DNA of 64,000 nucleotides, from the NCBI GenBank assembly GCA_963920635.1, contig OY987298.1, positions 82,593,454 through 82,657,453 on the forward strand, in the 5' to 3' direction. The notes beneath the pieces were generated by a model. That model ran no database searches and was not told the DNA's origin. It was given only the letters and a program-made list of their open reading frames with translations. Both the position numbers and the translations under genes were made by a program. The DNA comes from Pseudeuparius sepicola (taxonomy: Eukaryota > Arthropoda > Insecta > Coleoptera > Anthribidae). Numbering within the stretch: the stretch's first letter is position 1; the number at the start of each line of letters is the position of its first letter. This document shows positions 1 through 64,000 of the stretch, piece by piece.

Positions 1-770
1 GAAAAATAAACGTAGTATCAGGTATATACCTAGGTAAAATAATTCGATCTTTTCAATTGACGGCGCGGTCATCCGAATTCGTGTTAAGTGCTTACAAAAT
101 GTATCATTTGAATGCCCCCCACCAATTTTAAAATTATGAGGCACGGTACACAATGTGATTATTTGTTAATAGAAAAATGAACGTAGTATCAGAGTAATAT
201 ACCTAGGTAAAATAATTATATTTTTTCAATTGACGGCGGTCATCCGAATTCGTGTCAAGTTCTCACAAAATGCATCATTTGAGTGCCTCCCACCAAATTT
301 AAAAATCTGAAGGCGTAGTACACAATGTGATTATTTGTTAATAATAGGAAAATAGGTATTTATACCTAGGTAAGATAATTCTGTCTTTTCAATCGACGGC
401 GCATTCATACGAATTCATCTCAAGTGCTCACAAAATGTATCATTGAGTGCCTACCTCCACTTTCTGAGATTTTTGGAGGCATAGTACACAATACGACCAT
501 TTGTTAAAGAAAAAACGCACGTAATATTAGGTCTGCATCAAGATAAAATTAAACACCGTTTTTTTTAATCGACGGCACGGTCACCAATATTGTGTCGAGT
601 GCTCAAAAAAAATCATTTGAGTTCCTTTCACCAATTCAAAAATCTGAATTTTTCTGGAGGTGTACCACTTAATATGACTATTTTGTGAGAAAAAAACGAA
701 AGTAGTATCAGGGCCGTATCAAGGTAAAATTAAATTTCTAATTTTTCAATTTTTTTCTCTTCTATCATGC
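1..770. repeat. degenerate satellite, unit about 175 bp, about 4.5 copies
   Basis: A recurring block containing GTAGTATCAG, then ACCTAGGTAAAATAAT, then a CAATTGACGGC segment and GTGCTCACAAAATG starts near 1, 172, 350, 509 and 689. The spacing is about 160-180 bp. The copies decay rightwards: the last two differ at many positions and the array ends in non-repetitive AT-rich sequence near 770. It probably continues left of the window. No coding potential was seen. Confidence 0.8.
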
Positions 771-1328
771 ACGGAAGATCAATTTGATATTCCTACTCGT
801 TTGGAAGTTATAATTTTTTAAATAAAATTAAACCCCCTTTAAAACCCCCTAAACGGCGCCTCTGGTGGGTCTAATTTTTTTGCGGGAGTAATTACTAACT
901 ATGGGCATTATTCTGGCCAAGTATCAAGGGAATACAAGCGGGGGCCGCTATACCCCTACTTATCCAGCAATGCCCTTTGTAGATACATTTTTTGGCAAAT
1001 TTTCGAGAGTGATTATTTCCTTTGAATTAATAGAAAAACCGCAAAAAATCAAATATGTTATTTCCTATCCGCTTAATCCTTTTATGTTAGAAAATATTTT
1101 ACATAACCTCAGTTGCTAAGCCATTGGTTAAATATAGGGTGATTCTCCGAAACTCCTAGGATTAATATAATATCGAAAAATATTGTCTAAAAAATAAAAT
1201 TGCATGGTGGTTGCATCACCTGATCATGACCTACTGACAGAGACCAAAGACCCAACCGAAATCGACGACCACAACAGCTGTTTGCGATAATTCTAAAAGT
1301 AAACAACAAATGGGACCGCCAAAAGTCA
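771..1328. other. no recognisable feature
   Basis: AT-rich sequence between the satellite and a LINE relic. One 72-codon open frame lies here (901-1119), but it has low-complexity composition and no recognisable motif, so it is not called. Confidence 0.5.
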
Positions 1329-1565
1329 TATCAAAACATAAGGGGACTAAGAATCAAAACAGAGACCTTCTATACAAATTTATCATCGGAAGATTATACC
1401 ATGGTGGCTATCTTAGAGTCATGGCTGTGTGAAACTGTGAAAGACTCTGAACTCTTTGATGCGAGATATTCGGTTGTTATGAGACACCCTAGCCCAGATG
1501 CAAATGTATTTGGAGGGGGTGTCGTTTTAGCACTGAAGAAAACATTTCCTATTAGGTTCTCAATA
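1329..1565 (+). pseudogene. relic of a non-LTR retrotransposon endonuclease (EEP) domain
   Basis: Reading from 1329 gives YQNIRGLRIKTETFYTN, followed by a stretch with ESWL, ELFDARYSVV and GGGVVLALKK. These match the start of the endonuclease domain of the intact LINE ORF2 on the minus strand at 10236-13175 (YYQNVRGLRTKTEDLYTN, TETWL, ELFDERYSVV, GGGVLLAIKK) in the same order and spacing. Only about 75 codons survive. The homology fades upstream and downstream, and no RT part follows. It is therefore a short dead fragment of a related but clearly diverged element, inserted in the opposite orientation. Confidence 0.8.
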
Positions 1566-2493
1566 TTAATTAAACCTTAAGAATCTAAATAGTAACTATA
1601 CTCTATTTTTACTACTTGCTTTCTCCTTTGTACTACACCACATGGTTCCTACACCCTCAGTGTAGTTGAGAAGACTCATCGAGGCAACACCGTTTTAGAG
1701 CTGGAGCAACAGCCAATCTGAAGGAGCCTCGACTCTGACAGAAGGAGTCTGATGAACCTATGCCCCTCCCCTAAAGGCTCGGTTACACGGCGCGTGGTTT
1801 GTCGAACCAAGAGCTTGGTTCATGATTCGCTACACTTCGCCGTTTTACGGGCCAAGGGTGTCAACACAGTACGTGGTCCATTCAGATTCATGACTTCAAG
1901 GAGGTTTGCTAAATATCTTGGAACCTTGGTGACTAATTTGTCATTATTATTATTTTAGCTGCCCATGTGGATAGAAGGCAGCAAATTATTGTTTCTGCCT
2001 CCTAAGCATAATCTTTAGCGGTTATATACCAAAAAAATAAAACGCACCAAAAAGAGGTGGTGGATGGCATCGCATCTGAAAAATCGAGGATATTTCTATA
2101 ATTGTGGTCTACATGCCTAGGGTTCCATATAACCTCTAATTGAAGGCCTTCAATAAACTCTAAATTTTTGTCTGTAGGCCAAGACTTTAATTAATCCTTC
2201 TGAATGATGTAGAGCAACTGACCTAATGAACTAGTTCGGTTCGGCAGAGACCGAGCCTGGATGAACCTGCATGAACCTTGCTCAAACTGGTCGGTTCACC
2301 TCCTATGAGTTATGGTTGGCCGCATTCAAACCCTGCCACCGTAGCATAGAAAGATAAAGGGAAAGTTCCCCTTTTCATCTACCCCGAAGACTGGTGACGT
2401 CACTGACAAGGTCAGGCTGCAAAAGCGACCGTGTTAATTGGAACTACAGTACAGACGGGGGCAGAAGGTTCGAAAAAGATGACATCAATGAGA
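1566..2493. other. no recognisable gene
   Basis: Mixed-composition sequence. A stretch around 1770-1900 is richer in GC (CGGCGCGTGG, GGGCCAAGGG) but gives only a 68-codon frame without motifs. No TIRs, LTR ends or RNA genes were recognised. Confidence 0.4.
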
Positions 2494-2532
2494 ATATATA
2501 TATGAATATATATTGTATATATATACATATAT
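2494..2532. repeat. imperfect (TA)n microsatellite
   Basis: Alternating TATATA blocks interrupted by single G and C bases. Confidence 0.9.
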
Positions 2533-2932
2533 AATAATTCAAATATACCTAGATAAAGGTATAATAATAGTAACTAGTGACTTTTATATACCTTTAAAAA
2601 TAAACTATTTTTTAAGTGTCATATTGAACTAGATTTTTGTCAAAACTAAATTTAAAAATTTTGTACTTTTGCCCTGTCCAATGCAAAATTCAAACATTAA
2701 CATCTTTATATTATATTAGGAACTCACTTAATTGTAAGTAATTTTGAAATGTATATCACAAAAACTATTTTAATGTAATTTTAGAGTGACTGAAGAAGCA
2801 GTTAAACTACTGCGAAAGCTTTCACCAATAAAAAGAGTCTTCACACTTAAAAATTGGCTTATTTCCCACTAAATTTGGTTCTTGTTGTTTAACTAGTCAA
2901 GCCACGACTACCCCTCCTCTTATATATATATA
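2533..2932. other. non-coding; 3' end of an unknown retroelement possible
   Basis: AT-rich. At 2790-2817 there is CTGAAGA, then a 5-bp stem (GCAGT/ACTGC), then GAAA, and an AATAAA follows at about 2827. This arrangement resembles structured 3' ends of some retroelements (see the finding on a hammerhead-like core). A short (TA)n tract ends at the CAGGGTG terminus at 2933. Confidence 0.3.
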
Positions 2933-4181
2933 CAGGGTGTCCAACTTTAAAACTGTACAAATCCGTAAAATCTTCATTTTTGTAGATAATCGCCTAAACC
3001 TTTTTTTGTTTGAAACCCCTTCAAAAACCGCTTCTTTTGACCTTCCTGCCACCTTTAAAATGAAAATCCAGGGCCGTCTGCGATTTTTTTATACCCCCGA
3101 TTTTCACGAAAACCATTTAGCGATTTTTTTTTATTTAAAATCTGACCCCACAGGGTTAATCAGAACACCAAAAACCCCCCTATACCAAATTTGAACAAAA
3201 GATATACAGGGAGTTCCATTCTGTAGGGTGTCAAAGTTGAGCAAAATAAGAATTTCAAAGACATCTGGCGAGTCAAATGTGCCATGGAATCCCTTCAAAA
3301 CAGTTGAATGGTCAAGAGGACCACTCAAAATGTTGGTGTGAAAAAATTTACTACAAAAATATACAGGGTATTTTTCTCTGAGCCATCTCAAAATTCTGAA
3401 TTTTTATTAAATTGTATACTGGTCAGGAGTGCTCTGGAATCATTGAAAAAATATTAATAAACACAAAAGTAATTCATTTCTTTACAAAATGCCAACCAAC
3501 AAATAAAAACAATTTGATTTATTGGACCTTTCTCAACAAAATCACTGTCTAAGATGATACATGTTCTGTGCGTTTCCGGTTGTGGCACACCAGCCACCTT
3601 AAGTGATATGGACATACTGACTGGCAGGCTTCTGTATTTTTTAGATTTAGTTCGTGTATAGTGTGTGGAGTGGTTTTGATATACACGATTTTTGACCCGT
3701 ATAAAGTTCCAAAAATTCAGGAATTTGAGATGGCACAGATAAGAACACTCTGTATATTTTGTATTGGACCTTTGCACACCAACACCTTGAGTGGTCCTAT
3801 TGACCATTCAACTGTTTTGAGGGGATTCCATGGCACACATGACTTGGCAGATGCCTTTAAAATTCCTATTTTGCTCAAATTTGACACCCTGCAGAATGGA
3901 ACTCCCTGTATATTTTTTATTCAAATTTGATATTTAAGGGTTTTGGGGTGTTCTGATTAACGCTGTGGGGTCAGGTTTTAAATAAAAAAATCGCTAAATG
4001 GTTTTTGTGAAAATCGGGGGTATAAAAAAATCGCAGCCGGCTCTGGATTTGCATTTTGAGAATGGCAGGAAGGTCAAAAGAAGCGGTTTTTGAAGGTCTT
4101 TCAAACAAAAAAAAGTTTAGGCGATTATCTCCAAAAATGAAGATTTTACGGATTTGTACAGTTTTAAAGTTGGACACCCTT
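2933..4181. mobile_element. foldback non-autonomous DNA element with CAGGGTGTCC ends (family A)
   Basis: The left end reads CAGGGTGTCCAACTTTAAA directly after a TA. The right end is its reverse complement (TTTAAAGTTGGACACCCT) and is followed by TA, with one changed base at the tip. The inverted arms run roughly 2933-3400 and 3700-4181. The spacer is about 250-300 bp and has no transposase. Internal secondary CAGGGAG/CAGGGT motifs recur inside the arms. A diverged copy lies at 29052-30025. The termini and TA target match the complete transposase-bearing element next door, so it is probably mobilised by that class of enzyme (inference). Confidence 0.85.
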
Positions 4182-4187
4182 TATATA

Positions 4188-4848
4188 CAGGGTGGTTCAC
4201 TTTTATGTGGTAGGACTTTAACATTAGATAGAAAAAGATAATCTAAAATGAAAATTTTATATCAACATATATCGGGGAAAGCTTAGTTTCCGAGATACAG
4301 GGCGTTGAAGTGTTGGAAAAAATATGAAGTATTTTTTACACTGTCCGAACCAGTGGAGATATTTAAACCAAATTTGATGTGTAGTACCACCTTTTTGACT
4401 ACGATATTTAGTGATAATATGAAGGTCCTGAAATAACCAGTGGTGGAGTTATGGGTTTTCACTATCACTAAATTTAAAAAGTAATTAGTACGGACCTGTC
4501 TCACATCAACGTAAATTTTTTTTTCGTAAAGTTCTTTCAATTCTCTACAAAAAGTGTATCTTGACATTTTTTTGTATCTGCCACGGTTGTGTAGTAAATA
4601 AATTATTTCGTTTCCATCTCAGCCTTTTTTGCCTAAAAATGTGTTTTCTAAGATTATTGATAAATATCGCAAATAACAGAAATTAATTATGGAACACTTA
4701 TCGGATTCAGCTATTTTATTTTTAATTTTATGGAAACAATTTTAAAAATAAACTGGCACTTGGTTTGAGGTACATTACTTTATTATCATTTTAACATTTT
4801 TATCAAATCTGTATTATTTCTTAATAATTTTTATAATTCTAAATTTGT
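4188..4848 (+). repeat. left terminal inverted repeat of the DD41D element
   Basis: Reverse-complementary to 6175-6836. It contains an internal second CAGGG-like motif (GATACAGGGCG near 4293) about 100 bp from the tip, a pattern also seen in the other CAGGGTG families here. Confidence 0.9.
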
Positions 4849-5098
4849 AGAATTCTAAATTATACCACGACGAGTAAAACATGATTCTTCCGCCCATAAA
4901 ATGTTATTTAAAAATTGTCTTATTTCCTTTGACTACAAAATCCATCGGCAAAATACTAATGTCCTTTCTGCATCGCCGTACTGGTGAAGATAAGTGTGCC
5001 ATGGAAAAGAAAATCTTATTGACAGTTAATAATACAATAATCTGTCATCCAGTAGATGAACGTAGCAGCGCCGCAGTTTGTCTTTGTTAATAATTGAA

Positions 5099-6184
5099 AT
5101 GCCGTTCCAATTTACAAATGAAGAGCAGGCTGACATCCATTTCTGCTATGGAGTTGCAAATGCGAACTCTGCGGAAGCAGCCAGAGAATACCGGAGGCAA
5201 TTTCCAAATAGGCGCCATCCGCGTCCCTCGGTGTTTGTTAACATGCACCGGCAATTCAGAACTCGCGGTCTGAGAACTAGAATCGTCGAACGAGGAAATG
5301 AAAACAATATCCAACAAGTCAGACGCAACAATGAGATTCTTCGTGAATTCGATAGGAATCCTACAACAAGTAGCAGAAGAGTGTCAGTGGCCCTATGTGT
5401 TTCAAAGTCTGCAATTTTGCAAGCTTTAAAAAGAGATCACAGGCATGCGTATCATCTACAACCCGTACAAGGTTTAAGGCCCGGCGATGCAGAAAGAAGA
5501 TTAGTGTTTTGCCGATGGATTTTGGAGTCAATTGAAGGAAATAGACAATTTTTAAATAACATTTTATGGACGGACGAGTCGTGTTTTACTCGTCGTGGAG
5601 TAGTAAACTTTCATAATCAGCATATTTGGGCACAAGAAAACCCACATGCAATCCGGCCAAGAAATTTTCAGGTCGAATTTAGTGTCAATGTTTGGATTGG
5701 ACTGTACAACCATCATCTGTTTGGACCCTTTTTTTTGCCACAGCGAGTGAATGGTGACAATTTTTTGGAGTTTTTAGTAGCTGAGCATAATAATATGTGG
5801 GAAGACATTCCTTTAAACTTAAGATTGTTGGCTTGGTTCAAACTTGACGGCTGTCCTGCACATTTTCACCGAAATGTGAGGAACTGGTTAAATAATAACT
5901 TTCCAAATAGGTGGATCGGACGAGGGGGACCGGTCGCTTGGCCACCACGTTCTCCGGACATAACACCTCTGGACTTCTTCGTATGGGGATTTTTAAAAGA
6001 ACAAGTCTATGCGACTCCTGTAGAAACAAGGGAACAACTTATTGATCGTATCAGAAATGCGTGCGATGAATTGAGAAATGGCAATTTAATCGATGCTGTT
6101 CAATCCGTTAGGCGTCGAAGTGAATTATGTGTGCAACAGAATGGATCACATTTTGAACAATTGTTGAATGTTGTACAAATTTAG
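5099..6184 (+). CDS. DUF4817/DDE transposase, DD41D spacing
   Basis: 361-residue transposase that would cut and paste the surrounding element. The chosen start is the ATG at 5099, because upstream codons in frame only offer a TTG. Residues 5-55 (ADIHFCYGVANANSAEAAREY) form the N-terminal helix-turn-helix typical of DUF4817 proteins, and about 76-130 looks like a second DNA-binding helical region. The catalytic DDE/D domain follows: D159 in WTDES, D250 in KLDGCPAHF and D292 in SPDITPLDFF. This leaves 41 residues between the second and third acids, as in the DD41D branch of the Tc1/mariner group. The C-terminus ends with a conserved-looking NGSHFEQLL motif that recurs in the relics at 30739 and 51962. 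No lesion is visible. No linked genes are needed. Confidence 0.93.
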   Translation: MPFQFTNEEQADIHFCYGVANANSAEAAREYRRQFPNRRHPRPSVFVNMHRQFRTRGLRTRIVERGNENNIQQVRRNNEILREFDRNPTTSSRRVSVALCVSKSAILQALKRDHRHAYHLQPVQGLRPGDAERRLVFCRWILESIEGNRQFLNNILWTDESCFTRRGVVNFHNQHIWAQENPHAIRPRNFQVEFSVNVWIGLYNHHLFGPFFLPQRVNGDNFLEFLVAEHNNMWEDIPLNLRLLAWFKLDGCPAHFHRNVRNWLNNNFPNRWIGRGGPVAWPPRSPDITPLDFFVWGFLKEQVYATPVETREQLIDRIRNACDELRNGNLIDAVQSVRRRSELCVQQNGSHFEQLLNVVQI

Positions 6185-6836
6185 AATTATAAAAATTATT
6201 AAGAAATAATACTAGATTTGATAAAAATGTTAAAATGATAATAAAGTAATGTACCTCAAACCAAGTGCCAGTTTATTTTTAAAATTGTTTCCATAAAATT
6301 AAAAATAAAATAGCTGAATCCGATAAGTGTTCCATAATTAATTTCTGTTATTTGCGATATTTATCAATAATCTTAGAAAACACATTTTTAGGCAAAAAAG
6401 GCTGAGATGGAAACGAAATAATTTATTTACTACACAACCGTGGCAGATACAAAAAAATGTCAAGATACACTTTTTGTAGAGAATTGAAAGAACTTTACGA
6501 AAAAAAAATTTACGTTGATGTGAGACAGGTCCGTACTAATTACTTTTTAAATTTAGTGATAGTGAAAACCCATAACTCCACCACTGGTTATTTCAGGACC
6601 TTCATATTATCACTAAATATCGTAGTCAAAAAGGTGGTACTACACATCAAATTTGGTTTAAATATCTCCACTGGTTCGGACAGTGTAAAAAATACTTCAT
6701 ATTTTTTCCAACACTTCAACGCCCTGTATCTCGGAAACTAAGCTTTCCCCGATATATGTTGATATAAAATTTTCATTTTAGATTATCTTTTTCTATCTAA
6801 TGTTAAAGTCCTACCACATAAAAGTGAACCACCCTG
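6175..6836 (-). repeat. right terminal inverted repeat of the DD41D element
   Basis: Reverse complement of 4188-4848. The inner end overlaps the last codons of the transposase (the final ACAAATTTAG). Confidence 0.9.
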
Positions 6837-6842
6837 TATATA

Positions 6843-7482
6843 CAGGGTGATTCAAAACTATGCGGCACCCTTTCAGGAGCGTAATTTACCCGTTAAAATA
6901 AGACGAAAAGTTCATATCAACATGGGTCCAAAAACGCTTCGTTCCGAAGATACAGGGTGATAAATCTTTAAAAAAAATATCGATTTTTGTTTATACCTTC
7001 CAAACCAATAAGAATATTTAAACCAAACTTGGTGCACATTGTGCACAATAATACCATCATAGGGTGGCATAATAAATGCTAATATCAGGTCTCCAAAGTA
7101 ACCAGTGGCGGAGGTATGGGTAATCAGTACCATTAATTAAACAAAAAAATAGTACGGCCCTGTACAATACAAAAATTTATTATCTTGTCGAATAAACAAT
7201 ACAATATGGAACAAAAAATGTCTTTCATTTTTTTCATATCTCTCCCTTTCGCGGAAAATTGGAGTTTTTCCTATTTCTCATCTTTTTTGGACTCTTTACT
7301 TTACTTTGAAGTAACTATTGTTTTAAGTAAACGAAATGAATTTTCAAATGGAATTGGAGTAGGTAATTTTTGATTATTATTGGTTTGGAAGGTATAAACA
7401 AAAATCGATATTTTTTTGAAAGCTTAATCACCCTGTATCTTCGTAACAAAGCATTTTTGGACCCATGTTGATATGAACTTTA
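6843..7482. mobile_element. truncated CAGGGTGA-ended foldback element (family C)
   Basis: It begins CAGGGTGATTCAAAACTATG after TA. Inverted arms are visible: the stretch from TTCATATCAACATGGGTCC to ACCTTCCAAACCAATAA at 6914-7013 is matched in reverse at 7383-7482. The right arm stops at 7482 and lacks the outer 70 bp (TATGCGGCACCC to AAGACGAAAAG), so the copy is truncated. The missing outer end exists twice elsewhere, at 15775-15883 and 18817-18924. There is no transposase. Confidence 0.75.
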
Positions 7483-8990
7483 TAATGTCAGTTTCGGCCC
7501 GGCTATCGAAACCGGTTATATCTGACTCGTTATGATACTCGAAATAAAACACACATTTGAAAACAATTACAAGGGTTGTTTATTATGTTGGGGATTGTTT
7601 ACAACAAATGAGTGACTGAAATTCGTTAACAATTTAAAAATGGGAAATTAAATTGAACAAACTTAGGTTAAATTAAGTGATTATTACATTAAGTAATTCG
7701 ATTAAGTGATTATAAAATGAGAGTTGAAATAAATTTGTTACAAGAAAAGGGAAAGTCCAAGGCTGCCAAGCACTGATACGAGACTACGTTAAAGTTCGAT
7801 AAACTCAAAATTGACAAAGTTCTGCACGTCTGATCTTACTTTTGGAACACTTCAACAGGGAAACACCTTACATGAATGTTCTTCTTATGAGGTGACGTGT
7901 AGTCTACGACTGAGTTCGTTGGAAGTTCCCGATGAAGTTCCACGTTGCAACTATGACTGCGACCAAGCGTAACTGCCTGACAGCTGTGATACAGGCCTTG
8001 ATGTTGCTAGCTCAGAGTCCTCGCCAAGTCAGCTGCCCCAGTATCAGCCAGTGGTCGGCAGATCGTAGGAACGTGTTCACCGTGTCAGTCGACTGGTGTT
8101 TGCTCGTGAAGATCGTACATGAAATAAAGTCAAGTAAATTAGGCAGTGCTAAAGCCTTGTCAGTATACCGCTTATTTACAAAAGAAATTTAGTGAAATAT
8201 ATTAATTGAAAGTTTATAAAGAACTATATAAATTCAAAAATACAAGTAAGTTAAATCCCATATATATTAACCCTCAATGATATTCATGGATATCCTCCCC
8301 CTAATATTTTTAATTAAACACAACTTCGATTTGACTAGTTGCGAGTTCAAAATCAAAATTAATGAAAGAATATTGCAATGTTGCAAACAACAAGAAAATT
8401 TAACTAGTTGAGGCCACGATACCTCTGAAATGACTTAAATTTGGAAAAGTATTTATTCAAGAAACCCGAAATAGTTCTGGCTTGGTCTTCGACTACTAAT
8501 GAAACGATAAAAAAATATTATGACAGAACCAAAAAGAAAGGTCAGGCATTCGAACCTTGTGTGCTATTTTAAAACCATGTGATCACTGACAAAATATAAG
8601 TACCCCAAACTCAATAGAACAGCACAGAGCAGGACAAGGCAGCAACGCTTATTTCTTGACCACGATCAAGAAAGAAGCGTGCAAAAAGAACAGGCACAGG
8701 TGAGTCATACAAATATGGATTGACCAAAAAATTATAATGAAATAATTTTTCAATAACTCACCTGTCCTTTTTGCTCGGTCCTGTCCGGTGCCTTTGCTCC
8801 CCGAGTAGGTACCAAAACAACGCAGTCCAAGCAGTCGGCCGCAACTGCTACCACCTCAGACTAACTAATGATTCATTAGTCTGAGGCTACCAAGCGTCCT
8901 TAACTTCAAAATGGCCGTCCTATTCGACGTCCTCAAAAATACTCAAAGCCGGTGATGATCACATGAAAATACAAAAATAAGGCATTAAAT
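7483..8990. other. no recognisable gene; possible retroelement remnant
   Basis: The sequence changes abruptly at 7483 (GTCAGTTTCGGCCCGGC). It holds an 86-codon frame at 7932-8192 without motifs. I looked for LTR ends, a primer site and TIRs and could not define any. Confidence 0.35.
8854..8886. repeat. 33-nt hairpin made of CCTCAGACTAATGAAT-type ends
   Basis: CCTCAGACTA, a short centre and TAGTCTGAGG form a near-perfect inverted repeat. The same sequence forms the two ends of the 726-bp MITE at 49725-50450, so this looks like a fused or internally deleted remnant of that family. Confidence 0.7.
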
Positions 8991-9342
8991 GGTTGCACTA
9001 AAACAATATACAGCAAATAGGCACACAAGATTACGAAAAGATAAGATCGGGGCGGCGATAAAGATGGATTTGAATCCGGAAAACAACGCACCCGATATTA
9101 CCTTACTACCTCTCGGTTCGAAGACCAAAATCAGACAGGACAGGGCCCAGGACGACGTTTTTCCGCTCCTGTTTGACCACAGAACATACACCACGGAAGA
9201 AAGGAAAGCGCCCTAGTTAACAGTTGGCAGCACGGGCTACACGGCGCACCTCGTGGCCTGGTGGCAAACTAATTAAATAGGCGGGAAATTTAAATCGGAC
9301 TAGGACGCGCCTCTGGGGTTCCTAGGCAATGATTTTAATTTT

Positions 9343-9442
9343 ATTTCCATCTAGAACCAAATTTCAAGTAATACAAATATTTACTGGTAATATGTATGAG
9401 GTAAATATGTGTATTACTTGAAATTTAGTTTAGAGATGGAAA
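9343..9442. repeat. small inverted repeat, possible MITE remnant
   Basis: ATTTCCATCT near 9343 and AGATGGAAAT near 9442 bound arms that both contain a TTTCAAGTAATAC/GTATTACTTGAAA stretch. There is no clear target duplication. Confidence 0.6.
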
Positions 9443-10235
9443 TTAGATAACAAACATTAAACACTGCAATTTTGTTTTCAATAATTTATTAAAATAAGAC
9501 AATACCACAAAGTATAACAAAAATATAATTCGACAAATATTCAATATTTAGAAAATGGAAACAAAAAAGTTAACTCTGAAACATATAACAAAATAAATAC
9601 AAAATTCCAATTAGTACCTAGTAGGTACCTATAACCAAAATAAATATAAGTCCCAAACTATAATAACACAAATTAATATAAACTCCAAAAAATATAACAA
9701 CACAACTTAATACTATAAACTCCAAAATGTTTAACAAATAAATAATGATTCTTTGACGTAGTTGTCACATCCGATGGTACGTTACAGTCTAGGGGCCAGT
9801 TCTTGTGCCAGTAGTCAACGTGAAACAAATGAAAATATGTCAGTTTTTCTCGGTCGGGGCTGTATGAAGTCCCTGCGGCTTTCTCTGCGCCTGCGTCTCA
9901 ATATCCTACTGATTGATCAAAAAGGTGGTCCCAGCTAAAGAAAAGCAAATAGGTATTACAAATAATGCGCATTTTACTTATTTATTTATATGTTGTTATT
10001 ATATCGTAGGCCTTAGAATAAACTAGTTCCAATCTATTTTCTATTTATTTTTCATCTTCATCTTAACAAACACCAAACGGTACTCACATGCCAAGGAAAG
10101 GAAAGACAGAACAAGCACTAGTAATAACAGCTGACTCCGTCAGCAAACATGAAGGACTAAAATCTAGAATTACATTTTCAACATATTAAAATTAAGTGAA
10201 TAATATTAAAAGTGGTTCAGTAAGGTAACCTTATA
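9443..10235. other. probable 3' UTR of the adjacent LINE plus unassigned AT-rich DNA
   Basis: On the minus strand this follows the ORF2 stop. There are scattered AATAAA-like motifs, and no poly(A) or simple-repeat tail that would fix the element end. The remainder shows nothing recognisable. Confidence 0.4.
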
Positions 10236-13175
10236 TCACAAATCTTGATGCAGCAGCAAATGCTGTTTTAGACATTTTATATCCGATGCAAAGAAGTCAA
10301 AGGACCCCTCAATCCTAAGAAAGTCATTGGATATACTCAACATGTGTCCTAGTGGCGTTGGCCTACTTGGATTGACCCAGAAGAGGTCCTTATCCGTAAT
10401 TCGCAAGTGCACCTTAGGTACTCTAAAATTAATGAAATTCATTATTGCACAACCCCTATACTTAATATTATTCACAATACAGTAAACAAATATCACAGCT
10501 TGTATTTTTCTTCTTACATTTAAAGTTTTAAAATGAAAACTTTCGAGCATGGCCCTATAAGAGACCAAGTATGGATATGCATTGTTTTTCCTGACGTATA
10601 AGTATCTTAAAAAACGTTTTTGAACCTTTTCAATCAGGTCGACGTTAGTAGCTGTCGTAGGCAGCCAAACATTAGATGCATATTCAAGATGTGGTCTCAC
10701 GAGAGCATTATACAACCTAATAATAGTACTTATTTCAAAATTCTTAGAATTACGCATCACAAATCCAAGAACCTTATATGCCCTATTGGTAATGTAAAAA
10801 TAATGAGTATTGAACTTCAGACCTGCCTGAAAATTTATACCTAGATCTTTCACCTCTTCTTTTCTTTGAAATATGACATGGTCTTTATGATAATTTTGTA
10901 CAAAATAATCAGTCTTTCGGGTAAATGTAACAGCCGCGCACTTGTTAACATTGACTTCCAACTTATTTTTGGCAAACCATGCCATAACAGAGTTCAGGTC
11001 AGATTGCAATTCGACGGTGTCATTCTCATCGAAAATAGTTTTGAATAATTTAAAATCATCGGCATAAAGTAAGCAGGTTGATCTAGTTACACAGGCCGGT
11101 AAGTCGTTAATGAACATAATAAAGAGGAGGGGGCCCAAGTTGCTCCCCTGGGGAACCCCAGACGTAACCATGATCTGCCCCGAAAGTGCCCCAGCCACCT
11201 TAACGGCCTGCATGCGATTCAACAGATAAGATGCAAGAAACTCCAAGGCACGAGCAGAGAATCCAAAATCAATCAACCGTCTCAGGAGAATGTGGTGATC
11301 AACCTTGTCGAACGCCTTTGTGCAATCCGTATATATCACATCTAGCTGTTTTTTGTTATTTATTGCCTCGAAGGCATTTTCGGCAAACACACAGAGATTT
11401 GTTGTTGTAGACTTGTCGGTTACAAAGCCATGCTGCAGCGGTGAAATTTTACCATTAAAGTGATCCCACAAATTGTTGTATATAACAGTCTCAAAAATTT
11501 TTGCCAAGCTATTCAAGAGACTTATGGGACGGTAGTTAGCTACATTATTCCTATTGCCGCTTTTATAGATTGGCACAATTGTTGCTTGTTTCAAAACCTT
11601 AGGAAAACAGCCTTTAGTAATAGCCAGGTTTAGAATGTAAGTTAAAGGTTTTACCAGAATATCAACACAGCCTTTATATATATACGAGGGAATGTTGTCG
11701 GGCCCAGTAGATCGTTTAGGTTTTAACTTCCTTATACTATTAGTTATGTCTAGTTCAGTAACTGTCGCAAAGGAAAAATTTCCAAAGCCACTAAGGTCGC
11801 CAAAGACTCCATCGGTGACATCTGAGGTCCCATATACAGATTTAAAATATTGCGCAAACGCATCGGCCACACCCCCCGGTGTGTTATATTTTTTATCGCC
11901 ATAGGTCATCTCCTCTGGCACTCCACCCTTATTTGTTTTATTACGTATATACGACCAAAAACTAATTGGGTCTACATTTATACCATTCTCAATATTTTTT
12001 TGATAAGACGAATACTCAGATTTAGTTTGAAGTTTAATATCTTTTCTTATGGCATTAAATTCATTGACATCTAAAGTAGTTGCCCTACCCTTTGAAATTA
12101 AGCGATGCAACCTATTTTTCTTTTTAATTTTTTTAACTAGTCCAGTAGAAAACCAAGAGGGATACCCAGAAGACCTGACAGACCCTGTTGCCCCAAACCT
12201 CGGTATGCTTTTGTCAAGACAAATATACATGTTCCTATAAAAAACCTCCACGCTCCGATCAACATCCCCACACTCCAACAGATCCGACCAATCACACTCC
12301 CCCAAGAGTCGGTACAGAAGCGGGAAATCCCCCCTGGCAAAGTTATAAGTAAGCTCTTTAGTGTATGTTGAATCGCCCCGAGGCCTATCTACCAGCACAT
12401 GCACGTTTAAGACCGGGTGGTACAGATCTTCGGTCACCAAGGGTTCACCTGAGCCCCTAGTTACTGTCACAAATGTATTTGAAATTACTAGATCCAGAAT
12501 TCTATTCATAAAGTTAGGGATGGTGTTAAGTTGTTGTAAATTGCATACATTCAAAAATTGCCGCATCAAAACACTTGTCTCAGAGTTGTTATTTAAGAGA
12601 TGTGGCAGATTGAAATCGCCCACAATGATAACATCAGCATTAGCCACCGAGAGTATATCATCGAAGAGACTGAGATAGCTCTCATATGTCTGTACATCGG
12701 AACTTGGTGGAAAATACACAACAGATAAGTATACAATCGTTTTCTTAAGCTTAATTTTAATTAACACACACTCGGCATCACATTCTGTCTGGACAACCTC
12801 AAAAGATATGTCCTTTTTAATTGCAAGGAGGACACCACCACCTCTAGTCTTATCTGACACTCTGTCCCATCTAACCACACTATACCTTTCATCGAACAAC
12901 TCTGCATTATAAAATCCATCTTGTAACCACGTCTCCGTTAGGGCAATCACACAGTAGTCCTCCAGTAACACGTTAGTATACAAGTCTTCCGTCTTTGTTC
13001 TGAGTCCTCTTACGTTCTGATAATAGATAACGAAGTCTTTAATTCTGCTTGGCGTAACACCAGTAGTGTGCTTATTACCGACTAGGAAGCATTTAATCTC
13101 CGAGGATCTACCGGTGTCGGCAGCGGGACCCTCTTCTTCGTTAAAAAACGAGAGACCAATGCACCATTTGGCCAC
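10236..13175 (-). CDS. non-LTR retrotransposon ORF2 (endonuclease plus reverse transcriptase)
   Basis: 979 residues, uninterrupted. An apurinic-type endonuclease/phosphatase domain spans about residues 46-262: YYQNVRGLRT, TETW with E81, VGDFNL with D187, and LDLVISN. The usual SDH box reads LYH at 251-253, so the aspartate that normally supports the catalytic histidine is replaced by tyrosine. The reverse transcriptase spans about 475-750: KPKRSTGPDNIPS, YRPISLL, the TDCTKAFDKV box, SGVPQGSNLGPLLF, and the catalytic YADD at 704-707. The C-terminal thumb-like region ends in HLLLHQDL. Domain order and lack of RNase H fit the Jockey/CR1 group. It overlaps the end of ORF1 by 94 nt in another frame, so translation probably relies on reinitiation or frameshifting (inference). 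An internal start is possible, since the first 40 residues carry no known domain. Confidence 0.93.
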   Translation of the reverse strand: MAKWCIGLSFFNEEEGPAADTGRSSEIKCFLVGNKHTTGVTPSRIKDFVIYYQNVRGLRTKTEDLYTNVLLEDYCVIALTETWLQDGFYNAELFDERYSVVRWDRVSDKTRGGGVLLAIKKDISFEVVQTECDAECVLIKIKLKKTIVYLSVVYFPPSSDVQTYESYLSLFDDILSVANADVIIVGDFNLPHLLNNNSETSVLMRQFLNVCNLQQLNTIPNFMNRILDLVISNTFVTVTRGSGEPLVTEDLYHPVLNVHVLVDRPRGDSTYTKELTYNFARGDFPLLYRLLGECDWSDLLECGDVDRSVEVFYRNMYICLDKSIPRFGATGSVRSSGYPSWFSTGLVKKIKKKNRLHRLISKGRATTLDVNEFNAIRKDIKLQTKSEYSSYQKNIENGINVDPISFWSYIRNKTNKGGVPEEMTYGDKKYNTPGGVADAFAQYFKSVYGTSDVTDGVFGDLSGFGNFSFATVTELDITNSIRKLKPKRSTGPDNIPSYIYKGCVDILVKPLTYILNLAITKGCFPKVLKQATIVPIYKSGNRNNVANYRPISLLNSLAKIFETVIYNNLWDHFNGKISPLQHGFVTDKSTTTNLCVFAENAFEAINNKKQLDVIYTDCTKAFDKVDHHILLRRLIDFGFSARALEFLASYLLNRMQAVKVAGALSGQIMVTSGVPQGSNLGPLLFIMFINDLPACVTRSTCLLYADDFKLFKTIFDENDTVELQSDLNSVMAWFAKNKLEVNVNKCAAVTFTRKTDYFVQNYHKDHVIFQRKEEVKDLGINFQAGLKFNTHYFYITNRAYKVLGFVMRNSKNFEISTIIRLYNALVRPHLEYASNVWLPTTATNVDLIEKVQKRFLRYLYVRKNNAYPYLVSYRAMLESFHFKTLNVRRKIQAVIFVYCIVNNIKYRGCAIMNFINFRVPKVHLRITDKDLFWVNPSRPTPLGHMLSISNDFLRIEGSFDFFASDIKCLKQHLLLHQDL

Positions 13176-14230
13176 GTTTCCTTCCTCCAGGCTCTTTTAA
13201 AGTTATCTTGACTGATTGTCACCTTCATTGATGCATATAAATCTGGGCGCCTCGACCGATGCACCTCGCATACGACTTCAGGAAAGCTTTGGACGAGCAA
13301 CCGTTTTAGGTCTTCGGGTGTGGTGCTTGGACTTAACCTAGAAACATGAAGTGCCACACATTTAGGAACAGTCTGTATTCCCATTGTAGCATCCCCTCGC
13401 CCCACAACATATCTCCTATTTTTACTCTTATTACTGCTACTTTTAGCTCTGCTGACTAGCTCCCAGCCCTTTTCATTCTGTGTATTTTCACTCTGTGTAG
13501 TTTCAGTATTAGAGGCTAGTTGCTGCATATATTTCATAGTACAGCCTTGTTGGGCTTGTAGGATAGCCAATTGTACCGCCCTCTGGTCAACCGACTCACC
13601 ACTTTGTGGGCAAATAGCAGCAGCAGCATTCCCATCAGCAGTCCCATCTTTCGTACTTTTCGTTTTAGCATTATCATTTCCCTGGGGGTCTCTGGCCTTG
13701 GCACCATTGACATTATTGACATCTGAGACCACTGAGCTATAACTAGCTTTCAAATTTGATGTATTGCTGGTTGCCCGCAAATCAGGAACCATCACTGCCG
13801 AATTATTGATTGCCCGCCGCGAAGAATGAGGTTTTTTTTGGGTCTCAGCAAAAAACGAGGCCTCAGGCTCACCCATCATACTTTTTTGGGCGTGATAACG
13901 TCCCTCATAACCCTGAATAATTGTTTTCTGCAACTTACTGGAATATTCTACCTCTTCCAACAGTTTTTTAGTTAGCGTTAATTCTCTCTTGAGGCATTCA
14001 GTCTCCTTACTGAGGATTTCCAGGCCATTATCCCATGATTGTAACGTCTTCTTGCAGGCGTCACAAAACCAAAAAATATTGTTATTTTCGGTGAAAATTT
14101 TTAACCATGCATCCTTAACAGATATGCACATTAGATGAAACTTTACTTCACACAATTTGCACTTTAAAAATTTCGAATTTACCATGAAATTATCAGAGCA
14201 GCGCGAACACACGTCTGTGTCGCCCGCCAT
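13082..14230 (-). CDS. non-LTR retrotransposon ORF1 with PHD-type zinc finger
   Basis: 382 residues, uninterrupted. The N-terminus holds a Cys4-His-Cys3 cluster (C8, C11, C24, C27, H32, C35, C56, C59) with PHD-finger spacing. A predicted coiled coil follows at about 67-110 (KETECLKRELTLTKKLLEEV), then a low-complexity polar linker. The C-terminal region of about 110 residues contains CVALHVSRLSPSTTPEDLK and WPNGALVSRF and looks like the RRM-like nucleic-acid-binding domain of CR1/Jockey-type ORF1 proteins. The expected role is RNA binding and RNP assembly with ORF2. The start is the first ATG after the upstream stop-rich leader. It lies immediately upstream of ORF2, so this copy has both proteins open. 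Confidence 0.88.
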   Translation of the reverse strand: MAGDTDVCSRCSDNFMVNSKFLKCKLCEVKFHLMCISVKDAWLKIFTENNNIFWFCDACKKTLQSWDNGLEILSKETECLKRELTLTKKLLEEVEYSSKLQKTIIQGYEGRYHAQKSMMGEPEASFFAETQKKPHSSRRAINNSAVMVPDLRATSNTSNLKASYSSVVSDVNNVNGAKARDPQGNDNAKTKSTKDGTADGNAAAAICPQSGESVDQRAVQLAILQAQQGCTMKYMQQLASNTETTQSENTQNEKGWELVSRAKSSSNKSKNRRYVVGRGDATMGIQTVPKCVALHVSRLSPSTTPEDLKRLLVQSFPEVVCEVHRSRRPDLYASMKVTISQDNFKRAWRKETWPNGALVSRFLTKKRVPLPTPVDPRRLNAS

Positions 14231-14431
14231 GTTTTATAAATCTGCGAAGTAACGTTCTTGTTTACTATTGGCGAGTAGGAAATGACACTGCGGCTGATAG
14301 CCTACATTGGGATTTTTACTAAGACGCTACTGACAAAGTGTAGAAAGCAGTGCATGCGGTCAGTTCTGCCGCTAAGTACAGCTGAACATACCAACTGTTT
14401 TACTTTTGTCGCTACAGCTCGTCACAGCATA

Positions 14432-14586
14432 AGGCTCTGTTTATGTCAGAGCTGTGATAAACAACAAAAACAGCAAAATGAGCGATAACCATAGCAACAC
14501 AGACTTGTCAACTAATAGTCTGGCATAACGTCACTGTCGTGTTGCTCTTATTGTTTATTGCAGCTCTGACAAACTAAACACAGCCT
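14432..14586. mobile_element. 155-bp MITE
   Basis: AGGCTCTGTTTATGTCAGAG at the left is matched in reverse on the right (CAGCTCTGACAAACTAAACA..CCT). The arms are about 34 bp with a few mismatches. The target duplication could not be fixed. It sits about 200 bp upstream of the LINE ORF1 start, either in its 5' UTR or just outside it. Confidence 0.75.
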
Positions 14587-14612
14587 AATGCGTTAGCAAC
14601 AAAACCGGTCAG

Positions 14613-14731
14613 GGGGCCTATTCTCGACCCTTCGCATCATGTCGAGTCAATATACACACTGAAACTGCTAATTATCCATCTCTACCTTCTACTCGAATCG
14701 ACATGAAGCGAACGGTCAAGAATAGGCCTCC
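14613..14731. mobile_element. 119-bp MITE
   Basis: The GGGGCCTATTCTCGACC..CATGTCGAGT arm on the left is matched in reverse by ACTCGAATCGACATG..GAATAGGCCTCC on the right. Arms are about 38 bp. It belongs to a different family from the neighbour at 14432. Confidence 0.75.
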
Positions 14732-15774
14732 AGATCAATGTGTTCCGGGCATTAGCCATTCTTACCTTCTCGTGTCACGGATTCACACTTGGCAATCTGG
14801 AGCAGCAAAAAAAACCAACAGCATTCACTCCATACAAAGTTTTCGTCATCCGGGTCTTCTTCAAAATCCTAAAAAGATGGGTAGGTACTTCAAAGAAAAT
14901 ACTATTTTTAATTAATCAGCTACTCGTAAATATTAAAACAAAAAACTGATCTAATTTTTTATGCACATCACGCAAGGAAGGTTTCAAAATCTTTCTGCAA
15001 TAAACAAGTGTACTGAATAATAAGCCATGATAAATGGCTATCCCTAAAGCTGAAAAAGCTTCCGTAAAATAAAAGAAGATACTACTTTGGCATTCAATAA
15101 TTACATCACATTTTATTACAGTATAATATTATTTTGCCTGTTTATTGTTGCCCCTGCCTGACATGCCAATTTCCCTCGGAATCGTCAAATGAAATGACAT
15201 CTGGCGCTGTCTGCGCGAACTCCAAAATTCGGTTGCGCATGGTGGCAACCTCACTTTTTGTGTTGCTAACTGCCGAATGCTAGTTTCCCACCCGTGTGTT
15301 TGACAATCTTCACAAAATACTCAAATTAGGCTCTTGATCTACTGAAGTCGGCGCTCATACAGAAAATCAAATTTTGAACCATAAAAAATGTTACCAGGTC
15401 GCAGAACCAGACCCAGTCAGTTATTAACCGAGCAGATTACTGGAACCCGAGTACTGACCACAATAGATCCATGGCTGAACCAAGCCGATTAGTGGAACAA
15501 ACCCATTTAGGGTATTCGAACAGACCACCAGAATCTAAGCGCTAACCTAGATTCAGGCGAACTAAGCCGAACGACCTACCACATACATTACAGTGTACTC
15601 TAAGGTTCACGTACCTTCGATTTTAACAGATGGTCTCGTACGCACTACGTCACACCAAAAATCGATATCACACAACAAGTTTAGTGAACTGATATTCGAA
15701 TGAATCAAATTCGAACTTGGGAGTTCAGAACAGAATACTCAAACCTCTGTGCAAGGGTGGTTAATAATTAATTA
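14732..15774. other. no recognisable gene
   Basis: Two overlapping open frames of about 70 codons (14703-14949) lack motifs and are not called. No repeats with the rest of the window were noticed. Confidence 0.4.
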
Positions 15775-15883
15775 AAAACGTAGTAACGGAGTTTTAACAA
15801 AAAATTCCATTACAACTTTTCGTCTTATTTTAACGAGTAAATTACGCCCCTGAAAGGGTGCCGCATAGTTTTGAATAACCCTG
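15775..15883 (-). repeat. solo outer end of a family C element
   Basis: Reading in reverse it begins CAGGGTTATTCAAAACTATG and continues with GCGGCACCCTTTCAGGGG..AAGACGAAAAG, matching the start of the element at 6843 for about 70 bp. A second copy at 18817-18924 has the same inner extension (ACGTAGTAACGGAGTTTTAA). Both copies directly abut a 329-bp repeat unit that starts ACAAGAAAAGG. Confidence 0.75.
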
Positions 15884-15888
15884 TATAT

Positions 15889-16506
15889 ACAAGAAAAGGT
15901 GATAATGGGCAAACACTTAAAGTTAACAAAAAGAAAAAACTAGTAACCGCATACACGTGTTTCATGCTATTTGGCAATCATCAGTACGGTGTAACATTAA
16001 CCAAATCAAAAGATAGGCATGATTTGGGAAGCAACAAATGAAGTCCAGGCAGGAGCCAACAGCACATTTGCAGCTTCAGTCAGCACATCCCCTATTTTGG
16101 GGCTTGTACTAACATCGCCACGGAGGCTGCTAAAGCGACCTGCGTGGAAATCTTCATAACCCAAGATACAATGACAATAAAGATGTAAGATTAGCGAGTG
16201 TAAATGTAATAATAATTACAAGAAAAGGTGATAATGGGCAAACACTCAAAGTTAACAAAAAGAAAAAAACTAGTAACCGCATACACGTGTTTCATGCTAT
16301 TTGGGAATCATCAGTACGGTGTAACATTAACCAAATCAAAAGATAGGCATGATTTGGGAAGCAACAAATGAAGTCCAGGCAGGAGCCACCAGCACATTTG
16401 CAGCTTCAGTCAGCACATCCCCTATTTTGGGGCTTGTACTAACATCGCCACGGAGGCTGCTAAAACGACCTGCGTGGAAATCTTCATAACCCAAGATACA
16501 ATGACA
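15889..16506 (+). repeat. two direct copies of a 329-bp repeat unit
   Basis: CAAGAAAAGGTGATAATGGG starts at 15890 and again at 16219, giving a period of 329 bp. Each unit contains CATACACGTGTTTCATGC, then CAGGCAGGAGCC, then GGAAATCTTCATAACCC. The two copies differ at only a few bases. Further full or partial units, in both orientations, lie at 16507-16688, 18465-18816, 18930-19480, 19770-20030 and 31932-32840. Confidence 0.9.
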
Positions 16507-16688
16507 GGCTCCTGCCTGGACATTTACATTCGCTAATCTTACATCCTTATTGTCATTGTATCTTGGGTTATGAAGATTTCCACGCAGGTCGCTTTAGCAG
16601 CCTCCGTGGCGATGTTAGTACAAGGCCCAAAATAGGGGATGTGCTGACTGAAGCTGCAAATGTGCTGTTGGCTCCTGCCTGGACTTCA
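16507..16688 (-). repeat. inverted 329-bp unit, first half, split by a LINE
   Basis: The unit reads on the minus strand from the GGCTCCTGCCTGGAC side up to ..TGGACTTCAT. It is then broken by the LINE at 16689 and resumes at 18465 with TTGTTGCTT. An intact unit reads CTTCATTTGTTGCTTCCC at this place. Confidence 0.85.
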
Positions 16689-18217
16689 TGTTTAATGAAA
16701 TTATTAAAATTATAAAAAACTTAAAATCTAATGCAAAAGGCATTGACGAAATCAGTCTTAATATGATAAAAATTAGCATGCCATTTATCTTACCTCATAT
16801 TATACATATTGTTAACATTTGTTTAGAAAAGGGGCATTTTCCGGGCTTATGGAAAAATGCAGTTATTATTCCCCGGCCAAAGAAGGTAAATCCTGGGGGC
16901 TTGACGGATCTCAGACCAATTAGCTTACTTCATACCCTGTTCAAGATACTTGAAAGGATTGTACACGCTCAAGTCTCTGAGTTTTTGTGCGAGTGCTCAG
17001 TTTTGCCTAAGACTCAGTCGGGATTTCGCAGGTCTCACAGTACCACCTCAGCTTTGCTAAATATATCTGACAATATAATTCGTGCTCTTGACAAAAAAAT
17101 TGATGTAGCCTTGGTGTCTATAGATTATTCAAAAGCATTTGATAAAATCAATCACACGTTGCTGTGCAAAAAGCTGAGTTATTTCGGGTTTGATAAGCGC
17201 TCCGTGAGGTTTTTTCAGGGATATTTGACGGGTCGATATCAGTGTGTTTCTATTGACGACCAGCGATCAGCACTGCAGTTAATAAACTCTGGAGTTCCCC
17301 AGGGGTCTGTATTGGGGCCTTTGCTATTTTTGATATATGTAGCTGACTTACCTGCATCAATTACATTTTCTAGTATTCACTCTTTTGCAGATGATACGCA
17401 ACTGATTAACTATATAGACGCTGAGAAAGTCGATGAGGCGCAATTGAACTTAAATAGCGACATTACCAGCTTACATGAATTTTCAAAAAATCATAATCTT
17501 TCAATTAATCCAGATAAATCCAGTGTGTTATTATTTTACAGCAACTCCGAAAGGTATCAAGAGCTAACTTCAGCTCTAAAGGTCAAAATAAGTGGCCAGG
17601 ATATAGCTTTTTCTGAAACAGTTAAAATCCTGGGGCTTACAGTTGATAATAAACTGCGATTTAAACATATGAAAAGTTTGTCTCAAAAAACCTATGTTAG
17701 AATGGGAACTCTTTATGCAAATAGAAATATTCTGAATTTTAAATACCGGAAAAAATTATGCGAGTCTCTTGTAATTCCTATATTAACATACGGTTGTATT
17801 GTGTACTACCCTTGTTTGGATTATGTGTCCAAACTTCGTCTGCAGGTTATTCAGAACAATTGCGTTCGATTTATATTTGGATTGCGCCGTTTTGACCATG
17901 TATCTGGGAGGTACATTGATATTAGGTGGTTAAAATTGGAAGTTATGGTTAACTACCACTACCTTGTATTTGTACATAAACTCTTTCTCACATCTGTGCC
18001 GGGTTACCTTAGGGAGAGGCTGATATTGAGGGACGAAGCACACGATAGACTGGTTCGGCATAACACAATTTCCATCCCTTACCATCGAACAGCTCTATTT
18101 CGGCGCTGTTTTACATACAATTCCGCGGTTCGTTACAATGGTATTCCTTTTAACTTGAAAAGTCTTCCTCTTCCCAAATTCCGCTTGCATGTCAAGGACC
18201 TCTTGCTACTTTGGTAG
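16688..18217 (+). pseudogene. 5'-truncated LINE reverse transcriptase ORF
   Basis: 509 open codons encode the RT and C-terminal part of a non-LTR retrotransposon. RT blocks are present in order: GIDEISLNMIK at the start, LRPISLLHTLFKILERI, SIDYSKAFDKINH, SGVPQGSVLGPLLFLIYVADL, and the catalytic FADD at residues 233-236. A long C-terminal domain follows. The endonuclease and ORF1 are missing. The apparent ATG is a chance product of the insertion junction: AT comes from the host repeat unit and G from the LINE. So this is a dead 5' truncation although the frame is still open. It differs clearly from the LINE at 10236-14230 and belongs to another lineage. Confidence 0.9.
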
Positions 18218-18464
18218 AGCTTTGCGGAGGTTGAATGCTTGCGATTTTGCATCTTCACAATACTCAATACTTATCTATAATATTTATTTTTATGTTAATA
18301 TAATTTTTCATTTCGTCCATTACATAACACCTTATATTTACTGCTCGGTGGTTAAGTGTAAGAGTAGCTGTGGCTAAACTTCGCCACTAGAGCTCCACAC
18401 TATGTAAAACTAAAACTATAACTATTCTGTTCTAGTTTAATAAAGACCAGTTATTATTATTATT
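16689..18464 (+). mobile_element. 5'-truncated LINE insertion with (TTA)n tail
   Basis: The insertion runs from the junction in the host repeat to a tail of TTATTATTATTATT at about 18450-18464, preceded by AATAAAG at 18440. Simple TTA tails are usual for several insect LINE clades. A target duplication is not evident beyond a few bases. A short deletion of host-unit sequence (CCCAAATCATGCCTATC) lies a few bases beyond the 3' junction. Confidence 0.88.
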
Positions 18465-18816
18465 TGTTGCTTTTGATTGGGTTAATATTACACCATACTG
18501 ATGATTGCCAAATAGCATGAAACACGTGTATGCGGTTACTAGTTTTTTCTTTTTGTTAACATTGAGTGCTTGCCCATTATCACCTTTTCTTGTAATTGTT
18601 ACATTTACACTCGCTAATCTTACATCCTTATTGTCATTGTATCTTGGGTTATGAAGATTTCCATGCAGGTCGCTTTAGCAGCCTCCGTGGCGATGTTAGT
18701 ACAAGCCCCAAAATAGGAGATGTGCTGACTGAAGCTGCAAATGTGCTGTTGGCTCCTGCCTGGACTTCATTTGTTGCTTCCCAAATCATGCCTATCTTTT
18801 GATTTGGTTAATGTTA
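18465..18816 (-). repeat. inverted copies of the 329-bp unit
   Basis: Continuation of the split unit (18465-18598), followed by a further unit in the same inverted orientation (18599-18816) ending GATTTGGTTAATGTT. Confidence 0.85.
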
Positions 18817-18924
18817 AAACGTAGTAACGGAGTTTTAACAAAAAATTCCGTTACAACTTTTCGTCTTATTTTAACGAGTAAATTACGCCCCTGAAAGGGT
18901 GCCGCATAGTTTTGAATAACCCTG
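18817..18924 (-). repeat. second solo outer end of a family C element
   Basis: Near-identical to 15775-15883 and again followed at once by a direct 329-bp unit. The pair suggests that the family C end and the repeat unit were duplicated together. Confidence 0.75.
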
Positions 18925-18925
18925 T

Positions 18926-19480
18926 ATATACAAGAAAAGGTGATAATGGGCAAACAGTCAAAGTTAACAAAAAGAAAAAACTAGTAACCGCATACACGTG
19001 TTTCATGCTATTTGGCAATCATCAGTACGGTGTAACATTAACCGCAAATCAAAAGATAGGCATGATTTGGGAAACAACAAATGAAGTCGAGGCAGGAGCG
19101 AACAGCACATTTACAGCTTCAGTCAGCATCGCCACGGAGGCTGCTAAAGCGACCTGCGTGGAAATCTTCATAACCCAAGATACAATGACTATATATATAT
19201 ATATATAAACAAGAAAAAGTGATAATGGGCATAGCACTGAAAGTTAGAAAACAAAAAAAAGACTAGTAACTGCATACACGTGTTTCATGCTATTTGGCAA
19301 TCATCAGTACGGTGTAACATCAACCAAATCGAAAAGATAGGAAAGATTTGGGAAGCAACAAATGAAGTCCAGGCAGGAGCACATTTGCAGCTTTAGTCAG
19401 CACATCCCCAGTTTCGGGGCTTGATACTAACACAGCCACGGAGGCTGCTAAAGCGACCTACGTGGAAATCTTTTCGCCCA
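18926..19480 (+). repeat. two diverged 329-bp units joined by (TA)n
   Basis: One unit with an internal deletion (18930-19190) ends in an ATATATATATATATAT tract. A more diverged unit (19208-19480) then starts ACAAGAAAAAGTGATAATGG. (TA)n at unit junctions recurs at 32108 and 32685. Confidence 0.8.
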
Positions 19481-20031
19481 AGATTTCCACGTAGGTCGGA
19501 CAAAGTCAGACCCGATACGTTCTACAGGCAACCTCAGACCCACTAGATCCAAAGGTATATCAGGTGTATATTTTGCAAAAAAATACATTACCAAACTATA
19601 ACTTTTAACTCAAAGTGGAGCCTGTTTGTATAATTTTTGCTACGTCTTACAGCATTGTGAATACCAGCAATGTTGCCAGCTCAACGGGACTGAGAAGGCT
19701 TTCGAATGTACCATTTGCTTATACGATATAATATTTATCTCATACTGGTGCATTTTTAGTTATTACAGTTGCTGTGTTAGTATCAAGCCCCGAAACTGGG
19801 GATGTGCTGACTAAAGCTGCAAATGTGCTGTTGGCTCCTGCCTGGACTTCATTTGTTGCTTCCCAAATCTTTCCTATCTTTTCGATTTGGTTGATGTTAC
19901 ACCGTACTGATGATTGCCAAATAGCATGAAACACGTGTATGCGGTTACTAGTCTTTTTTTTGTTTTCTAACTTTGAGTGCTATGCCCATTATCACTTTTT
20001 CTTGTTCTTACATCTACACTCACAATTTTAC
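19481..20031. repeat. partial direct duplication plus inverted 329-bp unit
   Basis: 19498-19735 (ACAAAGTCAGACCCGATACG onward) is a copy of 20041-20345 with an internal deletion of about 100 bp. 19770-19985 is an inverted 329-bp unit. Reading frames here are repeat translations without recognisable domains. Confidence 0.75.
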
Positions 20032-21099
20032 ATTCAACAGACAAAGTCAGACCCGATACGTTCTACAGGCAACCTCAGACCCACTAGATCCAAAGGTATA
20101 TCAGGTGTATATTTTGCAAGAAAATACATTACCAAACTATAACTTTTCGAGCAACTTTAGGGGGGTAGGAATATACGAAAAAATTTTTTATGATGGTTAA
20201 CAGTCGTTGTCAACCCCGACATATAGAACCTCAAAGTGGAGCCCGTTTGTATAATTTTTGCTACGTCTTACAGCATTGTGAATCCCAGCAATGTTGCCAG
20301 CTCAACGGGACTGAGAAGGCTTTCGAATGTACCATTTGCTTATACGATATAATATTTATCTCATACTGGTGCATTTTTAGTTCTTACAGTTTTAGCGTTC
20401 AGATATTTTTAATCGAGGTAAATTTAATAGCATACAAATACAGATTAAAAGAGCTCCCACCTCTCAGAAGGGAGCTTCGTCCCCTTTTGCTTCAAAAACC
20501 ACCCACTTATGTGACCTGGAGCCCGTTTTCTGATTTTTCTCAAAAACTGTTACTCTGACGAGAAAAACGAATAGGAACCTAAAACAGTTGTTACGAAATT
20601 ATACGTTTATACATCCTATACATTTTTTTCTTATATACAGCTCTATTATCACAAATACTATGGTTTGAAAAATTATGTAGCTAAAGTTGGGCAAAAACGA
20701 GTAAAGTAAAATAATTTCGAGTCACAAATGGAATAATGAAAATACACAGATACAAATAAATACAGGGTGCCCGATTTAGATGGAATAATGGATAGGTATA
20801 ACTTTTTAAATACGCGTTGTATAAGAAAATGTTTCAGACAAGAGTTTTTCAGTTGATCTATCTGCATACTTTGATGATCTTGAATTTTTTGGTAGCTAGT
20901 AATTTCGTTGCTACCGCAACCAACTTTGTTTTTTAAATAGCACCATACATTTTTCTGTTCAAATTTGGAATCAGCTTCTTTTTGTGCATACGAACATCTA
21001 AAATTTCATTGGGGTTGCATAAGAAAAATTTTGAGAAAAAGTAGAATTTCTGCAAGTACGCCAAAATTTAAATTCGAGAGCGTTGCCTAAAAAGTAGGC
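20032..21099 (+). repeat. left arm of an outer inverted duplication (partner 30867-31931)
   Basis: Begins ATTCAACAGACAAAGTC and ends at GTTGCCTAAAAAGTAGGC. The reverse complement is found at 30867-31931 with small differences. The arm includes the terminus of a CAGGGTGCCC element (from 20763), which is complete only on the other side. A third, more diverged copy of 20410-20715 lies in direct orientation at 28505-28800. Confidence 0.85.
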
Positions 21100-21119
21100 T
21101 CATGACCAGTATAAAGTTT

Positions 21120-21413
21120 CATTCATTATTATTATTGTCGACTTAGCCAAAAGGAATTCGCACTCCCTCTACGGGGAATATTCACTCAGATCCCGGGTAT
21201 CCCGGATACCATAAGGATCTGGCTCGGACGAGACCCTGCATTACCCATGAATTTCCTGACGGTTCGGGCTGGCGCAAGTAGTACCGCTTTCTGCATGGAC
21301 CTGTAAAGATTATCAGTTAGTTTGGAGAACAAGGCAAAAAAATAATAAAAGGAAATTCTAACCTGATAGACTAAATTGGTATGTAATAACGACTTCAAGA
21401 ATCTATTAGACAA
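21120..21413 (-). pseudogene. 3' end of a LINE, minus strand
   Basis: On the minus strand the frame carries a short C-terminal-looking stretch, MQKAVLLAPARTVRKFMG, before a stop. A GC-richer 3' UTR follows, ending in AATAATAATAATGA near 21120. The wording of the peptide and the simple TAA-type tail resemble the extreme C-terminus and tail of insect LINE polyproteins (R1/R2-like from memory, not verified). Only the last part of the element is present. Confidence 0.45.
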
Positions 21414-21696
21414 ACATAGACTATCTAGCTGACATAAAATGCGTTTGAAAATACTACTTACCGATACAGTAAAAGCTTACGAATAAACCAGGAAATTTAC
21501 AACAGACACACCCATTTTTTTGCGGCGTCAATAGGAACTTAATGGCCGAACGGACCACAAAACGCAAACTGACAATGTTGTCGCTTATGGATGTAGTTTC
21601 TTGCGACACCACTAGGTGACCAGAATATTGGCACACTTTTTAAAAAAAGGGGGTGGTACGATTTAAATGCAGGTACGATTTATACACCCTTACCCT

Positions 21697-24244
21697 AAAT
21701 ATATACCAGGGTCTAATAACGTTCAAAAAGGCTTGACATTGTAGGTAGAATAATGATGAGTTGGGCCTGTATAAGCGGTCAAACAAATAATCGTTTAAAG
21801 ACGAAGTGCCAAAATGCCCATATTTTCGTAACTGGTTATGAAAAATCATAAAATCAAAACAATCAAACTTGTATGGAATGCATTGTCATTATGATAATCT
21901 AGTTCCAAATACGTAATCAGCGATTTCAAAAGCCTTATACCAGGTATCATAAAACTTGACTAAATTTTCAATTTGACGTCCGTCAAATTGGATCCGCCAT
22001 TTCGAATTTCGAAAATCTAATTCCAAATTCGCAATCAGTGATCCCAAAAACCACCTTGTTCCTAGGATAAAAAAAATTAAAAACCAAATACGGTTTTAAA
22101 TTACCTATTGAATTTTTGCACTAAACCACTACTTAATTCCTTTTTTTCGTATCTCTTTTAAGGCTACTACTGGGACACTTTGTTTTGTTTTGTTTTTTTA
22201 GAAAAATACAACAAATGTTAGAAGTTCCTTCGGGAGTTAATTTCATTACATTCTAAATATTGATTACCAAACACAAAACAAATTTTCTGTTTCTTGCTTA
22301 TATTTGTTTCTAATTTTCAAATGTATCTAAAGGTGAAAAATAAAGGTGAAAACGTTATTAGGCCCGGGTCCAAAATGGCTTGACTTTCCAAGTAGAATAT
22401 GTGGGAATTGGATTTGTATAAGCGATTTTAAGAAGAAAATAAAAAAGTAATTACTAATTAAAAATTTCAAATTAGGTTTATATTTGTCCTCTCTTTCAAA
22501 TGTATAGTGCACCTGAGATAATTAAACTTTTGTATCAATAGGTTCCCATTAAGCCATAGTTATTCAATCAATTTCACGTTTACTGATTGCTCAATTTTTA
22601 GGGACAAGTTCCAATCTAATTTTTCTACCGATTTCTAGTAAAACTCAAAGGAAAAGTCCCTTTCCTCAGTAACACTTGTATTGAAACACCAAAATATGTA
22701 GATCAATAGGCTAGCGTTTGAATTCTCAGATCACAGAGTACTAGTATTTCATAAAATTATTTTCGGAAAAAAAGTTCATAATTTTAGTATCAATTTTCTT
22801 AGCATCTAAATTCTCAAACTATTATTCTACACATAGTTTTATCTTGAAACCTATGTGATTAAAAGTGTAGAATTTCAACAAAAATAATTCGTAAAATGAT
22901 ATTATGAATACAATTTGATGCCATTTTCACTATTCAAATCTTAGTATAAAAGAATATCCTAACCCCGAGTTTCCCCCGCTAAAATCGTCACTAAAAAATC
23001 TCTAGCCCTAAAATCTGAAAATAGGTATATCCAATCCTCAGGTCAGCACTCGTTTGGTACCCGATCGATAATCTGAACATTGATTTCTCAGTATTCCATT
23101 GCTTTCAGCTACAGTCACAAAAAATCCATACGTGTACATAAGTTAAAATTTCTCCCATAAACTGATCAAAGCATATTCGGAAAATTCCTTTATTTTCACC
23201 AATCAAATCTTAGTAACACTTGTGTATGTCTTGTTTCACATATTCCTAATAGGTTACCGAGAATTAAAATCTGAAAAAAGTCGCGTGGAAATTTTTGCCA
23301 CAAATGGTCCCCAGTATAATCGACTTCTACCTACGAGCAAGAACCTTGACTACCCGATGGCAATCAATAGGTTACCGAGAATGAAAATCTGAAAAAGTCC
23401 CCTGGACATTTGGTTAGAAATGTTCCCCCGACCCCCAGTATAATGTCTATTCCTATCCTATTGAAAATATCACTGGTGCTTTTTTCCAGCTGTCCAATTC
23501 AAAAACGGGAAATTGTGGTCGAATGCTATCCCAGTTCTGTCGACCCTAGCCACATGTGCAATTGGCACCTCGGCACAATAATTCGGATTCTTAAGTTCTT
23601 AAGTTCTGAGGTCCTAGCAAAATTCCAAAATCACGTCAAACGCAATCAGTTCTGAATAGGTACCTATTCCATTCGTTTTCGCTCTTGAAGCCCAGGTGAT
23701 TAAAAGTGGAGCATGCGGTTTTTCCCGAAAATTCAAGAAATTTTGAAAATGCGCCCTGAGTGGAAAAAAGTGATTTGCCTGAAGTACGATAAAAACTGGA
23801 GAAATAGAAAATTTAAAACCCTGGTTGCGGAAAATTGTGGTCGAATGCTAATAATTCGGTTTTCTCAAGTTTGGGAAATTTACAGAAAGTTCTTAGTACT
23901 TGCTGGAGAGTTTTCCTGAAAAATGACCTCTGAAAAAAGTCGCGGAAAATTTTTGGAAAAATTCGCAAACGGTTAGTCACGTTTTTACCCATTTATAGGC
24001 GCATAAGGATTAACATGGGAAAAGTGGCCTCTTACTCTCAGAGCCTATCTACTAAGCCATGTACGTTAAGGTAACTGCTTGTCACGCGAAATTTTCATAA
24101 AAGTAGGTACCAATTAATTTTATTGGACGGTGATTGGTTGACAAGCAAGTACTTGCCAAAGTATGTATTTTCTATACAATTCGCCCGACAAGCTTTTTGA
24201 TTTCAAAAGCGCATGTCGCAATTTAGCATTGAATTACCTTAACG
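21697..24244 (+). repeat. left outer arm of the giant foldback
   Basis: Pairs with 25653-27805. It carries a GGTTACCGAGAATGAAAATCTG-like short direct repeat at about 23250 and 23370, also present on the other arm near 26250 and 26365. Confidence 0.75.
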
Positions 24245-25652
24245 AAAACCCAAACATGGCTTAAATAAAAGCTTGTTTTTAATAAGTTTCTTATTTTTTA
24301 TTTTATTTTGCGTCTTTTAGTAGATACCTATTTGGTTCCCATGTCACGAGGGTGGTAAAGAAATTTAGTCCATCATCTTGGGTATCCGCCATATTGGATT
24401 TAGTATGACGTCACCCACCGTATCGTTTTCTACTCGTGACCCTTTCTTCTGATATCCATCTCAAGGAGCCTGTGAAGAAATAAGTAATCTGTAAACACCC
24501 TAGTTTTCATAATTTCCAAGTAGAAAAATATATTTACTACCAAATTATTTATTAATTGGGAGTTATTATCGAATTGTACGTTCATTTACTCAATAAAAAA
24601 AATCTGTGGATATTATTAAGACATAAAATGATTTTAGTACACAGTGAAAGTTGTTTGTAATGCTAAAATAGCTTAAATACTATCTATCAATCAACTAATC
24701 CAAATGTTATAAAAGGCCCATCTCTCTCACATTTTGAGGCAAAACACGATGAGCGATATCACGAAGTTATCTGAATATTAGCTTTGTTCATATTTAGTTT
24801 AGACAATTTCGATATTAGGAACAACTTAGGTATTAGGAACTAAAAAATAACTGAATTTATCGATATTCTATATCTTCTTAGTATTAGAAACAAGTTCTAT
24901 TAATAACATGTTGTAGTAGTTCTTAAAATAAGACACCTTTATGCCTAAGGTAACTTTGGTTTTCCCAATTTTTTAAACACCCTATATAAATTTGTCACAT
25001 TCTAATACTATTTTTCAGGCTCAGAACAAGTAAATTTTTTTATCAAGACTGACTTTTGCGATAAAATGAAAACTAAACCTAAGTTGTTCCTAACATCGAA
25101 ATTGTCTAAACTAAATATGAACAAAATTAATATTCAGATAACTTCGTGATTCTCGTGTTTTGCCTTGACTCAAAATGTGAGAGAGATGGGCCTTTTATAA
25201 CATTTGGATTAGTTGATTGATAGATGGTATTTAAGCTATTTTAGCATTACAAACAACTTTTACTGTATACTAAAATCATTTTGTCTTAACAAATTCCACA
25301 GATTTTTTTATTGACTAAATGAACGTACAATTCGATAATAAATCCCAATTAATAAATAATTTGGTAGTAAATATATTTTTCTACTTGGAAATTATGAAAA
25401 CTAGGGTGTTTACATAGGCATTTAAAAAGCGTGATTTTTTGTAACAAGCGAGACATTTACGAACAAGTTATAGATTTTTCTAATTTATCTGAAAAAATGA
25501 AACTAATTTAAGCTATATTTAAATTACGTTTATGAGATCTCTGTTAAAAATGAAAACATAATAAATAAGTAAAAATTGGGATTCAACTAAAACGTTTTAC
25601 CGTCTAGACCTACATCAAGATTATCTTATTACAAGCTTTTTTTTTCGTTTAT

Positions 25653-27805
25653 TTCGTTAAGGTAATTCAATGCTAAATTGCGACATGCGCTTTTGAAATC
25701 AAAAAGCTTGTCGGGCGAATTGTATAGAAAATACATACTTTGGCAAGTACTTGCTTGTCAACCAATCACCGTCCAATAAAATAAATTGGTACCTACTTTT
25801 ATGAAAATTTCGCGCGACAAGCAATTACCTTAACGTACATGGCTTAGTAGATAGGCTATGAGAGTACGAGGACATTTTTCCCATATTAATCCTTATGCGC
25901 CTATAAATGGGTAAAAACGTGACTAACCGTCTGCGAATTTTACCAAAAATTTTCCGCGACTTTTTTTCAGAGGTCATTTTTCAGGAAAACTCCCCAGCAA
26001 GTACTAAGAACTTTCTGTAATTTTCCCAAACTTGAGAAAACCGAATTATTGTGCCGAGGTGACAATTACACATGTGGCTAGGGTCGACAGAACTGGGATA
26101 GCATTCGACCACAATTTCCCGGTTTTGAATTGGACACTTTGAAAAAAGCACCAGAGATATTTTCAATAGGATAGGAATAGACATTATACTGGGGGTCGGG
26201 GGAACATTTCTAACCAAATTTCCAGGGGACCTTTTTCAGATTTTCATTCTCGGTAACCTATTGATTGCGATCGGGTAGTCAAGGTTCTTGCTCGTAGGTA
26301 GAAGTCGATTATACTGGGGACCATTTGTGGCAAAAATTTCCACGAGACTTTTTCAGATTTTCATTCTCGGTAACCTATTAGGAATATGTGAGACAAGACA
26401 TATACACAAGTGTTACTAAGATTTGATTGGTGAAAATTAAGGAATTTTCCGAATATGCTTTGATCAGTTTATGCGAGAAATTTTAACTTTTGTACAGGAA
26501 TGGATTTTTTGTGACTGTAGCTGAAAGCAATGAAATACTGAGAAATCAACGTTCAGATTATCGATCGGGTACCAAACGAGTTCTGACCTGAGGATTGAAT
26601 ATACCTATTTTCAGATTTTAGGGCTAGAGATTTTTTAGTAACGATTTTAGTGGGGGATACTCGGGATTAGGATATTCTTTTATACTAAGATTTGAATAGT
26701 GAAAATGGCATCAAATTGTATTCATAATATCCTTTTACGATTTATTTTTGTTGAAATTCTACACTTTTAATCACATAGGTTTCAAGATAAAACTATGTGT
26801 AGAAAAATAGTTTGAGAATTTAGATGCTAAGAAAATAATTTTATGAAATACTAGTACTGAGAATTCAAAGGCTAACCTATTGATCTACATATTTTGGTGT
26901 TTCAATACAAGTGTTTCTGAGGAAATGGACTTTTTCTTTGAGTTTGACTATAAATCGGTAGAAAATTAGATTGGAACTTGTCCCTAAAAATTGAGCAATC
27001 AGTACATTTGAAAGAGATAAGGACAAATATAAACCTAATTTGAAATTTTTAATTAGTAATTACTTTTTTATTTTCTTCTTAAAACCGCTTATACAAATCC
27101 AATTCCCACATATTCTACTTGGAAAGTCGAGCCATTTTGGACCCGGGCCTAATAACGTTTTCACCTTTATTTTTTCAATTAGATACATTAGAAAATTAGA
27201 AACAAATATAAGCAAGAAGCAGAAAATTTGTTTTGTGTTTGTAATCAATATTTAGAATGTAATGAAATTAACTCCCGAAAGAACTTCTAACATTTGTTGT
27301 ATTTTTCTAAAGAAAATAAAAACAAAGTATCCCAGTAGTAGCCTTAAAAGAGATACGGAAAAAAAGAATTAAGTAGTAGTTTAGTGCAAAAATTCAATAG
27401 GTAATTTAAAACCGTATTTGGTTTTTAATTTTTTTATACTTGGAACAAGGCGGTTTTTGGGATCACTGATTGCGAATTTGGAATTAGATTTTCGATATTC
27501 CAAATGGCGCATCCAATTTGACGGACGTCAAATTGAAAATTTAGCCAAGTTTACCTTGTATAAGGGTTTTGAAATCGCTGATTACGTATTTGGAACTAGA
27601 TTATCATAATGACAACGCATTCCACACAAGTTTGGTTGTTTTGATTTTATGATTTTTCATAACCAGTTACGAAAATATGGGCGTTTTGACACTTCGGCTT
27701 TAAACGATTATTTGTTTGACCGCGTATACAGGCCCAACTCATCATTATTCTACCTACAATGTGAAGCCTTTTTGGTTATTAGACCCTGGTATATATTTAT
27801 AAAAT
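25653..27805 (-). repeat. right outer arm of the giant foldback
   Basis: Reverse complement of 21697-24244. It is about 400 bp shorter because of several deletions, including one near 26030 that fuses two parts of the left-arm sequence. Confidence 0.75.
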
Positions 27806-29051
27806 GTAAACAAGATAAATAATTTGTTTAGTTTTCGAAGGAACTTTAACATTTGTTGTGTTGTCCTAAAGAAAACAAGGACAAAGCGCTCCAAATGTAC
27901 CTACCTTTAAAAGGGACACGAACAAATGGAATTAAGTGACTTAAGAATAATGTTTTACAAAAAAAAAACATACTTATGTCTTTTTGAAATCTTGATGTGG
28001 TCGGTTGAATCAGTTCACTGGGTTTACATTTATAAATTGTTTTATGGCTCAAATAAATATCGATGGGAAAAAATCAATACATAATAAATATCACTTCAAA
28101 AACGAAAGAGCAGGGCCGTCAATATCAATTTCTTAATACAACATCATACTAGATCAAGCTTCAAAATTAGACATTTGCACCATATCGCAACAATCTAAAC
28201 TTTATAATTTCAGTTAGAAATAAAACTCCTCAGTGGAAATAACAAAATATAAAAAAATATTTTTATTTTCATTTGTTATGGTTAAAATATTATAGCGATC
28301 TATAAAAATAAAAGAAAATAATTGCCCACTTTTTTTGGTTTTGACTTTTCATTGCCGAATGTAATAATTAAAATTGGATATTTTTTAACCACTTTAGATA
28401 AAAACTGTCCTTTAACAAAATTATGTTTGCTTTATAAAATATGTTCAGTTTTTCCTTAAATGGAAATAAATCCATATTTGTTAGCTAATTGTTTTCTACG
28501 AAAATAGTTCAAGTCCTAATAGACATCCAAATACAGATCAAAAGAGTCCCCACCTCTTAGGGCTGTGCTTAATTCCCTTTTGCTTCAAAAACAACCCTCT
28601 TATGTGACCTGATTGATTTTTCCCAAAAACTGTTGCTCTGACGAGGAAAACGAATAGAACCTAAAATATTTGTTATGAAATTATACATCATTTAGGTCCT
28701 CTAAATTTTTTCGTATATTCAGCCCTTATCTCACAAATATGGTATAACAAATTAGGATATACGTTGCTAAAGTTAGGCAAAAACGAGTAAAGTGACAAAT
28801 ATCTTGAAATACATCGGCCATAGAAAAATATTACATGCAAAGCGGATTTTTCTTACAAAAACCTGGCTATAAGGACAGTAAATATGACTACAGAAAATTT
28901 TATTATTACTACTATGTCTTTCATATGTACTCGATCCCGTTTTCACACCACCGCTAAAGTAGAGCTCCCGGCGCGTTTTTTATGCGGTTTCCCCTTGAGG
29001 CCTCATCTACTAAAAAATAAGTACTGTTTATTCAATAATTATATTACCTTC
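27806..29051. repeat. unassigned DNA containing a third copy of the outer-arm sequence
   Basis: 28505-28800 is a diverged direct copy of 20410-20715 (CAAATACAGAT..CCCACCTCT..TTTTGCTTCAAAAAC..GGCAAAAACGAGTAAAGT). The rest is AT-rich with no recognisable gene. Confidence 0.7.
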
Positions 29052-30025
29052 AGCTAATTTTTCCTAAAGATAGGTCACAAAAAACTCTACTTTGGCGCAA
29101 AATTCAGGTCCTAATCTCAATTTTCAAGGCCTACTACGAATTTTTTTTCTAGTAAAAAAATGACGAAAATCATTTAGCAATTTTTTATTTAAAATCTAAC
29201 AACACGGCGTTAATCAGGATACCCCAAAAACCCCCACATACCAAATTTTAACAAAAAATATACAGGGAGTTCCATGCTACAAGGTTCTAAAGATGAGTTA
29301 AATAGGAATTTTAAAGGCATCTGGCGAGTCAAGTGTGTTGTGGAATCCCCTCAAAACAGTTGAGTGATCAACAGTACTACTCAAAGTATTGGTGTGCAAA
29401 GATTGAATACAAAAAATATACAGGATATTTTTCTATGGGCCATCTCAAAACGATGACATTTTATGAAACTTTATACTGGTCAACATTTTCTGTGCGTTTC
29501 CTTCCAGCCACTTTAACTCATATGGATTTACTGACTGGCAGGCTTCTGTATTTTGATAGACTTACTTCGTTTATAGCGGCTGGGGCACTTTTGATATACT
29601 AGATTTGAAGTTCCAAAAAATTCAGTATTTTGAGATGGTACAGAGAAAGACACTCTGTATATTTTTGTATTGGATCTTTGCACACCAACAATTTGAGTGG
29701 TCCTGTTGACTATTCAACTGTTTTGAAAAGATTCCATGGCACACTTGACTTGCCAGATGCCTTTAAAAATCCTATTTTGCTCAATTTTAACAACCCGCAG
29801 AATGGAACTCCTTGTATGTTTTTTGTTCAAATTTGGTATGTAGAGGTTTTAGGGCATCCCGATTGACGCTGTGGTGTCCGATTTTAAATAAAAAATTCGC
29901 TAAATGGTTTTCGTCATTTTTTACTAGAAAAAAAATCGTAGTAGGCCTTGAAAATTGAGATTCAGATCTGAAATTTTGCACGAAAGTAGAGTTTTTTGCG
30001 ACCTATCTTCGGAAAAAAACGGCTA
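29052..30025. mobile_element. foldback element related to family A
   Basis: Outer arms (AAGATAGGTC..AAAAAACTCTAC on the left, GTAGAGTTTTTTGCGACCTA on the right) enclose sequence matching the family A element (2933-4181) from its TCATTTAGCAATTTTTTATTT arm inward. The ATACAGGGAGTTCCAT motif and spacer are included. The ends differ from family A, so this is a sister family or a composite. Confidence 0.75.
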
Positions 30026-30103
30026 AAATCGGATGAAAAATAAAAAAACACAGAAGTGTCTCAATTCCAAAGGGGCCACACTGTATGTATTTGTATCTTT
30101 GTA

Positions 30104-31199
30104 CAGGGTGCCCTATTTAGATGGAATAATGAATATACCTTTTTAAAGACACCTTGTATAAAAAATGTTTAAGACAAGAGTTTTTCAGTTGATCTATCTG
30201 CATATTTTGGTGACCTTGAATTTTTTTGGAGCCAGTCATTTAGTTGCTATGGAAACCAACTTTGTTTTTTTTTAAATGGCACCATACACTTCTCTGTTCA
30301 AATTTGGAATCATGGAAGTATGCCAAAATTTAAATTCGAGAGCGTTGCCTAAAAAGTAGGCCATGCCTAATGAAAATTTTGACACTTACGTATGTCATTA
30401 TGACAACCGCATTATTGGTCCATTTATATCAATGGTAATTTGACTGGCGAAATGTATTTGTATATTTTGCAAAATGAGGTGATTCCTGCCCTTGGTATGC
30501 CAATCCAGGATAAGTGGTTCCAGCAAGATGAAGCACCTCCCCATTACCACCGTGATGTGCGCAGCTATTTAAACTAAGTCACAATCTTGGATTGGCAGAA
30601 GAATAGAACAGCGCATAAGAAAGGAATAGCGTTGATTCCTCCAGAATGGATTAGGAATGTTATAGTTAGTAGTTTTTAGGACAGACTGGGCCATTGTCTC
30701 GCTGTAAATGGAGAACATTTCGAGCATTTGATTAATTGATTTGTAGGTACCATTGATTTATTGTGCCTATTTATTTACTAATAAACAAATTTTGCAAGCT
30801 TAACATGATTTACTTATCGGTAAGTTATCATTACATGCAAAAATGTCAAAATTTTCATTAGGCATCGCCTACTTTTTAGGCAACGCTCTCGAATTTAAAT
30901 TTTGCCATACTTGCAGAAATTCTACTTTTTCTCAAAATTTTTCTTATGCAACCCCAATGAAATTTTAGATGTTCGTATGCACAAAAAGGAGCTGATTCCA
31001 AATTTGAACAGAAAAATGTATGGTGCAATTTAAAAAACAAAATAGGTTGCCGTAGCAACGAAATTACTAGCTACCAAAAAATTCAAGATCATCAAAATAC
31101 GCAGATAGATCAACTGAAAATCTCTTGTCTGAAATATTTTCTTATATAACGCGTATTTAAAAAGTTATATCCATTATTCCATCGAAATCGGGGACCCTG
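30104..31199 (+). mobile_element. CAGGGTGCCC element with decayed DDE transposase (family D)
   Basis: The left end CAGGGTGCCCTATTTAGATG follows TA. The right end is the reverse complement with two or three changes, ending at 31199. Arms of roughly 270-330 bp end inside at GTTGCCTAAAAAGTAGGC and its complement. The core holds a transposase relic. A TIR-only copy of the right arm lies inverted at 20763-21099. Confidence 0.8.
30431..30739 (+). pseudogene. relic of a DUF4817-type DDE transposase
   Basis: From 30431 the frame reads NGNLTGEMYLYILQNEV, then WFQQDEAPPHYHRDVRSYLN, then a stop at 30575. This matches the second catalytic box of the intact transposase (WFKLDGCPAHFHRNVRNWLN, residues 246-265). 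After frame changes, the end reads LAVNGEHFEHLIN and stops at 30739, matching NGSHFEQLL. The N-terminal half and the segment with the third catalytic acid are lost, so it is inactive. Sequence identity to the intact copy is low, which shows a distinct family. Confidence 0.85.
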
Positions 31200-31931
31200 C
31201 ATTTATTTGTATCTATGTATTTTCATTATTCCATTTTTGACTCGAAATTATTTTATTTTACTCGTTTTTGCCCAACTTTAGCTACATAATTTTTCAAAGT
31301 AGTATTTGTGAGAATAGGACTGTATAGAAAAAAATGTATAGGATGTATAAACATATAATTTCGTAACAACTGTTTTAGGTTCCTATTCGTTTTCCTGGTC
31401 AGAGTTCCTAACAGTTTTTGAGAAAAATCAGAAAACGGGCTCCAGGTCACATAAGTGGGTGGTTTTTTAAGCAAAAGGGGATGAAGCTCCCTTCTGAGAG
31501 GTGGGAGCTCTTTTAATCTGTATTTGTATGTCTTTTAAATTTACCTCGATTAAAAATATCTGAACGCTAAAACTGTAAGAACTAAAAATGCACCAGTATG
31601 AGATAAATATTATATCGTATAAGCAAATGGTACATTCGAAAGCCTTCTCAGTCCCGTTGAGCTGGCAACATTGCTGGGATTCACAATGCTGTAAGACGTA
31701 GCAAAAATTATACAAACGGGCTCCACTTTGAGGTTCTATATGTCGGGGTTGACAACGACTGTTAACCATCATAAAAAAAATTTTTCGTATATTCCTACCC
31801 CTCTAAAGTTGCTCGAAAAGTGATAGTTTGGTAATGTATTTTTTTGCAAAATATACACCTGATATATCTTTGGATCTAGTGGGTCCGAGGTTGCCTGTAG
31901 AACGTATCGGGTCTGACTTTGTCTGTTGAAT
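30867..31931 (-). repeat. right arm of the outer inverted duplication (partner 20032-21099)
   Basis: Reverse complement of the left arm with small indels. It overlaps the right TIR of the family D element. Confidence 0.85.
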
Positions 31932-32701
31932 CAATATATATATAATAAGGATGTAAGATTAGCGAGTGTAAATGTAATAATTACAAGAAAAGGTGATAAT
32001 GGACAAACACTCAAAGTTAACAAAAAGAAAAAACTAGTGACCGCATACACGTGTTTCATGCTATTTGGCAATCATCAGTACGGTGTAACATTAACCAAAT
32101 CAAAAGATATATATATATATAAGAAAAGGTGATAATGGGCAAACACTCAAAGTTAACAAAAAGAAAAAACTAGTAACCGCATACACGTGTTTCATGCTAT
32201 TTGGCAATCATCAGTACGGTGTAACATTAACCAAATCAAAAGATAGGCATGATTTGGGAAGCAACAAATGAAGTCCAGGCAGGAGCCAACAGCACATTTG
32301 CAGCTTCAGTCAGCACATCCCCTATTTTGGGGCTTGTACTAACATCGCCACGGAGGCTGCTAAAGCGACCTGCGTGGAAATCTTCATAACCCAAGATACA
32401 ATGACAATAAGGATGTAAGATTAGCGAGTGTAAATGTAACAATTACAAGAAAAGGTGATAATGGGCAAACACTCAAAGTTAACAAAAAGAAAAAACTAGT
32501 AACCGCATACACGTGTTTCATGCTATTTGGCAATCGGCAATCATCAGTACGGTGTAACATTAACCAAATCAAAAGATAGGCATGATTTGGGAAGCAACAA
32601 ATGAAGTCCAGGCAGGAGCCAACAGCACATTTGCAGCTTCAGTCAGCACATCCCCTATTTTGGGGCTTGTACTAACATCGCCACATATATATATATATAT
32701 A
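31932..32701 (+). repeat. direct 329-bp units separated by (TA)n
   Basis: Units start near 31983, 32119 and 32444 (AAGAAAAGGTGATAATGG). The first is cut short by ATATATATATATAT at 32108. The third contains an 8-bp duplication (CAATCGG) and is cut by another (TA)n at 32685. Confidence 0.88.
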
Positions 32702-32837
32702 TAAGGATGTAAGATTAGCGAGTGTAAATGTAACAATTACAAGAAAAGGTGATAATGGGATATATATATATATATATCCCATTATCACCTTTTCTTGTAA
32801 TTGTTACATTTACACTCGCTAATCTTACATCCTTATA
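32702..32837. repeat. perfect 60-bp inverted repeat around (TA)8
   Basis: From ATAAGGATGTAAGATTAGCG to GGTGATAATGGGA, then a TA tract, then the exact reverse complement. In effect one end of the 329-bp unit is duplicated head to head. It could form a cruciform or be an assembly or replication hairpin. Confidence 0.9.
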
Positions 32838-34405
32838 TTCAGACCCGATATGTACAATATCAGTTACAATCCCAGTTGTGTAAATTATGGCATGTGAATG
32901 CGCCAAAACCGAATCCGGCGGTGTTGCCAGAGCAAAGGGTCTCATTTTGTACTATTTACATATCATTTTACTTTTATAATATATATATAATATAACGCTC
33001 CTTCCTATAAACTGTATAGCGATGTCATAGATGGATGAGAGCGACGGGAACTGTACCTACTTGAAATTCGCGGTAGTAGTCTTGCCCAGAAAAAGTCTAT
33101 TGTCCGTCAACTTCCCGCGCGTTTTGTAAATGCGACCATCATGAACGTTTTTTGTTGTTGAACACGATTCTAGCGCAGAAATTGGATTTTGAACAATGGA
33201 ATACGCCCGTGCATTTTGATTCCTCAAGTTAAAGAATTTCAAGAATCGTAGATAATCATCTAAAAAATTAAATATCAGTAATTTTTTATCGTTGATAATT
33301 ATCTAAAATATTAATTGTATAGTATGAACAAGATTTTAAGTAGGTGTAAATAATAATTATTATAATATATAAATGTAAATAATAATTATTGTTGGGCGTC
33401 CAAAGACACAATTTTCCCCCCATTGGACTGACATGGTATCTGTTAAGGTTTCTGAGTTCCCCATGTTGAGAACCGACACTGAATCACCCTGTAGTGTAGT
33501 CCAGGGATAACAATAAAAACGTGCTTTATATAATGTATATTCTTTAAATAGGTGTATCCTTGGGGGGTAGGTGACATTTTTCCAAAATATAATAATATAT
33601 TCTATACAAAGTCATTCCTAAATGCGTAGCAAACTAAATAAGACTTTAATTATTTTTTAGAATGGAAGATGATGATTTTATGTTATTTGTCCTTTTAATT
33701 CTAAATAACGTTTATATTTTCCTCCATTTTTAATAAAAACACTAACTTTTGGAGGTAGCTATAGTTTTCGCAGAGCGGAAAACGAATTTATTTTTAAAAA
33801 TGTTATTTCTCTCAAGAGGTGAAGACAGACTGAGGCGTCTAGCCTTGAAATGGATTATATACATGACATTTTTGTGAAGTCAGCCAAGTCTATTATTTCA
33901 TTAAGGTAGACAGTTTAAAGAACATAACTCTATTCAATTTTTTATTGCAAATAATAAAGAACAACATTTTTTTGTTTACGTAATAAACCATAATGAAATC
34001 TCAAATACATGTAGAACTCAGACAAACATAAACGTGTAGAGGGTCGCTAAGAAACTTAACTTTTGTTTGTTAGGCAAAATTCCGTAAAATTTCCTTTACC
34101 CATACAGGGCGATTCAGTTTTATTCTTGAAGGCGTTAAAATGTGGCAGAAAATCTTAAAATAAGTTTTTTGTAATATACAATTTAGTTTGGACATAATGT
34201 TTATTTAAATGTCACCTTACGTTAGGCTGTGATAGTTAAAACGTATGTCTTTGCTTAATTTCTTTCATTATAGTTGTCATGTAAACCACATATTAAGCTA
34301 GTTTTTTGGAACACATTTGGCGTACGGGGCAAGTTATTTCCTTCTGTATCTGGTAGCCCGGGTACAAACCCCAATCATGAAATTATTTTGTTTTCGAAAT
34401 ATACA
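32838..34405. other. no recognisable gene
   Basis: Contains a short second match to CAGACCCGATA (32840), a (TA)n at about 32978, an isolated CACCCTG end near 33490 and an isolated CAGGGCGATTCAG near 34105. These look like orphan ends of CAGGGTG elements. No gene was seen. Confidence 0.4.
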
Positions 34406-34808
34406 TGTTACATCCAGAATATTCCTGACGTTTCACGAAAACTACGCATTACTTTACTTATCATGTTTACCACTTTTAAGAACTGCTGACTCTTTCCTGT
34501 ATTCAGATTTCTGCAGACAATAGTTCCTTAATCAAATTACACTTGTAGATGTTTTTCTCTAGAAAAGATCCAGAAGCTTGCCTAAGCATTTTGTCTCACT
34601 ATAAATACTTCGAAACCCAGAAACCGAGCGTTAATAGTCTTAATAGTTCTTCTTTCTCAGTTCCTAGTTCTTAGTCGAGTTAGTTTCTACTACTTCAAGT
34701 TACGTTGTGTGCCATTCGACGAGCTAATATCGCAAACCAGTGTACAAAGTTAAAACAAATAAATATTCCTTTTTTTAAAAAGTCATTTTCACTGGCACCG
34801 GCGTAACA
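34406..34808 (+). repeat. 5' LTR
   Basis: 403 bp, TG..CA bounded (TGTTAC..TAACA). It carries a TATA box (TATAAATA at 34600-34607), a TCAGT initiator-like motif at 34657-34661 and an AATAAAT polyadenylation motif near the 3' end. Confidence 0.95.
34600..34607 (+). promoter_or_regulatory. TATA box in the 5' LTR
   Basis: TATAAATA, conserved at the same place in the 3' LTR. The base just upstream differs between the two LTRs (CTCAC versus CTCCC). Confidence 0.7.
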
Positions 34809-34811
34809 ATT

Positions 34812-34829
34812 TGGTGGCAGCGGTGGGAT
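34812..34829 (+). promoter_or_regulatory. primer-binding site, tRNA-Leu type
   Basis: TGGTGGCAGCGGTGGGAT lies 3 nt after the LTR. It is complementary to CCA plus the acceptor/T-arm end of a tRNA-Leu (AAG), as I recall that tRNA. A check against the host tRNA set would settle it. Confidence 0.75.
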
Positions 34830-34892
34830 CCACTAGAAGAGGGGTTAAGAAGACACCCAGTGGATCCCAATCTACACTTTGAAGATACTACA

Positions 34893-34960
34893 GTTCCTGA
34901 GCAACGAGTTCCTGAGCAACGAGTTCCTGAAGCAACGAGTTCCTGAGCAACACAGATGAA
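34893..34960 (+). repeat. 15-nt tandem repeat in the leader
   Basis: GAGTTCCTGAGCAAC occurs four times, one copy with an extra A. It lies between the primer site and gag. Confidence 0.9.
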
Positions 34961-35072
34961 ACTACAGATTTTGTGAGTGGCAATTTTGACTTTTAAAACT
35001 TTATTTTTTGTTGCATTGTTTATTTTTGTGTATTTGTTTATTTTATTTATTTCGAATCATCATTTTTTCAAA

Positions 35073-36230
35073 ATGGTTAACGAACAAGAAGAGGTAGTAG
35101 GAACTAACGAACCACAATACAATTTAAGAGACATTTTCGCTTTAATACCAGAATACGACGGAGATCCGATATCCTTAAACACATTTATTAGCGCATGTAA
35201 AACCGCATTTCAAATATGCGATGAGGAACAGAAATTATTTGTAACAATTAGAATTAAAAATCAACTGCGTGGAAAGGCAGCGCAACTTATTAATAGTAGA
35301 GATTTAGACAAGTGGGATGATATTAATAATTTATTACAAACACATTTCGGAGATCCGCGAGATTTAAATGCTTTGATTTCAGACCTTCAGAGATTACGTC
35401 AAATGCCAAATGAAAATCCATTAACGTTCTGCAATCGTCTAATAAATGTAAATTCTAGAATGCAAAGCGCAATTACTAAACAAAATTTAACTAATGCTCA
35501 AAAGCAAGCGCAATCACAACTTATCGAAGATATGACTCTCAATACTCTTTTAACAGGTCTTGAACCAAAAATTGGTCAAATAATTAGAGCAAGTAATCCA
35601 GATACCGTACTAGAAGCTGTAAACCGAATAAAAATAGAACTTCAACTTACATATTTCGAAAATCAAAGACTTCCAAGACAAAATTATGCAAATAATACCT
35701 TTAATAATCAAAACAAAAAAATTTCTAAACCAAAATTTTGTTCATATTGCAAAAAGCAAGGGCATAACATTCAAGAATGCAGAAGTAAAAATAAAAGACA
35801 TAATGCACCCAGTAATCATTTCCAAAATTCTTATGGAAATCAAAATGAAAGATACAGTTCTAATTTCCAAAGAAATAATAATAATAATTTCTCTAGATCA
35901 AATAATTTTTCTCGACCAAATAATAATTTTAATAGACCGAATAATTTTTCATCTCAAAATTCAAACTCTAGTTTCCCTCGTAACAATTTCCAAAATTTTT
36001 CAAATCAGAGGTAATTTCCCCAACAAAATTCTAGACCTAATTTTCAAAATAACTCCCCTAGAACTCATCACATAAATGCAAAACCAACTTTCCCTTGGAA
36101 CTCAAATCCAACTCCTTCAACTTCGAAAGCACCTTCTATAACTCCAAATTCTTCCCCTAACGTAAATTTTACTCAACCAGCCTCGGACATTACTTCACAA
36201 ATGAGGAATCTGAACATGTCCTCAAAATAG
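35073..36230 (+). pseudogene. gag: gag, one nonsense codon
   Basis: Structural gag precursor. The likely start is the ATG at 35073 (MVNEQEEVVGTNEPQY). The frame is also open 32 codons further upstream, but that extension is hydrophobic and translates the leader. A capsid-like helical region covers about residues 15-210, followed by a CCHC zinc knuckle (CSYCKKQGHNIQEC) and an Asn/Phe/Arg-rich tail. An in-frame TAA at 36012-36014 interrupts the tail, and the frame then continues open to a TAG at 36228-36230. This implies a single point mutation in the last third. A retrovirus-type slip site lies at 36164-36170. Confidence 0.9.
36164..36170 (+). promoter_or_regulatory. candidate -1 ribosomal frameshift site (gag to pol)
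   Basis: A_AAT_TTT in the gag frame, 58 nt upstream of the gag TAG. It fits the X_XXY_YYZ rule. The pol frame is the -1 frame and is open from this point into the protease. I did not identify a downstream pseudoknot by eye. Confidence 0.6.
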
Positions 36231-36876
36231 AACCTGTATACAAAGTAAACTTGCATTGCGAACCAAACGAAGAACTTTACTATATCAAAAATTCAAATAA
36301 TTTTAATTTTTTAATTGATACTGGTGCGTCTATTTCATTAATAAAACCTCATGTAATTCGGCATTTAAATAAAGTTATAACTCCAGAGAATATAAAAATC
36401 AAAGGTATTTCAGACGAAGTATACACTGTCACAGAATCTTGTTTTCTTTTTCTTGGAAAATATGAACTTCCACAAAAAGTTTTTATTTTTAACCTTTAGC
36501 TTTTGACGGAATTTTTGGAACCGATTTTATAAAATTATTTCATGCTTTTATTGACATCCCTGGGAGACAATTAATAACTTATGAAGGAATAGTATCACTG
36601 CATTGTACCTTAGATGATTATCCACAAAATGTAGAAAATATAATTTCGATAGAACCTCGAGTAGAAAAGGTATGTAAGCTTAGAACTTTAAAACATAAAA
36701 ATACTGATGCTATTGTTTCAGCAAAAAATGTTGAAAATGTTTATTTACCTAATGCCTTAGTTCATATAGATAGTAATGGAGAATTTATTACAACAATTTT
36801 AAATAATAACGAGTCTAATAAGGTAGTTAATTTTAAGGAATTAGAAATAGAATCATATAATGAAAATAATTACAAT

Positions 36877-37101
36877 GATCCTACTAATAAAGTAGATGAA
36901 AACGGAGTATATAAAAATGTTTATCCTACAATAAATGTAGATGATTTTGATCCTACTATAAAAGTAGATGAAAATGAAAGTTGTAATTTTAATAATCCTA
37001 CTAATAAAGTAGATGAAGACGAAGTAAGTATTTCTGAGATTTATGTTGATCCTACTGAAAAGGTAGATGAAAATAATACTTATCCTACTATGAGAGTAGA
37101 T
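36877..37101 (+). repeat. coding repeat (D/Y/N)PTxKVDE, six copies, within pol
   Basis: GATCCTACTAATAAAGTAGA-type blocks start near 36877, 36919, 36949, 36994, 37048 and 37078. In the frame that is open from 36502 to 37213 they encode DPTNKVDE, YPTINVDD, DPTIKVDE, NPTNKVDE, DPTEKVDE and YPTMRVDE. The spacers are acidic and asparagine-rich. Spacing is irregular (30-54 nt), so this is a degenerate coding repeat and not a recent satellite. It lies between protease and macro domain. Confidence 0.85.
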
Positions 37102-37254
37102 GAATATAATAATTATGAAGTTAGTAAAGTTGAGAAAATAAAGTCTATGAAGATATTGATGACGATGATGTTTTTATTGCTGATAATGTTACTAAGTTTT
37201 GTATTATTGATATAAAAAATGATAATGAGTATAAAGAATTTAAGAAAAGTAAAA

Positions 37255-38062
37255 GTTTAGATTTTCCTAAGATAATTGAAGTTAACAATAATTTATTTGA
37301 ATTGCCAGAAAGATATTCGCTAGCGCATTGTGTTTCTTTAGACTTAAAAATGAGCGCAGGAATCGCGGCTAGTTTTAAGGAGAAATATAATCAAATTAAG
37401 TATTTAAAAGAGCAAGTTAATAATGTAGGACAAATTGCAATTCTTAAAAATCCAAATAGTTTTGTGTATTATCTATACTAAAATCGAGCAACTCTTACGC
37501 CTAGCGTAAACAAGAGCACGTGCGTTGAAATATCCGCCATAGCCGCACGGAGATACGTCCTTTATTTAATTTTAGTCTTACAATTGTGTACATCAAAATA
37601 TTTCAGACAAGAATTATTGGCTTAATTAAAATGGTTCAAAACAACGATAAATAAATAATTTGTGATTTGTGACAGTGTCTAAATAGCTGAAAACAACAAG
37701 ATAAAACCGAATATCTACACTTTTGCGATCGAGCACGTCACTGTTGCTGAGTCGGGTGAAATTTTATAGCCTACCGACCAATCGCGGATCGTCATTAAAC
37801 ACGTGGTTTTATTTACGCCAGGCGTACGGATTGCTCGATTTTACTATACTAACAAAAATATATTTTTGGCAGAAACCAACGTATAGTTCTTTATGGGTTT
37901 GTTTAAAGGAATTACGGGAACATATTATAAGAAATAATGTCAAACACTTAGCTATGCCTATGATTGGTTGTGGAATTGATAAACTAAAATGGTTCAAAGT
38001 CAAAAGAATGATAAATTTTGTTTTTCGCTATGTAGAAATTGAAATAATTATTTGCAAACTGG
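37255..38062 (+). pseudogene. TARG1/OARD1-like macro domain within pol, split by a MITE
   Basis: Before the insertion, one frame reads SLAHCVSLDLKMSAGIAASF, then EKY, GQIAIL and FVYYL. After it, another frame reads TKIYFWQKPTYSSL, then NNVKHLAMPMIGCGIDKLKW, KVKRMINFVF and EIEIIICKL. These are the ordered hallmarks of the TARG1 (OARD1) branch of macro domains, which bind ADP-ribose and remove it from glutamate or aspartate. The two catalytic positions known in that enzyme, a lysine (LxTK, codon 37855-37857) and an aspartate (GCGxD, codon 37978-37980), are both conserved. The halves are out of frame with each other by one base, apart from the MITE. The domain is in the same orientation and the same open-frame context as protease and RT, so it was part of the polyprotein. 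Confidence 0.88.
37479..37843. mobile_element. 365-bp MITE inserted in the pol macro domain
   Basis: TIRs of about 30 bp: TAAAATCGAGCAACTCTTAC at the left and the reverse of TAAAATCGAGCAATCCGTAC at the right. The host hexamer CTATAC is duplicated on both sides (37473-37478 and 37844-37849). It contains no coding capacity. A 6-bp duplication is not diagnostic, so the superfamily is left open. Confidence 0.88.
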
Positions 38063-41000
38063 AAATTTCAAAAATAAGCCAAAATTTTAAAGAATCACAA
38101 ATACAAATTTTTCCAATCTCTTCTAAAATTTCTGATATAAATAGAAAAAGAAATGTAAGATGTGAACCTTATAAAAAACCTAAAAACATACAAATTTCGT
38201 TAGAAGGAAATCAAAGGGAAATAAAATTCAAAGAACAACCTGAAATCAATAAAGAAAGAATAGTTCAAGGAAATAAAATTACCACCAAAAATAAAGTTAC
38301 ACTTAAAGAAAAATCTCCAAATAATCCTAATTTTAATTTTGAAGCAGAACTAGATAAATTTCTAAAACAACAAAAGGAAAAAGTACGAAATTTAAGAACA
38401 GTTCAAATTTTTAATATTTCTTCATTTGATAGGCAAGTCGCTATTACAGATAATTTACGCTTAGAACACTTAAACGAGGAAGAACGAGAAATTATTACTG
38501 ATCTTTATTTGCAATATTCAGACATATTTTTCCTAGAAGGTGACCAATTAACTTTTACAAATAAAATCAAATATTTAATAAATACAAACGAGTCGAAACC
38601 AATATACACTAAATCGTATAGATATCCACAAATACATAAGCAAGAGGTAAAGTCACAAATAGCAAAAATGTCGGAACAAGGAATTATACAACCTTCTATT
38701 TCACCTTGGAGCTCACCAGTCTGGGTGGTGCCCAAAAATCTAGATGCCAGTGGAAAACAAAAGTGACGTGTGGTAATAGATTACAGAAAGCTTAACGAAG
38801 TAACAGTCGATGATAAATATCCCTTACCAAACATAACAGACTTGTTAGATCAGCGAGGAAAATGTCAATATTTTACTACTCTTGATTTAGCGTCAGGATT
38901 TCATCAAATTGAAATTGATCAAAAAGATATGGAAAAAACTGCATTTTCGGTAGAAAACGGACATTGGGAATTTTTAAGGATGCCATTTGGGTTAAAAAAT
39001 GCGCCCAGTACTTTTCAGCGTGTTATGGATAACATACTTGCAGGCATTCAGAATGAGCGATGTCTTGTATATATGGACGACATAATTATTTATACTCTCA
39101 ATGTATAGAAGAACACGTTTCCCGACTTTCTGAAGTCTTCGATCGATTAAGAAATTCAAATTTGAAAATTCAATCTGATAAGTATAAATTCCTTAGAAAA
39201 GAAGTAGCTTACCTTGGTCATGTTATTACTAAAGACGGAGTAAAACCAAATCCCGAAAAATTAGAAGCTGTAATTAAATTTCCTACTCCCAAGAATCCGA
39301 AAGATATTAAATCATTTCTAGGCTTGGCAGGATATTACAGAAGATTTATCCCAAATTTTGCGAAAATAACAAAACCATTAACTACCCTACTAAAAAAGGA
39401 TGTTCCATTTAATTTTAATGATGATTGTGAAAATGCTTTTAATCAATTAAAAATAGCTTTAACTACCAGTCCAATTTTGAAGTACCCAGATTTTGAAGAA
39501 CCTTTTGTAATAACTACTGATGCATCTGCCTTCGCAATCGGTGCTGTTTTATCGCAAGGACCAATCGGTAAAGATCTTCCAATAGCATACACATCAAGGA
39601 CACTAAATACAGCTGAATCAAAATATAGCGTAATAGAAAAAGAATTACTCTCAATTGTATGGGCCTGTAAGACCTTTCGTCCTTACATTTATGGTAGGAG
39701 TTTTAAATTAGTTACCGACCATCGTCCCCTAACTTATCTTTTTTCAATCAAAGACCCAGGAAGTAGACTTGCAAGGTGGCGTTTAAAATTAGAAGACTAT
39801 AATTACGAAATAACTTATAAACCAGGCAAAATAAACAAAAACGCTGATGCATTATCAAGAATCAAAATCAACCCTATTGAAGAAGCTGTAATTGTTCATA
39901 CTAATCTAAATAATGAACCTTCAACCTCTAAAGAACCTGAATTAACTGATGAAGATATAAATGAACTAGACAACGAATTTGCTAGATTTATGAACTTGTA
40001 CAAGACTCAAGCTTTAATTGACTACTCTAAAGTACAAATCTCTAATACACAGTTACTTGACAAAGATCATAAGGATATAATCGTATTTATTCAACAAGAC
40101 AAAATTAGGGAAATACATGACAAACTAGTTGATGACATTTTTGAAATGGAACCCAAATTCGATTATAATAAAATAAGTATAATGACAAGTCAATCCGTCC
40201 CAAGAAGAACATATTATATTATTGTTTTACCTTATAATCTCGAAATGGCTACACAATTACTTTTCGTTTCTTTGTATAGAGATAAAGATTTTCTAACCAG
40301 CTCTAAAACTTATTATGTTGAAAATAATACAGATTTCCCAATATTAGAGATGTTAAGTTTTATTTATTCAGATAAAGAAATGAGGTTTATAATTTGCCAA
40401 AATATTGTCGAAATCCCGGATGCAGACCAAATCCCAATAGTGATAGATAATTACCATTCAGGCAAATCAAATTTTCACAGAGGAATTAATGAAACAATCA
40501 GACGAATAAGACAAAAATATAATTGGTCCGGACTGACAAAAGACGTCGAAAATTTTATAAAACAATGTGAGATATGCCAAAAAGCTAAAATTTGCAGGAA
40601 AAACTTATCAAATCCTTTGGTCATTACTGAAACACCTCGAGCCCCTTTTGAACGAATAAATTTAGACATTTTAGAAATTCCAACAAGACATTTAGTTCTA
40701 ACAGTTCGCGATGAATTGACTAAATTTGCACAAGCATATCCTGTTGAAAATAAAACTGCAAAAAATGTAGTTAACGTCTTAGTTTCATATTTTCAACATT
40801 ACGATACTCCCTTAAGAATTCATTGTGATAGCGGACGAGAATTTAATAATCAATTAATGAAAGATTTATGTACACTATATAATATTAAATTAATATTTTC
40901 TAGTATCAATCACCCTCAATCTAACGGCTCATTAGAAAGATTTCACGCGACACTACTTGAAATGATAAGAACAATGACTTTAGAAAAACCTGGAGAACAC

Positions 41001-42248
41001 CCTTTACAATTATTACCTTATGATTGTATTTGTTATAATAATTCTATCAATCATACAACAGGTTATTCCCCATATGAACTAGTTTTTGGACATACGGCTA
41101 GTCGCCCCGCCGAAACGTTATATAATGAAGAACAATTAATTTCAAAATACGTCAGAGATCTAAATGCCAAAATAAAACATTATTATGAAATTGCTAGAAA
41201 ACGTACTGATCTAAGAAAATAAAAAGCCAAAGAAAGATTTGACAAACAGAATCCAACCCAACATGAATTTAAGATAGGAGATAAAGTCTGGTTAAAGGAA
41301 TCACAAATCAAAAACAAATTAGCAAACAAGTTTAATCGACCTTACGAAGTTAGAGAAATTTATAAAAAAATCTTGTCTAATCTATAATCCAATAACTGAT
41401 CAAACAACTAAAGTTAATTTTGATATGTTGAAAGAATGCTATAGCAAAGAACAAAATTTGAATCAAACAAACTTAAGGACGGAAATAAAACGTCATCACC
41501 TCGCGACGACCTTCATTTGACCGTGTTCCTAACTAGGATAAATGTTGCTAAAACAGAAATTGTTTACTGGAGTGCAAAAATTCCGCAAGTGTCTGTAAGA
41601 TGGCGCTGGAGTTGGAGAGCGGCCATTGGTACAGAGCGAGAATAAAAAGTAATGTTTCGCGCTAAAATAAGTTTCCGTTCCTTATAAGTTGTTTTGTTGC
41701 CCGGCAAGCAAGGTCGTTCGTCGGAACCAGGGGTCTAGGGGGAGGCAGGCGGACCGACCCCCTTTTTTATACAAATAACAGCACATCGCTCTCATCCTGG
41801 CGTATTTTGGCATTGAAACTGTGAATTGTTAAACACAAAATAATAATATGAATATTTACGCTCCTTTATTTTTCTATATTTTGTCATAGTTATTAAGAAT
41901 ATTGTTGAGTAAAATATTAAGTAAGAGGACTACCTACCGGCTGTCAAATCTACTGTCATGACATAATAATTCTCCCTCAAAACCGCATGAATGATCACAG
42001 CACTTACCCTAACTGACATTTAGAATTTATGTCACTATAGTTTTATCTTTTATCATTCTATTAACTTTTCATTAAGTACTTAATATTGATAAACCGAAAG
42101 AAATTAAAATTCTGTTGTATTTGATCCAAAGTTGACGTAAAGTTGTGAATTTTGTTAGATACGTGAAATACCTACTATTTGCTGATATCTTAATATATGT
42201 ATTATTTTAGCATACATTTAGAGTAATGGAAAATGTAATGTAAATAAA

Positions 42249-42434
42249 TTTTTTCTACAAGCGTGCGGAAAAGTACACTTTTCCGTACGCATTTTAGTTT
42301 AGAAAGTGTCACTTTTCCGCACTACTTTTCCGCACTAGTGCGGAAAAGTGACACTTTCTAAACTAAAATGCGTGCGGAAAAGTAAATGCGTGCGGAAAAG
42401 TGTCTCACTTTTCCGCACGCTTGTAGAAAAAATA
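42249..42434. repeat. palindrome built from GCGTGCGGAAAAGT motifs
   Basis: TTTTCTACAAGCGTGCGGAA at the left is mirrored by CTTTTCCGCACGCTTGTAGA at the right. The centre (CCGCACTAGTGCGG, about 42330-42343) is itself a perfect palindrome. The motif GTGCGGAAAAGT and its complement occur at least eight times up to 42540. Confidence 0.85.
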
Positions 42435-42560
42435 GTGTTCCTAACTCTTGCGGAAAGTGTCTTTTCCACACTCGATTTCTTGGCTGAACGACGCGTAGCG
42501 AACTGCAATCGCGTGCGGAAAAGTGGCACTTTCCGCACTTGTTAGGAAATATACTATATA

Positions 42561-42609
42561 GGTACTACCATAGAAGAATTTACGTAGTAGATTCTTCTAT
42601 GGTACTACC
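42561..42609. repeat. perfect 19-bp stem hairpin
   Basis: GGTACTACCATAGAAGAAT and its exact reverse complement are separated by 11 nt. Confidence 0.9.
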
Positions 42610-44687
42610 TAAATGCTTGCCGGTACATCAACTTTGTGTCAAACATAATAGAATTTTAAAGCGTTAATATAATTTTCTTTTGAAAAAGACATATTCTTAT
42701 CAATATTTTTTATTAATAATAAAAAGTTAATAAAATTATAGAATGATACTCGTATATTATGTTGTATAGCTAGTGATATAAAATAGTTTTTACGAAGTAA
42801 TGACTTTTTAAAATTTTAAGAAATTTTATAAATAGGAAATAGGCGCTTGGCGCTTATGTAACATTAAAATAGAAACGACTTTTTCAAGTTAAACGTTTTG
42901 AAATTGTAACAAATAAGCCAATTTTTAGGGGTTGTATTTTTTAAATATAATTTTTGACAGATAGCGAAAGTCACGTGACCACGTTTGAGTCGGTTATTTT
43001 TCCTTTTTTTTAATCGAAAGGTAACCCCAAAGTTAACTGCATATGTGTTCTATTATTATCCGTTAATAAAAAAATATGTTTAAATTAATAAAAAGATACA
43101 TTTTGCACCATCTTCATTTTTTCCAAAAAGGTTTTTTGGTTATAACTTTTGTTTGACGTTCGATTGTTTTTTTCCAAACGACATTACATTGTTTGGAAAA
43201 AACTGCAACAAACTGGTTTTTAAATCATTAATTTGCCTCAAAAAATACAGAAGATGTTCTTTCGCATCAATATATCGTTTTCTTTTTTCATTTTTTATTT
43301 TCGAGATATGTATTTATCTTAATTATTGCGTTACCTAAAATGTGTGTTTGAATGTAGTGTTAATGCAAACGAAGAAACACCTTATGTACACATAAAAGAC
43401 CATGTTTCATTTCATTGAAAAAACTAAACATAATTTTGCAGAACTTTTAAGCCAGCAATACACTATAGCTACAGAAAACGTGCCGAATCACATTCTTTAA
43501 CTAAAGATATGCCTTTAACAGTAAAAAACACAGTAGACATTCAAGTGACCTTGACAACGTCGTCTGCCTACAAGTGAAAACGTGCGTCTTACATTACACC
43601 TCATAATATGCTTCAACTTTTATGTGATTTTCGTTTTTGAGATATTTATAATAGCTGCATTTATTAAAATGGAACACCCGGTATAGAGAATTTTCGACAT
43701 ACCTATATACATATAGAGACAAAGACATGAATCCTCCCCTAATGTCAGTTTATATGCTAACGATTGTGTTTTCCTCACGAAAAATACATAACGGCGACAT
43801 AACTATAAGAACAACAGTACCGAACCCACACGTATAAATAATGCAAAGTCAACTAAAGCAGTTTTTAGTGCCGCCGTGTACCTTTCAAGCTAAAAATCAA
43901 TGAACCATTGCTAAAAAGGAAGGGGTTAAAATCACAGATCGGAGTCTTTGAGCTACGAGGGTCTCCCGAATATACCTCTTCAAGTTTTATATTATTTTAA
44001 TATTAAAAATTCGTAATTCATAGTATATAATAATATGGAAGTAATACAAAAACATAAAAAAGTAATCAGAAAGCTTAGTTCATTAAATATTATATCGCCA
44101 AAACGTAAAATTGATCATATGAACATAATATATGTAATTATTAAACTGGACCTGTAACAACAGCGTCAACCGTTCATCGATCGTCTGTTTTTCGCGCCAT
44201 CTGATAAATAATAGCCACACTTTTGCATTCCCGCTGCATAATTTAAGGGGTATTTTGCCTATGTTTTTTATTTACAACAAGACTGGATAATTACAATGTT
44301 TATTACCGTGTTTTCGTTCCGAGCATATTCCGAAACCTATGCCAATCTTAACGAAGGTAAAATTCCGGCTCAAGAGACAAAATAGACGAATTTATGCCGG
44401 CATAAAGTTTGAAATTCAAAAAAAAAATCCCACCCATAACTTTTAAACTAGTGTCATTAGTATCTATGGATATTTTAAAAATACCCGTGTTTTTTGTAAT
44501 CCTTTGAAATTCGCTACTTTTTCCAGCTAGTTGGAAATAAAAATACATTGATACAGGCAACCAAACATACAATGGCGAGCCCCCCTTAAATGAAACGGAC
44601 AATATAGAAGAAACTAGGTCAGTAGGTTCAGAAGATGATTAGTCAACACAACAGCATTGGCTGACTAAAGTATTTTGTTTCAGGTTT

Positions 44688-46365
44688 ATGTACCTCGGCA
44701 TTGGTACACTCATCTCAGCAGAATATGCAGAAAATCCGACACAATACTCTCTTAAAACGATTTATAACACTGTAGGGCTTTATTTTCACCAAACTTCAAA
44801 TGTAAAAATTTCTAATAAGTGGACTATTTTGGTACATAAAGACATATACTCTCTTAAAAATGCTTACTTTTATAACGAACAAATTTTAATAGACCTCGAT
44901 AACTTTTTATATACCCCGAATCCACGTATGGAAAGATTCAGAACAGAAATAAAAACTCATTTAAGCTTACTTCACCAAATTTCGAATGACATTAATTTAA
45001 AATTTAGAGATTTAAAATACGATGTTAGTAAAAGATCGAAACGTGGTTTAATAAATGGCATTGGTTCAATTTTTAAATTTATAACCGGAAATCTTGATTC
45101 TTCTGATGGTGAATACTATAATAATTGTATCAATAACTTCAGTTATTAAAAATTTCAATGAAACCTTACGAGTCGATGAAGAAACATTTAATGATGATAT
45201 AAAACAAATTGAAGAGTCTATTTACGATATTACTGATAACCTAAAATTTTATGATGCTAAATTACAAATATTGGAGATTGCTGAGCAACTGATGGAATCA
45301 TACTCTTTTATCGAAACGTCTTTAAGTGACATGCTAAATTCAATTACTTTTGCTAGATTAAACACAATACATACTTCAATAATTTCTCCTATGGACCTTC
45401 ACAGCGAACTAAAACGAATTTCTGAAAATTTGAGTAGAAATAAATTACCTTTTACAGTACAACTAGAAACTATAGGATATTATCTCGATATCTCTGAATT
45501 AAAAGCATTTGAAACTGAAAGAAATTTAGTTTTTGCTATAGAAATACCACTTGTTGAACCTCAAACTTATACAATCTTTCGTATCTATCCAATACCAATT
45601 AAAGACCAAAGAACGCATTTAGTTCATACTCTATTTCCCAGTTCGAATAAATCATATATTGGCAGAAATGATGATTCAAGCCTTTATATATCAATCCAAA
45701 ATTATGAAAATTGTAAAAACATGCAACAAAATATGAAACTGTGTAAAGACTTAGTGCCCGTGCCTATAGACAATGACGCTGTCTGCGAAGCACAACTTTT
45801 AAAGTTCCAAATCCAGATGCCACAAACTTGTGAAAGTGTAGTAGTGAACATGAAAGGATACAATATCTACGTTTTAATCACAAACACATGGTTAATAGTG
45901 ACTGTCGAAAACTTACCAACGACCATTAAGTGCGACGACAAGACGACTTCCCTCGTAATAAAAGAAAACACAATCTTAACAATGGAGAAAAATTGTTTCG
46001 CTTATATAGGAAACATTTATATAAAAGCTCAAAATGAAAAAACTACGAACATTACCTATCCCTACATACCAATAAGGATACCATATGATTGTTGTCACAT
46101 TTTACCTGATGACATTAAGTTACCAGAACTAAAACCATTAAAAATGAATAATATTAATTACGAAAATCTTGAAGTGGCCAAACATCAATTAGATCAATTT
46201 TCCAAAGATATCGACGATTTAATGAATCAAACCTTTGTTGACAAATATTATCCTTGGTTTACTTATTTAACTATTACATTAATTATATCCTTAATAATTC
46301 TTGTATTTACTCTCATTATTACTCAACTATTGTTTATTACTATACCTATTGCTTATTGTAACTAA
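44688..46365 (+). pseudogene. env: env, F-type (baculovirus F-like) fusion glycoprotein, one frameshift
   Basis: Envelope precursor of the provirus. The first part (44688-45149) starts in a short hydrophobic segment just after a TTTCAG splice-acceptor-like motif (44677-44682), as expected for a spliced env RNA. It contains the furin-type site RSKR (45033-45044), followed by a GLINGIGS fusion-peptide-like segment typical of insect errantivirus and baculovirus F proteins. A frameshift near 45147 moves the rest into another frame, open to the TAA at 46363-46365. That part holds a helical region, clustered cysteines and one C-terminal membrane anchor at about 46250-46340, followed by a short tail. 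The single visible lesion is the frameshift. Confidence 0.9.
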
Positions 46366-46508
46366 TCTGTATACCTATTATTACTTAATTATATTAAATT
46401 ATTATTATTTTATATTGTAATCTCGAACCTTACTAATTGATAATTTTATATTGTTATATTTTACCATAAGCTTTGAAAAGCTGTTGCATGGCACCAACTT
46501 TTTTAAAT

Positions 46509-46519
46509 AGGGGAAAGTA
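46509..46519 (+). promoter_or_regulatory. polypurine tract
   Basis: AGGGGAAAG a few bases before the 3' LTR, in the position for plus-strand priming. Confidence 0.75.
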
Positions 46520-46521
46520 AT

Positions 46522-46923
46522 TGTTACATCCAGAATATTCCTGACGTTTCACGAAAACTACGCATTACTTTACTTATCATGTTTACCACTTTTAAGAACT
46601 GCTGACTCCTTCCTGTATTCATATTTCTGCAGACAATAGTTCCTTAATCAAATTACACTTGTAGATGCTTTTCTCTAGAAAAGATCCAGAAGCTTGCCTA
46701 AGCATTTTGTCTCCCTATAAATACTTCGAAACCCAGAAACCAAGCGTTAATAGTCTTAATAGTTCTTCTTTCTCAGTTCCTAGTTCTTAGTCGAGTTAGT
46801 TTCTACTACTTCAAGTTACGTTGTGTGCCATTCGACGAGCTAATATCGCAAACCAGTGTACAAAGTTAAAACAAATAAATATTCCTTTTTTTTTAAGTCA
46901 TTTTCACTGGCACCGGCGTAACA
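46522..46923 (+). repeat. 3' LTR
   Basis: 402 bp. It differs from the 5' LTR by about five substitutions and by the length of a T/A run near the end. Followed by the TACA duplication. Confidence 0.95.
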
Positions 46924-46927
46924 TACA

Positions 46928-47372
46928 TATTGACAAAGAAATTAACAAATCTTATTTTACAAACTATAACTAATTCACAGGCTAATAAAGATTTTGTAAT
47001 CGTTTTTTTTTCTTTTTGGTTTAGTTACATCCCATAAACTACTGAAACACTGTTTTTTGCCTCCATTCAAGCACCAGTTTTTGTAAATGAACTTTGTACA
47101 GAGTGTTCCACATAACAATAATTTATCTCCTCTTAACTTCGAGTTAAAGACAAAAGTTTAAGAATTTCTGGTAGGCGTTTCCATGGTCTCGGTCTTGTTG
47201 AAATTGATACAGGGTGCATGATTTGTAAAAAGGCTACAAGTAACACTTAGGTATGTATTTTTTAATGAAACATCCAATATGTTATTGAATTTTAGGAATC
47301 TACTAGGAAGCGTGAACCCCGATTCCAACGATATAATTATGTCGTATGTGTGATCCGACCGTTTGCACTATA
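46928..47372. other. no recognisable gene
   Basis: AT-rich flank of the provirus with one orphan TACAGGGTGCATGATTTG end near 47208. Confidence 0.4.
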
Positions 47373-47589
47373 CAGGGTGTTCATTTTTTCACGTTTTTGC
47401 ATTCTGTATCTCGGAAACGAAACGTTTGCGAGTATAAGAAAAATGATGAAAATATTGCCCCTAAAACGTTCATAATCATTTTGAACCCACTCCGAAGCAA
47501 GGTTCATATTTTCACAGACTATAATTTTGCGATGGAGCTGAAATATCAACCTTATCTTTAGGAGGATAACTATTATGTATCTCACCCTG
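47373..47589. mobile_element. 217-bp CAGGGTG MITE (family E)
   Basis: Begins CAGGGTGTTCATTTTTTCAC after TA and ends TCTCACCCTG before TA. Only the terminal 7 bp pair well. An internal CTGTATCTCGGAAACGAAAC motif near 47404 recurs in family B (CTGTATCTCGGAAACTAAGC), which supports a common origin. Confidence 0.65.
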
Positions 47590-49169
47590 TACAATAATTT
47601 GTAGTTTTTAAAACGGAAGTTCTATAAAATTAAATTTAGCCTAACTATTTCTGTTGTTGCTATTTACTGTGTTTTAACTTATGGTGATGGGAAAAACAGA
47701 AGCTAGGTATGAAATCAGCCTAAATAACTCACTTATAATAGACTAATAGACTAATAGACTTATGTGGTAGGTCAGAATATATCATTAGCTTAACCTCTGA
47801 CAAAAAATCGGTCGGAGAGCTTAACTATTTAACAATTTTCTGGAGATAATTTCACATTGTGTAAAAAGGCAGCGAGCGCGCAACCGACGTACTCAAGCCT
47901 GCTGCAATCCCGATTCCGATTGTATATAATTTATGATACATTCATACGTCTAAATGGGGCCCACGATACATGCGCTTGGGATTTTCCGCTATAGAATTAA
48001 TATAATAATAGTTATAATATATAAAAAGAAGAATAAATAAAACACTTTTTACGTGTTTTAATAATATATATTTTATAAAATATTTTGGAAAAGAAAATAA
48101 AGTATCTAAAGCTAAGCAATAAACGAAACTTTTTGGTATTATAACACGACTGTAATATTTTACCAAAAATAAAACAAAACGTTCTGTTTCATAACAAACA
48201 AAAATATCACTCTAAAACAAAAATCACAAAACGCTTTTAATTATTTTTTTATTAATCTGTCACTTCACTTTGACGTGGCATGATCTTTGAGAAAGATTTA
48301 TTCCCCGAAAGCTCAGAAAACAAATTTGTTGAAGTTATTTTTTGAGTTACACGTTTAAAGTTGCGTTCATTCACTGTTAAGAATTTATGAATTCTCCAGG
48401 CAACTTGAAAAAGTTGTCTTTCGATCAGTTTGGTGGCGAAAAACCCAATTAAAAATTAAATGGAGTCTATCAAACGCTAGAGTTCTAATAAAAAACTGGC
48501 ACATTTTTTGATGCATAACCCTAAAGACACGATGATGAGGCTGTCTTCTAAGTGGAAACCTCCTTCGATATTCTCGAACTGCTTTTGAGGAATTTCCATC
48601 ACAAAAACCCTACACAAAATGTATGTCCGCATATTCTTGACTTGTATACTGAAAAGGCATTCTTATCTGCACCAATCTAACACAACTTCGGTAAATGTGA
48701 GTGTCATTTCAAAAACTTCCACGCAAGAAACAAAACTTGAATAAAACAATTCATGGCAACTATGATTGCTGCCCACGGCCAAAGTACATTTTAGTGAAAT
48801 AAATCACAAAAATCAATCATTTTTTAGGCCGCTGGCAAGTTTTTTTCTGCCGGCTCAGAGAGCTCAGTGGCGTTTCGTATGTTCGGGAGTTAACGTGTGC
48901 AAAATGAGTTAACAGGGAAGAACGTTGCATTCTCAAGCACGAGAAATAATTGCCAATGTTATGAGGGTTTGCCTTCCTCCATAGTCTAAGGCATCACCGT
49001 TAAGAATAATATTAACAATAAATTAAATAACAATTATATAAAAATTAAGTCAGTGAGTTACACAAAATTGAGCTACGCCCCTGAACTGTGACTAATTCTA
49101 TAATATTTGCGAGTTCTTCCCCCTTACGTCGCACGCATTCTGCCGTAAGGAGGACTATAATCATAGATA
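47590..49169. other. no recognisable gene
   Basis: AT-rich sequence with short motif-free frames. A structured-looking GAAAGATTTATTCCCCGAAAGC lies at about 48290. Nothing assignable. Confidence 0.4.
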
Positions 49170-49318
49170 CAGTTTGTTCATCGAATCTTCGGCCCTACGT
49201 CACAACTCCCGCACTTGTCTTACTCATAAATATATACCATGGATATCAAGTCGTATATCCACGAGTTAGACAAGGACGGGAGTTGTGACGTAGGGCCGAA
49301 GATTCGCTGAACAAACTG
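49170..49318. mobile_element. 149-bp TA-flanked MITE with 45-bp TIRs
   Basis: CAGTTTGTTCATCGAATCTT onward to CACAACTCCCG, then a 60-bp loop, then the near-exact reverse complement ending AACAAACTG. TA on both sides. One mismatch was seen in the arms (CATCG versus CAGCG). Confidence 0.88.
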
Positions 49319-49724
49319 TATAAATGTAGGTACCTATATCTTAAAAAATGTAAATAAACTTTTTCAATTCATTCAATTCAATCTGTGTTTGTCGTTATGT
49401 TCAATTACTTATGATACATATAGATACCACTTAACAACAAGGATTTTATGGTTATTTAACGTATATCTTATATTTCATTTTGTTCTGTACATTGCCTGCC
49501 ACAAATATTATTATTTATCTATGTATTGTTTTCTGTTATTTCTAATGTAAATTTTAAATAAATGTTATGTTAAACGTGTAACGGAATTTTTGTTAAAAAA
49601 ATCAATTACCACGTTCTATATAATAATGCATCGTTATTTGTAAGATGAATCACAATTTTCCATTTAAATTCATTTCTTTTGGTAAGCACTAGTGCTTGTT
49701 GCTACTAAGCCAACAGTGTAAGTA
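49319..49724. other. no recognisable gene
   Basis: AT-rich spacer between two MITEs with nothing assignable. Confidence 0.5.
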
Positions 49725-50450
49725 CCTCAGACTAATGAATAAAGGAGACGAATTTGTTTACAAATTTAAGTGAATTGTTGACAGGCAAAGTTGTTTATCT
49801 ATCCCCATGTTTACAAATATTGGTCCTTTACTGACTTGCCCCAAACAGGTTGTCACATTTAAGAGCAGCAATAACTAGGAATATCATAAATAAAACCGGC
49901 AATTTCTTTAGTAGATGCATTGAACGTAAAATTGCCCCCACTTATAAAATTCACGCGGAACAGTAAAGTAAAATAACCTTTTCGTGTTCAAGAAAGATTA
50001 TGTAGGTGTTTTATTATTGACAAAATGGTTATAGTAGAGAACACCCATTACTCTTCGCACTAATCGGCAACGTTGCGGCAGTTTGACAGGGACCAAAGTT
50101 AGCGCTTGCTCAAATGGTTTGTTTTCTATCATAGATAAAGGATTTATATATAGGGGTTTTCTATTTTGTTTGTTTTGGTTTGTGCTTCGATATTTGCTTA
50201 GTTTTACCAGAGAACAAACGCTAAATTCGAGTTTTTCGTGGGGTTCCAAGTTTAAAATATTAAAAAATAGTAAAAAGGTGCATAAAGTGCAAGTGCCTTT
50301 CCTCTAAAGTGAAAAAAGAGAATATTTCGTTCCATAGGTAGTATTTGTAAATAAATTTATCTCTTTCATAAAGTGAGAGGGTTCAGCTTACTGTTTACAT
50401 CTGTATAAAGAGGCTATAATGCGGTGTCCCCTTTATTCATTAGTCTGAGG
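49725..50450. mobile_element. 726-bp MITE with CCTCAGACTAATGAAT ends
   Basis: The left end CCTCAGACTAATGAATAAAG and right end CTTTATTCATTAGTCTGAGG are exact reverse complements. TAAGTA occurs on both outer sides (49719-49724 and 50451-50456), so the duplication is 6 bp or, if outer bases belong to the TIR, shorter. The interior has no transposase. The 33-nt hairpin at 8854-8886 is formed of the same ends. Confidence 0.85.
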
Positions 50451-50456
50451 TAAGTA

Positions 50457-51280
50457 CAGTGATTCTTTGTGTATTACGTCGAAGATACGTTCCCACATTT
50501 AGCACTAAGGTGATTAGCAAGTAATCCGCTACGTATTTGTTAATGTCACTTGTTCAGATCAGAGCAAATATTTTCTGCGAGTTTGGTTCCATGCCCTATG
50601 CGGGAAGGCATCGTGAAATTCTGACAGGACGTTTTTGGTTGCTCTATGTTCAGATGGCCAGATGACATCGACAAATGCGGCGTCGTAATTGGCTGTATTA
50701 CGTTGCATTTTTTATAATGCAGAGGCTTTCAAAACTACCTGCGACAGCCGTCTCGCCCCTTTCCTGTGGTACCGATTTAATCATCTACTTTTATCGGCTT
50801 CCTGTTATCTCCATTTAGAAATATTGAGTGCTTATATTGTGTGGTATAGTTTGGTGCAGCGGAATAAAACCGTATTTTTCTGTTTTTCATGTGAAATCTG
50901 ATGTGGCGCACCTCGAGTTTTTGGGAAATTTGGAACAAGGTGGACATCTTGGCCTTCAAGGGTGACATTACGCGTGGTTCTTTGGAAAATCTGTTGATTT
51001 TTGAGCAGGGCACTGGAAAGGTGGACACAAGTACCAGGTGAGTTTCATTTAAAATTATTTTTATAATTTTGGTATTTTTCCCTATTTATTGAAACTCATC
51101 TGTGGCTTGCCCCAGTCACGTTTGTTCTTTTTGGAGATTTCTCCCAGCTTAATTGCAAATATAAAAGGAAGAATAACCGTGGCTGCCTTTCAGTCCTGTT
51201 GTACACAAGAGTAAAATTTATCGTATCGGTAAAGTGGCACTCAATTTGTACCAAGCCTGACGGAGACCTCCTCTTTTATA
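50457..51280. other. no recognisable gene
   Basis: Overlapping frames of 70 and 83 codons on opposite strands (50689-51028) lack motifs. Confidence 0.4.
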
Positions 51281-52501
51281 CAGGGTGTAACTAAACTGAT
51301 GGTCAAAAATGAAACCACGTATTCTTGGAGTCAAAATAAGGGCACTTCTTCACATATTTTTTTCTCCTACGGGCCATATTTTTTTTATACAGAGCGTAGA
51401 AATTTAGAGAAAAATACACATATTTCTTAGTATCTCTAGAAGTATACGAGATATTTTCTTCAAACTTGGCGTGTCACATGAGCGGATGAGTTGTCAAATT
51501 TAAGGTTAATATGAAGCTTGTGAGGCCTCCAGTTGCGGAGATACAGGGTGTTATTAAAATTAATTAGTTCAGAAAAATATGAATACCCTGTATAATCGCA
51601 TTTTTTAAATTTGTTTTGAATGGTAAATTCAATGGTTAACAAAAAGTATCTCTTAGTATTTTTTCATATTCTCAGCCGTTTTTTAATTATTTTCAAAGAA
51701 CGGCAATGCTGCAATAGAAAAGTCACTTTAAGAATAAATCTAACAATCTATGGATGTCAATTAAATTTGGCATTATTTGAATCATTTGGCTGCCAACTTT
51801 GCACCTTAGTATGAATATTTTCAAAAATTATATTTTCATTTGAAGAATTGACTGATATGCACTTTTGCCATGGACTTGCGAATGGCAATAATAAACATGC
51901 GGAAACGCATAGTTGCGTGTATTGAAAGAGACGGCGGCCATTTCGAACATTTAATAATTTAATTTTCTAATAGCAATACGTTTCTTTTATTATTGTTTTT
52001 GCTTTTGTATTTTGTTTAATAAAGTTTAATTGACATCCACAGATTGCTAGATTTATTCTTAAAGTGACTATTGTTCATTGCAGCGTTGCCGTTCTTTAAA
52101 AATAATTAAGAAACGGCTGCGAATATGAAAAAATACTAAGAGATACTTTTTGTTAACCATTCTATTCACCACTCAAAACAAATTTAAAAAATGCGATTAT
52201 ACAGGGTATTCATATTTTTCTGAACTAATTAATTTTACTAACACCCTGTATCTCCGCAACTGGGAGCCTCAGAAGCTTTAAGTTTGACGGCTCATCTGCT
52301 CATGTGACACGCCAAGTTTGAAGAAAATATCTCGTATACTTCTAGAAATACTAAGAAATATGTGTATTTTTCTCCAAACTTCTACGCTCTGTATAAAAAA
52401 AAACTATGGCCCGTAGGAGAAAAAATATATGAAGAAGTGCCCTTATTTTGACTCCAAGAATACGTGGTTTCATTTTTGACCATCAGTTTAGTTACACCCT
52501 G
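51281..52501. mobile_element. 1221-bp foldback deletion derivative of a DD41D element (family F)
   Basis: Begins CAGGGTGTAACTAAACTGAT and ends with the reverse complement, TA on both sides. Arms are about 480 bp (51281-51768 and 52024-52501) and include internal CAGGGTG/CACCCTG and ATACCCTGTATAATCG motifs. The 255-bp core keeps only the two ends of a transposase gene. Confidence 0.9.
51842..51962 (+). pseudogene. transposase remnant: N-terminus joined to C-terminus
   Basis: 51842 onward encodes EELTDMHFCHGLANGNNKHA, matching the DUF4817 start of the intact transposase (NEEQADIHFCYGVANANS). Then, in another frame, codons from 51906 encode RIVACIERDGGHFEHLII and a stop, matching the C-terminal NGSHFEQLL. 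All catalytic sequence is deleted. This ties the foldback to the DD41D class by direct sequence. Confidence 0.88.
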
Positions 52502-55194
52502 TATATTCTAGTAATATCATTGTTGTTTTAATTATCGTTTACCTCAAATTAGTACCGTCATTTTCTTAATTTGCATCGGAAAAAGCAGCGTTTGAGCTGA
52601 TGGATAGCTAAACGTTTTGTTTTTTGTAAACTTGATTCCTAAATTTTCGTGACCTCATATTGTTGAATTTTTTGGTTCTAAGCTTCAGGATATCTTTCTT
52701 TAAATTAAGTAAATTTTTTTTTCGTTGATTTTAACTCGCAATCCAGTCAGTTATAAGGGTATATTCTAGAATATACAGTTGAGGTTTATTAATTAGTGTA
52801 CTACCTTAAAACTTAAGTCGATTTTTTTTATACTTATCTATTAATATTTTTTCGAACTTTTTTTCTTGGAACGAACACCTCTACGAGCTGCTTCGAGTCA
52901 ACACACAGGAGAGTCTGCAGACCAACCAGCCGATACAGGGTCAGCTGAACTTGGGCAAAAACCCTGAGATACATGCTAGCCAACAACCAGAGCCCATAAC
53001 GCAGCTGACAGACTGTGAAGCCTGGTCGCAGACAACCTCGGAAGACAATGCCGGAAAATCGCAAAGAACAAAAGAGTAAGGTGTCTTGTCAAATCGTTTT
53101 AAATTTAAACTCACAACAGTGCAGAACTTTGTTAACCATTAATTTGAGCTTTCGAACTTTCTTTACTAGAGTCAGTGCCAATTTCGTAAACTTTGGACTT
53201 TGACCTTATTGTATTTCCCCTTTGAGTTAGATTTCAATTTAAACTATTGTCAAGTTCTCAATTTCACCGCTTGTAGATAACCTCTATTGTAAATTATTAT
53301 TTAAATTTTTAATGTTAGCCACATTTCTTAATAATTTTAATAAACCAAAAATTTGTAAATAATTTTAAACGTGTTATATTCCTGGGGTATCAAAAATCGA
53401 ACGTTATTATTGTTACTGTTATTATCATTATTATTATGTCAACTTAAATATGTGTTCTAGAATAATAAAATTTTATATAAAAAACAACTACCTACTGAGT
53501 CTTATTATTTTAGCACTTTTCAGATTAATTGACCATGGGTATGGAAATTTTATTTTATATTGTCATACCTTCTTTATACCTAAAAAGAGATATGCTGTTA
53601 GCAGAAGTGCACATCATGAGGAATTTCAGTACATGATTCTATAATACACCTACTCTTTACTTTGTTAATAATGTTAATTCCTTTATTGTTCACAGAATAT
53701 TATGTAAAATCAGAATTTGACTTGAATTCGGTGGTAATAAATTCCAGAAAAGCTTACTCGAGTAAATTTTTTTAAAACAAATTTTGAAGTGATTATTGAA
53801 CATAAAAACTCATATACTCTCTTAAGGTAACCACAGAAAACAGATACAAATAAGATAACGTATTTGTTGTTGAGTATCGAGGTACCCAAACACATTACTT
53901 ACCATTTCCATAATATTAGTACCTTTTCGATTTAGAAGTTAGATTCCAATTGAATTCAATTAATGCGGTAACCCTGAGTTAGATCTTGGGTTAGGTGGGG
54001 CCCGGTCAGAGCCAGTAGATAGGTCGGACGTGAGAGCCATCTTTTCAAAAAGGCCTCAACTAAAAAATTCCATAATCTTTGCGTGTGTATGGTTGTGTTT
54101 TGAATATTCTCTTTTACGCACATTTTTTTGGAAAACCGCTCAAGTTCTTGTTGCCGTAGTGTTGGATTGAAGAAACCCTCTTTAACTACCTGGCTAAGCT
54201 TGGGTTTTCACAGTAATGACCTATATTAGGAGAATTTGTATTTTAATCCTAGTTAACAAACGGCCTACTGGCCCTGCCGGACCAATAGGCCTTGTTTTGA
54301 CCTTTACTTCTGTGTCGAGATAGGTGTACCTATTTTATCGCCTACAGGTCGCCGTTTTCGATTTTTCGAGCCCAAATTTGAGAGCACCGGTCGAGTTCAA
54401 TTTTCGCGTGGGGCCGCTGAGGGATATGGGCCCCTTTTCCATTTTTTTCGCGAGAACGTACTGTATACGTCCTGGCCGAGGCGCACGCGCGGGGACAAAA
54501 TGGTGTAATCCGCTGTCATTTGGTTTTGTTTTGGTGTAGAGGATTTCAAAATTTCATAGCGATTTTGGACTTTGGGGGCTCAGAAACATGGGTTTTGGCA
54601 AGTCTAACATGGAAAACTTTGTCGTAAGTAGGTATTTCTACTTTTATTATTATTTCTTCACTCCTTGAATTTTAATTAAAAATTGTTTAACAGAGGGCGC
54701 TAGTCGCATGAAATGTAACTAAATTCATAAATTCGAATCCCGGGGCAATAATCAAGGGCCACTTGAATTTACAAGGTTGTAAGGTAAACCCAGTGTTTTT
54801 TTGTCACACGACCTTGAAATTTCTGGTAATCTGTTACCCTGATCTTGGAATCAATATTATTTGTGTTGCACTAATAATATCTCAAATCATATGCCAGTTT
54901 GGAGTTTATTTTTAGAGGAGTTAGTAGTAATACAAAGAGAGTACGGGACCACTTTGACCTCAGTTGACCCCTTGATCCTGAGAGTCCCCTACGGCCCGAG
55001 GTCACGGGAGCAAAGTGGCTACATCATGCCCGAGGTCACGTGACGTCACCGGATGACCCCAGTTGACCCCTAGATCCTGATAGGTTAACCTTTGGGCCAC
55101 GTGTGACCCCCAGTTGACCCCCCCCCACTCCAACGACGGGGCAACCCCCACTCCAACGGCTTGGTGGGCTGATTCGTGCGCAAGAGCAGTTTTC
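52502..55194. other. no recognisable gene; GC-richer tandem motifs near 54950-55140
   Basis: Mostly AT-rich to 53.9 kb, then mixed composition. Around 54955-55140 the phrase AGTTGACCCC recurs three times with GATCCTGA and GGTCACG motifs, giving a GC-rich block just upstream of the small gene cassette at 55244. No reading frame with motifs was seen. Confidence 0.4.
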
Positions 55195-55197
55195 CCG

Positions 55198-55204
55198 TTA
55201 TATA
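55198..55204 (+). promoter_or_regulatory. TATA box of the small two-ORF cassette
   Basis: TTATATA, 45 nt before the ATG at 55244. Transcription would start near the CACAGTC at about 55219-55230, giving a very short leader. Confidence 0.5.
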
Positions 55205-55243
55205 CACTTACAATTTCCCACAGTCTGATTTGCCGAGTTCAAA

Positions 55244-55552
55244 ATGCAGTCTTTCCTGAATCACCTGAACAAGAATTTGATCGTCAAGAAATTCGAAAGC
55301 GTTCAAAGTATGGACGTGGATGAAAATTTTCAAATCACGAGCGTGGACAAAGTGAACACGCAATACGGAGAGAAGGTCTACGTAGAGTTCGAAGAATTTA
55401 AGACGGTGCTGCCGCAACGATACACGGCCGAGTTTACGCCCCAACGGATCGAAGAAATTAATAGGGATATCGGTAACGGAAGGAGGTATTACATGAAGAG
55501 TCTTGGACCCGTCGGCCGATCTACAAATATCGAATTTATTGTAGAACCATGA
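55244..55552 (+). CDS. 102-aa protein of unknown function
   Basis: I do not recognise it with certainty. The protein is charged and soluble-looking, with no signal peptide or membrane segment. Predicted strands include NFQITSVDKVNTQYGEKVYV, EFEEFKTVLPQRY and NIEFIVEP. The pattern of a T-x-Y/F-G-x-x-V-x-V-E-x-x-x-F followed by LPxRY reminds me of small OB-fold-like proteins seen repeatedly in invertebrate genomes and mobile DNA; that is memory only. The ATG has a favourable AAAATG context and follows a TATA box. Codon use and GC content are higher than the surrounding AT-rich DNA. The stop TGA overlaps the start of a second ORF by four bases (ATGA). Confidence 0.65.
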   Translation: MQSFLNHLNKNLIVKKFESVQSMDVDENFQITSVDKVNTQYGEKVYVEFEEFKTVLPQRYTAEFTPQRIEEINRDIGNGRRYYMKSLGPVGRSTNIEFIVEP

Positions 55553-55671
55553 CGAAGCTGGAGTACAGAAGAAAACTGCAACAATATTTGAAGAATTTAG
55601 AAGCATTGAAATATGAACTTATGTTATATGAAATTAAAATGAAGATAAAACATATTGACTTACACAATTAA
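55549..55671 (+). CDS. 40-aa helical protein overlapping the upstream ORF by ATGA
   Basis: Begins MTKLEYRRKLQQYLKNLEAL and runs to a TAA at 55669-55671. It is almost wholly predicted helix with heptad-like Leu/Tyr/Met spacing, so it is a possible coiled coil. The 4-nt ATGA overlap with the 102-aa ORF suggests coupled termination-reinitiation, an arrangement common in viruses and compact mobile DNA and rare in insect host genes. An AATAAA follows at 55677. It could also be simply the 3' UTR of the first ORF; the open length is too short to be decisive. Confidence 0.45.
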   Translation: MTKLEYRRKLQQYLKNLEALKYELMLYEIKMKIKHIDLHN

Positions 55672-55676
55672 TTTTT

Positions 55677-55682
55677 AATAAA
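55677..55682 (+). terminator. polyadenylation signal
   Basis: AATAAA 6 nt after the second stop, followed by a T-rich stretch at about 55697. Confidence 0.5.
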
Positions 55683-57299
55683 CGTTTAAAAATCTTTTGT
55701 TGTGTTTTTTTATAAGAATCTTTGTGTTGAAGGGAAAACACCTGAAGCATCATATTATAATAAAACTCTCACTCTAAGCAATAATATCACTCTATTCCAC
55801 TGTTATGTGTATACAGGGTGATTCTTAACTTATACACATAAATTTGGAAAATTGTAGGTTATGTCAAGTAATGGCTAATAATGAAAAAAAAAGTCTAATA
55901 AAATTGTTATCGATAAGGTCTGCGTTTGTGATCTTATGAACCATAATTTTTAATTTATTTGTGCAAATAAACCCTGAATTGTTCAAGTACACAAAATTAT
56001 AACTCAGCTGTTGCGTCGCATCGGGTTACTCGCTGCGAACGCGTGACCGCATAGTAAATATATAGTAAGAGAAAGCACGTGGAATAGTTCACGACAGACG
56101 CCTGCTTTGTTTGGTCGAGCACTCAGCGATTTTGCTGAAACCGCATATAGAACAATAGGCTACAAATTTCACCCAATTATCTTCTAAATAAAAAAATCTG
56201 AAAAAATTGCAGATAGAATAATAAACGGAAAATTTGGGAAAATCAGCATGTAACGCAAACGATTTAGGCCGGAATCTTCAACTAGACACGTGGAAATCCG
56301 AGGTAGACTCCTTGGTATCAGGAAATGTGATACATTATGGTAAATAAGAAACCACGTGGAACCGTATATGATGCGATGTACAACGTAAACAATTAGTACG
56401 TCAGGGGCTCGGATTTTCTGCTGATGCAGGTATATCGTGATTTCCAAATATATCTTCTGATCGGCTGATCGGAAAAAATCCTCATATAGCGCAATCGATT
56501 TTGGGGCCACCCCTTGGGGGGGGGGGTGGACTTAGTCTACCCCGGGGTGGGTGGGGGGTGGCGGGTGGGCAACTACGTGCCAGGAGGAACGGAGGCCGAA
56601 GGCCTCCGTCCGACTGGCATGTAGTTGCCCGAACAAAATCCACCCTTCCCCCTTGCACGCGTTTCGCGCATGCGCAGTTCCGCACTTTTGATAAAAAATA
56701 CGATGTAGAGGTTGTACCAAAAAAAAAATTGGAAATAATTATTTATTCCAGTAAAATATACACAAGACCGAAAAAGGTAATTGCGCGGCTGTCCCATTTT
56801 ATACACCCTAGCTGTTTCAGTTCATCTCGTTTGGAAAAATTTTAGGGGTTATTACTTTTTTAAATACCGGTTTCCTCAACCTTATTTGAAAGTAAATATT
56901 TTTTAGTTCCCCACAGAAGGAAATAATGACGATATTTTATACCGGTGGATTCAAAAAATATATAAGGTTAGGAAAAAACCTTGGTAGGCAAACGCGGCTC
57001 TGCTGACCAGACAAATATATAAGAAGGGTGCGTGATTCCACGTATCAGTTCGAGTGCTCCAAGATGCAAGTAAGTATATACCAGCTGTCCCATTTTTAAA
57101 CAGCTAGATATTTGGAAACCTTTCGTAAAAAAATTCCCAAGGATTACATGAGCAAAAGAAAGAAAAAAATGTAAATATACCAGCTGTCCCATTTATAAAC
57201 CGCTTGATATCTTGGAAACGAAAACTTATATAAAGGAAGTAAAAGCTATATCTTAATAGGCGGAGGACCGACTGTCATTCAGACAGGTGAAAATTTTTT
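55683..57299. other. no recognisable gene; orphan CAGGGTGATTC end and short repeats
   Basis: An orphan CAGGGTGATTCTTAAC end follows TA at about 55814. From 56780 the phrase AGCTGTCCCATTT with TATAAAC variants recurs (about 56790, 57080 and 57180, again near 58640), often near TTGGAAA. No gene was seen. Confidence 0.45.
56567..56630. repeat. GC-rich nested hairpin
   Basis: GGGCAACTACGTGCCA pairs with TGGCATGTAGTTGCCC (one mismatch), and inside it GGAGGCCGAAGGCCTCC forms a tight stem. It is preceded by G-rich runs (56515-56566), which makes a strong local GC peak in AT-rich DNA. Confidence 0.85.
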
Positions 57300-57886
57300 G
57301 TGATTTTTTGTAGAAGTTTTTTTGCCAAAATTTTTTTTTGTCATTTTTTTTTTTTGCCAAAATTTTTTTTTGCCAAAATTTTTTTTTTGCCAAAATTTTT
57401 TTTGCCAAAATTTTTTTTTACCAAAATATTTTTTTACCAAAATTTTTTTTTTGCGAAATTTTTTTTTGTAAAATTTTTTTTTTCAAAATTTTTTTTCCCA
57501 AATTTTTTTTTCGTCAAAATTTTTTTTTCCAAATTTTTTTTTCGTCAAAATTTTTTTCCCCAAATTTTTTTTTCGTCAAAATTTTTTTTGTCAAAATTTT
57601 TTTTGTCAAAATTTTTTTTTGCCAAATTTTTTTTTGCCAAATTTTTTTTTGCCAAATTTTTTTTGCCAAATTTTTTTTTTGTCAAAATTTTTTTTGTCAA
57701 AATTTTTTTTGTCAAAATTTTTTTTTGCCAAGTTTTTTTTTTGTCAAAATTTTTTTTGTCAAAATTTTTTTTTGTAAATTTCTTTTTGACATTTTTTTTG
57801 CCAAATTTTTTTTTGTCGAATTTTTTTTTGCCAATTTTTTTTTGCCAAATTCTTTTTCGACAAAATTTTTTTTTATACAAATATAA
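57300..57886 (+). repeat. T-rich minisatellite, unit about 14-17 bp
   Basis: TTTTTTTTGCCAAAATT-like units with variants (GTCAAAA, CCCAAAT, TACCAAAA) repeat about 37 times. All three frames stay open on one or both strands and give Phe/Lys-rich strings (FFFAKIFF). These are a by-product of the unit and are not called as genes. Confidence 0.92.
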
Positions 57887-58754
57887 TTGCTAACGTTTAA
57901 TTTGTTTACCCCATTTACGAAAATGATAACAAAATTGGATCAGACAAGATGTTTTTTCGAAGTATAGTTTTTAAACACAGGGTGCCACCACCGGTTTTAC
58001 GATATAGGTTTCAAAATGCGACGCAAGTACATAAAAAAAATACCCTAGAGATAAGAAAACAAAATACAACTCACCGAAAGATTCTTGATGATGTATAAAA
58101 AGAAATCAGGTTACATCTAATGCCCCAGACAGTAAAATAAACATCCCCGAGCTATCAGATATAACCAAACATCATTTTTCTAACGGCACAGTCATTTTCA
58201 CGGGAAAAACAACCAGTAACCGTTCAAATTCCATAGATAGATACTGCCGTAATCCAAAATTTCACTGAACTACGCGTATCTATTATACTGAAGTAGGTAC
58301 TGATACACTTCCATCTTTCCAAAGAAAAACAAACACGAAACTCAGACTTTTCATATATTTATTACAACGCCTCGATAGAGTCTTTATCTGTGGCCACGAC
58401 CGAGAATCTACTGAAGCAAGTGCGACGCATAGGACGTGAAAAGTGCCGAGTTGGTTTTATTAAACAATGAAACTTATACCTACGTATATATAAAATAAAT
58501 GAGAAATATGCCAGAGATGTGAAACCTAATTGTGTTGCAAGTTTGAGGGTCCAAGAAAAATATTGGCTTTAATTTTTTAAGGTGAGAAACACATCTAACA
58601 GCCAGTTTGGAAATATACAAGGCAAAAAAAGTAGTGATGTGGCTGTCCCATTTTATGTTTTATACAGGTTGGGTTATTTTAGAATAGTTGTTCAATAGAC
58701 CGAGACAACATCATAAACGCTTCCCGTTAGAACAGAATCTGATGAAAAGAAAAA
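57887..58754. other. no recognisable gene
   Basis: AT-rich, with one CAGGGTGCCACCACC orphan end near 57978. Confidence 0.4.
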
Positions 58755-59000
58755 TTCCATCTGGGTCAAGCTACTACATAACCAAAATAAAAAAATACTG
58801 AACGTTATAAAATTTAAAAAATCATATTTTCAACGGATTTTTATCCTCTGAAAATTGTTCTTGTGTAAAATTCAGTTTCACTGGGTCAAGCTAGGTGGTA
58901 ACTATATAACCAAAATAAAAAATACTGAACGTTATAAAATTTAAAAAATCATATTTTCAAGGGATTTTTGTCCTCTGAAAATTGGTTTTGTGTAAATTGA
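58755..59000 (+). repeat. tandem duplication, unit about 121 bp
   Basis: CTGGGTCAAGCTA..ACCAAAATAAAAAA..ACTGAACGTTATAAAATTTA..CCTCTGAAAATTG occurs twice in direct succession with minor differences. Confidence 0.9.
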
Positions 59001-59479
59001 GTTTCAATAAGTTACTAATTGAGATAATAGGAAAAAATCTTAAGAATCTCTTATAGAATTCTGAGACAACGACCCTGAGAGTAAATATCATACAAAAATC
59101 TTTGTGCGTTGACTTTCAACTCAATTTAATAATTAGGTTTAATAATGACAATTTTCTCGATTATCTAGAATCAAAAATATTGCGAGTGGCAATTCACAAT
59201 TTTCTAGATATCATGTGAAGCCTTAATTTTGCGTCGTAAGTTAGAGGATCCAAAAATATTGGCTTAAATTGTTTAGTAAATGCGATTAAAATATGTTTAG
59301 TTTATCAACAGTTAATTGTAACAGCTTATAATCTTAGAAGCTAAACTCTTTAAAAAAATTTTTAGACAAAAAGTTGTAGTTTAATAATGGTCAGTTGGAT
59401 TCCTTTTGAATCATGTTTACATATTACCTACAAGGAGTTACAACCTCAAAACATAGAAATCGCTCATTTTAAATCGATT
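59001..59479. other. no recognisable gene
   Basis: AT-rich linker between two tandem duplications with nothing assignable. Confidence 0.5.
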
Positions 59480-59825
59480 TAATAAAAATTTCACCAAAAC
59501 AATACTTTCACTCATATGATACACTTCTGATTAATAAAAAAAGGCACCATAGGTAGTAATAATAAGATATTCAACGGAATTTTTATCGACTGTTTGCCCA
59601 TTTTGCTAGCTTTTGGGGGTATTCCTTGATATTTTAGACTGATAAAAATGAATAATAAAAATTTCACCAAAACAATACTTTCACTCATATAATACACTTC
59701 TGATTAATAAAAAAGGCACCATAGGTGGTAGTAATAAGATATTCAACGGAATTTTTATCGACTGTTTGCCCATTTTGCTAGCTTTTGGGGGTATTCCTTG
59801 ATATTTTAGATGGATAAAAATGAAT
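59480..59825 (+). repeat. tandem duplication, unit about 171 bp
   Basis: AAAATTTCACCAAAACAATAC through GGTATTCCTTGATATTTTAG, twice in succession with a few changes. Confidence 0.9.
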
Positions 59826-60189
59826 AACTAAAATACAAAACGCACTGTTGACTTTACTTACGTGAATAGTAAGCCTATAATACGTATCGAAAACAGAGAA
59901 ATATTCAGGTCAAGAAAAAAATGGCCTTATTTACAAGTTTGTAAATCAAACACTACCTTTTGGCTTTTCATTTTGATGAGAAAATACGTCTAATTAGTAA
60001 GTCAAATAAATGGGACATCATGAAAGATATACTAATAATTGAACAAATGCTATCTTAGTTCTATAGGCAGAAAGGTACTATGGGTAGTAATAGTTTTGGG
60101 ATCAAAAGACGACCTGTTAGCTTTTAAATTTGTTAAGAAAATACGTCTAATGAAATCGAAAGTAGTAACTAGGTTTTGGTTAACATTTC

Positions 60190-61510
60190 GTTAACGCGTT
60201 GATGAATAAGAATGCAAGTGAAAAGTAGACCGAATTTCCCAAAAAACGGTGAGTGACCAAACAAGTTATTATAAAAAGTGGCTCGGGAGACCGATGTAAC
60301 CTAGAAAACGCCTTTCCTTCGAATAGAAAGTAAAAAAAAGTTGCAAAATGGGACTTAGATGAATATTTGATGCAAGTGACAAGTAGGCAGAATTTTCGAA
60401 AATCGGGGACGGATCAAAAAATATTAAGTTGATCGGGAGGTTGAGATAACCTATGAAACACCTTTCATTCCGACAGAATCTGACAAAAAATTCCAAGAAA
60501 ATTTTAGACGACTGTTTGCAAGTGAAAAGTATACATAATTTTTTTGAAAAAACTGAGACTGACCAAAAAAATAGATATTAGAAAATTTTGCTCGGGAGAT
60601 CGAGGTAACATAGAAAACGCCTTTCATCCGAATATAATCTGAAATAAATTCCGAGATGGGACTTAGACGAATGTTTGATGCAAGTGGAAAGTAGACCGAA
60701 TTGCCGAAAAACGCGGGAGGTCAAGGTAACCTAGGAAAAACGCCTTTTATTCGAACAGAATCTGACAAAAAAATCCAAGACGAATGTTTGATGCAATTGA
60801 AAGGTAGACAGAATTTTAGAAAAACGGCAACTGATCAAAAAATATATATTCGAAAATTTTGGTCGGGAGCCCGAGGTAACCTAGAAAAGGCCTTTCGTTC
60901 TAACAGAATCCGACAAAAAAATTCCAAAACGGGATGGTAGTGGGACGAATGTTTGACGGAAGTTAAAAGTAGACAGAATATTAAAAAACGAGAACCGACC
61001 AAATAGTTATTAGAAAAAGTGGCTCAGGAGGTCGAGGTAACCTAGGAAATGCCTTTAGTTTGAAAAGAATCTGACAAACAAAAAATCCAAGACGAATATT
61101 TGATGCAATTGAAAGGTAGACAGGATTTTAGAAAAACGGCAACTGATCAAAAAAATATATATTCGAAAATTTTGGTCGGGAGCCCGAGGTAACCTAGAAA
61201 ATGCCTTTCGTTCGAACAGAATCCGACAAAAAAATTCCAAGACGGGATGGTAGTTGGACGAGTGTTTGACGCAAGTTAAAAGTAGACAGAATATTAAAAA
61301 ACGAGAACCGACCAAATAGTTATTAGAAGAAGTGGCTCGGGAGGTCGAGGTAACCTAGGAAATGCCTTTCGTTCGAACAGAATTCGAAAAAAAAAAATTC
61401 CAAGACATGACTTAGAAAAATATTCATTTGATGCAGATGAAAAAGAGACAGCATTTCCAAAAAAAAACTTCGACTGACCTAAAAGTTATTAGAAAAAGTT
61501 GCTCGGGAGG
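60190..61510 (+). repeat. satellite array, unit about 155 bp (left arm of palindrome)
   Basis: The phrase AGGTAACCTAGAAAACGCC (or close variants) recurs near 60293, 60453, 60608, 60725, 60877, 61040, 61190 and 61350, mostly 150-163 bp apart with one shorter unit of 117 bp. Each unit also has GATGCAAGTGAAAAGTAGAC, GCTCGGGAG and CAGAATCTGACAAAAAA segments. The array is inverted at 62950-64000. Confidence 0.9.
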
Positions 61511-61643
61511 CCGATGTCTAGCAAAATATAACACCATTGCACCAGAGTTATTTCCATCTACGTAACATTATTGGCGTGGTGGTCGACTAATCGCGTTCAC
61601 TATTAAATTAATTATGACTGGTCAAATACGTATATAATGCAAA

Positions 61644-62031
61644 TTAAAAAACGCTTTAACGAAGCGTTTACAATGCGTTAACGAGGATTGACAGCGCGTT
61701 AACGAGGCGTTACCAACGCGTTAAACGCGTGAAAGAAGCGTTATCAACGTGTTAAACGCGTGAAAGAAGCGTTATCCATGCGTTACGCGTTAACGAAGCG
61801 TTATTAACGCGTTAACAACGCGTTATCCATGCGTTAACTACTAGTTATCGATTCGTTAACAATGCGTTAACGAACAACGCATTAACGAACAACGCGTTAA
61901 CGAAACGTTAACGACGTGTCAGCAAAGTTTTAACAAAGCGTTAACGAAGCTTTAACATCGCGTCAATGCGTTAAGACGCGTTAAAACCGCGTTAACGAAT
62001 CTTTGACGACGCATTAACGAAGCGTTGACGA
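61644..62031 (+). repeat. degenerate GCGTTAACG short repeat, CpG-rich
   Basis: GCGTTAACGA/GCGTTATCAACG-type words of about 10-17 bp repeat without fixed period. The core ACGCGTTAACGCGT is self-complementary, so each arm can also fold on itself. CpG is strikingly abundant compared with the surrounding AT-rich DNA. Confidence 0.9.
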
Positions 62032-62439
62032 GTGTGGAAGTGCGTGGACCCTCCAACTCCCAGAATCGCAACTTACACCAGATCAAACTCAACTGTGGAA
62101 TCTTGTGACGTCACAGAGATGCTACTTTACATTTCTTTTAAGTAGTTAACCTAACCTAACATTATTGTCGCGGTGACCAAGAGGTTATCGACTGGTGAAC
62201 CGATTGCCATTGGATTTGGGAGAGGTGTATCAAAGGCGGATTAAGTCAGTTTTGACCAATGGTAATCGGTTCACCAGTCGATAACCTCTTGGTCACCGCG
62301 ACAATAATGTTAGGTTAGGTTAACTACTTAAAAGAAATGTAAAGTAGCATCTCTGTGACGTCACAAGATTCCACAGTTGAGTTTGATCTGGTGTAAGTTG
62401 CGATTCTGGGAGTTGGAGGGTCCACGCACTTCCACACTC

Positions 62440-62830
62440 GTCAACGCTTCGTTAATGCGTCGTCAAAGATTCGTTAACGCGGTTTTAACGCGTCTTAACG
62501 CATTGACGCGATGTTAAAGCTTCGTTAACGCTTTGTTAAAACTTTGCTGACACGTCGTTAACGTTTCGTTAACGCGTTGTTCGTTAATGCGTTGTTCGTT
62601 AACGCATTGTTAACGAATCGATAACTAGTAGTTAACGCATGGATAACGCGTTGTTAACGCGTTAATAACGCTTCGTTAACGCGTAACGCATGGATAACGC
62701 TTCTTTCACGCGTTTAACACGTTGATAACGCTTCTTTCACGCGTTTAACGCGTTGGTAACGCCTCGTTAACGCGCTGTCAATCCTCGTTAACGCATTGTA
62801 AACGCTTCGTTAAAGCGTTTTTTAATTTGC
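62440..62830 (-). repeat. inverted copy of the GCGTTAACG repeat (right arm)
   Basis: Reverse complement of 61644-62031. Confidence 0.9.
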
Positions 62831-62949
62831 ATTATATACGTATTTGACCAGTCATAATTAATTTAATAGTGAACGCGATTAGTCGACCACCACGCCAATA
62901 ATGTTACGTAGATGGAAATAACTCTGGTGCAATGGTGTTATATTTTGCT

Positions 62950-64000
62950 AGACATCGGCCTCCCGAGCAACTTTTTCTAATAACTTTTAGGTCAGTCGAA
63001 GTTTTTTTTGGAAATGCTGTCTCTTTTTCATCTGCATCAAATGAATATTTTTCTAAGTCATGTCTTGGAATTTTTTTTGTCGAATTCTGTTCGAACGAAA
63101 GACATTTCCTAGGTTACCTCGACCTCCCGAGCCACTTCTTCTAATAACTATTTGGTCGGTTCTCGTTTTTTAATATTCTGTCTACTTTTAACTTGCGTCA
63201 AACACTCGTCCAACTATCATCCCGTCTTGGAATTTTTTTGTCGGATTCTGTTCGAACGAAAGGCATTTTCTAGGTTACCTCGGGCTCCCGACCAAAATTT
63301 TCGAATATATATTTTTTTGATCAGTTGCCGTTTTTCTAAAATCCTGTCTACCTTTCAATTGCATCAAATATTCGTCTTGGATTTTTTGTTTGTCAGATTC
63401 TTTTCAAACTAAAGGCATTTCCTAGGTTACCTCGACCTCCTGAGCCACTTTTTCTAATAACTATTTGGTCGGTTCTCGTTTTTTAATATTCTGTCTACTT
63501 TTAACTTCCGTCAAACATTCGTCCCACTACCATCCCGTCTTGGAATTTTTTTGTCGGATTCTGTTAGAACGAAAGGCCTTTTCTAGGTTACCTCGGGCTC
63601 CCGACCAAAATTTTCGAATATATATTTTTTGATCAGTTGCCGTTTTTCTAAAATTCTGTCTACCTTTCAATTGCATCAAACATTCGTCTTGGATTTTTTT
63701 GTCAGATTCTGTTCGAATAAAAGGCGTTTTTCCTAGGTTACCTCGACCTCCCGCGTTTTTCGGCAATTCGGTCTACTTTCCACTTGCATCAAACATTCGT
63801 CTAAGTCCCATCTCGGAATTTATTTCAGATTATATTCGGATGAAAGGCGTTTTCTATGTTACCTCGATCTCCCGAGCAAAATTTTCTAATATCTATTTTT
63901 TTTGGTCAGTCTCAGTTTTTTCAAAAAAATTATGTATACTTTTCACTTGCAAACAGTCGTCTAAAATTTTCTTGGAATTTTTTGTCAGATTCTGTCGGAA
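62950..64000 (-). repeat. satellite array, unit about 155 bp (right arm of palindrome)
   Basis: Reverse complement of the 60467-61510 array. It is cut by the window end. Confidence 0.9.

What the first reader, a model, noticed from the sequence alone, without database searches (positions are those of the whole stretch)
37255..38062. A TARG1-like macro domain inside an errantivirus pol polyprotein
Between protease and reverse transcriptase the provirus encodes an ADP-ribose-binding macro domain with the TARG1/OARD1 hallmarks HCVSxDLKMSAGIA, KPTYSSL and MPMIGCGIDKLKW. Both positions known to be catalytic in TARG1 (Lys after LxT, Asp in GCGxD) are retained. Errantivirus pol is normally PR-RT-RH-IN. 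An embedded ADP-ribosyl hydrolase suggests the virus once countered host ADP-ribosylation, as macro domains of some RNA viruses do (inference). I cannot recall this being part of standard errantivirus architecture, but I could not check the literature.
Basis: partly seen in the sequence, partly recalled or inferred. Interest (0 to 1): 0.92.

Follow-up and report, generated by a model that had tools for sequence, protein, structure and literature searches.

The report
ADP-ribose eraser inside retrovirus-like Pol
A broken insect-type retrovirus in this genome carries, inside its replication polyprotein, a relative of an animal enzyme that removes ADP-ribose tags; sister copies carry it unsplit, and related elements in some other animals carry it in other places, which suggests that retroelements have taken it up more than once.

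Summary
Both halves of a TARG1/OARD1-type macro domain lie between protease and RT of an env-bearing errantivirus-like provirus (E below 1e-12 each against human TARG1); both catalytic positions are kept. In this copy a 365-bp MITE-like insert splits the domain and Pol is broken, so this copy is dead. But the domain is no accident of this copy: the genome search scored 150 places for each half (capped), 59 of 150 in open frames of 1000 aa or more. One group of families has PR-macro-RT, another RT-RNase H-macro-integrase. Of 48 matching database proteins, 26 also carry RT, RNase H or integrase, with the macro in various places. RT data reject one clade for the window's family, its sister and the RH-macro-IN family (p 1e-4), while their macro domains form one supported clade: exchange between elements, repeated capture, or ancient presence with losses. 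Between families macro dN/dS is 0.14-0.46. Best reading: a packaged ADP-ribosyl hydrolase acting early in infection (mechanism inferred). Fish retroviruses with macro domains are known; my searches listed no report for Ty3/gypsy Pol.

The parts
34402..34405 (.). target-site duplication TACA (left)
   Evidence: read directly
34406..34808 (+). 5' LTR
   Evidence: 395 of 403 columns identical to the 3' LTR
34977..36014 (+). gag ORF (stop to stop)
   Evidence: Ty3_capsid 4.6e-05 and Retrotrans_gag 0.002, both under the Pfam cut-off
36161..36852 (+). protease region and conserved segment after it, in two frames
   Evidence: Asp_protease_2 5.4e-05, at its cut-off; homology to P0004-P0006
36853..37133 (+). 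acidic linker with DPTxKVDE repeats; start of the stretch absent at this place from P0001, P0002, P0004-P0006
37266..37478 (+). N-terminal half of TARG1-type macro domain
   Evidence: phmmer 8.3e-13 to TARG1
37473..37478 (.). likely target-site duplication CTATAC of the insertion (left); exact length ambiguous
   Evidence: read directly
37479..37843 (.). 365-bp MITE-like insertion with terminal inverted repeats, splits the macro domain
   Evidence: inverted repeat I2; absent from L002-L008
37844..37849 (.). likely target-site duplication CTATAC of the insertion (right)
   Evidence: read directly
37846..38064 (+). C-terminal half of macro domain, with the K84- and D125-equivalent residues
   Evidence: phmmer 2.3e-13 to TARG1; pattern match
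38065..38379 (+). 'link' module, found in families A, B and C at three different places; no Pfam match
38380..39108 (+). start and middle of reverse transcriptase, interrupted by a stop
   Evidence: RVT_1 5.1e-27 on 38767-39108
39057..41222 (+). end of RT, RNase H, integrase
   Evidence: RT_RNaseH 6.2e-39, Integrase_H2C2 2.2e-16, rve 1.4e-08
44643..46365 (+). env of the baculovirus F type, two frames
   Evidence: Baculo_F 1e-06 and 8.1e-28
46522..46923 (+). 3' LTR
46924..46927 (.). target-site duplication TACA (right)
   Evidence: read directly

Best explanation
An env-bearing errantivirus-like lineage carries a TARG1/OARD1-type macro domain as part of its Pol polyprotein. Being part of Pol, it is expected to be made at Pol dosage, packaged in the particle and delivered with RT and integrase (inference). 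There it most likely acts as an ADP-ribosyl hydrolase through the TARG1 Lys/Asp mechanism, removing ADP-ribose that host transferases put on viral or host proteins, or on viral nucleic-acid ends, between entry and integration (inference). Shown: the domain is under purifying selection between families, changes faster than RT in the one pair compared, and sits in different Pol positions in different lineages. The window copy itself is dead: an insertion splits the domain and pol is frameshifted (shown).
For: TARG1 homology of both halves. The K84 position is K in 64 of 68 domain rows and D125 is D in 62 of 68; the misses are fragments and second copies (the rows include near-copies). 150 scored places for each half (745 and 730 first-look candidates, capped). 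Open frames of 1000 aa or more at 59 of 150 C-half places. Near-identical young copies in families B and C. dN/dS 0.21-0.23 between three family-B types; L009-L024 macro dN 0.20 against 0.046 for RT and 0.030 for RNase H. 26 of 48 database hits also hold RT, RNase H or IN. AlphaFold2 model of the database relative P0040: a 136-column match to TARG1 at rmsd 0.6 A, 51% identity. The viral library also gives close matches of about 140 columns, presumably to the macro part, in Kadipiro virus VP8 and thrips flavi-like and virga-like viruses.
Against: No activity, expression, packaging or host target was tested. For chikungunya virus in Aedes, ADP-ribose binding and not hydrolase activity of the macrodomain is reported as critical (PMC12632316, title and start of abstract in the listing). 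The adenine-site Asp (TARG1 D20; role recalled) is Asn in family A and in 4 of 5 family-B rows. Family C has Ala at G121, fails the strict TARG1 pattern in 4 of 4 loci and has no Pfam Macro match (L013). L025 has lost two conserved glycines. Near relatives do without the domain at this place. Faster change than RT also fits relaxed constraint; A-C macro dN/dS is 0.46, and 0.77 between two near-identical A copies (few changes).
Confidence: 0.52

Rival explanations
1. The domain serves the element's own nucleic-acid chemistry or integration, not immunity: it clears ADP-ribose from cDNA or RNA ends or from DNA breaks made at integration.
For: In 14 of 48 database hits integrase follows the macro in the same protein, mostly with RNase H before it. 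TARG1-like domains are also fused to LIG3-like DNA ligases (seven proteins) and to an XPG-type nuclease (P0068) by their Pfam labels. MACROD1, MACROD2 and TARG1 reverse mono-ADP-ribosylation of proteins and RNA (PMC7237415, start of abstract); PMC8053099 is on ADP-ribosylation of RNA and DNA (start of abstract).
Against: The position varies, and in families A and C it is between PR and RT. Relatives without it at this place exist.
Confidence: 0.25
2. It is a reader: it binds ADP-ribose, on host proteins or on PARP-active chromatin, and does not need catalysis.
For: Binding and not hydrolysis is reported as critical for chikungunya virus in Aedes (PMC12632316, listing). P0039 has integrase, chromodomain and macro in a row; chromodomains as tethers of integrase are recalled.
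Against: Both catalytic positions are kept in nearly every row, more than a pure reader would need.
Confidence: 0.15
3. A passenger: a host OARD1 retrocopy that landed in one provirus and has no function.
For: The window copy is split and broken.
Against: Nine of ten family-A loci show the same arrangement, other families keep it open, dN/dS is about 0.2 in most between-family pairs, and it recurs in other animals' elements.
Confidence: 0.03
4. On origin: the domain was not exchanged between elements. Either each family captured a similar host gene, or the common ancestor had it and many relatives lost it.
For: Different Pol positions; RT rejects one clade for A, B and C, and relatives without a macro before RT lie between them, which separate captures or losses would also give; the host OARD1 of this genome was not available for the tree.
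Against: The link module beside the macro in A and B, and separately in C, suggests shared cassettes; the macros of A, B, C and L025 are one clade (96/95).
Confidence: 0.4

Closest known systems
Human TARG1 / OARD1 / C6orf130
   Same: Sequence, K84 and D125 positions; published TARG1 pattern in 10 of 10 family-A and 12 of 13 family-B loci
   Different: Here a domain of a retroelement polyprotein; D20 is Asn in family A
[quoted passage not shown] 2009, as cited in a passage of PMC4977317; the 2009 paper itself is not held)
   Same: A retrovirus-like element with a captured macro domain; the fish-type hits P0069-P0071, P0073, P0077, P0079 may be these (inference)
   Different: Retroviridae-like; in those hits the macro is after integrase, not before RT
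Ectocarpus Gypsy elements with a NADAR domain at the N end of Pol (PMC12477816, passage)
   Same: A domain linked to NAD/ADP-ribose chemistry inside Gypsy Pol
   Different: Another domain family, brown algae, other position
Errantiviruses of the gypsy kind (architecture recalled)
   Same: LTRs, gag, PR-RT-RH-IN, baculovirus F-type env
   Different: Extra macro and link modules in Pol
Macrodomains of corona-, toga- and hepeviruses (passage of PMC6397177)
   Same: Viral macrodomains with mono-ADP-ribosyl hydrolase activity
   Different: A separate macrodomain clade, positive-strand RNA viruses

Membership tests
TARG1-type macrodomain | sequence homology to TARG1 over the domain | tested here: met
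   8.3e-13 and 2.3e-13 for the two halves
TARG1-type macrodomain | pattern TKx(30,35)Px[IL]GxGxD with K84 and D125 | tested here: met
   window C half matches; 52 of 68 domain rows and 22 of 28 macro loci match, family C 0 of 4
TARG1-type macrodomain | Pfam Macro above its cut-off | tested here: inconclusive
   20.7 bits against 22 in the window; L009 21.0, L024 31.4, L013 none
TARG1-type macrodomain | TARG1 fold | tested here: inconclusive
   met for the database relative P0040 (model mean pLDDT 68, macro part mostly 76-95); the window domain itself was not folded
TARG1-type macrodomain | ADP-ribosyl hydrolase activity | not testable with these tools
   needs the protein
Errantivirus (Metaviridae) | LTRs with a short target duplication | tested here: met
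   LTRs of about 403 bp, TACA on both sides
Errantivirus (Metaviridae) | Gypsy-type gag and PR-RT-RH-IN | tested here: met
   the gag match is under the Pfam cut-off
Errantivirus (Metaviridae) | env of the baculovirus F type | tested here: met
   Baculo_F 8.1e-28
Errantivirus (Metaviridae) | place within the genus on a reference RT tree | not tested
   no named errantivirus was in the RT tree
MITE (insertion 37479-37843) | terminal inverted repeats and target duplication | tested here: met
   49-nt arms, 84% complementary; CTATAC on both sides
MITE (insertion 37479-37843) | many copies in the genome | not tested
   The genome search did not complete
Fish macro-domain retroviruses | macro after integrase, as in the fish-type database hits | tested here: not met
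   macro lies between PR and RT here

The most novel reading that the evidence does not exclude
ADP-ribosylation is a general animal defence against reverse-transcribing elements, and TARG1-type erasers are a repeatedly captured countermeasure that errantivirus-like elements carry in the particle and exchange between lineages as a macro-link cassette.
Probability: 0.3. Interest if true: 0.92.

Novelty: new variant of a known kind. Interest (0 to 1): 0.8.

Why it matters
If the domain works as inferred, it points to host ADP-ribosylation as a pressure on retroelements in invertebrates. Macro domains in several Pol positions and more than one element lineage, with similar folds in some other arthropod viruses, make this testable with a small, well-understood enzyme domain. 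It also warns that searches for TARG1 host genes in insect genomes may meet many retroelement copies; the survey in PMC6397177 kept only proteins of 130-230 residues (passage), which would drop such polyproteins.

Tried and rejected
Protein search with the window N half alone gave no hit among 5 candidates, probably because only proteins of 0.55 to 1.75 times its length are candidates; a longer open frame of a relative gave 48. IMG/VR scans with the macro-linker ORF and with RH-IN confirmed nothing. Rejected: a single retrocopy; an artefact of this copy. The nested place of family B inside the PR-macro-RT macros was not taken as proof of direction: holding the PR-macro-RT macros of this genome together is not rejected (p 0.24). 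The structure model is of a database relative, because the window's two halves were not joined. Paper searches on macro domains and retroelements: searches found none; one search found three, on macroH2A or histones by their listings; some searches listed 25 of 3,918, 25 of 27, 15 of 714 and 15 of 40, so their absence claims rest on listings. Passage finds in PMC13172572, PMC12440569, PMC5408684, PMC9289625, PMC8672886 and PMC12992720 showed no macro domain. For the macro tree 12 own rows were taken from 28 macro loci; of 68 rows 13 were left out: 9 fragments or second copies and 4 near-copies. Own rows with stops (L018, L025, L026; 3 of 8) were left out of the RT tree. One search's script stopped with an error after the tree was built; one search showed the tree. 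The origin rival now includes ancestral presence with losses and went from 0.30 to 0.40.

Full report
What is there. The provirus has LTRs of about 403 bp (395 of 403 columns identical) with TACA on both sides, gag, protease, RT, RNase H, integrase and a baculovirus F-type env. Pol is in several frames. Between protease and RT lies a TARG1/OARD1-type macro domain in two halves: E 8.3e-13 and 2.3e-13 against human TARG1 chains. Residues aligned with TARG1 K84 and D125 are kept. PMC6397177 (passages) says that K84 forms the lysyl-ADP-ribose intermediate and that D125 resolves it, and gives the pattern TKx(30,35)Px[IL]GxGxD. That pattern occurs once in the six-frame translation of the window, here. 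Pfam alone would have missed it: 20.7 bits against a cut-off of 22.

The split. The halves are parted by 365 bp with inverted repeats at its ends (49-nt arms) and CTATAC on both sides, a MITE-like insertion; its copy number could not be tested. It is absent from the seven sister loci L002-L008. In 26 of the other 27 macro loci read, the two halves lie next to each other; one (L021) is unclear. So the window copy is dead, and the split is private to it as far as tested.

The same family elsewhere in the genome. Of the 150 C-half places, 43 are at 84% identity or more, the window's family (A), and 59 lie in open frames of 1000 aa or more (typed). Nine of ten family-A loci read, the window's among them, show PR, repeats, macro, link and RT in that order; in L006 only macro and link were found.

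Other families. Family C (L013-L015, L026; 4 of 4) has PR-macro-RT, and so has L025, whose RT stretch has stops. Family B (13 loci, grouped by macro and link likeness) differs: the RT start lies upstream of the macro in 7 of 13, downstream in none, and RNase H upstream in L017. Three were followed downstream: integrase and then env come after the macro in two (L030, L033); in the third (L036) only a weak integrase match lies about 2.6 kb into the downstream stretch. So in B the macro sits between RNase H and integrase. B's integrase is 34% identical to A's, while RT pieces of L009 are 56-69%. Copies L009-L011 of B are 99.55-99.65% identical and L013-L015 of C 99.9-100% over 2889 bases, so these were active recently (inference); the same ungapped count gave 64-67% for L012 against those and for L022-L024, which it cannot resolve if there are indels.

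Relatives without it here. In the RT tree the rows nearest to A and C are P0001-P0006, from sources that name no host. Five of these six (P0001, P0002, P0004-P0006) run from the conserved segment after protease into RT through a short spacer, with no macro; P0003 starts too late to show the whole junction. Homology to the window stops at about 36852 and resumes between 38266 and 38428, depending on the relative. The stretch between, repeats, macro and link, is an addition at this place. The relatives are partial, so a macro elsewhere in them is not excluded.

Other animals. A search with the macro region of L009 gave 48 proteins (only proteins of 0.55 to 1.75 times the query's length are candidates). 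In 26 of 48, probes for RT, RNase H or integrase also match: in 18 the macro follows RNase H or precedes integrase (integrase after the macro in 14 of these; P0080 also has an integrase match far upstream), in 7 it follows integrase, in 1 (P0052) it precedes protease (protease placed). None of the 48 showed the PR-macro-RT order, so that arrangement has so far been seen only in this genome. Named sources among the 26 are a sawfly (Athalia rosae), a whelk (Nucella lapillus), a fish (Triplophysa rosa) and a bacterial MAG (P0077; likely misassigned, inference); most have no name. The other 22 include host-type proteins of thrips and aphids, beetle proteins (P0033, P0036), LIG3-like ligases, and P0034 with gag and three macro-like stretches. 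Pfam Macro is missing in some clear members (P0035, P0052).

Trees. In the macro tree (55 rows, 139 columns) A, B, C and L025 form one clade (96/95). One clade for all RH-macro-IN proteins is rejected (p 5e-5), so that arrangement arose, or was refilled, more than once. In the RT tree (51 rows, 231 columns) A and C lie with P0001-P0006 (96/96) and B elsewhere. One clade for A, B and C is rejected (p 1e-4); A with C is not (p 0.47). Three histories fit: a cassette passed between element lineages, separate captures from a similar source, or an ancestral macro lost in many relatives and moved in one line. The host OARD1 that would help to separate these was not obtained; the genome search stayed busy through.

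Selection. Macro dN/dS is 0.21-0.23 between three B types, 0.14 for A against L025, 0.21 for A against B, 0.22 for B against C, 0.46 for A against C, and 0.77 between two A copies that differ at few sites (simple counting method, some pairs near saturation). Between L009 and L024 macro dN is 0.20 (dS saturated) against 0.046 for RT and 0.030 for RNase H. This fits a domain that is kept but changes fast; weaker constraint would look alike.

Fold. The AlphaFold2 model of the database relative P0040 (mean pLDDT 68, pTM 0.38, macro part mostly 76-95) matches TARG1 crystal structures over 136-137 columns at rmsd 0.6-0.7 A and 50-51% identity. In the viral library, matches of about 140 columns, presumably to the macro part, appear in Kadipiro virus VP8 (47% identity, 0.8 A) and in thrips-associated flavi-like and virga-like viruses (28-33%, 1.6-2.1 A).

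How it works. Shown: homology, catalytic positions, position in Pol, selection, spread. Inferred: packaging with Pol, hydrolase activity, action on host-made ADP-ribosylation early in infection. For caution: the Asn at the D20 position in A and 4 of 5 B rows, Ala at G121 in C, lost glycines in L025, and the report that binding, not hydrolysis, is critical for the chikungunya macrodomain in Aedes (PMC12632316, listing).

Known or new. A review (PMC4977317, passage) reports macro-domain proteins in fish epsilon-like retroviruses, citing Basta et al. 2009, which is not held. PMC12477816 (passage) reports NADAR domains in Ectocarpus Gypsy Pol. My searches listed no paper on macro domains in Ty3/gypsy or errantivirus Pol, in an open-licence library only and with capped lists. 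So I call it a new variant of a known kind: capture of host enzymes by retroelements.

The host is probably a beetle; this is inference only, from named relatives in Callosobruchus, Acanthoscelides, Tenebrio and Phyllotreta.

Noticed in passing
window 38065-38379; L009 1993-2265; L032 257-571 (minus): A conserved 'link' module of about 90 aa without a Pfam match: after macro and before RT in family A, after macro and before IN in B, its own short ORF between IN and env in C; not found in P0001-P0080.
   Followed up: partly
window 36876-37103: DPTxKVDE repeats between protease and macro, matched in family-A loci and not in the B, C or L025 loci read.
   Followed up: partly
window about 41500-44600: About 3 kb between the end of integrase and env without known coding, with strong inverted repeats at 42248-42614; likely further insertions.
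   Followed up: no
P0039: Database protein with integrase, chromodomain, macro domain and a rhabdovirus-type glycoprotein fusion domain match.
   Followed up: no
P0049, P0050, P0059, P0062, P0064, P0066, P0072; P0068: TARG1-like macro domains fused, by Pfam labels, to LIG3-like DNA ligases, and one to an XPG-type nuclease.
   Followed up: no
P0034: Gag-type protein followed by three macro-like stretches; the first keeps every position checked, the third has lost most.
   Followed up: no
G000:C11:22211601 and 22219674: Two macro-bearing places 8 kb apart with the same open-frame length and score, a likely tandem arrangement.
   Followed up: no
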